The translations under genes were made by a program, and so were the position numbers. Below are positions 1-64,000 of a stretch of 64,000 nt of DNA, in pieces. Under the pieces are notes generated by a model, which saw only the letters and a list, made by a program, of their open reading frames with translations, was not told where the DNA came from and made no database searches. Source of the stretch: Bryoerythrophyllum caledonicum (lineage: Eukaryota > Streptophyta > Bryopsida > Pottiales > Pottiaceae); assembly GCA_963971425.1 (NCBI GenBank), contig OZ020520.1:11717807-11781806 (forward strand), given 5' to 3'. Positions within the stretch are counted from its first letter, which is position 1. The number at the start of each line of letters is the position of its first letter.

Positions 1-741
1 GTTTGGACTAACATACGCAGGAACAAATCATGGAGGACAGAATTCTTCTTCTGCTCCGATGACATTGAGAGGTGCATGAAGGGCTTCAGACGCAAGCGGA
101 TTGCTCGGTACTCAAAGGACCAGGAGATGCCTCCGATTCCAGACGTTTGGCCAGTGAAGCTAGGAACAAACCTGAAGCTCACAGAAATCCTTGCACTTGA
201 AGCGGCTGGATTCCAACTCCCACAGAAGAAACCGGTCTCCCCAAGACGCCTCTTCTCCTCTGCCCCGCCACCTACAAATCTGAGTTCGCTACCAGTCCCT
301 GCAGAGGCTGACCGCTACCCTGGTAAGAGAGACGGCAAGATGGTCAAACGCACTGCAACTCGTCCTAATCCGGCTTATCGACTCTCCATGGGCTCCTCCG
401 ACTCCCTCAAAGCTCGCCTCCGTTCTGTCACCATGATCCCTCATCCAGGCCATGGTTGTATCATCGGGCTAGATTCAGGCGTTGCTCCTACCATCACACA
501 GTACCAGATCACCATCAGCTCTTACCCTGGTTGCACTTGCCCTGCATTTAGGAAGACTATGACTAAGTTCCGAGGGAAGACTCAATTCTCCTACTGCAAG
601 CATGTGTACTTCATCCACTTGAAGGTCTGCAACCGTGATCCTGACGCCGACCTTTTCATCCACGCGCCTACCTTTAGCTTCAACGAGGTCAAGCTAGTCT
701 TAGAAAGCGGAATCTTGACTCACCCTTTGGCGAAAAAGTAG
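1..741 (+). CDS. SWIM zinc-finger protein, 3' end (partial)
   Basis: The frame is open from the first base to a TAG at 739-741, so the gene begins upstream; the first Met (base 76) is probably internal. Counting from that Met, residues 50-90 are Pro/Ser-rich. C153-x-C155, then C174-x-H176 after 18 residues, forms a SWIM zinc finger (CxCx(n)CxH). SWIM fingers occur in MULE transposases, in FHY3/FAR1-type proteins domesticated from them, and in unrelated nuclear proteins; they bind DNA or protein. No transposase core is in view, so a MULE remnant cannot be told from a domesticated gene. The frame is intact over 246 codons, unlike the transposon genes further right. The convergent ORF at 1,002-1,454 lies 260 bases downstream. 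Confidence 0.6.
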   Translation, partial: VWTNIRRNKSWRTEFFFCSDDIERCMKGFRRKRIARYSKDQEMPPIPDVWPVKLGTNLKLTEILALEAAGFQLPQKKPVSPRRLFSSAPPPTNLSSLPVPAEADRYPGKRDGKMVKRTATRPNPAYRLSMGSSDSLKARLRSVTMIPHPGHGCIIGLDSGVAPTITQYQITISSYPGCTCPAFRKTMTKFRGKTQFSYCKHVYFIHLKVCNRDPDADLFIHAPTFSFNEVKLVLESGILTHPLAKK

Positions 742-1001
742 GAGGCAGACTACTTTCCAGTCACGGTTTTTCACAGTGGACGGTGGTCACTGGGGTTGCT
801 TAGTCATTGGTTTTTGAATTATTCCTTGTAATGAGTCAGCAATACAAATTTCGTATTGTCTTTTTCAATATAAAGGTTTTGTCATTCACATTGATTGCAT
901 TGTGTAAGAATAGCTTCCACCTAGGACAAGTGCACTGTGAACCTCGTATCCACTGACGGATGCACTTTATTACTGCCAATCATTACTAGTTAATAGTCAT
1001 T

Positions 1002-1454
1002 TTATTGTTTGAACTTAATGCGTTTAGGTTTGCCCCTTGCATTTTCAGCATAACTACCAACCCCCAGCTGTACTACAGGACAAGCTACATTCACGTCTAT
1101 TTTTGGTCCCACACTTGGCATTTGTCCTAGGTGGGAACGTTTCAACAATGGCCCACCTCCACTCATCCCTCTAAGTGCTTTCGTAGAATAAGTTCCCGAT
1201 GGGATCTTTCCAACCTTGGAGTATGCATGCGGTGGCAGCGGCACATCCGCCTCGTCGTCAAGCACTATGATCTCACTTGAATCTTCTACAGCTAAAGGGT
1301 CTCCTCTCAAATCTGATCTTACATCTACGTCCACCATCACAGTAAGCCCTTGGCTGCAGGCTTTCACCTCCTCCTCCTCCTCGACCTCCATGGATGGTTG
1401 AAATGGGCCAACAACGTCACCAAGTGATACAGCAATAACCCCGACGTCCTCCAT
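1002..1454 (-). CDS. Short acidic ORF with a SUMO-interaction-like motif; possible last exon
   Basis: A 150-codon ORF of no family I recognise. Residues 20-30 hold a Glu run, residues about 61-67 read IIVLDDE (hydrophobic core plus acidic tail, the shape of a SUMO-interacting motif), and the C-terminus is basic (GKPKRIKFKQ), like a nuclear localisation signal. Just upstream of the Met on this strand a CAG could be a splice acceptor, so this may be the final exon of a longer gene rather than a complete one. The opposite strand also has a 61-codon ORF here, so chance cannot be excluded. It converges with the SWIM gene. Confidence 0.3.
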   Translation of the reverse strand: MEDVGVIAVSLGDVVGPFQPSMEVEEEEEVKACSQGLTVMVDVDVRSDLRGDPLAVEDSSEIIVLDDEADVPLPPHAYSKVGKIPSGTYSTKALRGMSGGGPLLKRSHLGQMPSVGPKIDVNVACPVVQLGVGSYAENARGKPKRIKFKQ

Positions 1455-2555
1455 AATCGTAGCCTGCTTCTACAAAGACCTATTTCAAAAAAAAAAAAAA
1501 TCGAAAAAAAGGAAGAGACTGTCTATAGCCCAAGCTTAAATATCCGTAAAGAAGGTGTTTGGCGCCCTTGAAAACCGGCCATTAAACTCGTAAACAGCTT
1601 TCATCCTGTAGAAGAGAATGAAAATCTATATGAACTATTTTATATTACGTCAACCTATTCTACTGGAACAGCAATACTGAAAAAAATAGCCCGGTAATAG
1701 GAAAAAAATATAGCTTATTTCCACTATAGTATCTAAAAGGTCCACGGTTATAGGCCCACAATAAATTATTAAAAAAGTAAAATTCCAAGAATATTCTAAG
1801 AATATTCGAATCTTCTAATTTTAGTTTCTAATTTTAGTAAAAAAGTCTATATTTGAATTCAGGTCTCTTTTCTCTGCTCCCCGCTCTCCAAATCTCCGCT
1901 CACCGCTCTCCGCTCTCCGCTCTTCGCTCGCATACAAGTCTCGTCCTTCAATAAGGATGTCACTTTCAGACTTTCGAATCCAATTGATGGGTATACACAA
2001 GTTACAAGGCCGTCCAAATTCCAATCGTCATATTATAATTCATAATTCTTGACATAATCTCATTATTTGGCTAACCTTATCTCCAAGTATTTGGTAACAC
2101 TTTCTTAAAAATCATCAAGCTCGTCATTCAATTCCTTGTCATCATATGCAAGCACATTCACACAAGTGCTCCACAGTTTCCAATTTATATTCTTATTATA
2201 TATTTTGAATTCGGTAATATCCCAATAAATCTCCACAAAGTAATCCAAACTCCAACAAAAACACAAAGCACCACAATGCATCAAACTTCCACTCACAAGG
2301 AAGGAGCTTCTGCATCACCAGCATGAAGACTGAATTCCAATCGGTACTTTTCTCAACCATGTACTACCTCACATGCACCACAATGGTTCAAATCCGACTT
2401 TTCATCTACCAATCGAGTCTAAGTCCTTAACTATGAGTTTGATTGGCTCCCAACTAACAACCGCCAGCTAGCTACCATAAAAAGAGTCATCCTATTGGTA
2501 AATTCACACATTAAACTCAAAATTTCTATCAATTGGAAAACTAACTATTTATCCT
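1455..2555. other. AT-rich intergenic DNA
   Basis: No convincing gene. It has an A13 run near 1,487, a pyrimidine-rich tract of imperfect CCGCTCTC units at about 1,870-1,930, and AT-rich unique-looking DNA. Two ORFs of 63-67 codons on the minus strand have no recognisable content. Confidence 0.5.
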
Positions 2556-2664
2556 CTCACAATGACACATTAGAGTGCACACTTGCATCCATTCGACAGC
2601 TCAACGATTTGAATTTTTCAATTACATGGGAACACAACATCTAACATCCATCGGTAGAAGTCAA

Positions 2665-3297
2665 CTAGGATTACTCACTTTTGGGCAAAAAAAAAACCTT
2701 AAAGTATACTTTTTTGGACCAAAAAAAACTTAATTTTTCCCAAATTAATGGAAAAAAGATTTTTCTTAAAATAAAAAGAATGTTTCAAGATGGATCTAAC
2801 AATGATGTATCTATTTGATTGGATAAGAAATCAAAGCAAGAATCAACATTGATCCCTATTTTAGGAGCCCTGAAGAAATATCCTGTTTTTTAGCAATAAA
2901 AGTAAAAATATGTTTCCAATCTAGAATTTTTAATTATATTATATGAACACATTGTGGCGTAAATGTGTCCCAACTTTTTTGAAGTATTTAGCTCCCTAGA
3001 ACTCTAGAAATTAATTATATTTGGTAAATGTCATATACTTGTGACAGGTATATACCGATGAAAGATATACCTATATTGGCTAGATCGTAAGTCAAAACTC
3101 AGCATTTTTGAGATTCTAATACTTCAAATCAAGGCAACTATCACATTCTATCAATAGAATTCCAAGATCGGTCCCACATTTCCACTATGCAGCAATAGAA
3201 GGTTTGTGACTATTTCCAAAACCATTTGTGACACTATAAATATACCACCTTAGTGGACTTTTACCCCCACATAGAGTAGAAAAAATAACTTTTTTAA
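2665..3297. repeat. About 630 bp AT-rich insertion inside the CACTA element
   Basis: The flanks 2,560-2,660 and 3,297-3,425 align with a nearly continuous stretch at 41,078-41,340 in the related CACTA element, where only about 25 bases separate them. The extra 630 bases here are therefore an insertion (or a deletion in the other copy). It is rich in A and T homopolymers. I found no terminal inverted repeats or target duplication. Confidence 0.45.
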
Positions 3298-3451
3298 AAA
3301 AATGGACGCATTTGGAGACCACAGTCACCCGTAAGGTAAAATAGAGGTACTGCCCTCATCCTCACTGACATTACAGATTGTCATCTATGACGTCAAATTA
3401 GACGTTAGTATTGACAAGAGGTTGTCATGTCGAACTTTTTCAAGTCACAAA

Positions 3452-6419
3452 TTATGCCATCTTGAGCTGTTTAGGGTCAAAGGAATTGTTGAAGAAGGGG
3501 TTTAGGATTTTGGTGCGTACTTGGAGCTCAGACATGCCGCGAGATAGAGATCCAACTTCCTCTGGCTCCGTCGTGTTATCCTCGCCCACCACATCAACGC
3601 CCTCAATGACAGAAAACATTGCAAGCTTTAGTGCCGTGGAGTACACGTCTTCATCTCGTTGGTCTTTTTGGAGGTCATCGCCGGCTGCAACTTCATGAAA
3701 CTTGGAGAGGTCCTCTACAATCACTTTAGCAACGTTGGCGGCACCAAGAGCACCTACAAACTTTGTCACAATGGAGGGCAGAGCAATCTTTGGGATTGCT
3801 TGAATGAAATCTGCTTGAAGCACTGTCAATACCTCTATGGTGATTGACGTCATCGTCGATGTCTCTACCTCCTTTATTGATGATGACGGCTTCGTGACAT
3901 TGTCGTACACAATGGCTTATTTCAGCCCCTGACCGTAAAGAAGTTGCCGCATCATATCCTCTATACGCTTGTTCGATGCATTCACATTCTCTCCAAGACA
4001 TGTGAGGTTGCTTTCCAATTCAGTGAGATGACTTCGCACCTCTTCAATATCACTTGTGTAATTAGGACGGACCTTGTGCCTCTCCGCTTTCTATCGCTAG
4101 TATTTCTTTGCGACTTCCGCGTCTATATTGAGGTCGAATGGTGGCCTTCCTAGCACCATGGTCTATGGGACAGAGGATACACATTCACATCAAGAAAGGG
4201 TGTCAATACCAACTTTGTTGGCATAAATAAAATAGTGGAGAAGGAGGTACTAATGTGTAAAATTTCAAACTGTACCAAAGAGAAAACATACATGAGTTTA
4301 CGTATATGCTCTAAAGCGTTGACAACATACGTTCTTTTCAATGTCTGCATAAACATTTCATGTGACATACATGACAAAATAAACATGAGGAAAACAAAAA
4401 TAACAACAGTACGTTGTTACACTCACCATTCATGAAACAACCTCCTTCTCAATGGACCACATATGAGACTGCGCAGTTCTAGGTGCCATGCCCTTTGAAA
4501 TTGAACGCATGTGAGTTGATTTTGCTTGAGCACCTTCACTAGCACGCTCAACCACCAAATCATCCCAATACTCTTTCTTCACATCTTCTAGTCTAGGCTT
4601 CCTGCCATCAATCAATTGATTGATCCAAAATTGCAAAGTGATAAGGCCTTTTGTTGTAATGGGCCCTATGAATTTCTTGCTCACTTTGTCAAAATCACCA
4701 CACACCTGCCAATCTGCAACAATTCACATGCTTGAGCTTCATAACACTTTCTATTTCGACACTATTACACTTGACGTCAAACTCAACATCAGTATGACTA
4801 TCTACGCCTTTTTCAAGACTTTAGTACAGACATAAACAATGTTGTTGAACCAGAAATCATAAAATTGGACTATCCCCGCATGCAAGGGTCCCAATTCTAT
4901 ACATACCTATATACACTAGTTTGAAGAGAATCCGCCTTAGACATCATGGTTGTTTGTCTCAACCAACCATAGGTTCAAATTCCTTTGCATGTTTCTTCAC
5001 ATCGTTGGAGAAAGCCTCCTTCATAGACCCGAAGGGCTGCCCCTTGGTGTCCACTTCAACCAATTTTCCTCATGCCACTAGTTTCCTTTTTCTTGTTTCG
5101 GACGCACAATTTCAATAGCATCATCTATATTGCCATCAGAGTCTTCACCTATACTCCAAGAAAGCGTGTCATATCCCCGGCTGCACAAAAAACATTGCAG
5201 TTAAGAAGTTACTGCACACTAATCTATTCTACCAACTAAGAAAAGTCATGCACCAGTAGATAAAGCACTGTAGACATGGAATTAACCAGAAAAATCACTC
5301 CACCAACTTCAAATGGCCATGTACCACTAGGCTCTAAATAAAGAGATAACTCTCAATCTGTCAATCGCAATGTGCATACGTAGTTTAAATTGACATGCTT
5401 CATGAGTTTAGGAAGTATGTTTTGCCTAGAGCAATTATCGACATACTTAACTAGGCACCAACAGACAAATCACTATAGACAATTCACTCTACCAATTAAG
5501 AATAATTATCCACCACCACTTATAGAATCAAGAAATAGCTCTCAATTTGTCAATCACGGTGTTCTTAAGTTCAATTAAGCATGTTGACATGTGGCATGTT
5601 GAATTTCACAAGGTAATGTGAACTTAAGCGTCATCATACTTTAGTCGACTGTGATATGCAGAAGGTAACAAGAAGAACAAAGCTTTACATTGCAACAACT
5701 TAAATATATACTATTGGACCCAGAATTACCACGCTTGTTGGCACCAAACTTGCCCCCAAACTCAAATACTATGATTCCTGATAAGGTGCTGCCGGGGTTA
5801 TCAACATGCTTAAGTATCAACATACTTAAGCACTCAATCATACTTACATGCCTAAATATGTTACAATCGGAAAAAAAGCAATTTCACGTATACGTTTACG
5901 TCAATTGAGCATCAATGTCTCCACGGGCCTGAACAAACCGACGTCAATTGAGCATCAATGTCTCCATGGGCCTGAACAAACCGACGTCAAGAGATGTTTC
6001 AATTGAATAGAGCATTCTCAAAGACGTCATGGGTCAGAAGCATACCTCCATGATTGCTCTCTTGACATGCCGCCCTGTTTGCCATCCTCAAAGGAATCGT
6101 CCTTCTCTTCCCCGTCCTCCAATACAACCTGAATGACCCTTCTCCTCTTCTACGGAGGTGAAATTTCACGTGCGGGAGGTTTACCTTTGAAGGCGGCTAT
6201 GCGTCTACGGTCCTTGTGAGTCTTGGAACGGTGCTCTCCTACAGCACGGATGTGCATTTCCAAGGGCACAACATCCTCTTCGAGATCGGGACTTCCGCGA
6301 GGTAGCACTTCTTTGCGCTTCCGAGCATGAGGTCGAGGAATGCTGGAAATTGGGTCTCTCAAATTTGCAAAATAACCTCCCTCTACCTGCAATACATGGC
6401 GCACACACCTCACACACAC
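3452..6419 (-). pseudogene. CACTA accessory transposase gene (TNPA / Ptta-En-Spm-like), degenerate
   Basis: Several minus-strand segments in this order look like exons of the second gene of CACTA elements. 6,150-6,419 is a basic/acidic N-terminal exon (Arg/Lys-rich, then Pro-rich). 4,430-4,705 holds the most recognisable block, with an E-x-WDDL-V motif followed by a S-x-G-x-Q-x-K run, as in the plant transposase Ptta/En/Spm family. 3,452-3,910 is a C-terminal exon. 3,700-4,000 is also open in a second frame, so a frameshift is likely. Members of this family bind subterminal repeats and assist the TNP2-type catalytic protein. The gene is divergent from TNP2 (plus, from 10,860). Exon borders are approximate and the gene is not functional. 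Confidence 0.55.
5899..5984. repeat. Tandem duplication of a 43 bp unit
   Basis: The 43-base unit beginning CGTCAATTGAGCATCAATGT occurs twice in a row with one difference (CCACGGGC versus CCATGGGC). It lies inside the CACTA accessory gene region. Confidence 0.85.
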
Positions 6420-6485
6420 TTGATTTTATGGCAAGAAAGACATGAGCAAACCTCGGCAATTGAAAACTCAAATTTCTAGCTGTAA

Positions 6486-6590
6486 ACCCACAATCTAAAT
6501 TACACCAATTTTGCTTCAATTCAGCAACTTCATTTCAGCAATCTAAGTTACACCAATTCAGCAATCTAAATTGCTGAATTGAAATTGGTC
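6486..6590. repeat. Short tandem repeat of CAATCTAAATTACACCAATT-like units
   Basis: Three imperfect copies of CAATCTAA(A/G)TTACACCAATT and several copies of TTCAGCAA occur in about 100 bases, upstream of the accessory gene's first recognisable exon. It could be part of its promoter; no function can be assigned. Confidence 0.6.
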
Positions 6591-6829
6591 GATCAGACTC
6601 AATTCTGGAAGGTTGCAACAAGCTTGGATTTGAGAAACGTCCATGGATGCAAGAGCTTTGACGAGCAACCGGCGCGCTCTTCACCAGGGTAGAAACACAA
6701 ACAAGATTGGTGAGAGCTTCCGCTGCCTTTGACTTCTCGAGGTTCAACGTTTGCGTCCAATTTGAGTTTTCAGCACGGCAAATTCTAGAAACGCTTGGAT
6801 ATTCTAGGTAGCACTACCATTTTGGTGAA

Positions 6830-9800
6830 CAATCTAACCAACTAAGAAATTTCTTGGAGGACTCAGACAATGGACGCAACGAATCCTTAGCGCATGTGCA
6901 ACGACGGCTTTTTCTACAATGTTGTTCCTTCTCCAGCAAGCCTGAGACACGTGGAAGTTCCTGGTCTTGCGGTCAAGATTAGTACAGAGTTGTGTTCTTC
7001 CAGACGTCTATGACGACGCCAAAGTGAACATCTACATAAATTTGTAGTGTTCCTTTATAAGTACATGGATAGTGTGCCAAACATTGTTTCAGTATCAAAT
7101 TTGAAAGCTCATTCTGTGAGACGATTGGAGTGCGGAGGAGTACTAGCAATGTAGGATTCTAGTTACAAGCTACAACTATACTGCTCTTGCACCTATTGGT
7201 TTATTGCGGAGTATTAATTACGTATTGGATGTAGATCTAGGGAAGGTTCATAGTTGGAGTTTGAGAAAACATAAGCACATGCAGAACATCTAGCATAAAA
7301 GCAGAGGATGTTGTTAGCAAATTATTGATTGGGAAGAGAAGAACAATGAGCAATATGGTGGATGGGAATGACTCCACAAAGTTGGTTCAGAGACCAAGTG
7401 GAAGGAGAAGTTCATGATTTTGAACCATTCTGGTCCTGCACATAGGCCGCCCCAAATTGTTTATGACAAGTTGCATCATCTCAATGAGCTTTACCAACTT
7501 GGACATCTGCTTAGAAAATGTTGCTCTCCTAATTTTTTCTTAGAAGTCACAGCTCTTAACTTATTCAATTGTCTATGCTCCTACAATTCTATCCTTGAGT
7601 GACCTATGTTTACATCTTCATATTTGAGATGGGGGAGTTGGTATCCCTACTTAGCGGTACTAATAATTTGTGTAGTTGATCCCTATATTATTATTTGTCT
7701 TCTAGTTACAGACTTTGCAACACGCTTCAACGTGGTTGCAAAATCTGAGGTGGTTTCTCATTTTCATTCCGCATGGCACGTATAAATTTCTACTCTTTCT
7801 AGTGTAAGCCACTACTTTCTTTTGCCCTTTCAGTTGAGAACCATCTTTCAAAATATAATTGTTAATAACTCAACTAGGTATTGTATATGTTTATTTTGAG
7901 CAGAGTGAGCTTCTCCGCTATATACTTTAAGGTGGTCATCTCACGACGCAAAAGCTATCGGTGGATTACTGCAGCTTCATGAAAAAATTTACACGAGGTG
8001 AGTAATTTCTAAATTCTAGTAGACAGTAGTATTTCTAACAGATAGTGTGTAGTTAATCATTCGGTCCGACGAGCTGAAGGACCCAATTATGTGTCGTTTT
8101 GAGGACGCCCAGTATTTTGAGCTGTCTATATTAATAAATAAGTACATTTTAATCTACTGTATTTATAGCACAACAACATTGAGATCATAAATAGTCTGTG
8201 ACAGAAAATTACGCATAGTCCAGAGAAGCAAAACAATTCAATTGAACCATTCTTTAGTAACGAGTCAGTGAATCTAATTCTTGTAGTTTATAGAACCTGG
8301 CCCCTATAGCTCACGTGATCAACCAGGTAGCATCTCCAATGTACTTTTGAGTCTTGAAGTCTTAGATTGCATGACTTTCCTCCACAGATCAAATTTGGAA
8401 AAGGTGATATAAGTCTATATATGAGCTTGGGAGCATGGTTCCCTGCAACAACAACTTGAGTCTACAAATTTGCTCTCCATGGTCTGGCCAAAAGGCAGTT
8501 ACCTCGATGCCTAGCTTGGCATTTTGAAATCCTCAACGCCACAGAGTCTCATTGAGTTTGGCCACTCAACTTGTTTTGGCCATTGCACTGGTCGTCTAAA
8601 ACACCAAAATCCAACGCCGCGGATGGTACTATGGATTGGACAGCTGATCAATGAGACTGTGATCCATAAAACTGTAGATAATTTTGGAGATATGTCTCGA
8701 TCTATGAATCTCCAGACTTAACAAAGTTTGATAAATCATGATAGTTTGCTGCTGGTGACCCTAGCACTCTGACGTGATTACGGACTCATGAAATTTACAA
8801 TAGTAAGTTGTATCATCACAAATTGCCTATTGTCATTGTGTATGTCAAATTAACCCACTCTAGATTTATCTTCTAAACTCAAAAACCTTTGAAATTGTCT
8901 ACGTATGTGGGCTTGCAACCAACATGATTTTTATGAAACACGTGCCCGATGCTATTCCATTTTAGATTAATATGTAAGTCTAGGAGTTGTAACATGAAGT
9001 TGCATGGGCATAACCACACATTTGTAGATGTGCCAAACTTTAGTCTCGAATTCATCAACTAAACGGACCTTGAAGACAATCTAGTATAGTTGAAGCGCTA
9101 CAAGAGCTAGATGGTTGCAACCCATATCCAGGTTTCACTCTCATCCTTGAAGGGCCAAGTTAGCTTCAGCAAAAAAAACTATGTGTGAGACCAATGTGAG
9201 GAGTTTTGGTGTGGCGATGGGGAGGATGGCGACAAAGCATTAGCGTGCGTAAGACTACGGGGAAGACGTGAGATAGATCCATCACGCGACCCTTTGAGCT
9301 CGTGACACTTATTGAGGCAAAGCACTCAATTGCGAGACGGTGGAGCCCTCGATCTACTAGGGCGCGTCTGTCCTTACATAATTTTCATTTGGTGATAATG
9401 GCTCTTGCTTGCAAGCTGCAAACATTGGCAGGGATCACTAGGAGTTTAGGGCTCTACTATTGCTATTTCTTAGTCTGGTAATGAATGCCGTTTTTTTTTT
9501 CTTGAAATATGAACTTGACATGGGGATTAAACATGGAAGTGAATTGGTAAAATTCTCAATATGATGCGTGTGCTATGCTTTCTGACAAAACCTTCTTGAA
9601 TCACTCATTGTTTCCTTTTTTGTGTGTACATGAATAATGTGGATTAATCATCAAGATTTGCACTAGAATGTTATAAAAACCTAGTATATGAGATCAAGAG
9701 GAATAAATCTCGGCCTAGCTAGTCAAATCAAACAGTTCTAGCTAGCTGGATTTTCTAAATAGAATTCTAGACTTGTTGGAGGACCGCGGTTTGCGCCATC

Positions 9801-10830
9801 ATGACCGCCATGGATCTATATCGTCGATTGTTTTTGGGTCTCATGAGAACTGATCTGCCCGGCCTTGTCTGCAAATTTGGCAGGTTGTTGTAGTCGTCGA
9901 AGAACTGGTCTGAGCTGCTGTTGGGACCACGACTGCGTGGAAGTTCTAGCTTTGGTTCTTGAGGAGACCTCCCGGCTACGCTTCGTGCGCCACAAAGACG
10001 TTTACGTGTGTACATTTGTCATATAGTCTCAGTATGGCAAATCAAAAGCCAAGGAGACAAATTAAATGAAGCAAGTGCCTTTGTCGAAGGAGAAGGCAAG
10101 AGCTGAGAGGGATTCCCATTTGATTGAAGTTTCCGAAGTCCCGGTTTGGTCAGAAGGTCGAGAATTCCATTGCTGACATTCAGTGGTAATGGCTACGAGT
10201 TACACCCTTATGGCAAAAAAAATTATTCTTTTTTTATTTCAATCCCTTCACATCTTGATTCACTTGATGACTTCATTGACTTTGTTATCATGATTTCTTT
10301 ACTTTGCAAGGATAAGCATTTTTATCATCGCATAATTACAATTAAATTGTCAAGGTTTGGAGGACAAATATGAACTCACTTTGCAAGACAAATCCAAAGA
10401 TCTAGAGTGGTTGTTAAGTACGCCTACTCTTCTTCACGCTAAACATGAGAACTTGATGAACAAAATCCATGACTTAGGGTCCTTGCCGTCTAATGCGTTT
10501 GAGGAGTAATATCTCATTCCCCTATTGACATCATCATCTGTTTTACGGGAATCACTTAAGTCATTTGTTCTATATTGATGATGATTAGTTCTGCTATAGC
10601 CAATGCTTGAAGATAAAAAAATAATCATTGGATATGTGCTCCGTGTTGTGTTTTTTTCAATGTGCATACACAATTCACTAACTTTTTAGGTGATTCTGCA
10701 ATCAAAGTCTAGTGCTCTCATGAATCATAGTAGTAGTTAATGCTATGTGAAAATTTTGAGTTGTTATATATTTACTTATTATTGACTCCTAGGCTCCTTC
10801 CTGCTTTAGTTACATCTCAACTAATATCCT
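6830..10830. other. CACTA internal spacer between divergent genes, no gene recognised
   Basis: Four kilobases of AT-rich DNA lie between the minus-strand accessory gene and the plus-strand transposase. ORFs are short (82 codons or fewer) and show no domain. It probably contained the promoters of the two divergent genes plus later insertions. I saw no clear terminal repeats here. Confidence 0.4.
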
Positions 10831-10859
10831 GTAGTCATAGATTCCACGCATGATTTGCC

Positions 10860-11943
10860 ATGGCAATTTGTATGAATTCCAGTTTCAAGCGGCCTAGCAG
10901 TACAACATCTATGGGCCATGAGAGACAAACACTACGATACATTTCTATCAGTAATTTGATTTTGCACACAGAGTTGCGAGTTGCTACAGAGAAGAATGTG
11001 CAGTCTTTCAGGTGCCCATGCCAAGATTGCAAGGGTCGTTGTCGCAAAACCATCCAATTTATACGGGAGCACGATGCAACGATGGGTCGAGATCCTTTTA
11101 TGAAAAGATCACTTATAGGAGGGACCTCTTTAAAGCTATCCGCTTGGCGGTATCTCGGTTGAGGACGTCGCATATGACAACGATGTTGCCGAACATAATG
11201 TTTTGGATGACGAAATTGACAATGCTGACGTTGCTGTAGATGTCAACCTAGACAACAGAAGTGCAAAACCTCCTCTAGACCTTCAATTGCCTCCACTGGA
11301 TGAATTCCACGACGTGCACCGACATGTAATAGAGGCTTTTAGTAGAGGAGATGCATTGCATGGGGAGTCTGAGGCGTTACAGAAAGAAGGCAATCAAGAT
11401 GATCGTGCAAATGATACTCTGGAGGGTTGGAAGAGTTGTTCAGGCAAGCCACCACTACATTATATCCTCGTTCAAGATCAAGCATTGTGTCCGCCACAAT
11501 CATCATCATGAACATGTGCACGGTATTCCATGTGAGCAACAAGTTCATTGACACATTATTACGATTTTTGTCTGTTGACTTACTTCCAGTAGGTAACAAA
11601 TTGCCTCATACCCATAACGAAGCCCACAAGATGATTAAAAGACTAGAATTGAACTACAACAATGTGCATGCATGCCTCAAGGAATGTATTCTCCATCAAG
11701 AAGAATACAAATCCCTCGACTCTTGCCCTAAGTGTAGCCCTCTCAATGGACGGACGGCACAGACCAAAATCCTTCAAAGGTCATTCGACACTTTTCCTTG
11801 ATTCCGAAGCTCAAACAAATGTGGCGGTCGTTAGAGACAGCGCACATGCTTAAATAATACACTAAACACATCAGCAATGATGGTGTCATGCGTCAAGTGG
11901 TGGATAGTCCAACGTGGAATCACATTAACAGTGACGTCGGGCA
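10860..11943 (+). pseudogene. CACTA TNP2-type transposase, N-terminal part
   Basis: Fragments in shifting frames match the start of plant TNP2 transposases. At 11,010-11,050 there is a CPCxxC cluster (FRCPCQDC). At 11,550-11,740 there is the block from the leucine-rich SVDLLPVGNKLP through an HNEAHKMIKRL segment and HACLKECILHQEEY to a DSCPKC motif, the order seen in TNP2. At 11,880-11,930 a VVDSPTWNHIN segment follows. The sequence then stops matching; the next part of the protein resumes at about 29,376. There are at least three frame changes and an in-frame stop at about 11,853. TNP2-type proteins catalyse CACTA excision and integration. Confidence 0.75.
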
Positions 11944-12399
11944 TCCTAGTCTAGTAGTTTGTAATTCTCAAAGTTAACCAAAATTAACCTTAAGCGAGCC
12001 TATCTAACCAGATCGTTTCCAGGGATTTCTATTGCGTATCAAACTCTCTAAATCTCGACAACACTTCACACTTAATACCTCAGCACATCCCGGAGGATGG
12101 CTTCCCCGGTACCTCACTGACCGATAACAAGTAACCACAATTGTTTAGTTTAAAATCTGTTGAGTGTCAAAGTAGTTTTCGAGTAAGATTTTACAGTGCC
12201 CGAAAAGTCATTGCCCTTTGTTCTCACAGTCCGGAAGCCACAATATCCATAATCTTACTCTACACCTTGAAAGAGTTTAATGGTTGCTGCTAGTTTACAA
12301 GCCTTCACAATCTACCGGAAAATAGTCTTGGTAAACCGGTCACGCAAAGCCGGGTTCCAACTACAACCACACCCACTGAATTAAACAAAGAAGATACAA

Positions 12400-14666
12400 A
12401 AATCACAACATTCTCTTGCTAAGCAAACCACATAAGCAACACAACCTTCCAAGAGAATCAAGGGACCACATCTACTATTAGGGTAGAAACCCCGGAATAC
12501 TCCGGACTCACGCTTATCCGGAATTTCTCTCGGTGTACGAAGAGGGGATATCACCCCTTCTCTCCACCAATCCAAACACTTCCCACTTAAAGGAGGCTAT
12601 AATATATGACCGTGGGCTTCCCGGATCCCATCCGACAAGCAACTCTTCCATGTCCCTCCGGTCAAGGGTTTGGAGTAGATCTCGGATCTTACTCCACCTA
12701 TCTAGCTTGGATATCCTACTCTCTCCAGAAGCCTCAACTTACATTCAACCACACAACATTCAACAAGCTACAACCTTGCACATCCTAGCAATGACTCACT
12801 CGGAGGACTCAACCGTCTCCCTCTCTACTCACACAAATTCAACAAAGACTCTAGACACAAGCAATGAAGGCGAAACACAAGCAAAGAAAAAAAAAGGATA
12901 CTTAAACCAAGAGCCCAAGGCTCCCTAAGTACACAAAGGCCACTAGCTACCCTCTAAAATTAGACCCCCTAAAGGTGGAAATGGCATCTAGATCCTAAAA
13001 TCAAGGGTTGCCTAGTCACTCGCGGATTATTGGTAGACCGGTAAACCGGAAGACTCTCGGTCCGAGATCGATAAAACATTTCCTAACAAAAGTAAGTAGC
13101 CGGAGAAATCACTCAAGTGGTAGCGACCGGGTGCACAATGGGGCCCCATCAATATCACTACTCTCACCCTAGTGTTTAAATCTAGCAACTTTAACAACAT
13201 CCTATCAACCGATAGGATAAATCAACAATAGTACATCACATGTAACAAAAGCTCAACCGGAAGATTCATTCGGATGAGTAGAATTATCTTCCAGTTGATC
13301 TATAGGAGGATTGTCTAGAAGTTTGGGAGTACCCACGGGTACATGGTCAAGAGAATCTACCGGAAGGTTGGAAGTCTCAACCGGGAGGTCTACTGGTGGA
13401 TAGGGAGTATCCACCGGTATATTGGAAGTATCAAAAGATATACGAAGAGTCTCCACTGGATCAATGAGCATAGCGATGAAAGACTCAGTCAAATATCCGG
13501 TAGTGAGAAAGAAATGTCAATCGGTTCCTTCCCGGGAGGTTTTATCAGGAGGCCTTGTTGGCTCTTATAGACTTTTACACCCCACTCTTTGGAGGATGAA
13601 GAATCTTCTCGACTCACTGGACATTGAGTAGGTGGATCATCCTCTTTTGAAAAAAGAGAATTGTTACAGACAAATCTTCTCTTCTCTGGGGTTAGCTCCG
13701 AGCTTGCAATGACATAGTGGCACTCGTTTGATCGGCAAGTAACTTGGTCAATGCCACCATGGTTTCTTGAGCCTTGACCTTCGTATCAAGATGCTCTTTC
13801 TAAGATGTTCGGAGACCTTTCTTCACTTTGGTTAATTGTTCCCAGTCTTTCCGAGCTACAGCCAAGATGTCATCGGTGTTCTCCACTCCAAATACCTCCC
13901 AACGAGCCCTTTGAAGATTCCTTCCCTCCAAAAGCTCCATCTCCATCTACTGGGCATCCCGGGTCACATCCCGAGAGAACTTGGCTATGTTCTCTATAAG
14001 AGTGAGATTCTTGGATGGCCGGGATGGTGGTGGTGGTTTCTCCCGGTGAGACCAAGAAGACCTACCCTCATTCGAGATTGCTTGAGATGATGAGGCTTCC
14101 CGTGGAATTTCCGGTAACGTCAACTTGAACTCAGTGTGTTGGGGAAAGGCCATCTTGAGGAGCCATCTTTTGTCTCTACATTCTCTTCTCTTCCGTCTCT
14201 AGACAATTGTGATACTCATACAAGTGCATGAGATATGGAGTCAAGAAAGTCTTGGAACATCCACCATGTTAAATTGCCCGGAGTTGAGGCAAAATTGCCT
14301 CTTTCAACAATGACCCTCAATTTGGGAAGGCATCCTCGAAAAATGCATGTATGTAGGTGGTAGCTAACCGAATAATGACTCTTTCAGGTTGGTTGAGGTG
14401 GAAGATTGGGTTTAAAAACTCAACCACCCTCCTCAACCGATGGTTCGTGAATTGATCACTCCGGTAGCAGTGGGACACGTCATAAGAATTCGACACGTGC
14501 TTATCTAGCAGCTTTTCATTGACTCCGGATGTCAACCCCCCATCTTGACGAAAGAAATACACCTCACGCCATGACTTCCGTAGTCCGTGACTAGGCATTA
14601 GCCCGGTAGACTCCTTGGGGCGTCCCGGGGGATTGCAACTCTGCAATCGCACGTCCCTTCTGGAAG
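12400..14666 (-). pseudogene. Degenerate unknown gene, cut by the hAT insertion
   Basis: Minus-strand frames of 80-111 codons follow one another here. 14,317-14,652 has a hydrophobic block with RRVVEFLNPIF; 13,947-14,153 is Ser/Pro-rich; 13,253-13,492 is a run of short PVD/PVE/PVG-P repeats. Frameshifts and stops separate them. With the hAT element and one target copy removed, the minus-strand frame from 27,770 runs straight into this region to about 14,594, so the element appears to have landed inside this once-coding sequence. I do not recognise the family. Confidence 0.35.
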
Positions 14667-14674
14667 ACCCAAGG
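14667..14674. repeat. Left target-site duplication of the hAT element
   Basis: ACCCAAGG directly precedes CAGGGTT; the same 8 bases directly follow the right terminus at 27,713-27,720. Eight bases is the length expected for hAT elements. Confidence 0.92.
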
Positions 14675-14698
14675 CAGGGTTGTCATACAAGACGGACG
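14675..14698 (+). repeat. Left terminal inverted repeat of the hAT element
   Basis: It begins CAGGGTTGTCAT and ends ACGGACG. It pairs with 27,693-27,712 with one mismatch in the first 12 bases and a 4-base length difference in the middle. Confidence 0.88.
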
Positions 14699-14757
14699 TC
14701 CGGTACGCCCGTCTGTCCGATTCGCCCGTCTGGTAAAACTCTCGCCCGTCCGATACA
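14691..14757 (+). repeat. Left subterminal CGCCCGTC repeats
   Basis: Three copies of CGCCCGTC, plus GACGTCCGG and TGTCCG, lie directly inside the left terminal repeat. The right end has the related CCGTCC series at 27,625-27,698 on the same strand. Short repeated motifs next to the termini are where hAT transposases such as Ac bind, so this is a likely transposase-binding region. Confidence 0.65.
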
Positions 14758-14888
14758 GCCAACTGAGGGTTGACTTACCCGCTAGGTAAAAAACAGGCGA
14801 CGTGGCAACCATGTTGGCACCACATAGCTGCCACGTCGGAGAGGGTCAAGTTTGAGTAGGATCGGGGACTAATGACAAGAGGGAGGTA

Positions 14889-14939
14889 GGGCGGAGACGT
14901 CCCCGCCCCTGCCCATATGGGGCGGGGACGTCTCCGCCC
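14889..14939. promoter_or_regulatory. GC-box cluster A (left end)
   Basis: Two near-palindromic 20-mers: GGGCGGAGACGTCCCCGCCC (14,889-14,908) and GGGCGGGGACGTCTCCGCCC (14,920-14,939). The cluster lies 214 bases inside the left end and downstream of the kinase gene, so here it is not a promoter of a visible gene. It mirrors cluster E at the right end. Confidence 0.8.
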
Positions 14940-14940
14940 C

Positions 14941-15359
14941 TTCATGAGTTAGTTAATAGTGTTTAACTATTGACACTATGCTGGTAAACTAAAATTTATG
15001 TTTACTGTAATATACACTAAATGTGAACCCATACACCAATTGCAAATGAGGCACTTAGTGTAGTGACATAACTGGACACTAAATGCCATTTACTACACTA
15101 TGTATCAATTTTTGTAGAAATAATAAATTTATTTCTTTCACTTGTGCACATTTAGTGTATCAATAGTGTATCAATAATTATTTGTGCTTGAACAAATGCA
15201 AATCTCGGATTTAGAATTTAAGATTTGGACGTATCCAATATTGATTAAAATATAACGTATGGCAATTGCCAAGTATACATATTCTTCTACAAAGATGCCG
15301 TATTGCCTATTTAACCACCACATGCCAAACTAATGCAGCTAATTAACAAAAAACTATTG
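14941..15359. other. AT-rich DNA between the left end and the kinase gene
   Basis: No ORF of note. It contains several copies of ACACTAAATG/TTTAGTGTA-like words and presumably includes the 3' UTR of the minus-strand kinase gene. Confidence 0.4.
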
Positions 15360-16934
15360 TCAGTAACAACATAGAGGCATAGTCCAGTTGTAGGGGGGTT
15401 TCATTAATGTGTCTAAAACATCTGGTACAGAAGACCGTTCTTCGAGCAGTTGTTTTTGCAACGCTATAAATTTTAGCTTCAGGTTTACATATTGCTCCGT
15501 GTTTTTGTTGGTGAAATACGAAGTGTCCCAATCTTCTTTCCAAAAAATTTCACAAATCCAACCCACCGCAAATGCATCTGCTGCCTTGGAGTAGAGGTGT
15601 GACCGTTGCATGACTTCAAGCGAGTTGGTAGAGTCCCGCGGCCCAAAATTATAGAACAGTTCTGGTGCCACAAACCGTCGCCCCTCTCTCTCTTGTTGAA
15701 GCTCCTCCTTGAATTGATAACCATACCTTGATCGCTCATTCTCCACAACCCGACTAGAAAGCCCCCAATCGCAAATTCCGATATACACCGTATCGGGTTT
15801 CCACTCATCAAAGTGGAGCAAAATATTCGATGGAGAGATGTCATTGTGTATATAATTTGCTTCGTGGCATTTCCTCACAATGACAAACAATGATAGCGCG
15901 AGGTTCTCTCGATTTTGGCGGAAAGTTTTTACCCACTGAAGCTCTTGGATCGACAACCCGGTATTTGGATGCATCTCAATCCGTTCAAATGGCAATGCTT
16001 TGTCCACTTTTGAGTCAAACTTGGACCAAAAAGAAGCCAGAGATCCCCCATTCCACCAAAGCGTGTACCCTTCCATAGTTTTCAGGTGGATGTACGCAAG
16101 TCTAATGATCCCAGGATGCACTACCGGACACCCTCCAGCCTCGTTGATGATGTTTCGGCGCTTCTCCCTCTCGTTGGTGTTGGTCAGAGTCTTTCCGGCA
16201 AAGTAAATCCAACTTGGAATGTTTTCCAATTTGGTTATCATCACCTTCCGTACAGCCCCATAGCCACCCACCACGCTCTACCCTGGCATTGGAATCACAT
16301 TAGCGCAACTTTCAAGCCACTTGAAAGTTCCACCAACGAAGTGAGCCAAAATTTGCCCCTCAATAGTCGCTTTCCAAGGAGCTAGTTTCTTCTTACGGGA
16401 AGAAGAGTACTGTTGAACGAAGCTCTGGATCATCCTCATCTTTGCCACTAGTGCGCGCTCCTCCAGGTTCCGGGTGCTTTCATCCTCCTTCTTCCCCGTG
16501 ACGTAACACCAGTTCACAACAATATAGGTGGTTAGTGTAGTCACTTGTGTGTCCAACCACTCTGAATGCACCCAATAATCTGAGAAATTATTAAATTTCT
16601 CAGATTTATCAAGGTTTGACATTAATTCGTGTCGCATGTCAACCGTCAACTTGTGGTATCCCTCTTCGTTGTGCGCCAAATAGCTCCTCATCAACGCCCT
16701 TCTCGTCCGACGGTTGTAAAATTCGACGGCAATCCCTCTACATTCAACCATGTATTCGTGCGGGGGCATGTCCGGATTTGGTGACTTCTTCCACCTCTTT
16801 CCACTCGATGATGACGGATTCAATGATCCCAAAGTCAACTCCGTCTTGGTGGATGGAAGAACCATCTCATCAATATCATCCAAGTCCATAAAGATTGGGC
16901 GCTTCTCCATCGACCTACTTCCTTCTCCCGTCAT
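15360..16934 (-). pseudogene. Protein kinase with an unknown N-terminal domain, one in-frame stop
   Basis: One minus-strand frame runs from ATG (16,932-16,934) to TGA (15,360-15,362), 524 codons, broken only by TAG at 16,278-16,280. The first 218 codons are an unrecognised domain with a basic SSSRKKKLAPWK stretch. The rest is a protein kinase: directly after the stop comes a glycine loop (GGYGAV), then a lysine in FAGKTL, the catalytic loop HNDISPSN (HRD with Arg replaced by Asn, so a non-RD kinase), DWG in place of DFG, and an APE motif in RFVAPELF. The Asp, Asn and Lys needed for phosphotransfer are present. The stop sits just before the glycine loop and could be CAG changed to TAG. It shares the GC-box/TATA region at 17,123-17,275 with the divergent RING gene. 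The substrate is unknown. It could still be expressed by readthrough or as two proteins, but decay is likelier. Confidence 0.75.
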
Positions 16935-17122
16935 ATGTGAGAGTCAACTCCCTACCGTGGTCGAAATTCCAAGTTGATGGTTTTAAAAAAACCGCAAAGA
17001 GTCTGGGTACAATAAATGGGCCAAGCCCGTTCACCCACCAAACTCACTTACAGGCCGCAAAGCGAACTAACACGTGAGGCCTAGGGAGTGGACTTGGCAG
17101 AGAATAAGGACAAAATGTTCCC

Positions 17123-17275
17123 TATTTATATGGTGTAGGGTTCTTTTTGCGAAGAGGTCCTCGCCCTACCTGGGAAGGGCAGGGACGCCTCCGCCACTAC
17201 CCAAAAAGGGTCGGAGACGTCCCGGCCCCTGCCCGGGGACCCTAGACTAGTGCTTCGTCTATCGGCTATATAATA
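17123..17275. promoter_or_regulatory. Bidirectional promoter with GC-box cluster B
   Basis: A minus-strand TATA box (TATAAATA, 17,123-17,130) faces the kinase gene. A plus-strand TATA box (CTATATAATAT, 17,266-17,275 region) faces the RING gene, whose ATG is at 17,407. Between them are two degenerate GC boxes: GGGCAGGGACGCCTCCGCC (17,178-17,196) and a GGGTCGGAGACGTCCCGGCC box (from 17,208). The pyrimidine-rich leader after the plus TATA (ATTGTCCTCGCCTCAC) is repeated in front of the paralogue (21,930s) and the transposase (23,430s). Confidence 0.72.
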
Positions 17276-17406
17276 TTGTGCACACCCCTAATTGTCCTCG
17301 CCTCACATACTTCCTCTTCATCCACCTCTTAATTGAGTTGGTTGTGGGCGTTGTGTGAGGACTTCATCCATTCGCATCACATACATTATTCAGATTTTCC
17401 CCACCC

Positions 17407-20400
17407 ATGGCCACGCCGGTAAAAATGAATAAAGAAGAACGAGACAAGAGCCGACTACGATCGGGAAACAAGCAGCGGAAGAGGTTGCATGTGCTTCGGA
17501 ATCCTGTTAAATTGACTTTCAAAGGTTGGGATGAAGTTCCGGAGCCATGGAGTTTCGAGGATTGCGCAAACTTCATCGAGTGGTGCCATATCGACAAGGC
17601 TTTCCCGGAGGAGCGACACAATTATCACCGACGCTTTCACAAGGCAAATTCATGGAAGTGCACCAACGAGGCGTTCAAAAATCGGTGCATTGAAGTATAC
17701 CACGTCTTGTACGACATCCCTTATATCAAACGCAATGAAGTAAATCTCTTCCTTACGCGAGGTGTCCAAGCGGAGGTAAAGTTGGGCAAGAGGGTGGATT
17801 GGTCCACCTTGAAAGCCATGGGAGATAGCATAAGAGTTCCTTCTCCGGCAAATGGATTGATTCCAATGGGGACACGGAGGTATCCAGAAGGCGGATTGTG
17901 CAAATTGATGGCGAAGACTGAACCGGTCGACACGTACGAGACCGATCCCTCAAACACGGATACAGACTCTGACAGATCCCATGTTCCAATCACAAGAGCC
18001 AAAGGACACAAGCGCGTACTAAACGAAGGAGGGCGGAACAAACGGTTAACGTAGTCGTTAACGAAACCGTTAATGAAGTTGGGGCTCAGGTACAATCCCC
18101 CGCGGTTGTTGATCGAACGTTAGAAGCCTCTACTACTGCTATTTTTGCCAACACTATCCAAACCTTGCTGAACCAATTGGAAGGGAAGACAACAGATCTA
18201 TTGTCATTGCGTGATGAGGTTCGCAAGTTGAGAGTTGAAGTCAATGATTAAAACATTGTTATTGACCAGCAAAGACGTGATATGGAGGAGCTCCGACTTG
18301 CCCTTCAAGCTAGTACAATGATCACAGAAGATCGGAATCCACGACGGGAGGAGGAAGGGCTTGTACTCGTGTCAACCCAAGACGATTCATTGTTGTTTGA
18401 TGAGGCCCCTACCAACGCAGATAAAGCTAAAGTCAACAAAGAAGAGGGTGCGGCGAGTGACGGCGGCAAAGAGCTCGCTAAAGCGCTTGAAGAGAATTCA
18501 AGACTACAAAGTCGCTTGGATGTGTTGGTAGAACATTACTATTAATGGAAGTTGGCTTGCATCTTCACGGTCGATCGGTCCCGACGATTGGTGGCGGAAT
18601 TCCAAAAAATCGACAACAACTATACCGAAAACAACCAGGAGAGGGTGTTTGGATTGACATCGTGGGCCCTTGTAAATGATCTTTTCAAGATGGATGAAAT
18701 GGCGATGGTGAAAACCGTTGGTGGGCAAACAACCATCGATTGGTCTCGTTACAAATGGGATTTCAAAAAGGAGGTTTCATCTACCCTTGATCATCGGGGC
18801 AAACCCATGTTATTGTGGCCACAACCTTCGAGCTTCATATCCGACGGTACGACTTGCTCAATTTGTCTAAACCCATTTGGTCCAGAAGGTGGGATGCATC
18901 TAGGCTTTTGTGAGCACTTCTCCCATCCATTTTGCTTGATTAGCTTGATGGTTGTACGCCGACGGTGCTCATTGTGCAAGGCCCATTTTCACGAGCGATT
19001 GTACGAACTTTTTGGATTAGTTCCATACGTGCCCCCGCATTGGGAGTTCAATGTGACGAACGCTCATGATCAATTACATATGTGGGGAAAGGATTTGGTG
19101 TGGAGCTGGAAACTGAAGATGCACTCGTTGGATAAGATGCACCTCTCAAACGAGTGGGGTTGAGAAAGGGACCCGGAGCAAATTGTCCGGGTGTGCAAGA
19201 ATTTGATCCCGTTAACCCCTAAAGATCCTTGAAAGCCAAAATGGCTTTTTGCTATTTCGGGTAGCCTAATTCAAGGGGTTAAATTTAATATTTTTGCAAA
19301 AGATTTTTCCGGGGTGTTCCCTATACTACAAGGTGTATGTGCAACAATTTGCAAAGTCGAATTCCAATTTTTGAGCTTATTTACTCAAATTTTAGTTTTC
19401 AACCTCTAGGCGGGCAGAAAAAAACTTTTTATTTTCAACATTTTTTTGAAATGTTTTTTTGCTAATATGTTCATAACTAATTTTCTATTCAAATTTCTAA
19501 GTGACCCATGTTAAACCTTTTACCAATTGTGCAACGGCAGCCTTTAAAAATTACAACAACAAGTTTCAAAGTTTTCCACAATATTACTTTTTCTTCTTTC
19601 AAAATTCGTCAAAATTTGAGATTTAATAATTTTTCGAAAATAATTTTTCCCGAAATTCACAAACTTAAAGAGGTACCTACTCACCGTTCATTTCATTCCT
19701 AAATTAAATACAACAAACGTGATGCATGTTTTTCCAAATCACCGTGTTTATACCTTGTGTTGGAAAATAATTTGCATGAAGGTCCAAAAAGCCAAATGAG
19801 TCTCTAAAATTTTGCATAGGCATTCAAAACATGATTCTCCACATGGAAAAAAATATGAGCAAAATGATTGGTGTAGCAATCATCAAGTTTTCCTTTGCAC
19901 AAAGTAGACTATGTCTTTTAAACAATGCCCAAAAAAAGTTTTGCATCAACTTTGAACATTATAATCTCACAAATGGTGCACATCCAACGGCTCAAATTTG
20001 ACTTCGTATGTTCCATAGTAGCTAGGTTCAAGATCCTACGGTTGAAAAAACTAAAAAACAGTAAATACATTGACCATACCTCAATTCCAACAAGGAGGTA
20101 GAAATTCGCAATTTTTGGTTTTCGAGCTCCCAAAAACACAAGGATTTTTAGGGGTTAAAGGACAAATACGGTCAAGGAAAACGAAATTTCTTCTACCAAT
20201 GCTTTAATGGCCATTGGGAAGAGAACGGGGAGTAATTTTGTTTCGAACCTCATCCACGGCAATGGTTGTAGGCCGTTGACGGAGTTCGCATCACAGACGA
20301 CAACGGGGATCGCATTTCTCACGACGTTGACCAACCGGACCCGCAAGAACTAAGACAATTATCGGAATCAGAGTGGAAAGAAATTTTCCGAAATGACGGA

Positions 20401-20634
20401 ATCGACTTCTTGCTTGATGTGCACAGTCCAGGGACACGGCAAACGCTCGACCAACTCATGCAATCCCAAATCCTAAGGGCCGTGTTGAATGAAGATGGAC
20501 CAGCGAGGAGAACACAATCGGCGTCTCGTAGACTTGTATTGGACTCAGATGAAGATCTCCCTATGCACGTAGGGCCACACGACAACAAGGCAGGGGCCAG
20601 TGGCACTACTAATAGCCCGATGAATATTGACTAG
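17407..20634 (+). pseudogene. Multi-domain cargo gene: unknown domain, coiled coil, RING-H2
   Basis: Segments in order: 17,407-18,054 encodes 215 aa of an unrecognised basic domain (core PWSFEDCANFIEWCHIDKAF, then HNYHRRFHK). A one-base frameshift in a GGAGGG run near 18,030 leads into a frame holding a coiled coil (about 18,100-18,540), a Trp-rich part, and a RING-H2 finger. Numbered from Met at 18,552, its ligands are C102, C105, C120, H122, H125, C128, C139 and C142 (C3H2C3). RING-H2 proteins are usually E3 ubiquitin ligases. The frame continues past a TTAA-flanked MITE (19,212-20,158) and runs to TAG at 20,632-20,634 through an acidic tail. In-frame stops: TAA 18,249, TAA 18,543, TGA 19,161, TAA 20,233, TAG 20,269. 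Intact length would be about 760 aa. No intron is needed. The first domain is duplicated at 22,051-22,706. Function within the element is unknown; ubiquitination of host silencing or transposition factors is speculation. Confidence 0.7.
19212..20158. mobile_element. TTAA-flanked MITE inserted in the RING gene
   Basis: Both ends are TTAA followed or preceded by a terminal repeat: TTAACCCCTAAAGATCCTTG on the left and, on the minus strand, TTAACCCCTAAAAATCCTTG on the right (one mismatch). Deleting the element and one TTAA (943 bases) restores the reading frame of the RING gene exactly. TTAA targets and CCC-type termini are piggyBac-like. It has no coding capacity. The same terminal sequence bounds the copy at 48,940-49,872. 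Confidence 0.82.
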
Positions 20635-20875
20635 GTGTATTTTTTGTTTTTGCGGTACCAAGAGACAATTTTCTTACAATTCTTCATCTTTCAGCGTTTA
20701 ATGTATTTTCCCATTTTCGTATTACATTATGGATACCAAAAAAAAATATGAATAGTACTGTCTACATTCTACTTGATAATAGTGGTGTGATTATGGATGT
20801 ACTTAAGCCTCATAAGGATTTGTGCGTTTGTATAAAAAAAATGGTGTGAACTAAGTTTTAAACCTCCAAACATTT

Positions 20876-21520
20876 TTAATCCCTAAAGGACCAAGGCATT
20901 TTTGCACCAAAAACACTTCAAAACTGCGAGGCTATAGTATAATGCCTAAGAATGGAGACAAAACCTTTTTATTTCTACATCTAACCGTACGATCACAATA
21001 AATACTTCTTTGTTAATGTCCCCACAAAATTTCATAAATTTTAACCACACGGATTGAAAGGCTTGCATAGCTCCCATGCTATTCACTACTTGGTATCAAA
21101 TTTTTGCACTAGATAAGGCCTAAATCCATTACTAATGGTAGTTTAGGATGATGTTAGTTCCTTATACACCAATTGTTAGAGGTAGAAAAAGGGTGTACCT
21201 TATTCAAGTCAACTATGCTAGTAGTGGAAGCTAAAAAATGGGCAAGTAACGTTTTAGTTTTTAGATACTTGATATGTTTTAGATTGATGTATATTTATGG
21301 TCAATATGAAGGTCTACACCACATATTGTTGTGGAAAAAATCAAAAGTATAAAAAGTTAAAATCTCTAAGTTTTATGTGGTAAGACTTTTTTGTTTTTGG
21401 TACCTTGCCCGTTATATTTTGGCAATATGTGAAAATCTTTGACTTGAGTTGAAGCGTTATTTTCCACTAAAGACAAGGAATTTTTTTTAAATTTTGGAAG
21501 GGAATAATTTTCTACACTCT
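20876..21520. repeat. TTAA repeat family copy, right end missing
   Basis: It starts TTAATCCCTAAAGGACCAAG and then parallels 48,940-49,580 and 50,620-51,260 over long stretches (for example a conserved GAGGTAAA-A-GGGTGTA word, a CACCATATTGTTG-like word and GTGAAAAT-TTTGACTTG). The right terminal repeat is absent. It lies in the 3' region of the RING gene, within the hAT element. Confidence 0.6.
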
Positions 21521-21537
21521 TATGTTTGCTCCAAAAC

Positions 21538-21720
21538 TAATAGGGAGCTAATAAAGGTGTTCCTTATTAGAGAGCATGCCGTCAAAGTACAAAAGGTGTA
21601 CTTTCCATTTCGCCTTCCTCCCTAGAACTAGGGAAAGACATAATCTGCATGTTATTTTAAGTGCATTAGGATCTTGTTGGAACCAAAAATAAATCACTCC
21701 ATATTCAATTGTGCACCCAC
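21538..21720. repeat. Segment repeated at 23,080-23,255 in front of the next module
   Basis: AGGGAGCTAATAAAGGTGTT, then a GAGAGCATGC word, GACATAA-CTGC, ATTTTAAGTGC and GGAACCAAAAATAA occur in the same order in both places, each ahead of a GC-box cluster. The modules of the hAT element therefore arose by segmental duplication. Confidence 0.75.
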
Positions 21721-21796
21721 CTTATGGAGATGAGGAGTGCCTCGGCCAAGCAAGAGTGGCCTCAAATGCCTCGTTGGAAAGTATTGTGGGGACGAA

Positions 21797-21899
21797 CCCC
21801 CCCCCCCCAATTTACAAGCAAACGTCCCCGCCCCTGCCCGAGTATGGGGCGGAGACGTCTACGCCCCATACCCGGGCAGGGGCGGGGACATCTCCGCCC
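21797..21899. promoter_or_regulatory. GC-box cluster C, promoter of the paralogue
   Basis: A C12 run (21,797-21,808) is followed by a half box (AACGTCCCCGCCC, about 21,820-21,833) and two full boxes: GGGCGGAGACGTCTACGCCC (21,847-21,866) and GGGCGGGGACATCTCCGCCC (21,880-21,899). The leader that follows (GTCCCCGCCTCGCATAC, then GTGGGCGTTGTGCGAGG) is homologous to that of the RING gene. No good TATA box remains at the expected spot (ACTATTTGAATG). Confidence 0.72.
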
Positions 21900-22050
21900 C
21901 CACCGGATTACTATTTGAATGGAGGGAGACCTCATTTGTCCCCGCCTCGCATACTCCTATCCACCATCTCTTTATTGAGCTCGATGTGGGCGTTGTGCGA
22001 GGTATCTTTCATCCATCCACGCCAGAATTTTTCATTCACACGTGCACACC

Positions 22051-22706
22051 ATGTCTTCATCCGGACAATTGGCCAAGGAGGAGCGAGAGAAGACCCGTGC
22101 AAGAGCGGGGAACGCCCATCGAAAGCGGTTGCATGTTCTTCGTTATCTCCAGAAGTTGGCTTTTCGAGGTTGGAAGGCCGTAGTGGAGCCATGGAGTTTT
22201 GATGATTGCGCGAACTACATCGAGTGGTGCCACATCGACAAGGCTTTCCCAGAGGCGCGACACAACTATCACCGGCGCTTCCACAAGGCAAACTTGAAAC
22301 ATTGCATCGAAGAGACGTTTAAAAACCGATACATCGAAGTTTACCAAGTGTTGTATGACGTCCCATTCGTCAAACGCAACGAAGTAAATCTCTTCATTGC
22401 GCGGGGTGTTCATGCGGAGGTGAAGTTGGCAAGATATTGGATTGGTCCACTTTGAATTCGATGCCGGGGAAGGTAAAAATTCCTCGCCCTGAAAATGGAA
22501 TAATTCCAATGGGATGGCGCAAGTATCCGGAAGGTGGATTGGGCAAGTTCATGACTGTGATGGACGACACACCTAGCTATGATACTGATACGTCAAGTAC
22601 AGATGATGACTCCGACGGAACCCATGTCCAAGTCACGAGCGAAAAGGCACAAGCACGTGGTAGGCTGAGAAGGACCGAACGAGCCCTTCACCAAAGTTAC
22701 TATTGA
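22051..22706 (+). pseudogene. Shortened paralogue of the cargo gene's N-terminal domain
   Basis: ATG at 22,051 was chosen because the frame upstream offers only GTG. The first 134 codons align without gaps to residues 9-140 of the 17,407 gene, about 70% identical by eye (PWSFDDCANYIEWCHIDKAF, HNYHRRFHKAN, KRNEVNLF). A one-base frameshift at 22,430 (GG where the paralogue has GGG) moves to the second frame, which ends with an acidic DTDTSSTDDDSD tail and TGA at 22,704-22,706. There is no coiled coil or RING. Whether it is a truncated duplicate or the original single-domain gene cannot be decided here. Its promoter resembles that of the larger gene. Confidence 0.7.
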
Positions 22707-22813
22707 CTAGGAGTATTTAAAGGTTTAGGACGTAGCAAATCAATTTTGTGAACAATACTTTTGCTCTAAACATTATATGATTTTAAATATCCTTTTTGTT
22801 TGTATTGGTACAA

Positions 22814-23075
22814 TTTATTTAGAGAACTTGCACATTACATTCTACTAGAGGCTTATACTATCCGTTATGGATGGGGACTTGCATAGCTTCCATGCTATTC
22901 ACTACTTGGTTTATTTTTTTTCTTTAATGGTATGTGGTACATTCCTAATCTTTTGTGGGGCAATTGTGTTTAAATTATTTATTTAGAGAACTTGCACATT
23001 ACATTCAACTAGAGGCTTATACTACCCATTATGGATGGGGACTTGCATAGCTCCCATGCTATTCACTACTTGATC
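22814..23075. repeat. Tandem duplication of a 3' flanking segment
   Basis: ATTTAGAGAACTTGCACATT through GACTTGCATAGC and CCATGCTATTCACTACTTG occurs at 22,817-22,910 and again at 22,980-23,073. Part of it (CTTGCATAGCTCCCATGCTA) is also at 21,062-21,100. Confidence 0.8.
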
Positions 23076-23309
23076 TAAAAGGGAGCTAATAAAGGTGTTC
23101 ATTATAAGAGAGCATGCGGTGAAAGGACAAAAGTAGTACCTTCTTGAAAGCCTTTCTTCATAGACATAACCTGCTTCTTATTTTAAGTGCGTCGCAATCT
23201 TGTCGGAACCAAAAATAAGGTACCCTATATTAAAACCTCCACCCTCCTCATGGAGAGCAGGAGTGCCTAAGCACCTAAAATGCCCCGAAGGCCTCCTTCT
23301 CCTGGGTTG

Positions 23310-23422
23310 GGGAGGCGTCCCAGCCCTGACCTAGTAAGGGCGGGGACGTCTCCGCCCCTGCACGGAGACGTCCCCGCCCTTGGCACGTCAGGTCCCACCC
23401 GTTCTTGGCTCGTGTATAAAAG
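23310..23422 (+). promoter_or_regulatory. GC-box cluster D and TATA box of the transposase gene
   Basis: It has a degenerate box at about 23,310-23,326, a full box GGGCGGGGACGTCTCCGCCC (23,338-23,357) and an inverted one CACGGAGACGTCCCCGCCC (23,361-23,379). TATAAAAGG follows at 23,414-23,422 and then the ATTGTCCTC leader shared with the RING gene promoter. Confidence 0.75.
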
Positions 23423-23678
23423 GTTTGGGGAGGGCCGATTGTCCTCACGCTTGTCACCTTGGCCTCTATCCCTTGGACCTCAATTTAGTTTGAGCTCCTT
23501 GCGAGTCCACTTGGATGGCAGGCGGCACTAGTGTGCAGCTAAGGTGATGTAAAAATTGGTTCAAATAGTGCACCAACGCTATCAGACCTCACATTTTCAC
23601 CTGATTCTATACTATAACTAGCTCCGGATTTTGGCTTAGACGGGACTTGCACATTATTTGGCATAAGCCGTGAATGCA

Positions 23679-26600
23679 ATGGGAAGTCAAAGGAAGCAAA
23701 CAAAAGAATGGGAACCTTGGTACAATTTTGGTGACAACGGGGGCAAAGTGAGTTGTGTTTTCTGTAACTATACTTTTAGCTACAAACAAGAGCGTGCGTT
23801 CGCTCACTTTGGATACGGCGCCAAGTCAGAGAGGTCGATTTGTGGTAGCCTACCTCCCTATGTGCAAAGTCGATTTGCCAATTGTAGAAACATTGTTCCG
23901 CAACGAATGACGGGCGGGGACATGTATGGCGGAAATTCAAAGGCGAGTGGTCCATCGAGGGCACCAACTATTGACACTTCAAGCCAATCCGACGCTCAAA
24001 ATAATGAGGCGGGCGGGATAACAAGTGGGCCTCAGGAAGGAGTGTCTAATCTTTCTGAAGGAAACGACCGCGAACATGTGTCGGGTAGTTTTACCGCCTC
24101 GAATTCCACTAGATCTGGGCAACTACATCAACAACGGATGCTTGATGCTTTTAACATTGCAAAGAGGAAGGAACTTGATGAGAAGTGGGCGACCTTTTAC
24201 TATCAAGCGAATGTGCCTTTTAATGTGGCGCGAAATCAAGCGTTCATCGATGCAGTGAGGGCAACATCCGTGGCAAAGTTTGAGTACACTCCTCCTACAT
24301 ATCACCAGTTGAGGACTAGATTGATTGAACCTAAGAGGTTGCAAATTGGGAAAGAGATTGAAGCCAAGTTGGTTTTGCAATCAAGAATTATGGGGTGTCG
24401 ATATGCACGGATGGTTGGGATGATGTCCACCAGAGGCCCCTCATGAATTTAATGATGTCGTGCCCCACTGGTGACGTATTCTTCGGGAGCATAAACACCA
24501 GTGGTGAGAAGAAGTCCATGCGGTACATAGCGGACCAAGTGAAAGTTTACATTGAGAAGGTGGGTTCCAAAAATGTGACACAAATTTGTACAGACAATGC
24601 TCCCAATATGCTTGGAGCGATGGATGATATTATTCTCACATACCCGTACATTCACAAGTAGGCGTGCATGGCACATGCATTGGATCTCATATTGGAAGAT
24701 TGGACGAAGGTCCAAGAATTTAAAGATTTAATAGAGAGGGCAAAGAAATTGTGCAAATATATTAGAAACCATCATTCGACAATGGGGACACTTCGTGAGT
24801 TGAGTCCAAACCTGCATATTGTAGTGCCCACTGAAACCCGCTTTGCTTGTAATTTCCTTATGTTGGATCGATTGGTGAGACTCAAAGGAGTGTTGGAGCA
24901 GTTGAAAGACCACCCCCGTATTGTAAACTACTTTGCAACCCTACGGAACAAACAAAATGGAAAGCAAGCAGCAACCGCAGCGCGTAATGTGGTGCTCAAC
25001 ATCGAAGATGTGGCCTTTTGGCAACGATGTCAGAATTACGTGCACATGATTGGGGATGTTTTGAAGGCAGTGCGTGTATTTGATGGCCGCAAACCAACCA
25101 TGGGTCGTGCGTGGCTCGTAATGCACAATTTGCGAGAACACGTGTACTCTTTGAGAGAGTCACCCTTTACTCTACGAGCTGACATAGCATCCACTCTTGA
25201 GCAATCTTTTGATGCCCAGTGGCAAATGGTTTTTACCGATGTTCACTACCCGGGGCTCTTTTGAATCCGTACCTCAAGAATAATGTGGCACTTAAGGCTG
25301 ACAGAATCGCACAAAGAGCATTGAATCGGGTTATTCGCAAAATGATGGATGTATTGGAAGTCTCATATGAGGACGTCCAATATGAGTTAACACAGTACGA
25401 GGAGGGCACAGGACCATATGGCCCTACCGAGGCATCTGACATCCGCCAGACAAAGCTTCAACTCCACCAATGGTGGGCCAGGATCGCAGACAAGGCATTG
25501 ACTAAAATAGTTGTTCGTATTCTAGCCCTTACGTGTTCAGCTAGCTCTTGCGAACGAAATTGGAGTATGTACTCGTTCGTCCACAACAAGAGCCGAAATC
25601 GATTAGCGGCAGAAAAGGCTGCGTCATTGGTGTATATTTATACCAATAGCCGATGCCTTCAACAAAGACCAGGGGCCGATCCCGTTCGATGGTACGATGC
25701 GAATATTCACTCGGAGGATTCCGACCCAGATGCCCTAAGGCCGGTCCCAGTGGGTGAACCTAATCGTGAATTTCATGTCTTGATAGCCGAGGAAGAGGAG
25801 GAGCACAATATGGCAGCTCCCCGCACTCTGCTGGAGTATCGTGGACACCCTAATCTTTGGGCGGAATGCGCCGATCATCTTGAGGAAACGAGAAACTATT
25901 ACGGAGATGATGACGATATGGAAGAAGAATTGGCTCACGGTCGTTGGGGACCTTGGAATCAAAGTCCTCGTCGCAGTCCTTTGCCTCATCTTCCTCAAAA
26001 TGAGGGCATTCATGAAGTGCAACCTTTGTCTACTTCCTTAGAGAGCGACATCCCAAATGTGACTAACCTTGAAGAGCCTGAAACGGGGGGGGCAATGTCG
26101 GGAATGTTCGCGACGAGGACAATTCCCCATTAGACTATGGTGGTGGAAATGGAGATGGCGACAACAACGGAGCCAGAGATAACGCAGTAAATACTGCGAC
26201 TCAAAACAACCAAGCATCGGTTGAAAACCGGTATGGCCAAGAGAGCCCTAGTGGAATGGGTGCATCATTTCATAGCACTGGAGTCATTCAAGGAGATTCT
26301 AACGCAAATGTTGTAAACACAACAATTGTAGGGACGACTCGAAGAAATGAAAGGGTTGTTAATCAGCGAAAGCGTTTTGACCCGGAATATGTAGACCCCG
26401 ATGATGCTTTTGCATTCACAGAGGACCTTGAGCCACAACCATCTCCGGTTGTGGTGTTGCCTACGGTTATCAATGACCAGAATGTACCAACGCCGCCTTC
26501 CCGGAATTCCTCTTCTCCTAGAACGGCGAATGCCATGTATGGACCTTTCCAACGAAGTGTAGGCGTTGAGGGGATGGGTCTAAACACTTCCGCTACTACT

Positions 26601-27146
26601 ACCAGAAACGGCAGACCCCCTTTGGCCACTACAAGGATGCCTCTTCATCCAATGGGTCAATATATACAACCGAGTGCAAGGACTAATGCTCGTGGAGGGT
26701 CTAGAGGCCGTGGAGTGGCTAGAGGCCGTGAAGGAAGAAACAACGGCGAAGCATCCTCCTCAAGGCATCGTAGACGTCCCCTCCTTGGAATAGGGGCACG
26801 AGATCCGAACGTGGTTGTACAACCGTTTTTGGACACATATGTTCCAAGACGCTCTTCAACAACCCCGGCGTTTGTTGTTCCGAATCGAGCAAATCGTCCT
26901 ACCAGCGGTCCAACCATAAATTCCGACGGCAATGATCCTCACGCACATCGACAAAAGAGATTCAAACTCTCGCGTTGCGATGCTGAAACAGTCGTAGAGC
27001 TTCGTAATGACAACTCTGAAATAGAGGGCTTTTGGACTACGGATGGTAGCAATGGAGAATTCTCATATGAGAGCGGCGAAGGAGCTGATGATGACTACCG
27101 TCAAGATTGTGATGAGGCACCAGATGATGATGATATCGTCCTTTGA
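23679..27146 (+). pseudogene. hAT transposase (BED finger, DUF659, C-terminal dimerisation), frameshifted
   Basis: ATG at 23,679 is preferred over the upstream GTG. Domains in order: BED-type zinc finger (CVFC then a downstream H, about residues 26-50); a low-complexity linker; the DUF659/RNase H-like core with TDGW (24,405) and CTDNAPNM (24,590); the C-terminal hAT dimerisation block with SSCERNWS and NKSRNRL (25,540-25,600); then a long Arg/Gly- and acid-rich tail to TGA at 27,144-27,146. Total is about 1,158 codons in four frame segments. One-base frameshifts occur at GGGG near 24,392, GGGG near 25,252 and G8 at 26,085-26,092, and a TAG at 24,659-24,661. All frameshifts are in the same direction. 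It would catalyse excision and insertion of this element. With so few lesions an intact sister copy probably exists elsewhere in the genome. Confidence 0.88.
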
Positions 27147-27426
27147 GATGCGGTTATGGGTGGCCCGTCCATCGATGGAGTGCGCAGATCGGACCGTTTG
27201 AATAATTATAGGACAAGAAAAGTAACTACATATATGTATGCGAAATCAAGAGAGTTGTGATAATTCATAGAAGAAGCTAGGAGAGAAAAAGGTTTCTTAG
27301 ATAACTACAAGATATTACTTCGTTTGGAAGTATGAGATTAGAGAATTGTTGTTTTATCGTGAAACTTTTTAATGTAATAAACATATTTTGCTTCCAGACA
27401 TTAAGGCCTCTCCGCTCAATGATGTA

Positions 27427-27530
27427 GGGGCGTGGACGCCTACATGAGGGGCGGGGACATCTATGCCCCAGGGGAGGCGTCTCCGCCCCTCATGGTGACG
27501 TCCTCGTCCCTTATGGAGACGTCCCCGCCC
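27427..27530. promoter_or_regulatory. GC-box cluster E (right end)
   Basis: Four or five boxes: GGGGCGTGGACGCCTAC, GGGCGGGGACATCTATGCCC (27,449-27,468), GGGAGGCGTCTCCGCCC (27,472-27,488), a degenerate TGACGTCCTCGTCC, and GGAGACGTCCCCGCCC (27,515-27,530). It lies 182 bases inside the right end, after the transposase gene, mirroring cluster A. Confidence 0.8.
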
Positions 27531-27624
27531 TAGTGCCACGGTGGCGTGACACATCCGTATGTGACGTGTCGATCACAGTAAAAATTTCTTACTTGCAAAA
27601 AATTACTAGGCGCTCTTTGGGCAA

Positions 27625-27698
27625 TCCGTCCGAACCGTCCGTCCATGCCGTCCGGACCGCCCGTCCGGTTGTCCCGTCCGATCACCTCAACACGTCCG
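27625..27698 (+). repeat. Right subterminal CCGTCC repeats
   Basis: About seven CCGTCC/CGTCCG words in 75 bases directly inside the right terminal repeat. They lie on the same strand as the CGCCCGTC series at the left end, so the subterminal arrays are direct, not inverted. Confidence 0.65.
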
Positions 27699-27712
27699 TT
27701 ATGAGAACCCTG
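27693..27712 (-). repeat. Right terminal inverted repeat of the hAT element
   Basis: On the minus strand it reads CAGGGTTCTCATAACGGACG, the counterpart of the left terminus. Confidence 0.88.
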
Positions 27713-27720
27713 ACCCAAGG
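27713..27720. repeat. Right target-site duplication of the hAT element
   Basis: ACCCAAGG, identical to 14,667-14,674. Confidence 0.92.
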
Positions 27721-29373
27721 CTTCTCGTATAATCCTCTGCAACCCATCCGGATGAGATCATCCTCCAGCTGTCCACCTTTCTCGGTCCCCTTCTACTTAT
27801 TTGAGTTAACCTTTGAAAGCGTCAGTGATACTAGTAGAGCCATATTGTCCGGGATGGAGTAGCTCCGTGATGTACATGTACCTCCACCAATCTCCTTATG
27901 AACTTATCACAACCTCCGGTCCGGCCCGGAAAACATAAGTATACCGGACAACCGGTGTACTTTCTCTTGAACACTTTACAAGACTAATGTGGATGTAGGT
28001 ATCTCACGTATGTAGTAACACAACAAACAAAACAACATCACAATTGACCACTTCAAAGAGATGACTTGGGAGAATAAGAATTTGGAAGGGGGTTTCCCGG
28101 TTGACCGGGAAGACCCAGACAAAGATGGAAAATTTAGTCAAGACCTAGAGATGAGTGGAAAATAAAGAAAACATGAAAGAAGACTTTGCTACGAGGTCGG
28201 GACAATGGAAAGCAATTGATGGGACAAGAAAATAGACGCACAAGTATAGGAGATCAAGATTTAGGACCTACAAGGTCTGGGTAGAGTCTACCGGGAGACT
28301 TTTCTCTAGACCGAAAAGAAAAGTGAGAAGAGATCTTACAAACAAGAAATTTGTACAGACAAGAAAAACCCATTAATTGGCAAAAATCACCTTTTCCACA
28401 ACTTCTTGTCACTTCCTTCTTGCACCCGCAATCTCCTTGAAATCGTGGTCTAGTCTCTGAATCTTCTCGCCGCGGCCGTGAATCTCCTTGCATCACCTCC
28501 ACGCTTAGGAATCTCCACCTCCGTTGTATCAAAAGCCTTCTCCGCCAAGATCTTCTTCCGAACCCTAGGTTTGAATATTCAAACCCTAGGTGCCACCACT
28601 CTCCTCCAAAACCCTAGCTTCCGTGCTCTTCCTTTATGCTTCCTTCAACACCTTCTTGAAATCTCCTTCTTCTTCTTCACCTTCTTCACCTCTTTGATGC
28701 AACCCAACTTCCAAAAAACCCAACTCCCAAGGAACCCAACTTCCAAAGAAAAAAAAAGAGAAAGAGAGAGAGAGGCGCCAAGAAGGGAGAGAGCCTGGAG
28801 AAGGGAAACCGGCGAGACGAGGGAGGCCTTGAGTCAAAGGTCGGTTGGGCTGTTGGGGAGGGGGGACGTTGACCGTTTGGTGCCCGGGTAGGTGCTGGTA
28901 CCCGGGTATCTGAGACCCGGCCCGGTTGGTACCCGGGTACTTGATTTTTTTAATAAAAAAATTATATTTTTTTTTATTTTTTTTATTTTTAATATTTTCC
29001 TCATATAAAATTAAGTGCCTATTTTCTCTAATGGGTACTTTAGATTTCTACAACAAGGTAAAAAGAAAAACTTAAACCATTACTACTTAAACAAATACCA
29101 CTAAGTATACTATCTAGTTGATGAAGACTTTGACTAGCTACTTTAGTTTTAAGTGGTGATTTGGACTTTTGACCTGGAGATCCTTCCCAGGCATTCTTTC
29201 TAAGTTTTTCCGAGCACAACCTTGGTAGTTTCAAGGCCCATTTTTATCACCACTTTAACACTAATTAACTAGTTAAGCATTCATCGACTTTCACTCATTA
29301 TTAAACAACCTACTTCTACGTAATACTAACTATTTTGCTGGATATCGAAGACTAAAAATCAAAATTTAACTAA
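27721..29373. other. Right part of the DNA in which the hAT element landed
   Basis: The first 50 bases continue the broken minus-strand gene at 12,400-14,666. 28,380-28,760 is pyrimidine-rich with repeated AATCTCC(T/A) and CCTTCTT words, then a purine run (28,750-28,775). 28,881-28,940 holds three TACCCGGGTA palindromes. 28,940-29,373 is very AT-rich and shows no gene; part of it may be an intron of the CACTA transposase. Confidence 0.4.
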
Positions 29374-29375
29374 TT

Positions 29376-32300
29376 TTTTTGGTAGGGTCAACCAAGTGGG
29401 AGTTTCAGACTCCCACATTGCGTTCAACAACCTTGGATATGAAGTTTGTAACATGAGGCTTGCTTCTGCTTTAGATGGTGTGAATCCATTCAAGTTAAAC
29501 AGCACCAATTGGTCGACTACACCAATCTTGACCTTGATATAAAACCTTGAACCGTGGTTTGTCTCAAAGAAGTTCTTCATTTCTTTGAGCATCTTGATTT
29601 CAAGGAAACATGCACCAACTGCTGCCACACTTGACGTTTTCATGTGTCCACTATTGAGGGAGCTTCAAGAACTATGGCATAGTATTCTTGCACTTGACTT
29701 TTCTCAACCAGAACAGAGTTGCACTTTCACCTTACGTGCCCTACTCATGTCGACCATCTCAAATTTTCCTGCATATGGAATCATTTCAGGCCTTTTGCTG
29801 CAAGGGTTACAAGGCTTGCCCTTTGTGTGGACCAAGTACTGATGCAAGAATGGCCGAGACAGGCGACATTTTTCCGAATTGGAGGACAGGGGCTCCAAGA
29901 TTCTGTATGGTGGCATACGTCGTTACTTGCCTAGGCCCCACCCGTACCGCCGGAACTTTAGATTCAATGGAAGAGTGGCGAAACGTGACCGACCAACTAC
30001 ACTGATGGAAAAAGATATTATTCATCGTGTTGCGTGGCGACAATCATACCTAGATTTTGGTGGAACGGAGAATGGTCTAGATGATCTCATCCACGTAACT
30101 GGAGTGAATCGGTTGTCTCCATTACATGAGCTGCCATACTGGGAGGTATGGACTTATGGACCATACATTTGTAACATTCTTATGTCGTTGTTGCATTATT
30201 AAAGTCATGCTTAATTAAATTCAATGTCCGGTGTGCTGTCATTTTTTATGTCAACCATGACGTAAAAGTGGACGCGCTTTCTCAGGAAATGATGTCGATC
30301 CGACTAGCAAAGGCCAGCCTAACTAAATGTAGCAAAAAAATCAAAGAGAGTGCTCTTCAATTTTCAAGGCCTCATATTACATATAAATGAGTCTCTAATT
30401 ATCAAAATTATAGAAGCCTCTTTTCACGATAAGGACTGCATGTTTCTTCTTACAATTCTAACTTTATTACAAAATGGTTATCCATGTCCTCATGCAGCAC
30501 TTGTTGGAGAGACATACCTTGGATGCCATGCATTGTGAGAAAAATTTGTGTGAAAATATAGTGAAGAAATTGTTGGAAATGAAAGACAGCCCTGGAAGAT
30601 GAGTGGACGCTCAAGAATTGGGCGTTTGGGAAGAGATATGGCTTCAACCTCTACAACGTCGCTAAGACGAGTATTGCATGCCACATGCCCCTTTTGTACT
30701 AAAGCCACATGAATGCAAGGAGTTTGTAGAAATTATTTCCAATATTCGAACCCCTTCGAACGACGTCGGCAACATTCACAAGCGCATAGAAGATGGCAAG
30801 TTGCAATATATGAAGACACATGACTATCATGTCCTCATGCAGCAAGTACACTAAGAATTTTTGCTCTCCATGCATTGTATAGGAGTTCATAAAAATAGGA
30901 GCCCGCTTTTCAAGTACTAGTGGACGTCACCATAGACGTATACGGCCCGAAGGATTAGTGTCCCTTCAATGTCTGAAAGGACACTAATCGCACCAGAAGT
31001 TAACTTTGATGTTGATGTTCACACAACAGAAGACATCTGTGCTCTGCGTTTGTTTTTGCAAATGTCTATCACCGGGTTTAAATTAGCCCTACCTAGTCTT
31101 CATGTTTATGCATGAGGCCTTCCTTCCCTACTCCAATTTTATGAGTAAATGTTTGGTTCTTGGTGTCACATGTTTTGCAAATTCTCCCGGTGGCGGTTCA
31201 GAACCTTTTGGACGAACATGTCCGCTTAGCTATCATCAAAATGAGTAGAGTATTCCAGAGACTTTGTGCGAAGGAGGTATGGGTGGTGGACCACGATGAC
31301 ATGATGCGCAATGTCATCATGACGACATGCATGCTAGAGAAGGAATTGCCAACTACATTTCTGAACACTATGACGCATCGGCCTGTGCATTTGATAGAGC
31401 AATTGTTTGGATGCGGTCCAGTGCACTGCCAATGGATGTATTCGATAGAGCGATACATGAAAACACTTAAGGATTATGTGAGAACATTATCACATCTAGA
31501 AGGTAGCATGGCGGAAGGATATCAAATGGATGATACCCTTGGATTCCATATTGAGTACATGCGTCAGTACAGAGGAATATTACATCACATGTGGGATCCG
31601 GAAGACGTACCTACAATGATTGATGAGATTCTTTCTTAAAACCAAAGACAAAAGCAGAAGATGCTAGACAAGTTTAGAAACTACGCACATAACTTTGTAC
31701 TGGACAATGCAGTGTCCTTGGAAGAGTGACATCAGTGAGTGCCAAATCCCACGTGGTCTGTCTATTTTTTATGATGGAATATGTTATGCCTACTGGTCTC
31801 TAAAATTTCTTTTGTCATTAGTTCTAGTCGATGTAATTTGAAGCTTGGGTTGCTCACTGACATGTTTGTTGAGACATGGCCGTCCTCAATCGTCTTGCAC
31901 ATACGTTTGTCTATATATCAGTCCCGGCATCGATCATGACATCACAGTATTATAGTGCATGTCATAGAAGACATAGTTTGAGCTCTAAATGACAATGGGC
32001 TTCCATGTCAGATGTCACTTTCTTAATATAAGGCTTCGTTGAAAATGTTGTATAGGAAATATGCTAGAGCAAGAGGACAAAGGTGGGAAGAGGGAGGCAT
32101 ACCAAAGACAGTTTCACCGTCGACATCCAACAATGGCTATCCAATATACTATTCACCTTCTAGACTTGCCTCTGTTTGCCTCGTGGGTGAGTGCCCGTGT
32201 AAGTGACCTTCGGAACGCACGAGAACATGTACAAGAGGATGTCATACAATATGGGTAACCTCCAGAGCGGTATCTTATGCCACATCATCAAATGCATGCC

Positions 32301-32895
32301 TTTGGCAAGCTCCTCCGTGTCCGTAGTGCAGAAGGAGGCCTTCTTTACGTGATTCGTGTGTGATTGCCTCATTTGTTCCGCAACTCCAATGGGGACTTTG
32401 TAATGGCCGACCCATAGAGAGAACCGATGACTATGTGGGATACATTGAGGAGATTCTTGAGCTCAAATATCGGAATCATTGCACCATTGTTCTTATATGC
32501 AATTGGATTCGAGCAAACCACAATAGTCATTTTCCAAATGTGCAAAAGGATTGATATGGATTTGCCATTGCAAACTTCAATTGCATGGTTGGTAGAGTTC
32601 ATGTTGATTCCTTTGAATTTCCATTGCATTGTCAGCAAGTGTTTTTTCCGACAGCCCACACCGACCTGGATGGAAGATTGTATGCCGCACGAATGTGAGG
32701 GGAAGACGTAGCAAACTTAAAATCAACCAATCCATCTCTTCTATGACTAATGTGGGAAATGATGAGGACTTCGATGGTTTGCAACCAAAAATTTTGGTGA
32801 CAAAGCCAATGAGAGAGGCAATCACAGTTGGTGGTATATACATTCCACCAACGGAAGAGCCTCCCGTGCAAGAGAGAGCAGAAGCAACACAGTAG
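29376..32895 (+). pseudogene. CACTA TNP2-type transposase, central and C-terminal part
   Basis: In order: a NMRLASALDGVNPF block (29,450), a long aligned stretch to SNFPAYG (29,750-29,780), a CPLCG cluster (29,828), a YRRNFRFNGR segment (29,940), ELPYWE (30,130), KTHDYHVLMQQ (30,812-30,845), then 31,160-31,639 with GPVHCQWMYSIERYMKTLKDYV, the DUF4218-like end of TNP2. A further segment at 32,370-32,895 has a DUF4216-like part and a QVFFSDSPHRPGWKIV motif. Frame changes and stops are frequent (about 29,548, 29,842, 30,202, 30,540, 30,605, 31,639, 32,258). It continues the N-terminal part at 10,860-11,943. Confidence 0.78.
30953..30989. repeat. Short hairpin inside the transposase remnant
   Basis: GATTAGTGTCC-(C)-TT and AAAGGACACTAATC pair across an 8-9 base loop. 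It lies in a non-aligning stretch between two TNP2 blocks. Confidence 0.65.
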
Positions 32896-33309
32896 GAATG
32901 TGCATGGCAGTCCTCTACTATAGTTCTGTTGAGGATGACGTAGTCATGAATGTAGACATCACTATCATGGGGAACGTCACTTTGGATACTACATACATGT
33001 TTACAGTGATGTTTTAATACACATATTTCGTGACGTCCCGTCACCCTTGATGCCAATCTTCATGTTTTCTAAAACGCCCCTACGTCAAGGTTGGTGTCAC
33101 AAAGAAGACAAACATGTTAGAACCAACGTCCAATTCAATAGCTACAGGGAGACAAAATCCGCTTGAAAATCATGACGTCAACTGACATAGAATGTTAATG
33201 TCAGAAATTAGGACTGTTGACGCCAACAAGTAGGGGATATATAATTTATTCCATTGCAACACGTGGTTGCCGATCTATCTAAAGGAGTTGCCCATTTTCT
33301 CAATTTTTT

Positions 33310-33606
33310 TCATTCAGGCAGCAGTCTGTTATCATTCCACAGCAAAAATGGACGTAGTGGCTCATGTAGACCTCCCGCGTTTTCTATGACGTTGCCCTCA
33401 AACGTGACCACGTTTGTCTCGACGTCCTCCAAGACATGTTTGTCCACGCTGACATCTGCACGTTTCGCCTTTGACACAAACACCTTTGATGCGACGTCAA
33501 ACTAAATTTGAGCTTCTGCAGACGTTTGCCAATAAACGCCCGACGTCAAAGAAAACACGACACATTGTTGCCTTGTCGACACCAAGAACACGGGTTTCTT
33601 CTAGTG
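33310..33606. repeat. Right subterminal and terminal region of the large CACTA element
   Basis: This is homologous base by base to 42,600-42,897 and ends in ...GTTTCTTCTAGTG. It carries many ACGTC/GACGT words, likely binding sites for the accessory transposase. AAT follows as a possible 3 bp duplication, but the left partner was not found. Confidence 0.75.
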
Positions 33607-34780
33607 AATACAACTCGCGAGTATAAGTACACTAAGTTACCCCATTTTTGATGTCACGGTGTTCCATATTTGGAACAAAATTATTTTAAGGATTCATAAA
33701 TGAGGAAATTACATTATTGAATTTGGTGTAATGATTGACATTACTAATGGATTGTAGGGTCCAAGGGCAATTTGCCATTTGTAACTAATGTGTAGTTTTA
33801 TTCACAAAATTGCTAAAAACGGAAAATTCAATACAAATTTGATTTTTTTTACACTTTTGTTGGTTTGTAGAGGAACCAAGAAGATTCTATAGTTAGGCCT
33901 AATTTTCAATAAATTAGTTTGTCTTTGAAATAACTCTTAATCCAAAGTTCTTAGTATCACAACGTACCTCCTCTCAATTCTAGCGTTCCTAAACAATTTC
34001 TTGTGAAGTTATTATATAACACAAAAATTAGGCCTACATGTAGAATCAAGTTAACTTCCTCCAAAAATCAACCAAAATGTTAAAAAACATTCAAATTATT
34101 ATTGAATTCTCTGTTTTTGTCCAAAAGTGAGTAGCTTTAGCGTACTATGACCTTGGATTCTTTACCAAATGGTCATATGTTGCAATATTATTGCCTCATC
34201 TGGTAGCATTAGGTGTTTTGTATATTCGATGATTGTTTGGTATCAAAAGTCACCAAGGTTACATTTGTCTATCAACACGAAGCACTAGGCTTCATCCAAA
34301 AGGCTTCCAACATCATTGGATGGGGGTTGTCCAAGTTCTAGTAGTCGCCCAACATGCATGACCCCAGTTCCCTTAACGATTTTAGTTTAAGGTCAAAAGT
34401 TTGAAGCGTCACCATAAGTTTTGTAGCTCTACCTCTGAGATCTGTTTGCTACAAAAGCCGCTTTAAATCCTCCATTTTGCATTGTACCAATGTTGAATTT
34501 AGACTTGATAGTAATAATGTTAAAAATTAGTACATGCAGAAAACAAAGTGGGTCCAAACTGTACTATGCTCAATATCTCGTCTCTCCTTGTTAGGGCGTC
34601 AAAGTCTTCCAAGTGTTGTATTGAATAGCCCAATACCTACGGTGACACGTCCAAAGCGTGAAGCTCTACTTTATATTCTTCTAAGTTGTTGCTAAATGCG
34701 ACAATAGATCAGAGCCCCAAGATGATTAGCTGGTATTGTCTATAATGTCATCCTTCAAGGATCTCTCAAACAAACTCGTG
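33607..34780. other. AT-rich DNA, no gene seen
   Basis: No ORF over 60 codons with content. The part above about 34,560 may belong to the gypsy remnant that follows, since PR-distal sequence would lie there on the minus strand. Confidence 0.4.
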
Positions 34781-34789
34781 TAAGGGTTC

Positions 34790-36150
34790 GGTATCACCTT
34801 GATGCTAACTTAGTTCAAGGCAAGTCCTATCTTCATCTTGACTTTCTCCCAATAGTTTACAACACGTACTTGGCGCAACCAGGGCCTTCCCAGAATCATC
34901 AAATAGCATCCTTATTCGGTTGAAATATCCAAAATATGAAAGTCAATTTTCACAATGATGTCGTTTACTGTCACAAGGATCTGACTGATTTTGCCCTAAA
35001 GATCTCACGCGCCGTTGATCTGCCACCTTTGAGCGCAACAAGGAAGACATGTCCTATGTTAGTATTCCTTCATCCATAAACCAATCAATAAGGCACCTTC
35101 TGATTGGTGGCAGAAGGTGCCTTATTGAAATTCTCATTGGCAGCAGATTTGCGGTGTTGCTTATTGATGCCTTGTTGCAACTCACGCTCAAGCAAAGGAC
35201 ACTTAGTCACTACTTGTCCAGCTATAATATTTGTTGTATGTTGTCTCAAAACTTGTAGAATAAAAAAAATTCTTTGTCCTTAACTCTACAGCAAATCTTT
35301 GATTCCTATATGCCTTCGTTACTAACGTTCTTACATCAAAAGTCTTGGTGTCATTCTGAAGCATCAACATCCTTGGGTGGCCTATCCTTCTTAGCTACCA
35401 TCACCTCTAGTTGGACCTTATGTATTCAAGACTTTCTTGCCAGTTAAAGCACGATGACTTTGGCTAGCCTGACTACAGGCGACGGCTAGATCTATCTTCG
35501 TCCAAGCATTTGCTCTTGAAGTGGCCATTTTTTCTACAACCGTGGCAAGCTACAAATTGTACTAAATATGGCGTGCCAGGTTTGATGTTAGGGATTGATA
35601 TCCTAGCACAAATATTACACTATCCCTGTAGCAGGAAAAGCTTTAGGTCATGCATGTCCAAGACTAGCTGCAAAATCTTAGGATATTTGTTGGTTACTTT
35701 GCACTCAACTTTAAAGGTCATTGGTGTGGTTTGAACCAACCAAGTTATCATAATCGATACCGTTGCCATTATAACTTCAAGTTGTGATATATTACTTAAG
35801 TTCATCTCGTCTATTGTGCTTGTATCTATGTCGGCTCAAACATCGTGGATTCTTTTGATGCCACAATTTCTTGAATTGCCAATTTTAGCCCCCCTTTGAA
35901 ATTTTGGAGGGCCAAGGCATCAAATTATGCTCCTCATGCTCGCAATAGTGTATAGAGATTGTTAATGCCGCCCGTGATGTTGGTGGTTGTTACACAATTT
36001 TGGCTTTGCTATATTTGCGCTTGTAACCGCCTTACATGCCTACTGAATTGATGAATGCTTTTGTTGCTTTTTATTTGACCAAATTTAGAGTTCTTAAAAG
36101 ACTCTTGTAACTCTCACGTTCCTAGAATTCTGCTATCAACACGGAGGTCA
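34790..36150 (-). pseudogene. Ty3/gypsy retrotransposon remnant: gag zinc knuckle and protease
   Basis: On the minus strand, 35,505-35,547 encodes CHGCRKNGHFKSKC, a CCHC zinc knuckle (C-x2-C-x4-H-x4-C) of gag. 500-600 bases downstream, 34,869-34,960 encodes a FHILDIS segment and MILGRPWLRQ, the C-terminal flap typical of Ty3/gypsy aspartic proteases. Stops and frameshifts are everywhere. I found no reverse transcriptase, integrase or long terminal repeats in the flanks, so only a gag-protease piece survives. The upstream gag part (35,600-36,150) is only weakly suggestive. Confidence 0.6.
35086..35127. repeat. Perfect 17 bp inverted repeat with 8-base loop
   Basis: CAATAAGGCACCTTCTG (35,086-35,102), loop ATTGGTGG, then its exact complement (35,111-35,127). 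It lies inside the decayed gypsy protease region. Confidence 0.9.
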
Positions 36151-37529
36151 AGGTTTTTCTAGTGGATGCAATTGCTGCAGACTGGTGTTCATACAAATAT
36201 AATGTTCTATCATCGCTGTGAATGGTCAACAATTCTAACCATGCTTGGTTCTATCTCCATTTGCCATACATGCCCTCTTATATTGTTGGAGGAACTTCTT
36301 GGTGTCCTCCCATTCTTTACTCGTGACAACGGGGATAGTTACCATAGTTGTATCAACTCTCTTACTTTCCTTTGTTGTCTCTATTTCTCTACTACATTAT
36401 GTGCTTTGAAATTGGTGTGATGGTGATTCCTCTTTTCTATTGGAAATCAATAATTCACATAAATTATACTTTAGATGCACCTAGGTTTCTATCACAACTT
36501 CTTTGCGATTGCGTCAACTCACAAATTGAATTCACCGGGCACACGTACCACTATAGTTGAATCAAAGTATAGCTTTATTTTACCAACCACTTTGTAGTAA
36601 AGCATCAAATTACTAGGCCTAATTTCCCACTCTCCTACTACATACCTACATACAAGTTTGGAATCTCGACATATCACATATTTATGAATCTTCTTTTCCT
36701 TCGCTATCTCTAAACCTGTGATCAACTATGCATATTTGGATTGATTGCAAGTCAAACCATTCTGGAGATTGTGCAGGTACAACTCTTTCATGCCTTCGGG
36801 ACTTTCTATCACTACTCTAGCCCTAGCTCTCAGTAACTTCAAACAAGACCCGACAAAGATTAGCTTCTAGGGTTCCATGCCTTCTATTCAAACTCATAAT
36901 ATTTATAGCCTCCATGTTCCATCTAATAATAACTATTAGCCCTCCATATATCTTTTCCTTGCTGCTTGGTTTTTTTAATAGGGCCTTAATCAAGTAATTT
37001 TTGGTGTTGTATGACTTAACTATGGGCTAACTAGCTATTTAGGAGACATTTATGATTGATTTTACTCTTGATAGCACCTTCTTTGACTACCGTTCCAACG
37101 CTACTCTTGACACATCATATTTTTTAACTTCATAGATTGAGTTATGTTTCCATTGAAGGCTCTACTCATACATGCACATAGAGCTTTCTCCACGATGTTG
37201 TAACGCAACTATTCTCTCTTTGTTTCCATAATCGGTAGATCTATAGTTAACCTCAAGTAAGAAATCCAAGACATCCTTGGATTCTTTAGTTCACAACCCA
37301 TTAAAACTTTGTTTGCACCACACCTCCACTATGTTGTCAAAGTTCTTAAACCATTGTCTCAAGCGAATCTCTATACATAACAAAAAAAAGATTTATTTGT
37401 GTCTGTCTAGAACATACCTTGGTTCCGCAATGGATAGTTTTCTTTCAAAAGTTCTTGTCCGAATTACAAAGTTTTTTGGAGGAATCACTTTGTCCTTTGA
37501 ATGAGCCTTTTAAATCAAATGTGCCCTTC
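36151..37529. other. AT-rich repeat-derived DNA, no gene recognised
   Basis: Small ORFs (up to 84 codons) without domains. It may be the 5' part of the gypsy remnant on the minus strand, but no long terminal repeat or primer-binding site is evident. Confidence 0.35.
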
Positions 37530-37847
37530 GAAGGAATCCTCCATGTGTGCCATTTGAAGAAATCCTCCATATGTGCCATTTGAAGGAATCCTCTATATGT
37601 ACCCTTTGAAGGAATCCTCCATATGTTCCTTTGAAGGAATCCTCCATATGTGCCCTTTGAAAGAATCCTCCATATGTGCCGTTTGAAGGAATCCTCCATA
37701 TGTGCCCTTTGAAGGAATCCTCCATATGGGCCCTTTGAAGGAATCCTCCATATGGGCCCTTTGAAGGAATCCTCCATATGTGGCATGTGCCCTTTGAAGA
37801 AATCCTCTTTATGTGCCCTTAGGAGTAATCCTTTGAATGTACCCTTT
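37530..37847. repeat. Minisatellite, 26 bp unit, 12 copies
   Basis: The unit is GAAGGAATCCTCCATATGTGCCCTTT, repeated 12 times. Two copies read TGGGCCC, one copy is 25 bases, one has a 7-base expansion (near 37,780), and the last two are degenerate. Because 26 is not a multiple of 3, the minus strand stays open while cycling through three frames (MEDSFKG.., IWRIPSKG.., YGGFLQR..). There are no unique spacers, so it is not a CRISPR array. Confidence 0.93.
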
Positions 37848-39790
37848 CACTAGAATTTGGCTTATGATAGAAAATTCATTAAGTTTCAAATACTATTATG
37901 TAAAATGAATAAAAAAAAGTGCTACATATGCAATTTAAGAATCATGATTTTTACATATTGATTTTATTTAGTTGAAACTAGAGGGTATTACTACTCCATG
38001 TATATAAAGTACATAAAGGGAATCTAAAATAAACAATTGGTATATAAAACAAATAATAGATAATTGAAGTAAATGATTGATACATAAAGTACACAATGGA
38101 TACATTTGATTTTGGCATTTTTTTAATGGGCATTGTTCTCGACTTGTTGGGAGGACGGCAATCTACACTAGTAAAATTGTACTTTAGCAAAAAAAATTAT
38201 AAAGCGTTTTTCCATCCCTCTCACAACCTTTTCCATTTGTATCTTAATTACCAACCGACATAAACGTAGGGTTTTTAAATTACACAAGTAATCTCTAATC
38301 AATGATGCTTAACATTTATAGAAAAATGAGATTTGGCCAAACCTTTGAATGTCATCAGCTCTTGTGACCAAATCTAGGTTGTCAACTTGCTCTCCCACTC
38401 AAAAGCTTAACTAGTTTACATTGCTTTTGGCTCTCACCCTTTGACAAGTCCTTGCGTCTTGGCAACAAAACTATATGAAAATATAAAGATTAACTTAGCT
38501 CTACACTCAGAAATCACCACAGTCATCCATATATATTAAAGATAATTCATAGTACGTTGAAATGGACCCCTTCCTCACAATCATCACTGTCATGTCATCT
38601 TTCTTTCCTCAACTAGTGTCTATTGCCTACGATCCTCGGCTTTTTATTTCTTGTTAATCTCTTATTAGTATGCTATATACATGCTCACCAATGAGCAAGT
38701 TGTCTGGTCCACAAATAATGGAATTGTAACATATCCCAAGCCATCTTAGTCATCGGCTAATTGTAAAGCTACACGTGCTGACCAACAATGGATGAAGAGA
38801 TGACGTTTAAGCCAAAATTCATCGTATCAATACTAAACTTCAAGATCCTATGGTTGATATGAGCAATTCCACCAATGAAGGTGAAAAAACTACAGATGTT
38901 GGGCAGGCTTAGATTAGGAACCTTGAATGCCTCCAAGCAATGGAAAATCTAGTCTTGGTAGGAAGATTGTAAAGTCCACAAAATTTTGTCTTCAAAAGCT
39001 TCTCCATCTTGTAATTCTTGTCCTTCAAAGAAAGTACTCCAAATTTGTGTAGCAACAGAAGCCTTGTTTTTTGATCGGCAGCCACTTCTTTGTCTAACCT
39101 TGGAATTAAGAGTTTCTAGAATTCTTGTCTTGTCTAGTTTGTGTCACTAAATAATCAACTGCACTCCTTTTTTGCCTTGGCTGTAACCTTAGTTCAAAGC
39201 CACGGCTCGCTACTTTTTTTCTTAACACTCTCCTATCTTCACATGCTTTCACACTTTTTTTTCCACACAAGAAAGAGAGAGAATGGAAGAAAAGGCCAGC
39301 CCTTGAAAGCACACCCCTAACCCTAGCCACCATCATTTGTCATCCTAGATCTATCATCCATCCGGATGGGCATTCTTTTCCCGGATTTCCTTCTTCCAAC
39401 GTAGACGTTCTCCATAATTAAATCTCATTTTCTACCCATTCTCCAAGACCTACTTCCCAATTGATTCACTAATTCCATATATTCTATCTTAAAAGTGTTT
39501 GTTAATTATACCGTAACTTTGGTAATATTGTTTTGCCTTCCATTGACCAACATTCAACTAATCCAACTAACTAATCTACTACTAATCCAACTTTGTGAAG
39601 TAAACACTCTACTACCTAGTTGACACTCTTCACTAACCAATGTTTTGCAACAATGATATCCAAAACTAATGTTTGAGCCACCTTGGTGGCTTACAGTTGA
39701 CGATAGTAAAAATTTGATTGGATTAGTTGCATAATATTCATCTTAAAGAATCATTTTTGGAGTGGTTTATGGTGAAACATTGTCATGGTC
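37848..39790. other. AT-rich DNA, no gene recognised
   Basis: It contains short TACATAAAGTA-like repeats at 38,000-38,110 and the minus-strand ORF at 39,106-39,336 with no family resemblance. No terminal repeats were seen. Confidence 0.4.
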
Positions 39791-40025
39791 ATCAACCCTA
39801 AAGTTCCTTGACAATTTCACACCAAAAGTACTTCAAAACTATTGATTCTACTATAAGGAGCGGAGAAGGAAATGAAAACTTAAATATCCAATTTTAATAT
39901 GGAAGATCTTAATCAAGAATTCTCAAATAACATGCTCATACAATTTTATAAACATTAAGTTTGATCTTCTCCCTTAGTAGAAAAAAAAAATTTGCAAAAA
40001 ATGGAATCCTTCATTTCTTTGTCAT

Positions 40026-42897
40026 CACTATAAGAAACCCGTGTTTTTTGTGACGCGTTGAAAAACATGCCTAAACATCAAAATGAACATGTTGTGACAT
40101 CAATGTTGATGTCACCTAAAATCCGTCTACCTTGATAGGCAAAAAACGCCCAAATTTTTTTGTAACATGGTTGATTTGGGGTTGTCAACCTTTTGACATC
40201 CAAATGAACGTGGTCTAAAAAGCTTTGGAAAGGCCTCCACGTGGAGGGTGGCCCACGTCCACATCAACAATGTTTTCCTTTGGGCAACACCAAACGGGAC
40301 TTTTTTCATCCAATTCCATTTTCACAGTGGCAGTGACGTGGAATTTAATATTTGTTGACTTGGACTCCCCAATTTTTTACGTGGACAGCCCACATCAACT
40401 GACGTCATGGTTTTAGGGCATATTTTGTCCACATAGGATTGTTACTTTTAACGTTTGTTATGACATGCTTGTGTTATTCATGACATCAATCCTGAAGTTT
40501 GTGCGTTTTGCCAATATGTTGTCATTGACATTTGTCATGCTAGAGTTCATATTCACTTGAACATCCCTTTGTTTTTGCGGACGTTTTACTAAACATGCAC
40601 TTAAAAAACTACTCTTCTATGTGATGTTCTTTTTAACGTGGGATGAACGTGTGACAATGTCAGTGGAGACGTGCAACACTGTCAACTCTGATGTGAGAGA
40701 TGAACATGCCATCAACGTGGCTTTCACATACCCGGTAACATGAATGGTTGTCAACCGTGGAACACCGTTGCTACATTCATCACTTGCAGCAACACAAAGC
40801 ATCCTATAAATCTTTGTGGTCTACTCATTGAAGTATGACATACAAAGTGTATCTCATCTAATGCGACAAAAAAAAGTTAGATACTTCTTAGTCACCTTTG
40901 ACACAACCTGCGGAGGTTTGGATAGAATAGTTGGCTTTGCTATTGGGCCTTTGTTTTTTGCTCCCTTAGCCGTTTGTTTTGTTGTCTTCGTAGCTTGTGA
41001 GGTCTTTGTAGTACATCGTGGACGGGTTGATGGCTCACTCGGTGCTTCAATCTCGTCTTGCAAAAGTCCAATAGGATGACATGTTAGCGTGCATACTTGC
41101 ATCAATTCTAGAGCTCAATGAATTGAGTGTTTTCAATTATATGGAAACACAACATCTACCATCCATACAGGCTAATAAAAGAACTTGACTATGAAAATGA
41201 ACGCATTTAGAGACCACAATCACTTGTAAGGTAAATTAGAGGTACTGCCCCGTCCTCACTAAGTTCTAACATTACAAATTGTCATCTATGACGTTAAAAA
41301 AGATGTCAAGATTGACAAAAGGTTGTCATGTCAAAGACTCCAGTCCTCTTTTTGTTGCCAGATAGGTTGAGATCTCCTGAGTCAAGCTGACCTAACTGAT
41401 GCACTTCAATTTCAGACGAAATATAATTTAGAGTTTATGACGAGCACTATACTAAAAAGTGGTACCAAACATTCATTAAGGAGATTGAGATCAAGTGACT
41501 TTGGTGGCGTAAGAGAGAAAGATTGCTTGAAGCGAGTTAGATAAAGCCTCTATTGTCTACTCAAATCACCAAACAAATTCTACAAACTGCAAATATCAAG
41601 TACAAAGCTTTGAGGCTAGGGTTTACCACTTACGTTTCACTTGATGTCCAACTGAACAACAGTGTGTCTACCTACTTGTTTCTCAAGACGTCAGTTCAAA
41701 TGGATACAATGTTACAAAATCAAAAATCAAAGAACGAACCCTCCTTGTTGGAAAGGGTCTCACTCTATGCTGACCTACATATAGTCTTCTGAGAAAATTC
41801 TTCCTCCAAACCAACATGTAAACAACATCATACACTTCCCAACAAAACTATTTACTAGTGCTCAAAACCGACTCCACCACATCCACACCTCTTACTACAC
41901 AGTGCCGGCAATGATGTTGTTGATCGAGATGAAGATCAATTTCAAGAAGATTCCGATGAACCCCAATGCCTTTCGAATTGTCACCTTCAAGAGCTGTGCA
42001 CGCATACAGCCAACTTTAGAATCCATCAAAAAATCCAAACCCTAATTCTAGAACTTGAAACCCTACTACAACACGGAGCATGTGGAGTTGTTGGGGGTGA
42101 CTATGGGGTGTTGGTTTGTTTTGTACCTCAGCGATCGGGCTTATAGCAGCGCTTGACGAGGCGGATGTTGTCCTTGGCAAAGGCCATGACTACATCCAAA
42201 CCAAACAATCTCCAAATTCCATAACTAAACGCCAGAAGGTGCCCATACAAAATCCAAGAAAACCCACCTCAAAATTCAATGAGAATTTCAGCAATGAAGG
42301 GCAAGAGATCACAAAACCTTGAAAACCCTCGCGATTACGCCTTCTCTTGCCAAAATCCAACTCCCACCTCTAACCGCGCCCTCTCTTCTCAAAACCCAAC
42401 TCCAATTTTATGACGAGGATGAAGAAAAAGAAGTGCCCACGTTTAGAAAGAAGGTGGAGGAGAGGAATTGGTGTACATTGTGATGGTGATGGCCAAGGTT
42501 TGTAGAAATGTTTGTGCATTGATGCTTACAAAGCCACTATTTCCACACAAACAGGTGTTGTCTACCTATATAGACAAGCTGCCAATTTTTTGAGTGTTTT
42601 GCGTTTGGACAGCGGGCTACAGTCATCCTACAATGAAAATAAACGCAGTGGCTAATGTGGATATCCCGTATTTTCAATGACGTTGCACTCTGACGTGACC
42701 ACGTTTTTTTGGACGTCACCAAAAACGTCCTTGTCTATGGTGACATCACTGCGTTTTGTCTTTAACAGGAATACGTTTGATGCAACGTCAAACTAAATTT
42801 GAGGTATTGTAGAGATTTTTTGCGTGATGTGTGACATCACAGAAAACACAACACGTAACAGCCTTGACAACACCAAAAACATGGTTTTCTTATAGTG
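40026..42897. mobile_element. CACTA deletion derivative, 2.9 kb, with TAT-type termini and 3 bp duplication
   Basis: The left end is CACTATAAGAAACCCGTGTT and the right end (minus strand) CACTATAAGAAAACCATGTT. CAT flanks both sides (40,023-40,025 and 42,898-42,900). CACTA elements make 3 bp duplications. Its right 300 bases and 41,078-41,340 match the large CACTA element, so both belong to one family. No TNP2 gene remains; a fragment of an accessory ORF lies at 40,854-41,105. Subterminal ACGTC/GACGT words are frequent. It is non-autonomous. Confidence 0.88.
40854..41105 (-). pseudogene. Lys/Thr/Pro-rich ORF fragment of the CACTA derivative
   Basis: An 83-codon minus-strand ORF with a KTSQATKTTKQTAKGAKNKG stretch, a low-complexity basic linker as found in CACTA accessory proteins. 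The assignment rests mainly on location; it has no partner domain. Confidence 0.35.
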
Positions 42898-44126
42898 CAT
42901 ATCTAAGCATTCAAACAAAAAGCAGTGAAGGTCATTTATAACTTTTGTTCACTACTATCCACCTCAATAATTGTATTATTACCTCTATAGTGCCTTGTCA
43001 AATTTTCCTTGAATATATTTTCCTTTTTTGGTAAATCCCCTACAATGCTTATCAAAATGCCTACTCTCAATAAATTTTTCAAAAACTATCTATCAAAATT
43101 CAACCACAAGGTACTTGCTTTAACTCTTAAAAGTCTTTTTATGATTAAAAAGTTCTTTAGGGCCACAATCTATACTAATAAAAAAAACATGCTCACACCT
43201 TTCTTATAATAATTGACAACACGAATTGGAAGATTATAGTGTTTGAAGTAAAAATTGTTCTAATTCCTTCTTTATGTTAAGAAGATCACCAAAAATTATC
43301 TTTCACTACAAAATTTGCATTACCAAAATTCTAAATTTTATATTGTTAAGTTGAGCATGATGTTAATTCTTTGACCGCCATTTTCTAAAAGTAGAACATA
43401 TAATAATACATGGAGAAAACATATAATAACACATACACTCATCCCTCCCATAAGTTATAGCCAAATCTAGCGTTGGTGGATGATGGTGGTGGTAAGAACT
43501 TAGTAGAGAATAACGTTAATTGTGGCTTTTGTGGAGGTTTGGTAAGTTCCACTAGATTTTACCAACAACCATCCGCAACATTTTGCAGAAGAAACAAATG
43601 AGAATGTCATTTATGGAGAACAATTTTGGCACAGTGAGGTAGAAGGGCGAGAGTTGCGGCAAGGTTTGTTCCACGAAGTTTTGCAAAGAGTCGAGCGATC
43701 ACCTCTGGAGGGCATCGGAGCAATGACGGCAGTAAGGAGTGTTGAAACGTCCAAGTGATTCGGAGATCAGTGGACTAGTGTAGCAGCGCCTAGGTGAAGC
43801 GGAGTTTACTAGATCGTTGCATTGTTTCATCTGCTCACTAGATCATCATATATACAATCAGACCTCGATAAGTATTAGGGGTTGGGAGCATACTTTTAGT
43901 TAACACTTAGACACTAGTAACACATAACACTTATAGGGGGTGATGCCGATGATTTGTAACACTTATTAAAAATAACACTTAGAAGAATTAAAAATGTAAA
44001 TACATAACATTTATAGAAAAAATGGATGAAATTACAAAATATTGATTCATTATTCATTTAAGTCCGTCGAAAGAATGAATCAATAGTACTTTGGCAAGTT
44101 TCTGCTACACGCCAAGATTCTACTTC

Positions 44127-45950
44127 CTATTGTAGTGTTGCAATATTTCTAATAGATAACATGGTGTCATTAGGTCTTTGCTCCAAAAACTTCTTCAAAG
44201 TTTGAAGAGCACTACCTACATCTTTAAAGCCTACAACTTCTTCTACTTTATCGTGAGGATTAGCTTCAACATGATCACTATCTTTGTGTTCACTACCTTG
44301 TTGTTGAGATGGAAGCATTTTAATAATTTGTTCATCAGTGGGTTGATAAGGGTTATTCAAATCAAACTTGAGCTCATAATGCAAATACTCTTGAACATTC
44401 ATGTTAGGGGTCTCACTCTTAGAGGATATCAAACTTAGTTGTTCCAATACAGGAGCAAACTCTTCTTCCTCTTTCCTTTGCTGCTCTTGAAAGACTTCAT
44501 TTTCTACAAGAACTCAAAGAATTACCGTGTGTCTTCAACAATTTTGAATTGTTGTCGGAGTCACTCCGTTACGCCAAGCCTTCTCAAGCATGGTCACAGC
44601 TTGGTACACATCAATCGCAAAACTCTTGCGAGTTGAAATACAATCTATTTGATGTTGAATTAATAACTTCATGTATTGAGCTTTGAATGATGCAATGATC
44701 CTTGCATCCATAGGTTGGAAACGACTAGTTGTATTTTGAGGCAAAAACTCTAATCGTGTCATCCTCAATCTTAAATCTACATTAGGCACTTGATGTCTAG
44801 AAAAATTATCCACCGACAAAAGTATTTTCTCTTTCTGGGCACTTACCATCCTCCTCTCAAAATATAACATGAATTGTTCAAAAATTTGTGTGTCATCCAT
44901 GTTTTTTTACTAGCATGCCATTGAATACCTAGATTTTCTAGGTTTAGAATGTGCTTGCTTGTAAAAGCCCGAGGCTTCAAATATTGATGATAACCAATGG
45001 AGGAAGAATGATGCTTCCATCAGCATTTGCAGTAAGTGCCACCATGATGCACTCCTTCTCCTTTTTTTTCTAGATAGCCTTTTCGTAGCTAATGTACAAT
45101 TTGGTTCCAACCTGTAAAAAAGATCAGTTTCATCCATATTGAAAACAGTACAACTCCTGTACTGAGATACAAGTGTATTGATGTCTTCCATTTTCTTTAA
45201 AACCTCTTCAAAAACGTCAGCTGATGCGTCTACTCCGTGATGGGTATAGCCCTTGATATTATATCTCTTCTTGAAATTTTGCACCCATCCATGAGAAAAT
45301 TGAAGCTCGTTCTTATTAGCAATTCTAAGAAGTAATGCGTAAAATCTCTTTGCAGCAACACGACAAGGTCATCAGATAAAACTACATTATTTTCTTGCAT
45401 TGTCGTAAACCAAGTAAAAGTGGCTTCCTCCACTTCTAGGCATTGAGACTTTTGTAAGCGCTTGGAATCACCGAGGTGCCAGTTTTCATTTGTATTGTAA
45501 ATTCATCTATAGAAGATATATTGTTAAAGTAAATTTTCTACAGTTTGCAATGGCAAAGGGTCATAAGTTCACGTTAGAGCAAAAACAAGAGATTATTCAG
45601 TATTGTGAGACCGTATCAGCTAGTGGTGGAAAGATTACCAATAGAGCATTAACTGCATGGGCCAATGCACACTTTCAAGTAAACGCATCTGAGATGAATA
45701 TTGGAAGAATAGTAAAGCGAAAAGAACACTTTAGTGGACTTGACGTTGGGCACCTCGATGATTCCACTAATGTGTTCTTTTGTTTTACTATTCTTCCAAT
45801 ATTCATCTCAGACATGTTTACTTGAAAGTGTGCATTGGCCCACGCAATTAATGCTCTATTGGTAATCTTTCCACCACTAGCTAATACAGTCTCACGATAC
45901 TGAATAATCTCTTGTTTTTGCTCTAACGTGAACTCATGACCCTTTTCCAT
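44127..45950 (-). pseudogene. Tigger-like DDE transposase, broken by an inverted duplication
   Basis: Minus-strand pieces in order: helix-turn-helix N-terminus (45,950 to about 45,770; FTLEQKQEIIQY, TNRALIAWANAHF); CENP-B-type second DNA-binding part (45,433-45,230; HGWVQNFKKRYNIKGY in a shifted frame); DDE core with FNMDETDLFYRLEPN (about 45,150), LLSVDNFSRH (about 44,810) and PQNTTSRFQPMDARII (about 44,720), giving the three acidic catalytic positions; and an acidic tail to 44,127. Frameshifts occur near 45,290 and 44,905. An inverted copy of the N-terminal region (45,481-45,742) separates the first piece from the rest. Pogo-type enzymes cut and paste at TA. It is not functional. Confidence 0.8.
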
Positions 45951-46019
45951 TGCAAACTGTAGGAAATTTACTTTAACAATATATCATCTATTGATGAACT
46001 TGCAATACAAATGAAAACT
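45481..46019. repeat. Inverted duplication of the transposase 5' end, 258 bp arms
   Basis: The left arm (45,481-45,738) and right arm (45,762-46,019) are reverse complements with about one mismatch in ten, separated by a loop of roughly 24 bases. Both arms encode the same N-terminal 55-60 residues (MAKGHKFTLEQKQEII and MEKGHEFTLEQKQEII) plus about 60 bases of leader. Transcripts through it would fold into a long hairpin. Confidence 0.9.
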
Positions 46020-46493
46020 CTAACATATATTCTATGAATAAGTTTACAACACAAATAATAATTTTGTAGCCTTCAGTCCCTTCTTATAATCTTGGCCACC
46101 TTGCCCAGTTGCCTTTTGTTTTTAAGATTACAAACTTAAAAGTACACTTATCTTTTACTTTATGAGCTTAAGAATATATGATCTATTAATTTATCAACTT
46201 AAAAATACATCTACCTATCAGTTTGTTTCTAGAATGGACATCTAGAGTCACTTTGCAACTAGAAACTATTACTTTACCTCAAAATTATCTCCCCCCAAAT
46301 GATGACTTTTACGAAAAGCTTTTTTTTGGAAACTTATCAATTACCGAGGTAAAATTAACAAAGTCGGGAGCACAACATTGCGTAACACTTAATACATAAC
46401 ACTTACTAGTCTTAATTTTAAGGGAGCAAAAATCTCCATAACACATATAGAGTTTTAACACTTATCGAGGTGACACTTATTGAGGTCTGACTG

Positions 46494-47640
46494 TAGTGCC
46501 TTTTGTAAAGATGTAAAGAGATTCTTGCAAGCAATTATCCTCAAGACATTTTTGAGATCTGTCTCATTTTTGCGTTTGATGTGTGTCTTTCTTTGGTTGA
46601 AGAGTTCATTTGTGCTATTTACATGTTCATTTTAGCTATGATAGGGAAGATCAGAGGATGCATGTAAAGTTGTCAACTCTCAATACAAAGTTTCAAGCAC
46701 ACGGTTGTTGAAATTGGGATCATGCTAATGAAATTGATTAAAATATGGGAGGAATCTCGGTCAAGCAACAATTCTACTAATCGAAACGAGCACATCAAAC
46801 AAGGATCTTATCAAGGAGAAATTGGTTATTGTCCACTATATCCTCCTTCAATGAAAATCTTCTTCATGCCATCACGTGGAACGATGCCACCTTCATGCTT
46901 CTTATGCCACCCAAACAACAACTCTAACATGCATCTATAATCAAATTAACAAGATATTGAGAGGAGAACCCACAAATTCACAAAATTCCTCAAATCCACA
47001 AAATTCCTCACACCGACAAAATTCACGTGCCACCAAAACCATAGTGAAGCCAAAAAAACACAAATAGAAGTAGATTTGCTCTAATTTGCGGTGGTGAGCA
47101 TTCTCCAAAACCTCCAAAAAGGTAGTGAAGAGACAAAGGAAACAAGCACGAGAGACACGATGTGTCGAGAGGATGCACGCAAGTTTGGTGAAGTGGTATA
47201 ATATAAAGGAGTTGGTAACTTAATAGAGGTTTTTACTTTAATTGAGGTTATAAGTTAGTTGAGGTTATTAGTTAGCAGAATTATAACTTATGAGAGGTAT
47301 AACTTATGGGAGGGATGAGTTTATATTTTTCAATATTAACCAATACAATTACAATTTCAACAAAAGTAATTTCAACCAAAACTAAAGGATCCTCACCAAT
47401 AGCAAACCTCCATTTGGATATGAATGGATTGTAATTGGATGGACGTGGGTTGGATACACCCCAATTTTAAAAGTGTCTAATATGGGCTTTAGTTGGTTGC
47501 CAAGGAGGTTGCCTTATTTTAGAAAGTATTCTTGCCTTGTCTTGTCTCCTATCAAATGGATCCCACACTGAGGCTGAAATTGTAATACATTTCACTATCA
47601 CAGAATATCAATTTTATTTTGATGCATCCCCTGCAACAAA
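46494..47640. other. Right part of the outer element and adjacent AT-rich DNA
   Basis: 46,970-47,035 has repeats of CACAAAATTC(CTCAAATC). Subterminal repeats of the outer element lie at 47,210-47,321. No gene was seen beyond. Confidence 0.4.
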
Positions 47641-47944
47641 TATATTGTTTTTTTGGTCATATGACAGCTTACCTGAAGAGCATCCAAGGAGACATTTCTG
47701 CGCAGGCTCTTGAGTGTTGCACATGTGTAGAAACTCTTGGGGGTGCCTTGAATGACTTCCTTCTGTCATGGGAGACCACACAACATAGCAAAACAAAAAA
47801 TGCTTTCATCTCAGACAAATGCATGAGGACTTGCAGTAAGAGGAGGCAAATCATCACCCAGGCTTCCTCACTTGTACTACTCATGGCAGGCTGTTTTCTT
47901 CTTGCAGGAGCCTTGCCGGGCCCATGCCCCCCCCCCATGTACAG

Positions 47945-48275
47945 AGACGGATGGGGTCATCCCCTCCCCATTCCCTAATAACCATTTTTGGGATTCATGG
48001 TTCATGGATCAATGTTTAGGGTTTAGAATTTAGGGTTTAGAATTTAAATGGGCTAGGGAACGGGGAGGGATGGAAGCCAAGGTTGAATGCCCCACTCGTT
48101 GCCCCCCAAGGAGATGAACGGGGTCATTCTCTTCCATGTTCGCCTGTCCCCATGGTCCCACTTAAACCCTACATCCTGAATTCTAAAACCCTAAACTTCA
48201 TAATGAGTTGCAAATCCAAAAACTTGTTTGTTGGGGGAATGATGAGGGGATGATTCCCCATCCACCTCCATTCAT
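47945..48275. repeat. Imperfect foldback segment with TTTAGGG-like words
   Basis: Left part: GGATGGGGTCATCCCCTCCC, then TTAGGGTTTAGAATT twice. Right part, inverted: GAATTCTAAAACCCTAAAC and GGGGATGATTCCCCATCC. The arms are about 100 bp with many mismatches. A C8 run is at 47,929-47,936. It is probably an old MITE. Confidence 0.5.
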
Positions 48276-48644
48276 CCGCTTAGGAGGCAAGAAAGAGTCA
48301 TTCCTCCCTGGCCCTTTCTTGGGACCTAAGGGAATTGCATCCCACCATTCCCTCGTGAAAAAGGCTTGACAACCATTTGAGTTTTCCTAAAAGTACCTAG
48401 TATGTCCACCTTGAATTTGATCTTGCATCCTTAGTTTTATTAGTTGGCTTGAATGTGGCCTTCAAAAATTTAGGACACAAAAAGGTTGGGTGACTAGGTG
48501 ATGGTTTGGCCGGATATAGAGTGTAGTCATGAATGGAAGACACAATAAGGAGATGTAGAAATCGTGCACATGTGCACATGGAACCTAGGTTTAGGAGCCT
48601 AGGTGGAGCTATGTAACATTGTAGTACTATTCAAGGAATGCCAA

Positions 48645-48887
48645 CGGATCCCTTTATTTACCCCCGGTCAAGCCTTGCACCAAGCCTCAGCCTTTCATTT
48701 TTTGGCCTTCTCACTTTCGGGGCTCTAGAGGCTTTTTTCAAAAAAAATTGCCGAATTTGGAGCCTATGGCGGAAAGTTACACTCAGAGGCCCCCCCTCCA
48801 ATATACAAATAGGGGTCAGTTTTATCCCCACCCTCCCGAGCATGAGGCTTGGTGCAACACTTGACCGAGGGTATTTAGCGGGATCCG
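48645..48887. mobile_element. Small MITE with CGGATCCC termini and 8-9 bp duplication
   Basis: The terminal repeats are about 45 bp (CGGATCCC, later CGGTCAAG, then TTGCACCAAGCCTCA). AATGCCAA lies at 48,637-48,644 and again at 48,888-48,895. The following C also matches, so a 9 bp reading is possible. Eight would suggest hAT, nine would suggest MULE. It has no coding capacity. Confidence 0.85.
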
Positions 48888-48939
48888 AATGCCAACCTAT
48901 GGTGCATGAGATACGCCTCACCCTCTCAATATTTCTGTT

Positions 48940-49872
48940 TTAACCCCTAAAGGACCACGACCTATTTCGCTCTAAAACCAGTCCAAAATTGCCACTGTCA
49001 AAAAGAGACATGAAAATCACATTTTAAAGTGAATTTTGGATTTCCAACCGTAAAATCTCAAAATAGACTTCCATATAAACATGCCATCCAATTTTGGTTG
49101 CAATCCACCGCACGGATTGATAGATTTCAGTGTTTAAAGTCAAAACAATGGTTCATTTTCATCCCTGCGTTGAGTAGATTAGCTGACTTTGACTTCATTT
49201 TGTATCAAACTTTTGCATTGTGCAAGGTCTAAATCTTTTACCATTTTCTTAAGCATGATGTTATTTCCCAACACATCAATTTTTAGAGGTAAAAAAGGGG
49301 TGTAGAATATTCAAAACAAGTGTGCAAGGAGTGGAGGTTCAAAAATTGTCATTTCACGTTTTATTTTTTTGTGAACTACGTATGTATTCAAATGATAATC
49401 CAAACGGTCAATAAGAAGGTTTTCACCATATATTGTTGTTGAAAAAAAAAAAAGTGAAAAATATAAAGATCTCTAGGTTTTATGTAGAAAAGATGAAGTT
49501 TTTTTCCCCCGTTGCCCGGAAATGTGTGAAAATGTTTGACTTGGAATAAAATGCCTTTTTACACTAAAGACAAGAACTTTTTTTGAAAATTTCTAAATAA
49601 GGAAATATTCTTCATATGTGTGAAAAATTTCAATGTCAATAGAAACTTTTGTCAAAAAATTTGGAGGTGCCCGAAGTCCCACTTTTGGCTTTAAGTGGTA
49701 CTAACTTTCAAACCACAATTCCAAAAAAAATTAAAAAAATATCTCCACGAAGCTCTTATTAGATCCTATCTTGAAAAAAAAAATTGAATTAAAAAGGATT
49801 TTTTTTCAAATTGTAGGTACATGCCCAAAATCCAAAATGACCCCGGGGGACGTTTGATCCTTTAGGGGTTAA
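48940..49872. mobile_element. TTAA repeat family copy with both ends
   Basis: It begins TTAACCCCTAAAGGACCACG and, on the minus strand, the other end reads TTAACCCCTAAAGGATCAAA. Length is about 930 bp, with TTAA on both sides. The interior is non-coding and similar to 20,876-21,520 and 50,620-51,260. Confidence 0.78.
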
Positions 49873-50619
49873 AACCTCACCCCGCTTTGTGATTAGGAAA
49901 GAACACAAGATCCTCAAAAGATGTTGCAACAAGTCTTTTTGTGACACATGGTGCCCACCCTCCAAAAATCAGACTTTCAGGAAAGCTCTATTCTCTTACA
50001 TGGAGGAAACCACCAGAATGGACAAATCATGTATACACATGATAGCTGTTTTTCACTTTTACTGCACATATTGAGGTTTGAACTTCCCCTCTGCCACAAT
50101 CATGCCATGATACTTGGGACAGTAAATAAAATCTAGTTTCACCATGGATCTTTTTTAATGAGCACTTTTCAAAACATTCTAGAACTGGTGTAAGTTAGGG
50201 CCGGCCTCTTCATACCTATGCAAATCATTGCTGAGTCTCATCAGTGGTTTATTCTTTTTCTTCATCCCTAAAGGACACTTTTCCCCTTGACAAATGTTCC
50301 AAAATGTTCCGTTAGAAGGTTCCGTCATGTTTCTATGGTGTCAATTTATTACATTCCTCTTTGCAAATTTTACTGGAGATGGCCATTACTAAGACCTTGG
50401 TGGCAGTGCATTCCCCCGCTAAATATATCATTTGATAAAAAAAGTTACAAGGTTTGAATTTCAAATGGGAAGAGCGAGTAGAACAGGCAGGGTACTGTAG
50501 AGTTGAATAGTGTAACTTTAGAACTAGATTAGTACTGGTGTAAAGCTGAATATTGCAATTTTAAGAGATAAGTAGTAGTGAAGGAAAGTTCTTGACAACC
50601 CTCATTGTATTTACCCTAA

Positions 50620-51500
50620 CCACTAAATCTCCTTGACAATTTCACACCAAAAACATTTCAAAATGATTAATTTTTAGTGCAATGAGTAAGGAAGGAAACA
50701 AAAAACAGTATTTCTAGTTTAAACTATAGTATCTCATTAAGCACTTATTAAATAACATACTCACAAAATTTCATCAACTTTGACTGCATGGATTGAAAGA
50801 TTATAATGTTTGAAGTAGGAAAAATATTTCATTTTCTTCCATGCACTGAGTGGATCAATAGTCCTTGACTTCACTTGGTGCCAAAGTTTTACACTATGCA
50901 GGTCTAAATTTTATCTGATCATATTGATCGTGATATTAACTCCTTTTACGCCAATTTTTAGAGGTAAAGTAGGGATGTAGCATATTCAAAAAACTTGTGC
51001 AAGGAATGGAGGTTCAAAAAGTGCCAATTCAGGTTTTAGTTTTTGAACTTGATATGTTTTAGATTGATAATCCAAATGGTCAATAAGATGGTTTACACCA
51101 CATATTGTTGTGGAAAAAATAAAAGTGAAGTATATGAAGATCTCATAGTTTTATGTGGGAAAGAAGAAGTTTTTTTGGTTCCTTGCCCGACAATGTGTGA
51201 AAATGTTTGACTTGGATTTACATGCTATTTTTCACTAAAAACAAGATTTTTTTTACAATATGAAAGAAAATTATATTCCTTGCTAGTATTGAAAATCTCA
51301 AATTTATGAGAGTGTCCTAGCCAAAGTTTTTGGGGTTGCCCATTGTGCCCGCAGTCAATGATTTTTTCTTTAAGATGGCATAACTTTTTTTCTATAAGCC
51401 CAATATCAGTCGATAGAACTAATTTTTTCTATTAGTACGATGAGAATTAAATTAATCCTCCCGCGTACCTCTTCTCTTCTTGCATCTTTGTACAAAATTT
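50620..51500. repeat. TTAA repeat family copy, ends degenerate
   Basis: CTCCTTGACAATTTCACACC, CACAAAATTTCATCAACTTT and, at 50,950-51,240, a long stretch parallel to 49,270-49,560 (AGAGGTAAA, CAAGGAATGGAGGTTCAAAA, GTGTGAAAATGTTTGACTTG). The right end was not found. Confidence 0.65.
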
Positions 51501-52084
51501 GAAGAATTGCAAATATTAATTGCAACCATGGGAACGTGTCTAAGATTTGCAGAAGCCCACCTTTGAACTTTTTTCATTTAGAGGTTAAAATACGTAAAAC
51601 TTAAGATTTTACCTTTTTCAAATAAAAACATTTTCTTCCAAGAGAAAAAGGTAGAATAACTCTATCCACTATTTGGGTTTTAGATCAAACACTTTTTTTT
51701 CAATTTAGAGATTGAAATTGCTTTCCTAAGTTGATGGCTACTTTCTATACCCCTAGTTAGTACGAGTTCATTTTCTTATCCTAGACACCTCCTTTACTTG
51801 GTTTTTGGCGTGCAATGACCTAATACAAAGTATAACATGATCCATAAAATATTTTCAATGTGTAGTGGTAAAATTTGCAATTATCAAAGTAGTTGACCTT
51901 GTTGGCGAAGAGAAGAAAAAAACATTGTGCACTCTTCAAATGCATGTATAATACAATCCGTGTTGTCAAACTTTACAAAATGTTTTGAGTGTCTTCTTGT
52001 AGTATTTTACATTTGATAATAATAATAAGTTGTTTCAAATAGTCTTGCAACATCTCATCTTAGAGAGGTGATTTTGGGGTGGTT

Positions 52085-52775
52085 TTGGTGTAACATAGTC
52101 TCCATTCTTTAGGTGTTAAGGAGCTTTTGACGATTTGGACAAGTTCCCATGATGTCTTTTTTATCAAAATATATTTTTAAGTGAAAAAATTTCATATGAA
52201 GGCAGTCAAAAATTTTCATTGTCTATTGGACAAGGTATAAAAATAATGTCACTTTTTTTGGCCAAAAACTCGGAAACTTTGATTTCTTTTTTACTAAAAT
52301 ACATGTAGTGAAAGTGTTGTATAAGCCTTCACTTAACCATCTGAACTCTCTTATTATATATAATTTAGCTCTCAAAATTTAAAAGGTGTGTTGACAATTT
52401 TTGGACTTCTATTCCTTGCACAAATTTTTGAATATGCTACACCCTCTTTTGCTTCTAAAAGTTGGTGTACAAGAAACCAACATCATGCGCAATGTGACGG
52501 TATAAAACTTTAACCTTATACAATCTTAAGATCTAAGATGAGGTCAAGTCAAAGTCACTTGGTCCTTTTAATGCACAAAAAAAACATTTTTATTCCTTTC
52601 AACATTATGCCCTTCTAATCCATGCGGTCATGGTCTAAGCAGAATTTCATATAAAGGTTATTTAAAATATTAATCCTACGGTCAAAAATAAAATGAAATT
52701 GTTTTTTTTTTTTTCTCTTTGCAATAATATAGAAAAATATTGAGTGTTTTTGGAGAGAAATAGTTAAGGAACTTC
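52085..52775 (-). repeat. TTAA repeat family copy in inverse orientation
   Basis: Read on the minus strand it has AAGTTCCTTAACTATTTC, AGGACCAAGTGACTTTGACTT and GGTGTAGCATATTCAAAAAT in the family order. Ends are degenerate. Confidence 0.55.
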
Positions 52776-52779
52776 ACGT

Positions 52780-54368
52780 ATTAACTATCTAGGCTCATTT
52801 TTTCATTGTCATGTTCATTTCTTCATTTTGACTTTGACATGCTTCTTTTTCATTAGACTTTTCCGCTTAATTTTAAGAAGTTCAAGTTTCATAATGGAAT
52901 AATTGTTTCAAAGAGTCATTCATGGATGGTAATCATTGGTTTAAATGTTATGAATCCAATTCATACATAAATATTGAGATTCAAAGGAGAACCATTAGTG
53001 GAAAGAAGATGCAACTTCCAAAAAAGGACATTATAAGATACACCATTAACTTTTGAATGTATTGCATCATTTTCATTGTGTTCTTCTTTCATAACATTCT
53101 AGAACTAGTGCTAATTCGGCTTTACATCAAGAGAATTTGAGGAAGACAATCAATTTGAAATCATGAGAATCAAGAGTTGTCTTGATAAACATGCAACTCT
53201 CCTAGTCCAACCATACGTGTATATGTATGTCCAATAAGTCCTATGTCCATCAAGGCATATTTACATTAAAATATTTGAGCATATTAAAAGAAAATCCATA
53301 ATTTTAAAAAAGAATATACTAACAAATTGTTTGCAAAATTAAGGAAAAAGACATTTGCTTTGTTCATCATGTCCTCTAGGGACAATTATAAGGCTTTGTC
53401 TGTCTATATAGACAACCTTGACTCCATGAGACTAATGAAAATGAAGCAAGTAGCCATAAGAGGAAAGAAAGAAAAGTGTTAATGAAGGAATGAGTATGAC
53501 CCATTAGAAATGGATTCAATCATTTTAAAGATTTATCCCCATTCCAACAAACCAAGAGGCCACCCTATCATTGGTTCTAAAATGTTACCTTAAATTTGTA
53601 ATTTCATCATTTTCTTACAAAGTGATGAAATATTACAACAATATAACCGTGTAGAGAAGGAATTTACTAAGAGCTTGAGTTTATATCAATTGTCTATGAC
53701 ATGCCTGCTTTGTAGATTTGCAAAACATTTCCAAAATTTGGAGACAAATGATACATTGCTAATGGATAATGACTATGTTTTTGACAAAGACACCATCAAA
53801 GACACTTCTAGACCCCCATTTTTTATGCCAATATATAAAATTCACATATAATGTTCTCATTCCACTTCTAATTGTAGGATCTTATCATACACTATCAAAA
53901 TAACACATCAATTTGGGCTGCATGGATTGGAAGATTAGATCATGTAAGGCAAAGTTTATAGCCTTTTACAACCCTGATTTTACAGGGCTAGCACACTACG
54001 TTTTCTTGATAAGACAATTTTTTACACTATGAATAGTTCATGCTCTTTACCACCACAATCTAAAAATGTAAGGTACCTTCCTACCAAATTTTAGATACAT
54101 TGAAGGTGTTCAACATATTTGGAAAAATCTTGCACCAAGAAGGGACCAAAACCAAACAATTTTTTTTTAAGAACATGATTAGTTTCATATATAGTCTTAA
54201 TCCAAAACTTTAACATAAAGATCACAAATATCATCTTGAAGTAGAAATAAAATTCATTGAAAAAACAAGATTTCAAATTGTTATGTTGATAATTGTGGAA
54301 GAAGGAGTTTTATTTATAATGTGCCCAAAAACTCTAACTCATCGTGGACTGAAATTTTTGCACTACAA
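52780..54368. other. AT-rich DNA, no gene recognised
   Basis: No ORF of note. 53,780-54,120 has weak similarity to the interior of the TTAA family (CATCAAAGACACTTCTAGAC, CATGGATTGGAAGATTA). Nothing else was seen. Confidence 0.4.
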
Positions 54369-54371
54369 TAA

Positions 54372-54926
54372 GGGCCGCTTCACACTTGGTGGCCAAGTCG
54401 AGAGGCCGTCGATTTCCACCAATGAGATTGCTAGAATGGCCAAAGTCCGGACTTTGGGCCTTCACACTTGTGCCCAAACTCCAAAGGCCGTCGTCCTACA
54501 TGGCAACACTTTTGGGTAGTTTCGGCGCCAAAGCGACGGCCTCTCGAGCAAAACTTGGGTCGCCCATTTTGCTCGACCCAAACTACAATCGAGAGTCTGT
54601 CAATTTTTTTTTATTAAAATAATCAAAAAGTGACAAGATCTAGACCGTTAGATGAAAGAGACCGAATATTTGGGCTGATTTTTTTTTGGCTGATTTTTTT
54701 TGGGCTGATTTTTTTGGCTGATTTTTTCGGGCTGATTTTTTTTGGCGAAATGATATGGGGTTTGGACTTTGGACTTGGCCTCTGGGGCTTCACACCACGA
54801 CCAGCCATACCTTCAATCTATATTATTTAATGTATTTTTTTGGCAAAAAAGTTTGGCCTCTCGCCATAGTTTGGCCACTCATTTTGACGGTCGGCCTCTC
54901 GACATGGGCATAGTGTGAAGCGGCCC
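54372..54926. mobile_element. PIF/Harbinger-type (Tourist-like) MITE, 555 bp
   Basis: The left end is GGGCCGCTTCACACTTGGTG and the right end on the minus strand GGGCCGCTTCACACTATGCC, flanked by TAA on both sides (54,369-54,371 and 54,927-54,929). TWA duplications and GGGCC-type termini fit PIF/Harbinger. CGAGAGGCCG words recur near both ends and in the middle (54,538, 54,856). Five GGCTGATTTTTTT units lie at 54,672-54,745. It has no transposase. Confidence 0.85.
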
Positions 54927-55944
54927 TAAGTTCTCTTAATTTTTAAATTTTTTTAAAAGGTAAAACTTCAAAGAAAATTATATTGGTTACTTGCATACAA
55001 AATTTCAAATTTGTTTGAGTAATGTATAACTACCTAAATTACCTCCCTTGTTGATTTTGTAGCATACTTTTAAAAAAAATTAGTTCTTAAGAAAAATCAT
55101 ATTACCACAAAACTCTTATGTTTCCCCTTCTTCTCGAAGTCTCATTTGTGGACTCAAGGTCCTTGAGAGGTGAAGTGACAACCTAAGGTAATTCCCCTGG
55201 TAACCAACCAAAACGCATAACCAACACTTAAGAAATTGGAGTATATCCAACCCACTTTTATCCCATTACTACCCATGTAGCTCCAAATAAAGATTTGTTA
55301 TTGGTCGAGACCCCTTACTTTTGGTTGACACTGATGGGGGGCGACCACAAAATAAACATGGCAACACACTTTGAATATTCATAAGTGATCCACATCTCAC
55401 CAGAAAAATATGAAATCACTTGGATTGGAATTGTAATTCTATTGGCTATCATTGAAAAGTAAATTTATTACTATTTGTTGAATCCATATGTAACATGGTT
55501 TAACTTGTCGGTTATGAGGGGGGTTTACTTTGTCCACAATGAAATGCAGCATGCTTTGATTGCTGTATTGATTGTTGTAGAAAGAACTGAATTTGTCATA
55601 GTCCACTCAAACTAATGGTAACTTATGGTCTACTTCATCTCCTGTTGTTTGCAGAATGGGTTGGGGACTCCACAACGTCAGCATTGACTAGAACAGTGGG
55701 ATACGACTACGTAGTGTACTTGCAGGGTTTAAGGGCAAGCATGTATTTCACATGTTCTTCACATGACACCATCCTGACCATATTGGCATCTTGGGTTCTG
55801 CCAATCAGCAGCTTTGGCTTGCTTTTTTTCTTTTCCTATTGCTTTTTTGTCTTTTACTGTTTTGGCTCCAAGTGTTTGTTCCTTTTCTCGGCCAACCCTG
55901 GCGGCTTTGAATGTGAATTGGAGAGAAAAACAGTGCCTTGTAAA

Positions 55945-56213
55945 GGGACCTCTATACTTTGGTGGCACGAGCTTCTTTGGGGAGGTGGGCCCTCATCTTG
56001 ATGGGAGCGGGTCATTATTATGGCCCTCCCATTTTAGGGGGTCAAGAGGCTTTTTAAAGTTTTTTTATGACTATTTGGGGCCTGCAGCCCCAAATCACCC
56101 ATGGAGCCCTCTATTTCCTTAAAAATCGATCCCCGTCCAGAAATAATATAGGGTCCAGGTTTAATGCCAACCCCCTCCTTCAAAAGCTCGTGCCACCAAA
56201 TTATAGAGATCCC
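55945..56213. mobile_element. Small MITE with GGGAYCTCTATA termini
   Basis: The left end GGGACCTCTATACTTTGGTG and, on the minus strand, the right end GGGATCTCTATAATTTGGTG continue as GCACGAGCTT on both arms (about 28 bp). TTGTAA lies next to both ends, suggesting a target duplication of about 6-8 bp. The interior is GC-richer than its surroundings, with a small GGGGCCTGCAGCCCC palindrome at about 56,078-56,092. Confidence 0.7.
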
Positions 56214-58080
56214 TTGTAAGGTAGCAACCTATCTAAATTCAAGTTATTTAGGTGCTAAATCTCAATTCAAGTTATTTAGGTGCTAAAGGTAAGAAGAGAG
56301 TTTATTAACTTGTTTTCTAAGAGGGATGTTAAACCAAGTCAAGGACATAGTTTGTTATAAAAGTTGTTTTCTTGTACATATTAATGCGTCAAGGAAATTT
56401 TTTCCAACCAACATGTAGCCCCCTAGATCTTCTCTCTACCATGATATACGGGTTGTGGAGACTATTGCCATAATTCCCACACTGTTTATTGAATATGGAA
56501 TTTGGTGAATTTGACTTAGTTTTGCTAGTCACTATATGCATTGAAAATTTTATTCATAATCCATGTACCAAAATATAAGGGAGATGTAGAAGTTGGTGGT
56601 TAGACTTCTACAATACATATTGTTTCCAAATTCTACTATATCAATTTCAAATGTGATTCTTTTAAGATTTTTTTCTTAAACAAGATTTTTTTGGAGCTTC
56701 GTTGGAATGTGATTTTTTAACTGTGGAAAAACTTATGTTGGAGAAAGACATTTGGAGAAAAGCCTATGCTACCCTGTATAGTTTCTTTTGCAACTTTGGC
56801 AATTTAGGTAGTTATGCTATATTCTTCTAATGCCTTTGAGATTTTGTACATAGGTGACTAACATAATCTTTTGGTATTGTATAGCAAAAAATCTTTATAG
56901 AGAGGAAATTGACGTTTTCCAAACACTATGCAATGAAAAGCTTCCTTGTTCTATGTCAATATAGTGGTTTTAGAAAAAAATTGAGTTGAATTTTCTTACT
57001 TCAAAAATATTTTTGGTAAAAATTATGACTTTATAAGAACTTGAATTTAGAAAAAAATGTATCTTTGGTTTGATATTGATCCTCTTCATTGCAAGAATTT
57101 TTTTTATGTGCATATTTAATATTTTTAAGAATGTTTTTATATTATATGAGCAAAATGAATGGGGGAAAAATTATTCTAATATATTTAAGAAACATATGTA
57201 TGATAATTAAGAAAATCTTGTATAATGATTCATTGATGCTTATAAATATTTTGCAATATTTTAGGAAATTTTGGAATGTCAGTTAGTATATTGATTTTAA
57301 TAAAGCTTTAACTCCATATGAATAATGTAATTATCTATCCTCTCAATTAATAATATTTTGTTATTCTATGAATAAACAATCATAGAATTTTTCAATTACA
57401 ATTTTGTGCCACAAGGATATATTCTTTATCAAAACAAAATATATCATAGGTGAACATAAGGTGCATCTAAATATGTGCATCATTGTAAAGTGAAAACATA
57501 CAAATATGTTTCTAAATATAGAATGATAGTGTTAGTGGATATAAAATTCAATAAGTTAATTAGAAAATTTATCTATTAATATATATGCTCTTTAGAAGAA
57601 AAAAAATCTCCAAATTACCATGAATTCAAAAAATAAGCTTTGAAATTTTATTTTAAAAAAATGCTAAGAAAGAAACATTTTCAAAGGATGATTAAAACTG
57701 TTGCATTTTAAATACATATTGAACACTACCTTCATGATTTCTCACAAAAAGACGTTTGAGATATTTATTTCCTTATGGCATTTGAAATGGTCTCTTGTGC
57801 AATCACCTATGTGTGCCTCTTTAATTTCTAATTTAAGTATCTTGTACTTGACTATGGTTTGAAACATTACCGGAATGGTAAAAAGCACTTGGTGGATGAT
57901 ATGATGACAAGAATGGAGCACTCTAGTAATAATTATAGAGGCCTTTAAGATTCACTGAAACAAATTATAATAAATCACATGAATTATGTTTCAAGCTAAA
58001 TTATGAATCAAGCTCCTCAGTCAAAGTAATAAATTTGGATTTTGGTTCTATTGAGATCATTCTTACAAGTACATTGCATG
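56214..58080. other. Very AT-rich DNA, no gene recognised
   Basis: A short direct repeat (AATTCAAGTTATTTAGGTGC) occurs twice at 56,237-56,282. Otherwise it is homopolymer-rich, with one 65-codon ORF (57,089-57,286) without content. Confidence 0.45.
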
Positions 58081-58084
58081 GCTA

Positions 58085-58300
58085 AACCCCAACAATTCCT
58101 TGAAGTCAACTTATCACCAAAGACACTTTGAAATTGTTCATTTTAGTCTGAAGGGTGGAAAAGAAAAGAAAAGTCGTTAATTCCATCTCCAATCATAAGG
58201 GCTTAACCTATGCTATTAAAACCACATGTTCGTAATTTTTTTAATAATTGAATGCAAGGATTGAAAGAGTCTAGTCCTTTTAAGAATATAATGTTTTTTC
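58085..58300. repeat. Degenerate fragment of the TTAA repeat family
   Basis: AACCCCAACAATTCCTTGAA, later CACCAAAGACACTTTGAAAT and GAATGCAAGGATTGAAAGA follow the family order. The fragment is short and diverged. Confidence 0.4.
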
Positions 58301-58842
58301 CTTCTTCTCCTTATAGAAGAAGACATAATAAATCAATCTACTGTTTGGATTTTAGATCCAAACCAACAATTGATTTTTTCCCACAATTCATTGCATAAAT
58401 TTTATGGATCTATGTTCTACCTTGTACTAGGTCATTGCATGCCACAAACCACGAGTAATGAAGGTGTTTAGGGTAAGAAATATGGACTTGCAATGACTTG
58501 GGGTACATAGCGTATTTATTTACTTAGGTAAGTAATTTTATTTTAAAAATAAATCACAAACCAACAATCAAAATAAATCACAAACCAACAATCACAAACC
58601 AACATCAAAATCAGTAGGCAATGTCACAAACCTCGTTGTCCATCTTCGAATATTAAAGAATGAATAACGTGGCAATTTTTGTATGGAAAAAAGGTGGTCC
58701 ATTTTATAAAAAATTAGTATGGGGCGTTCTCCAAATTAAAGAATAGGCTTCCAAGATCAATTTCCTTCTCTTTAGCAGAAGCATGTCCACTAGAAATTGA
58801 ATCAGATGATACGCGGTGGAAAATGGAGAACAATTCCCACTC

Positions 58843-59175
58843 AGAGCATCTCCACTGTTTGCCGTGATGCCGCATCCCAATCCCACACCGCAGACTCTAT
58901 CTCGTGAAAGCGGCTGGCCGGGTTGCTGATTCATTGCCTGCATGCAATACGAATCGTCCAGATGCCGGGCCTTCAACAAAATGGACCGTCTGCTTGCGCC
59001 ACTGCTCACCTACCACGCGTCCACTTGTCCTCCAATACCTTTGCATTTTTCCAGCCCCCTTTGATTTTCCATTTTGGCTACATTTCCGCCTCAATGGTGA
59101 AGCTCCCCTTCCCTTTCTCTCCAAACTTTCTTTGCCGTAGCATGGAAAACTCCCCACCAAAGGTGAAGATGCTCT
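58843..59175. repeat. GC-rich segment between AGAGCATCT-type inverted ends
   Basis: The left end is AGAGCATCTCCACT and the right end on the minus strand AGAGCATCTTCACC. The inverted ends are short and I see no target duplication. The interior is distinctly richer in G+C than the DNA to the left. It may be a MITE just upstream of the SBP-like gene's promoter. Confidence 0.45.
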
Positions 59176-59299
59176 AAACCCCACAAACCCTCCCCCATTC
59201 TCAACCGTCACCAATGAACCCTACAAACCCTCCCGCCCATTCACACATTCTTTTGCTTGAAAATGGTGTGACTCCCATGGCGAAAAATATCCCGAGGGG

Positions 59300-62200
59300 A
59301 AGCAAACAAGAGCCACCACGCGCCACCTGCCATGTCTGATCCAGAAACAATTGGTTTTATTACCACGGTCAATTCGTTTCCAGAATCGGATCCCGAAATT
59401 ACAACTTCACAAGAAGAAATATAAGAGCGCGGGGGCCTGCGTTTCTACCGCAGTCAAAGGAGGGCCAGATATTTGGTCCAAGTTACGGGGAGGGAAGAAG
59501 TTGCGGGAGCGTGGGGACCGAAAGCCGGGCAGGTACAGGGGACGGCCGCTGGGGCCCGGCAGCGGGAGGCGCGGACCGCATAAGGACGCCGCAGCCAATG
59601 GCAGCGCCTCGTTCCGCGCCTCGTTCCGACAGGCGTAGACCCCCTACTACACTACACTCCGCCTGCTCGTCCCGACACTACCCGACCCGGTCCGCCCCAT
59701 TGCGCTGCGCCGGACGCCACCCACCCGCCCCCTGCACCCCAGCAACGCAAACCTACTCACTACCGGACAGCGTTAGAGAGTCGCATTAACTTAGTGCGCG
59801 CGGGAGTAGACGACGAACTTGACGACGACGACGACGACGACGACGGCCCGCATACCATCGCCCGCAGCAGATTTCCGTCACACGCAGCTCATGGCCATGG
59901 GGAGAGCTTCGGAGCTCCTGCTGAGTAGTTGTTGAGGACGTGGGTGCGGACTGCTACTTCCTGGTGCATTGGGTCACGGGAGTTAGTTTCCTGGACACGG
60001 TGTGGGATGAGTACTAGCGGTGCGAGCTGCTGCTGCTGCTGCTGCTGATGCTGGTGGGGGTTTGGAGCAAGGAGGTGTGGTACTGGCAGCATGAGTGTGT
60101 CTCTGACACGCAGGTGAGCTATTGCTGCAGGGCAACTGTCGCAGGCGACCGGTGGGCGGGGGGCGGGGGGGGGGGGGGGGGGGGAGGGGAAGGAAGGGGA
60201 TCGGGATCATTTGCTGAGGTGAGCGCGCGGGCCGGGGTGGGAAGTGGTGTACGGGCAGTGGAGGATCATTACGGTGGCTTGGTTGAGAATTTTTGTCCGG
60301 GGCTCTGGGGTTGAGAGACGCGATGATTGTTGAGGAGTTTGCGTGGTTGGGTTCGGTTGCGAGCTAAATGAGGGGGCTTCGTGTGCAGGAGCTCGTGGAG
60401 TGGCAGTTGGGCGCCGGCACAGCCTGACAGTAGTTTTACAGGAGGCTTGGCGACAATCGTGTAAGCTTACTGTTGGCCAAAACAATCTTCTTCTGTAAGT
60501 GCGCTTGGAGCCAAGGGTTGTCTGAAAACCGCCATGGGCCTCAAATTCTGTCTGGTCGTGAGCTGGTGCTAGGACAGTGCAAAATTGTTTTGAAGGCTTC
60601 GGATTTCGTGGTAAAAACTTAGGACTTTGCTGAAAGAGTGATTCCAGTGGGACCACTGGAAGCCGATTGAGCGGTAGTTGTAAACAGCAAGAGCTGAGAG
60701 ATGGGTGTTTTAGAAGTCTAGACTTAGCGCGAGCTTTCATGGAGGCGGCTTGAAGGGAAACGATACTCGGAGTGTGCCAGGTCGATGCATCGCAGCATGC
60801 AGTGATCCGGTCGGTGGGTTAGTTCTCACATACCGCGAGGACTGAGAACAATTCTCGCACAGACTGGGGCGCTCCTTACTTTGGTACACGTTGATTGTGT
60901 TCCAAGTCGCGAGCGGCAGCTTTACAGCGAACGTCGAGTGTTTTTGGTGGATATGGTAACGATCCTGGCGTCAGAAACACTCGAATAGGTTCTGCTATTC
61001 AATTTTCTTGCCATCAAATCACGAACGCTGGCCGTTTACACAAGGCTTCGTCATGGGCTCGTGGGAAGATCATTCAGCTTTATCGAGTCACTGATGAGGA
61101 AGAGCACACCTCGTTCAACAAACCAACCGGTCTTTTCTAACCACAGCGATGAGCTAGAAAATGAAACGTGGAAAATCGCGGAGGCGTTCTAACCACCTTT
61201 GAGTGCATCAGCCGTAAGAGAAACCGATTCATGAGTAGGGGCGGAGATGGCTTTCTCTGCATGTAGGACGCCATCTTCTGAACAAACAGTCTCGCCCTTG
61301 TTATGTCACTCTCAAGAGAGCGACATCGAAATTTAGGACGATTAAGCTCTTGTCACTGGCCGTAGTTAGAGCCACTTGAGGCAAACCTTCAAAAGCGACT
61401 TTTTGAGATTCACTCGGATGGACCTTGAAGCCCCTTTTCGATATTGGGCTACAGTTAAAGTGGCTCGGATACCGTCTTATCGAGACGTCCCCAGTGAAAT
61501 CCTGCAGCGTGACCGTCGGAGTTTCGGCGTAAGGCAATTCGTCGTTTTTAGGCTTGTTAGAGCGCGCAGGGTGTATTCAGACATGAAGAAGGATGTTTTC
61601 GAGGCAGGACTGATGATCTGTGTATCTCTTGACCCACAGACTTCGAGAACAACTGTACAGCATCAAGCGAACAAGGAGCACAAACACATCAGCGCTCGAT
61701 CGCTGGCGGCTGGTCTGATGCTCTTCCCCGTTTCAAACACAGCTGAGAACTTGTGATACATTCCATCACTACTTCCAAGGGATTCGGCGGATTCCACTGT
61801 AAGAGAACGGTGGATACGGGAAGCTGCGGAGATCAAATGCAAGACGGTGAAGCCCAGAGAGCCCGGATTAAGAGGCGTACTCCTCTGAGTCCTGTTGTGC
61901 TGCTGCTGCCGCGAGGCGAAGGGAATTGAAGGCTGCCAGCGGTATGAGCCTGTTGACGACGCAGCAGGAGCTCATGAAGGCAGTCTGCCGGCTGCATGAT
62001 CTTATCCACCTATGAAATATTGGAGCGTGCAACTCCTGTACTCGATATTCCAATCCTGGAATATCAATACTCGCATCCCGGTTTTAAATAGCTTCAACCA
62101 GCTGTGTTTCATGCAAGTTTAGATAGCACTCGAGCTTCCTCAAAAAGTGTTGGCAGCGGGCCGGGGCTGTACTCCGGGTACTTCGCGCAGGTATGGTTCT

Positions 62201-63585
62201 GATCATATGCTTTCATTCTTGGGGTGGTTTTGTGTTTGGATGCCTGTTCATACATGCTTCGGCAGAATTTACGAAAAAGTGAGTCTTTGAGTGAGTAGTG
62301 ATCAAAGTTTTGTGCTTCGAGTAGTCCTCGGAGGGTTGAAACTCTTGATGGTGTAAGGCTTGAACGAACGGTCACTCGGTAGTAGCACGGGCGTACGTGG
62401 CATGGGATTCTGTACCGATGTCACAGGATGTACGCTTTCATCACCCATGAGAGTGATGACACTGTAACTCCTTCAGAAAACATGATCACCCAGACGTTCT
62501 TACCCGCACAAACTCGTATGGCCACCGACATGAGTTCAGGTGGTGGATGTGGATCTGCACCGGTCGCCATTAATGTACACATCCTGGTTCATCTGATTCA
62601 GGTTGCGGTGGAGGGTGGGACAGAGTCGATCAACTCTCCGACTTGTTAAGCGCAGGGGAGCAGACTGGTTCGACAAAGCTGGAACTTGCAATTCATGGCT
62701 TCGAAGGAGCAATTCAAATGCAACAGATCACAGATTCGTACCCGAGTGTAATATGCAAGCCCCTCCTGGTGGCTGGCCATCTCTTTTTGCTCCGCTTACT
62801 GGTGATCCTCTCGCTTCCACCGTCACAGCCATACCCCTAGCCACTGCTGCTGAGCCAGTCCCCTTTTTGGCCGCCGTCCTTTAAGGTGAGCAGTTCAGGC
62901 CTAAGAATGAGAGCTTCTTAATTATATATATTTTTTCTGTCAGCTCTAGTGTAGCTTAGATCGCAAGAAAGAGGATCCTACTGTAGCTGCAGGTAGTGCA
63001 GGGTCCTCTTCCTGTGATAGTATCTTCTCCTGGTCACACCAGTTGAGGTCTGCCCTTCAGTCGAGATCCACCCAGCCAACAAGCCACTAAGCGGTCATCG
63101 GAACTCCTTAGCTGACGATGTGATTGACTTGATCAGATCCCATGACATGATCAGTTGAACCCCTGTGAAAAATGATACTGCATATATTCAGAACCCCGTC
63201 TTTCAGTTCCGGTTCTAATGTAGATGTAAGTTATCACAGAGCACACGTCCTGCAAAGGATCGGCTGCAGCGTCACTCGATTGACTCAGCTGCTTTAGCAG
63301 TCGAGCCAAGTTGATGTTCATCGTCAGCTGCTACCCTCCAATCAGTGCCGCGAATCCACTTGGATTCGGAAATATCATCGGCCATCGAGTAGTTTTATAT
63401 CGTTTGTGCAACTGAGCTGTGTATAGACGATCTCCTCAGCGATCGGTTAGCACTACGTACAGTGTGTAGGACGTGAACTGTACAAGTTTGGCGTGTTCTC
63501 TCTCCCTGTCACTCAATCTTGTCATCCAGCTGTCGTCGGACCCCCCGCGAAGACACCTGTATAACATCCCCCGGTAGTATATGGG
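59300..63585 (+). promoter_or_regulatory. GC-rich promoter and long 5' leader of the SBP-like gene (inferred)
   Basis: Base composition changes from AT-rich to GC- and CpG-rich at about 59,300, as at plant gene starts. Simple repeats lie in it: (GAC)n at about 59,820-59,845, (CTG)n at about 60,029-60,050 and a G-rich run at 60,156-60,185. Several good splice signals suggest a spliced leader: donors GAG|GTGAGC near 60,218, GCAG|GTATGG near 62,190 and AAG|GTGAGC near 62,885; acceptors GTGCAG near 60,387 and CATCCAG at 63,530. No TATA box stands out. ORFs here (up to 177 codons on the minus strand) show no domain and are probably chance. The extent of the transcript is not visible from sequence alone. 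Confidence 0.4.
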
Positions 63586-63826
63586 ATGAACCCTTCTGCA
63601 AGTTCCAACGAGCAGCAAGGCGACCCCAGCTGGTCAACAGAGAATTGGGACAACCCAGGTGCGGTCGGCAGCACCCTCGATCAGGGCTCGAACCAGTACA
63701 GCAGCGCGAACCGGCTGGAGTGGGAGTGGGATCCGATGATCCTGGCGCAGCACCCTGGTGGTGGAGGATCAACGGACGGGCCGGGAGGTGATGGAGATCG
63801 CATGTTGAAGAACCAAATATCCGGAG
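63586..63826 (+). CDS. Probable SBP-box (SPL) transcription factor, first coding exon (partial)
   Basis: The ATG at 63,586 opens about 80 codons ending at a likely splice donor (CCGGAG|GTACGA, intron from 63,827). The peptide is rich in Ser, Gly, Asn and Gln and has a WSTENWDNPG motif and an LEWEWDPMILAQ motif. Plant SBP-box proteins often carry such a short Trp/Asp motif (like WDLNDWKWD) in the first exon, ahead of the zinc-binding SBP domain in later exons. The SBP domain itself would lie beyond the window, so this is inference from the N-terminal motif. A two-codon upstream ORF (ATG at 63,581) overlaps the start. Reading on past the donor reaches a stop at about 63,871, without further recognisable content. 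Confidence 0.5.
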
Positions 63827-64000
63827 GTACGAACGTGCTCCTCTGCGTCTTCGGCTGTGCAGTAGTTCAGTGACTTTGTAGGCGGAGTAGATGGCTTTAC
63901 TTCAGCGCCTGTAAATGATGTCTGCCTAGGATGTCATACGGAGGCCTTTTTAGTATGCCGGATTTGCATGAACAGAGTTCACAAGAGGGAGAGGTACGCA

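Follow-up and report, generated by a model that had tools for sequence, protein, structure and literature searches.

Is the 13-kb region described here a transposon that stably carries several genes of its own, or a transposon into which genes were drawn by random capture? The region lies in the window, a stretch of 64,000 nucleotides from Bryoerythrophyllum caledonicum. Positions 14675-27712 of the window form a hAT element of 13038 bp with the ends CAGGGTT...AACCCTG. It belongs to a family of hAT transposons with four genes and is itself dead; this anatomy is near certain. As a whole, the results are probably best explained by a four-gene hAT family with motif-addressed accessory proteins.

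Anatomy of the element

The outermost letters of the element are CAGGGTTGTCATA... on the left and ...TATGAGAACCCTG on the right, the short form of the family ends being CAGGGTTGTC. The left terminal inverted repeat (14675-14695, forward strand) starts with CAGGGTTGTCATA and the right one (27692-27712, reverse strand) closes with GAGAACCCTG. Directly outside them, the target site duplication ACCCAAGG is found at 14667-14674 and again at 27713-27720, with 8/8 bases matching. The CAGGGTT ends and the perfect 8-bp duplication reported in an earlier note on this DNA are thus both present. Ten other copies (c1-c10) were fetched for comparison. Over the first 13 bases the two terminal repeats agree at 12 positions in the window copy, c2 and c8, at all 13 in c3, c4, c6 and c7, and at 11 in c5.

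Four genes, all intronless, lie between the ends. In the gene count, the unknown frame that precedes the RING domain and the RING part belong to a single protein, as the 777-aa frame of copy c6 shows. Gene A (15360-16934, reverse strand) codes for a protein kinase whose N-terminal part is conserved; a stop codon (16278-16280) interrupts it in the window. In c3 it is a single 529-aa frame, to which the two window ORFs belong. Pfam Pkinase matches it above the cut-off (5e-11), and the VAIK lysine, HxD, N and DxG residues of eukaryotic protein kinases are present. Across 29 sequences K251 and N373 are invariant and D368 and D392 nearly so. Among relatives that span at least 86% of the query, identity falls as low as 26% with the catalytic residues conserved, and the predicted kinase model has a pLDDT of 80.

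Gene B (17407-20634, forward strand) consists of an N-domain, a coiled coil, a RING-H2 domain and a conserved C-terminal part. In the window it is disrupted by stops, frame shifts and a nested insertion, while c6 contains the 777-aa frame uninterrupted. A zf-RING_2 match at E<=0.01 was obtained in 18 of the 21 aligned B sequences, query included; that of the window copy, at E 4e-4, is under the Pfam cut-off. The RING-H2 ligand order is present, and in the 21 sequences the zinc ligands C500, C503, C518, H523, C526, C537 and C540 are nearly invariant, the remaining ligand position being variable. The gene B profile matches the RINGs of RNF24, RNF38 and Arkadia. Relatives with at least 92% coverage extend down to 37% identity and conserve most of the zinc-binding residues. 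The structure of B is modelled poorly (pLDDT 54.7), with weak RING matches only and an N-domain without a fold. The nested insertion (19216-20153, about 938 bp) has inverted ends of about 23 bp and, by eye, a TTA duplication; it is missing from c1-c10 and is foreign to the element family.

Gene C (22051-22706, forward strand) is a short paralogue of the B N-domain. It is frame-shifted in the window copy, and its 242-aa frame is open in c3, c4, c6, c7, c8 and c10. The duplicated cargo domain noticed earlier is real and corresponds to this N-domain (17405-17704 versus 22049-22348, 74% DNA identity). Between B and C the N-domain has a dN/dS of 0.16 and, judging by this ratio, is under purifying selection. 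Differences confined to single copies are close to neutral (omega 0.82-0.93), and constrained shared variants are few.

Gene D (23679-27209, forward strand) encodes a hAT transposase with DUF659, Dimer_Tnp_hAT and a long C-terminal tail. Several stops and frame shifts disrupt the window copy, and another copy (L037/L038) has one frame of 1175 aa. The E-value of DUF659 is 4e-24 for the window piece and 8e-36 for c8, where PF04937 scores 123 bits against a cut-off of 34.7. Dimer_Tnp_hAT (PF05699, cut-off 21.4 bits) scores 27.0 in the window, 22.3 in c8 and 28.5 in c6, so both domains bear out the hAT transposase recognized earlier. The catalytic D, D and E, assigned by eye, may be those of TDGW, TDNA and CERNWS.

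A GC-rich motif, GTCCNCGCCC, occurs at both element ends and in the promoters. As a 17-mer with at most 3 mismatches, it has 20 sites in the window in five clusters, with none in 50.9 kb of flanks and none in 20 shuffles. The clusters are at the left end (14889-14945, with palindromic units GGGCGGAGACGTCCCCGCCCC), between the divergently transcribed A and B (17177-17234), before C (21814-21905), before D (23307-23385, where the number of sites differs among copies) and at the right end (27449-27536). All five were found in the window copy and in c3-c8, and four in c2, in which the cluster before C is deleted. The number of sites per copy in c2-c8 is 18-43, again with 0 in flanks and shuffles. 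This motif is the promoter sequence that had been seen in common between transposase and cargo. In addition, a 164-bp spaced repeat occurs twice between C and D (22800-23077), and some other copies have a long array of it.

Copies across the genome

The test set beforehand was whether other copies have this set of genes between matching ends, with different 8-bp duplications. Seven of the ten other copies run end to end with identical gene order, and six of these seven, on several chromosomes, have a duplication of their own with 7 or 8 of 8 bases matching. It is 8/8 in c3, c5 and c6, and in c8 once its altered first base is allowed for; c4 and c7 have 7/8 and c2 none. A one-off capture is ruled out, because seven of ten copies share the gene order and six carry their own duplications. 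The copies c4, c6 and c8 are nearly complete, and c2, c3, c5 and c7 have internal deletions. Each gene has an open frame in some copy. In the window copy every one of the four genes is dead, and the 11 further copies whose frames were read include none with all four open.

Diagnostic 26-mers gave 349 places for the kinase, 335 for the RING gene and 374 for the transposase genome-wide, and none with backwards controls, which suggests roughly 350 gene-bearing copies in the host genome. On C1, with exact 26-mers, the partner gene is at the expected position for 45 of 64 kinase places and 32 of 39 RING places (flipped-strand controls: 1, 0, 0); of 100 exact transposase places there, only 49 are accompanied by an exact kinase or RING match. 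Among the transposase copies listed on C1-C4, 6 of 24 have neither exact 26-mer. For four of these six, the 9 kb upstream was inspected: the unit is complete in L033, L031 is truncated at 21069, L032 meets an assembly gap and L034 runs into a long array of the 164-bp repeat. Hence a transposase-only form was not demonstrated in any of the four, L033 alone giving the full unit. A diverged transposase query (P0005) had 150 places among the matches listed, at 67-74%.

The left-end 29-mer is found at 542 places (at most 3 mismatches), about a third of which are unmatched by the gene counts, the ends having been counted with a looser threshold. Of 56 exact left ends, 34 lack an exact kinase 26-mer. 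Six of these were fetched, 5-6.5 kb each: L039 and L041 retain the kinase or its end, L040, L042 and L043 are other sequence, and L044 is a gene-less element with ends as in the family, a perfect duplication (ATTTCATC) and 33 motif sites.

Diverged relatives and alternative explanations

In the same genome, a diverged kinase is head-to-head with a diverged B at 6 of 16 places compared by position. A seventh such pair was found by DNA, with a kinase of 33% identity and six GTCCGCGCCC units between the starts. Downstream of the B of this seventh pair, on C3 (L045/L046), come a GTCCGCGCC unit and a right end, ...TATGACAACCCTG; the copy has the motif half GTCCGCGCCC, and its core GGAGACGTC is absent when 1 mismatch is allowed. 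L029, a contig that comes from a different sample, carries a B of 38% identity, with 7 motif units before it and one near a hAT right end, ...TTTTTGACAACCCTG. L029 is without kinase or transposase, and its contaminated bin yielded no kinase beyond a trivial 27-residue match. Since in the C3 copy and in L029 the right end comes immediately after the RING gene, there is no transposase on that side. An arrangement of four genes may be peculiar to this subfamily, the diverged elements being known from their right sides. The kinase/RING pair, to judge from its diverged relatives, is far older than the four-gene family. An origin or spread in viruses was also considered and rejected, no relative having been found when viral contigs were scanned with the RING and kinase alignments and the transposase.

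In L045/L046 and L029 no gene separates B from the right end, which fits a merger, in which an older kinase/RING-only hAT element fused with a transposase element carrying C and D and the four-gene form then spread; the pair might also travel separately, mobilized in trans. The repeated blocks common to the regions before C and D (21537-21742 versus 23075-23268) point the same way. However, with the diverged elements known from their right sides, a transposase upstream of the kinase is possible, and we regard a merger as plausible, at somewhat below an even chance.

A second alternative concerns function. The accessory proteins may regulate transposition and have nothing to do with silencing: the motif would be a subterminal transposase site, the kinase and RING protein would control transposase activity or turnover, and C would be a repressor derived from B. 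Subterminal repeats are known in hAT and other plant elements, and the motif clusters at both ends are retained in the gene-less L044 with the same ends, as transposase sites would be. However, clusters also occur at internal promoters, where transposase binding in cutting does not need them, and in L029 the motif precedes a B that no transposase follows. We consider this explanation possible and rather doubtful.

Chance capture of host genes, spread because the capturing copy happened to be active, is very improbable. The copies are about 92-96% identical, so hitch-hiking within the family alone would look alike. Chance capture is, however, largely contradicted by the diverged head-to-head pairs in other subfamilies, by the diverged B with motif and hAT right end in another sample's contig, by the low dN/dS between B and C and by the full-length open frames without introns. 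The recurrent unit, the near-equal gene counts and the diverged kinase/RING pairs thus support the stable multi-gene transposon proposed in the earlier note. Finally, a tandem or assembly artefact mimicking an element is almost inconceivable given the separate duplications on several chromosomes, and nothing was found in its favour.

Proposed function and related systems

For the four-gene family with motif-addressed accessory proteins, we propose the following mechanism. D would cut and paste the element. The motif arrays would act as its address label, bound by an element-encoded protein, of which the N-domain common to B and C is our best guess and the transposase the other candidate; binding by the transposase alone accounts for the motif equally well. 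B, tethered to the arrays, would most likely ubiquitylate a silencing factor or another chromatin protein through its RING, and the element promoters and ends would thereby stay open. C, which has no RING, would be a competitor or partner tuning the action of B, and the kinase would switch B, C or the transposase. The kinase, the ubiquitin-ligase-like protein and the small partner may be a toolkit serving the transposon. An anti-silencing role is a tentative lead. It is conceivable, and we lean slightly against it, that kinase and RING form an ancient selfish hAT module, a motif-addressed phosphorylation/ubiquitylation switch that has been retained across deep divergence by several subfamilies, probably not all in a single organism, and that possibly travels in part in elements of its own mobilized in trans.

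The plant hAT elements Ac/Ds, Tam3 and Tag1 have been described as carrying a single gene within a few kb. The family shares with them the 8-bp duplications, short CAGGG ends and a DUF659/Dimer_Tnp_hAT transposase, and differs in its length (about 11-13 kb), three further conserved genes and a long-tailed transposase of about 1175 aa. KDZ and Zisupton-type elements carry chromatin or SUMO/ubiquitin-related genes and are likewise eukaryotic DNA elements with conserved accessory enzymes, whereas their transposase families and hosts are different. The large CACTA (En/Spm) elements of plants are autonomous multi-ORF DNA elements that have subterminal repeats as well as regulatory proteins. They belong to another superfamily with other ends, and we know of no kinase/RING pair in them. 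A 20.5-kb CACTA element is described from soybean (PMC2613891). Searching the open-licence literature by title and start of abstract, we found no multi-gene hAT element with kinase, RING or accessory genes.

VANDAL elements are Mutator-like and not hAT, and to our knowledge they have no kinase or RING protein; the transposase of the present family is of hAT and not of Mutator type. The Arabidopsis VANDAL system (VANA, VANB and the anti-silencing VANC) resembles it as a multi-gene plant element with a short motif in its non-coding parts (PMC5735166). VANC21 recognizes and binds a short sequence that lies in the non-coding regions of the multi-gene element encoding it, and VANDAL targets are often tandem repeats that vary between related elements, the proteins evolving with their targets (PMC5735166). 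Motif binding is shown there for VANDAL (PMC5735166), whereas in the hAT family it is inferred. For the putative accessory roles, whether anti-silencing or transposase control, VANDAL/VANC is the nearest functional analogue.

Eukaryotic cut-and-paste transposons are mostly regarded as one- or two-gene parasites. The present family combines about 350 gene-bearing copies with a conserved kinase, an E3-like protein, an adaptor and a motif common to ends and promoters. If the proposed reading is true, it would join VANDAL/VANC as a second, independent case of a transposon with its own control or counter-silencing apparatus, and its small open frames and 17-bp motif would make the contest between transposon and host silencing testable.

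A multi-gene hAT element and its copies

The stretch at window 14675-27712 is a hAT element by its ends, its duplication and its transposase. As the earlier note had said, a direct reading of the window confirmed that the ends match each other and that the 8-bp duplication is perfect. The genome comprises 437 Mb in 894 contigs and the element lies on contig C8. Searching with the first 726 bases of the element gave matches at 40 places, its own included, at 92-100% identity (the best 40 scored of 2030 candidates), and the ten best further places were taken as copies c1-c10, 17 kb each. Seven of these ten (c2-c8) span the whole distance from left to right end with an identical gene order. The copies c4, c6 and c8 are nearly complete; pieces of genes A and C are missing from c2, the end of B from c3, a piece of D from c5 and a piece of A from c7. 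Foreign sequence interrupts c1, which extends beyond its stretch, and no right end was found for c9 and c10 within 17 kb. The duplications agree at 8/8 positions in c3, c5 and c6, as well as in c8 if a changed first base is allowed for, and at 7/8 in c4 and c7, while none was found at the ends of c2. They differ from one another and from that of the window, so the whole unit has moved. The proposal of a stable multi-gene element with accessory functions, rather than a random capture, is supported. Searches of open-access papers, judged from titles and abstract openings, listed no hAT element with such an accessory gene set.

Window 21087-21510 may itself be another repeat, since sequence 71-74% similar to parts of it also lies beyond the element borders in the c1 and c9 stretches. 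A 6.27-kb stretch (L040) has the family's left end at both borders in inverted order and 16 motif sites; the unit's genes are absent from it and no matching duplication borders it. Outside the element, window 1-738 holds an open frame whose C-x-C...C-x-H pattern resembles, by eye, a SWIM-type zinc finger.

Reading frames and selection

Comparison across copies gave four intronless genes. Gene A, the kinase, has a 529-aa frame open in c3. Gene B has a 777-aa frame open in c6, with an N-domain, a coiled coil, a RING-H2 and a conserved C-terminal part. Gene C, which is paralogous to B's N-domain, is open over 242 aa in c3, c4, c6, c7, c8 and c10, and the transposase gene D has a 1175-aa stop-free frame in one further copy. 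In no other copy among the 11 examined (c1-c10 and the further one) are all four genes open. The window copy is broken in every one: A by a stop at 16278, C by one frame shift, D by several, and B by several stops or frame shifts and also by a nested insertion of 938 bp (window 19216-20153; inverted ends of about 23 bp, TTA duplication by eye). This insertion, absent from c1-c10, we take to be PIF/Harbinger-like. A 164-bp repeat lies between C and D (window 22800-23077), and in front of one transposase copy it has expanded into a long array of roughly 30 units (L034 3356-8600). Upstream of another transposase copy, a different element with an CAGGGTTGTCAGGACG left end lies from L032 6879 onward, ahead of an assembly gap.

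Across the 8 to 11 copies compared per gene, singleton changes behave almost neutrally (omega 0.82-0.93), and shared variants appear constrained (0.06-0.65) but are few, with nonsynonymous/synonymous counts of 17/16 for A, 21/17 for B, 1/8 for C, and 13/9 and 16/10 for D1 and D2, which overlap each other. The comparison of B with C within one copy is the stronger result (dN 0.148, dS 0.917, ratio 0.16, 153 codons).

Motif arrays and linkage of the genes

The motif GGAGACGTCCCCGCCCC (up to 3 mismatches) has 20 sites in the window element. They form five clusters, one at each end, one in the A/B promoter region and one in front of each of C and D. There are 18-43 sites per copy in c2-c8, the cluster before C being deleted in c2, and 10, 18 and 28 in c1, c9 and c10. 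None occurs in 50,946 flanking bases or in 20 shuffles. A 4734-bp element (L044) has the family's ends, the duplication ATTTCATC and 33 sites; it matches none of the unit's proteins, its longest frame being at most 153 aa. The motif is thus a property of the element and not only of promoters.

Diagnostic patterns (up to 2 mismatches) found 349 kinase, 335 RING and 374 transposase places genome-wide, and their backwards controls none. Pairing was counted on C1:1-62.9 Mb with exact 26-mers (64 kinase, 39 RING and 100 transposase places), which gives lower bounds, since mutated copies are missed. A RING or transposase place lies at the expected side of 45/64 kinase places, a kinase or transposase accompanies 32/39 RING places, a kinase or RING 49/100 transposase places, and all three occur together at 14; controls gave 1, 0 and 0 (flipped strand) and 1 and 0 (wrong side). 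Over C1, C2, C3 and part of C4, exact matching paired 36 of 100 kinase places with a RING place (flipped 0, wrong side 0), likewise a lower bound. A left-end 29-mer (up to 3 mismatches) has 542 places, and an exact kinase lies 1.1-1.9 kb inside 22 of 56 exact left ends (flipped control 1). This surplus over the gene counts is consistent with derivatives like L044.

Possible roles and age of the accessory genes

hAT transposases move their elements, and D, by its family, would move this one. Arrays placed at the ends and promoters point to a motif-reading protein encoded by the element. We give most weight to B being tethered to them through the N-domain common to B and C and acting as a putative E3 whose targets would be silencing or chromatin proteins, the kinase serving as a switch; that the accessory proteins instead control the transposase is almost as likely. 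The weight on a tethered B comes from analogy with VANC21 of VANDAL21 in Arabidopsis, which binds a motif of 9 bases in the non-coding regions of that element and removes methylation (PMC5735166). Binding of the motif is shown for VANC21 and proposed for the hAT family.

Protein searches returned 51 kinase relatives (69-26% identity; query coverage of at least 70% in 32), one named Ceratodon purpureus, a moss, and 21 relatives of B (66-28%; 15 at that coverage). Catalytic kinase residues and RING ligands are conserved in the alignments. Another kinase relative (P0008) is assigned to a Bacilli bin. A diverged B query against the genome of the window gave 16 places among 53 scored of 3742 candidates, representing two further B subfamilies as assigned by match range and frame length. 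A diverged kinase query listed 81 places at 39-45%, two of which resemble the main family: both are on C7, have 529-aa frames and adjoin a listed left end. A listed kinase lies head-to-head 0.9-2.2 kb from 6/16 diverged B places; two of the other ten begin no more than 0.8 kb from a contig start, too close for such a kinase to be seen. A seventh, C3:5502679, has an opposite-strand kinase 33% identical to that of the window family over the N-terminal 300 residues. Six GTCCGCGCCC units lie between the two starts, where no GGAGACGTC core occurs within 1 mismatch, and downstream of B are one exact GTCCGCGCC, two near copies by eye and a ...TATGACAACCCTG right end. Directly beyond that end is a copia-type retrotransposon-like frame, by eye (L046 640-3000).

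In a contig from another sample (L029, CADCWO010000051.1), eukaryotic-looking and misplaced in a cyanobacterial bin, B at 38% identity is preceded by seven 21-bp motif units and followed by an TTTTTGACAACCCTG right end; the contig has 8 GGAGACGTCCCCGCCCC sites, and kinase, transposase and left end are absent from it. On the right sides of this contig and of the C3:5502679 element, no further gene separates B from the right end, neither C nor transposase being there, which counts against a simple story. Taken from these diverged relatives, the head-to-head pairs, C3:5502679 and L029, the kinase/B pair is old and B is associated with hAT ends beyond the window family.
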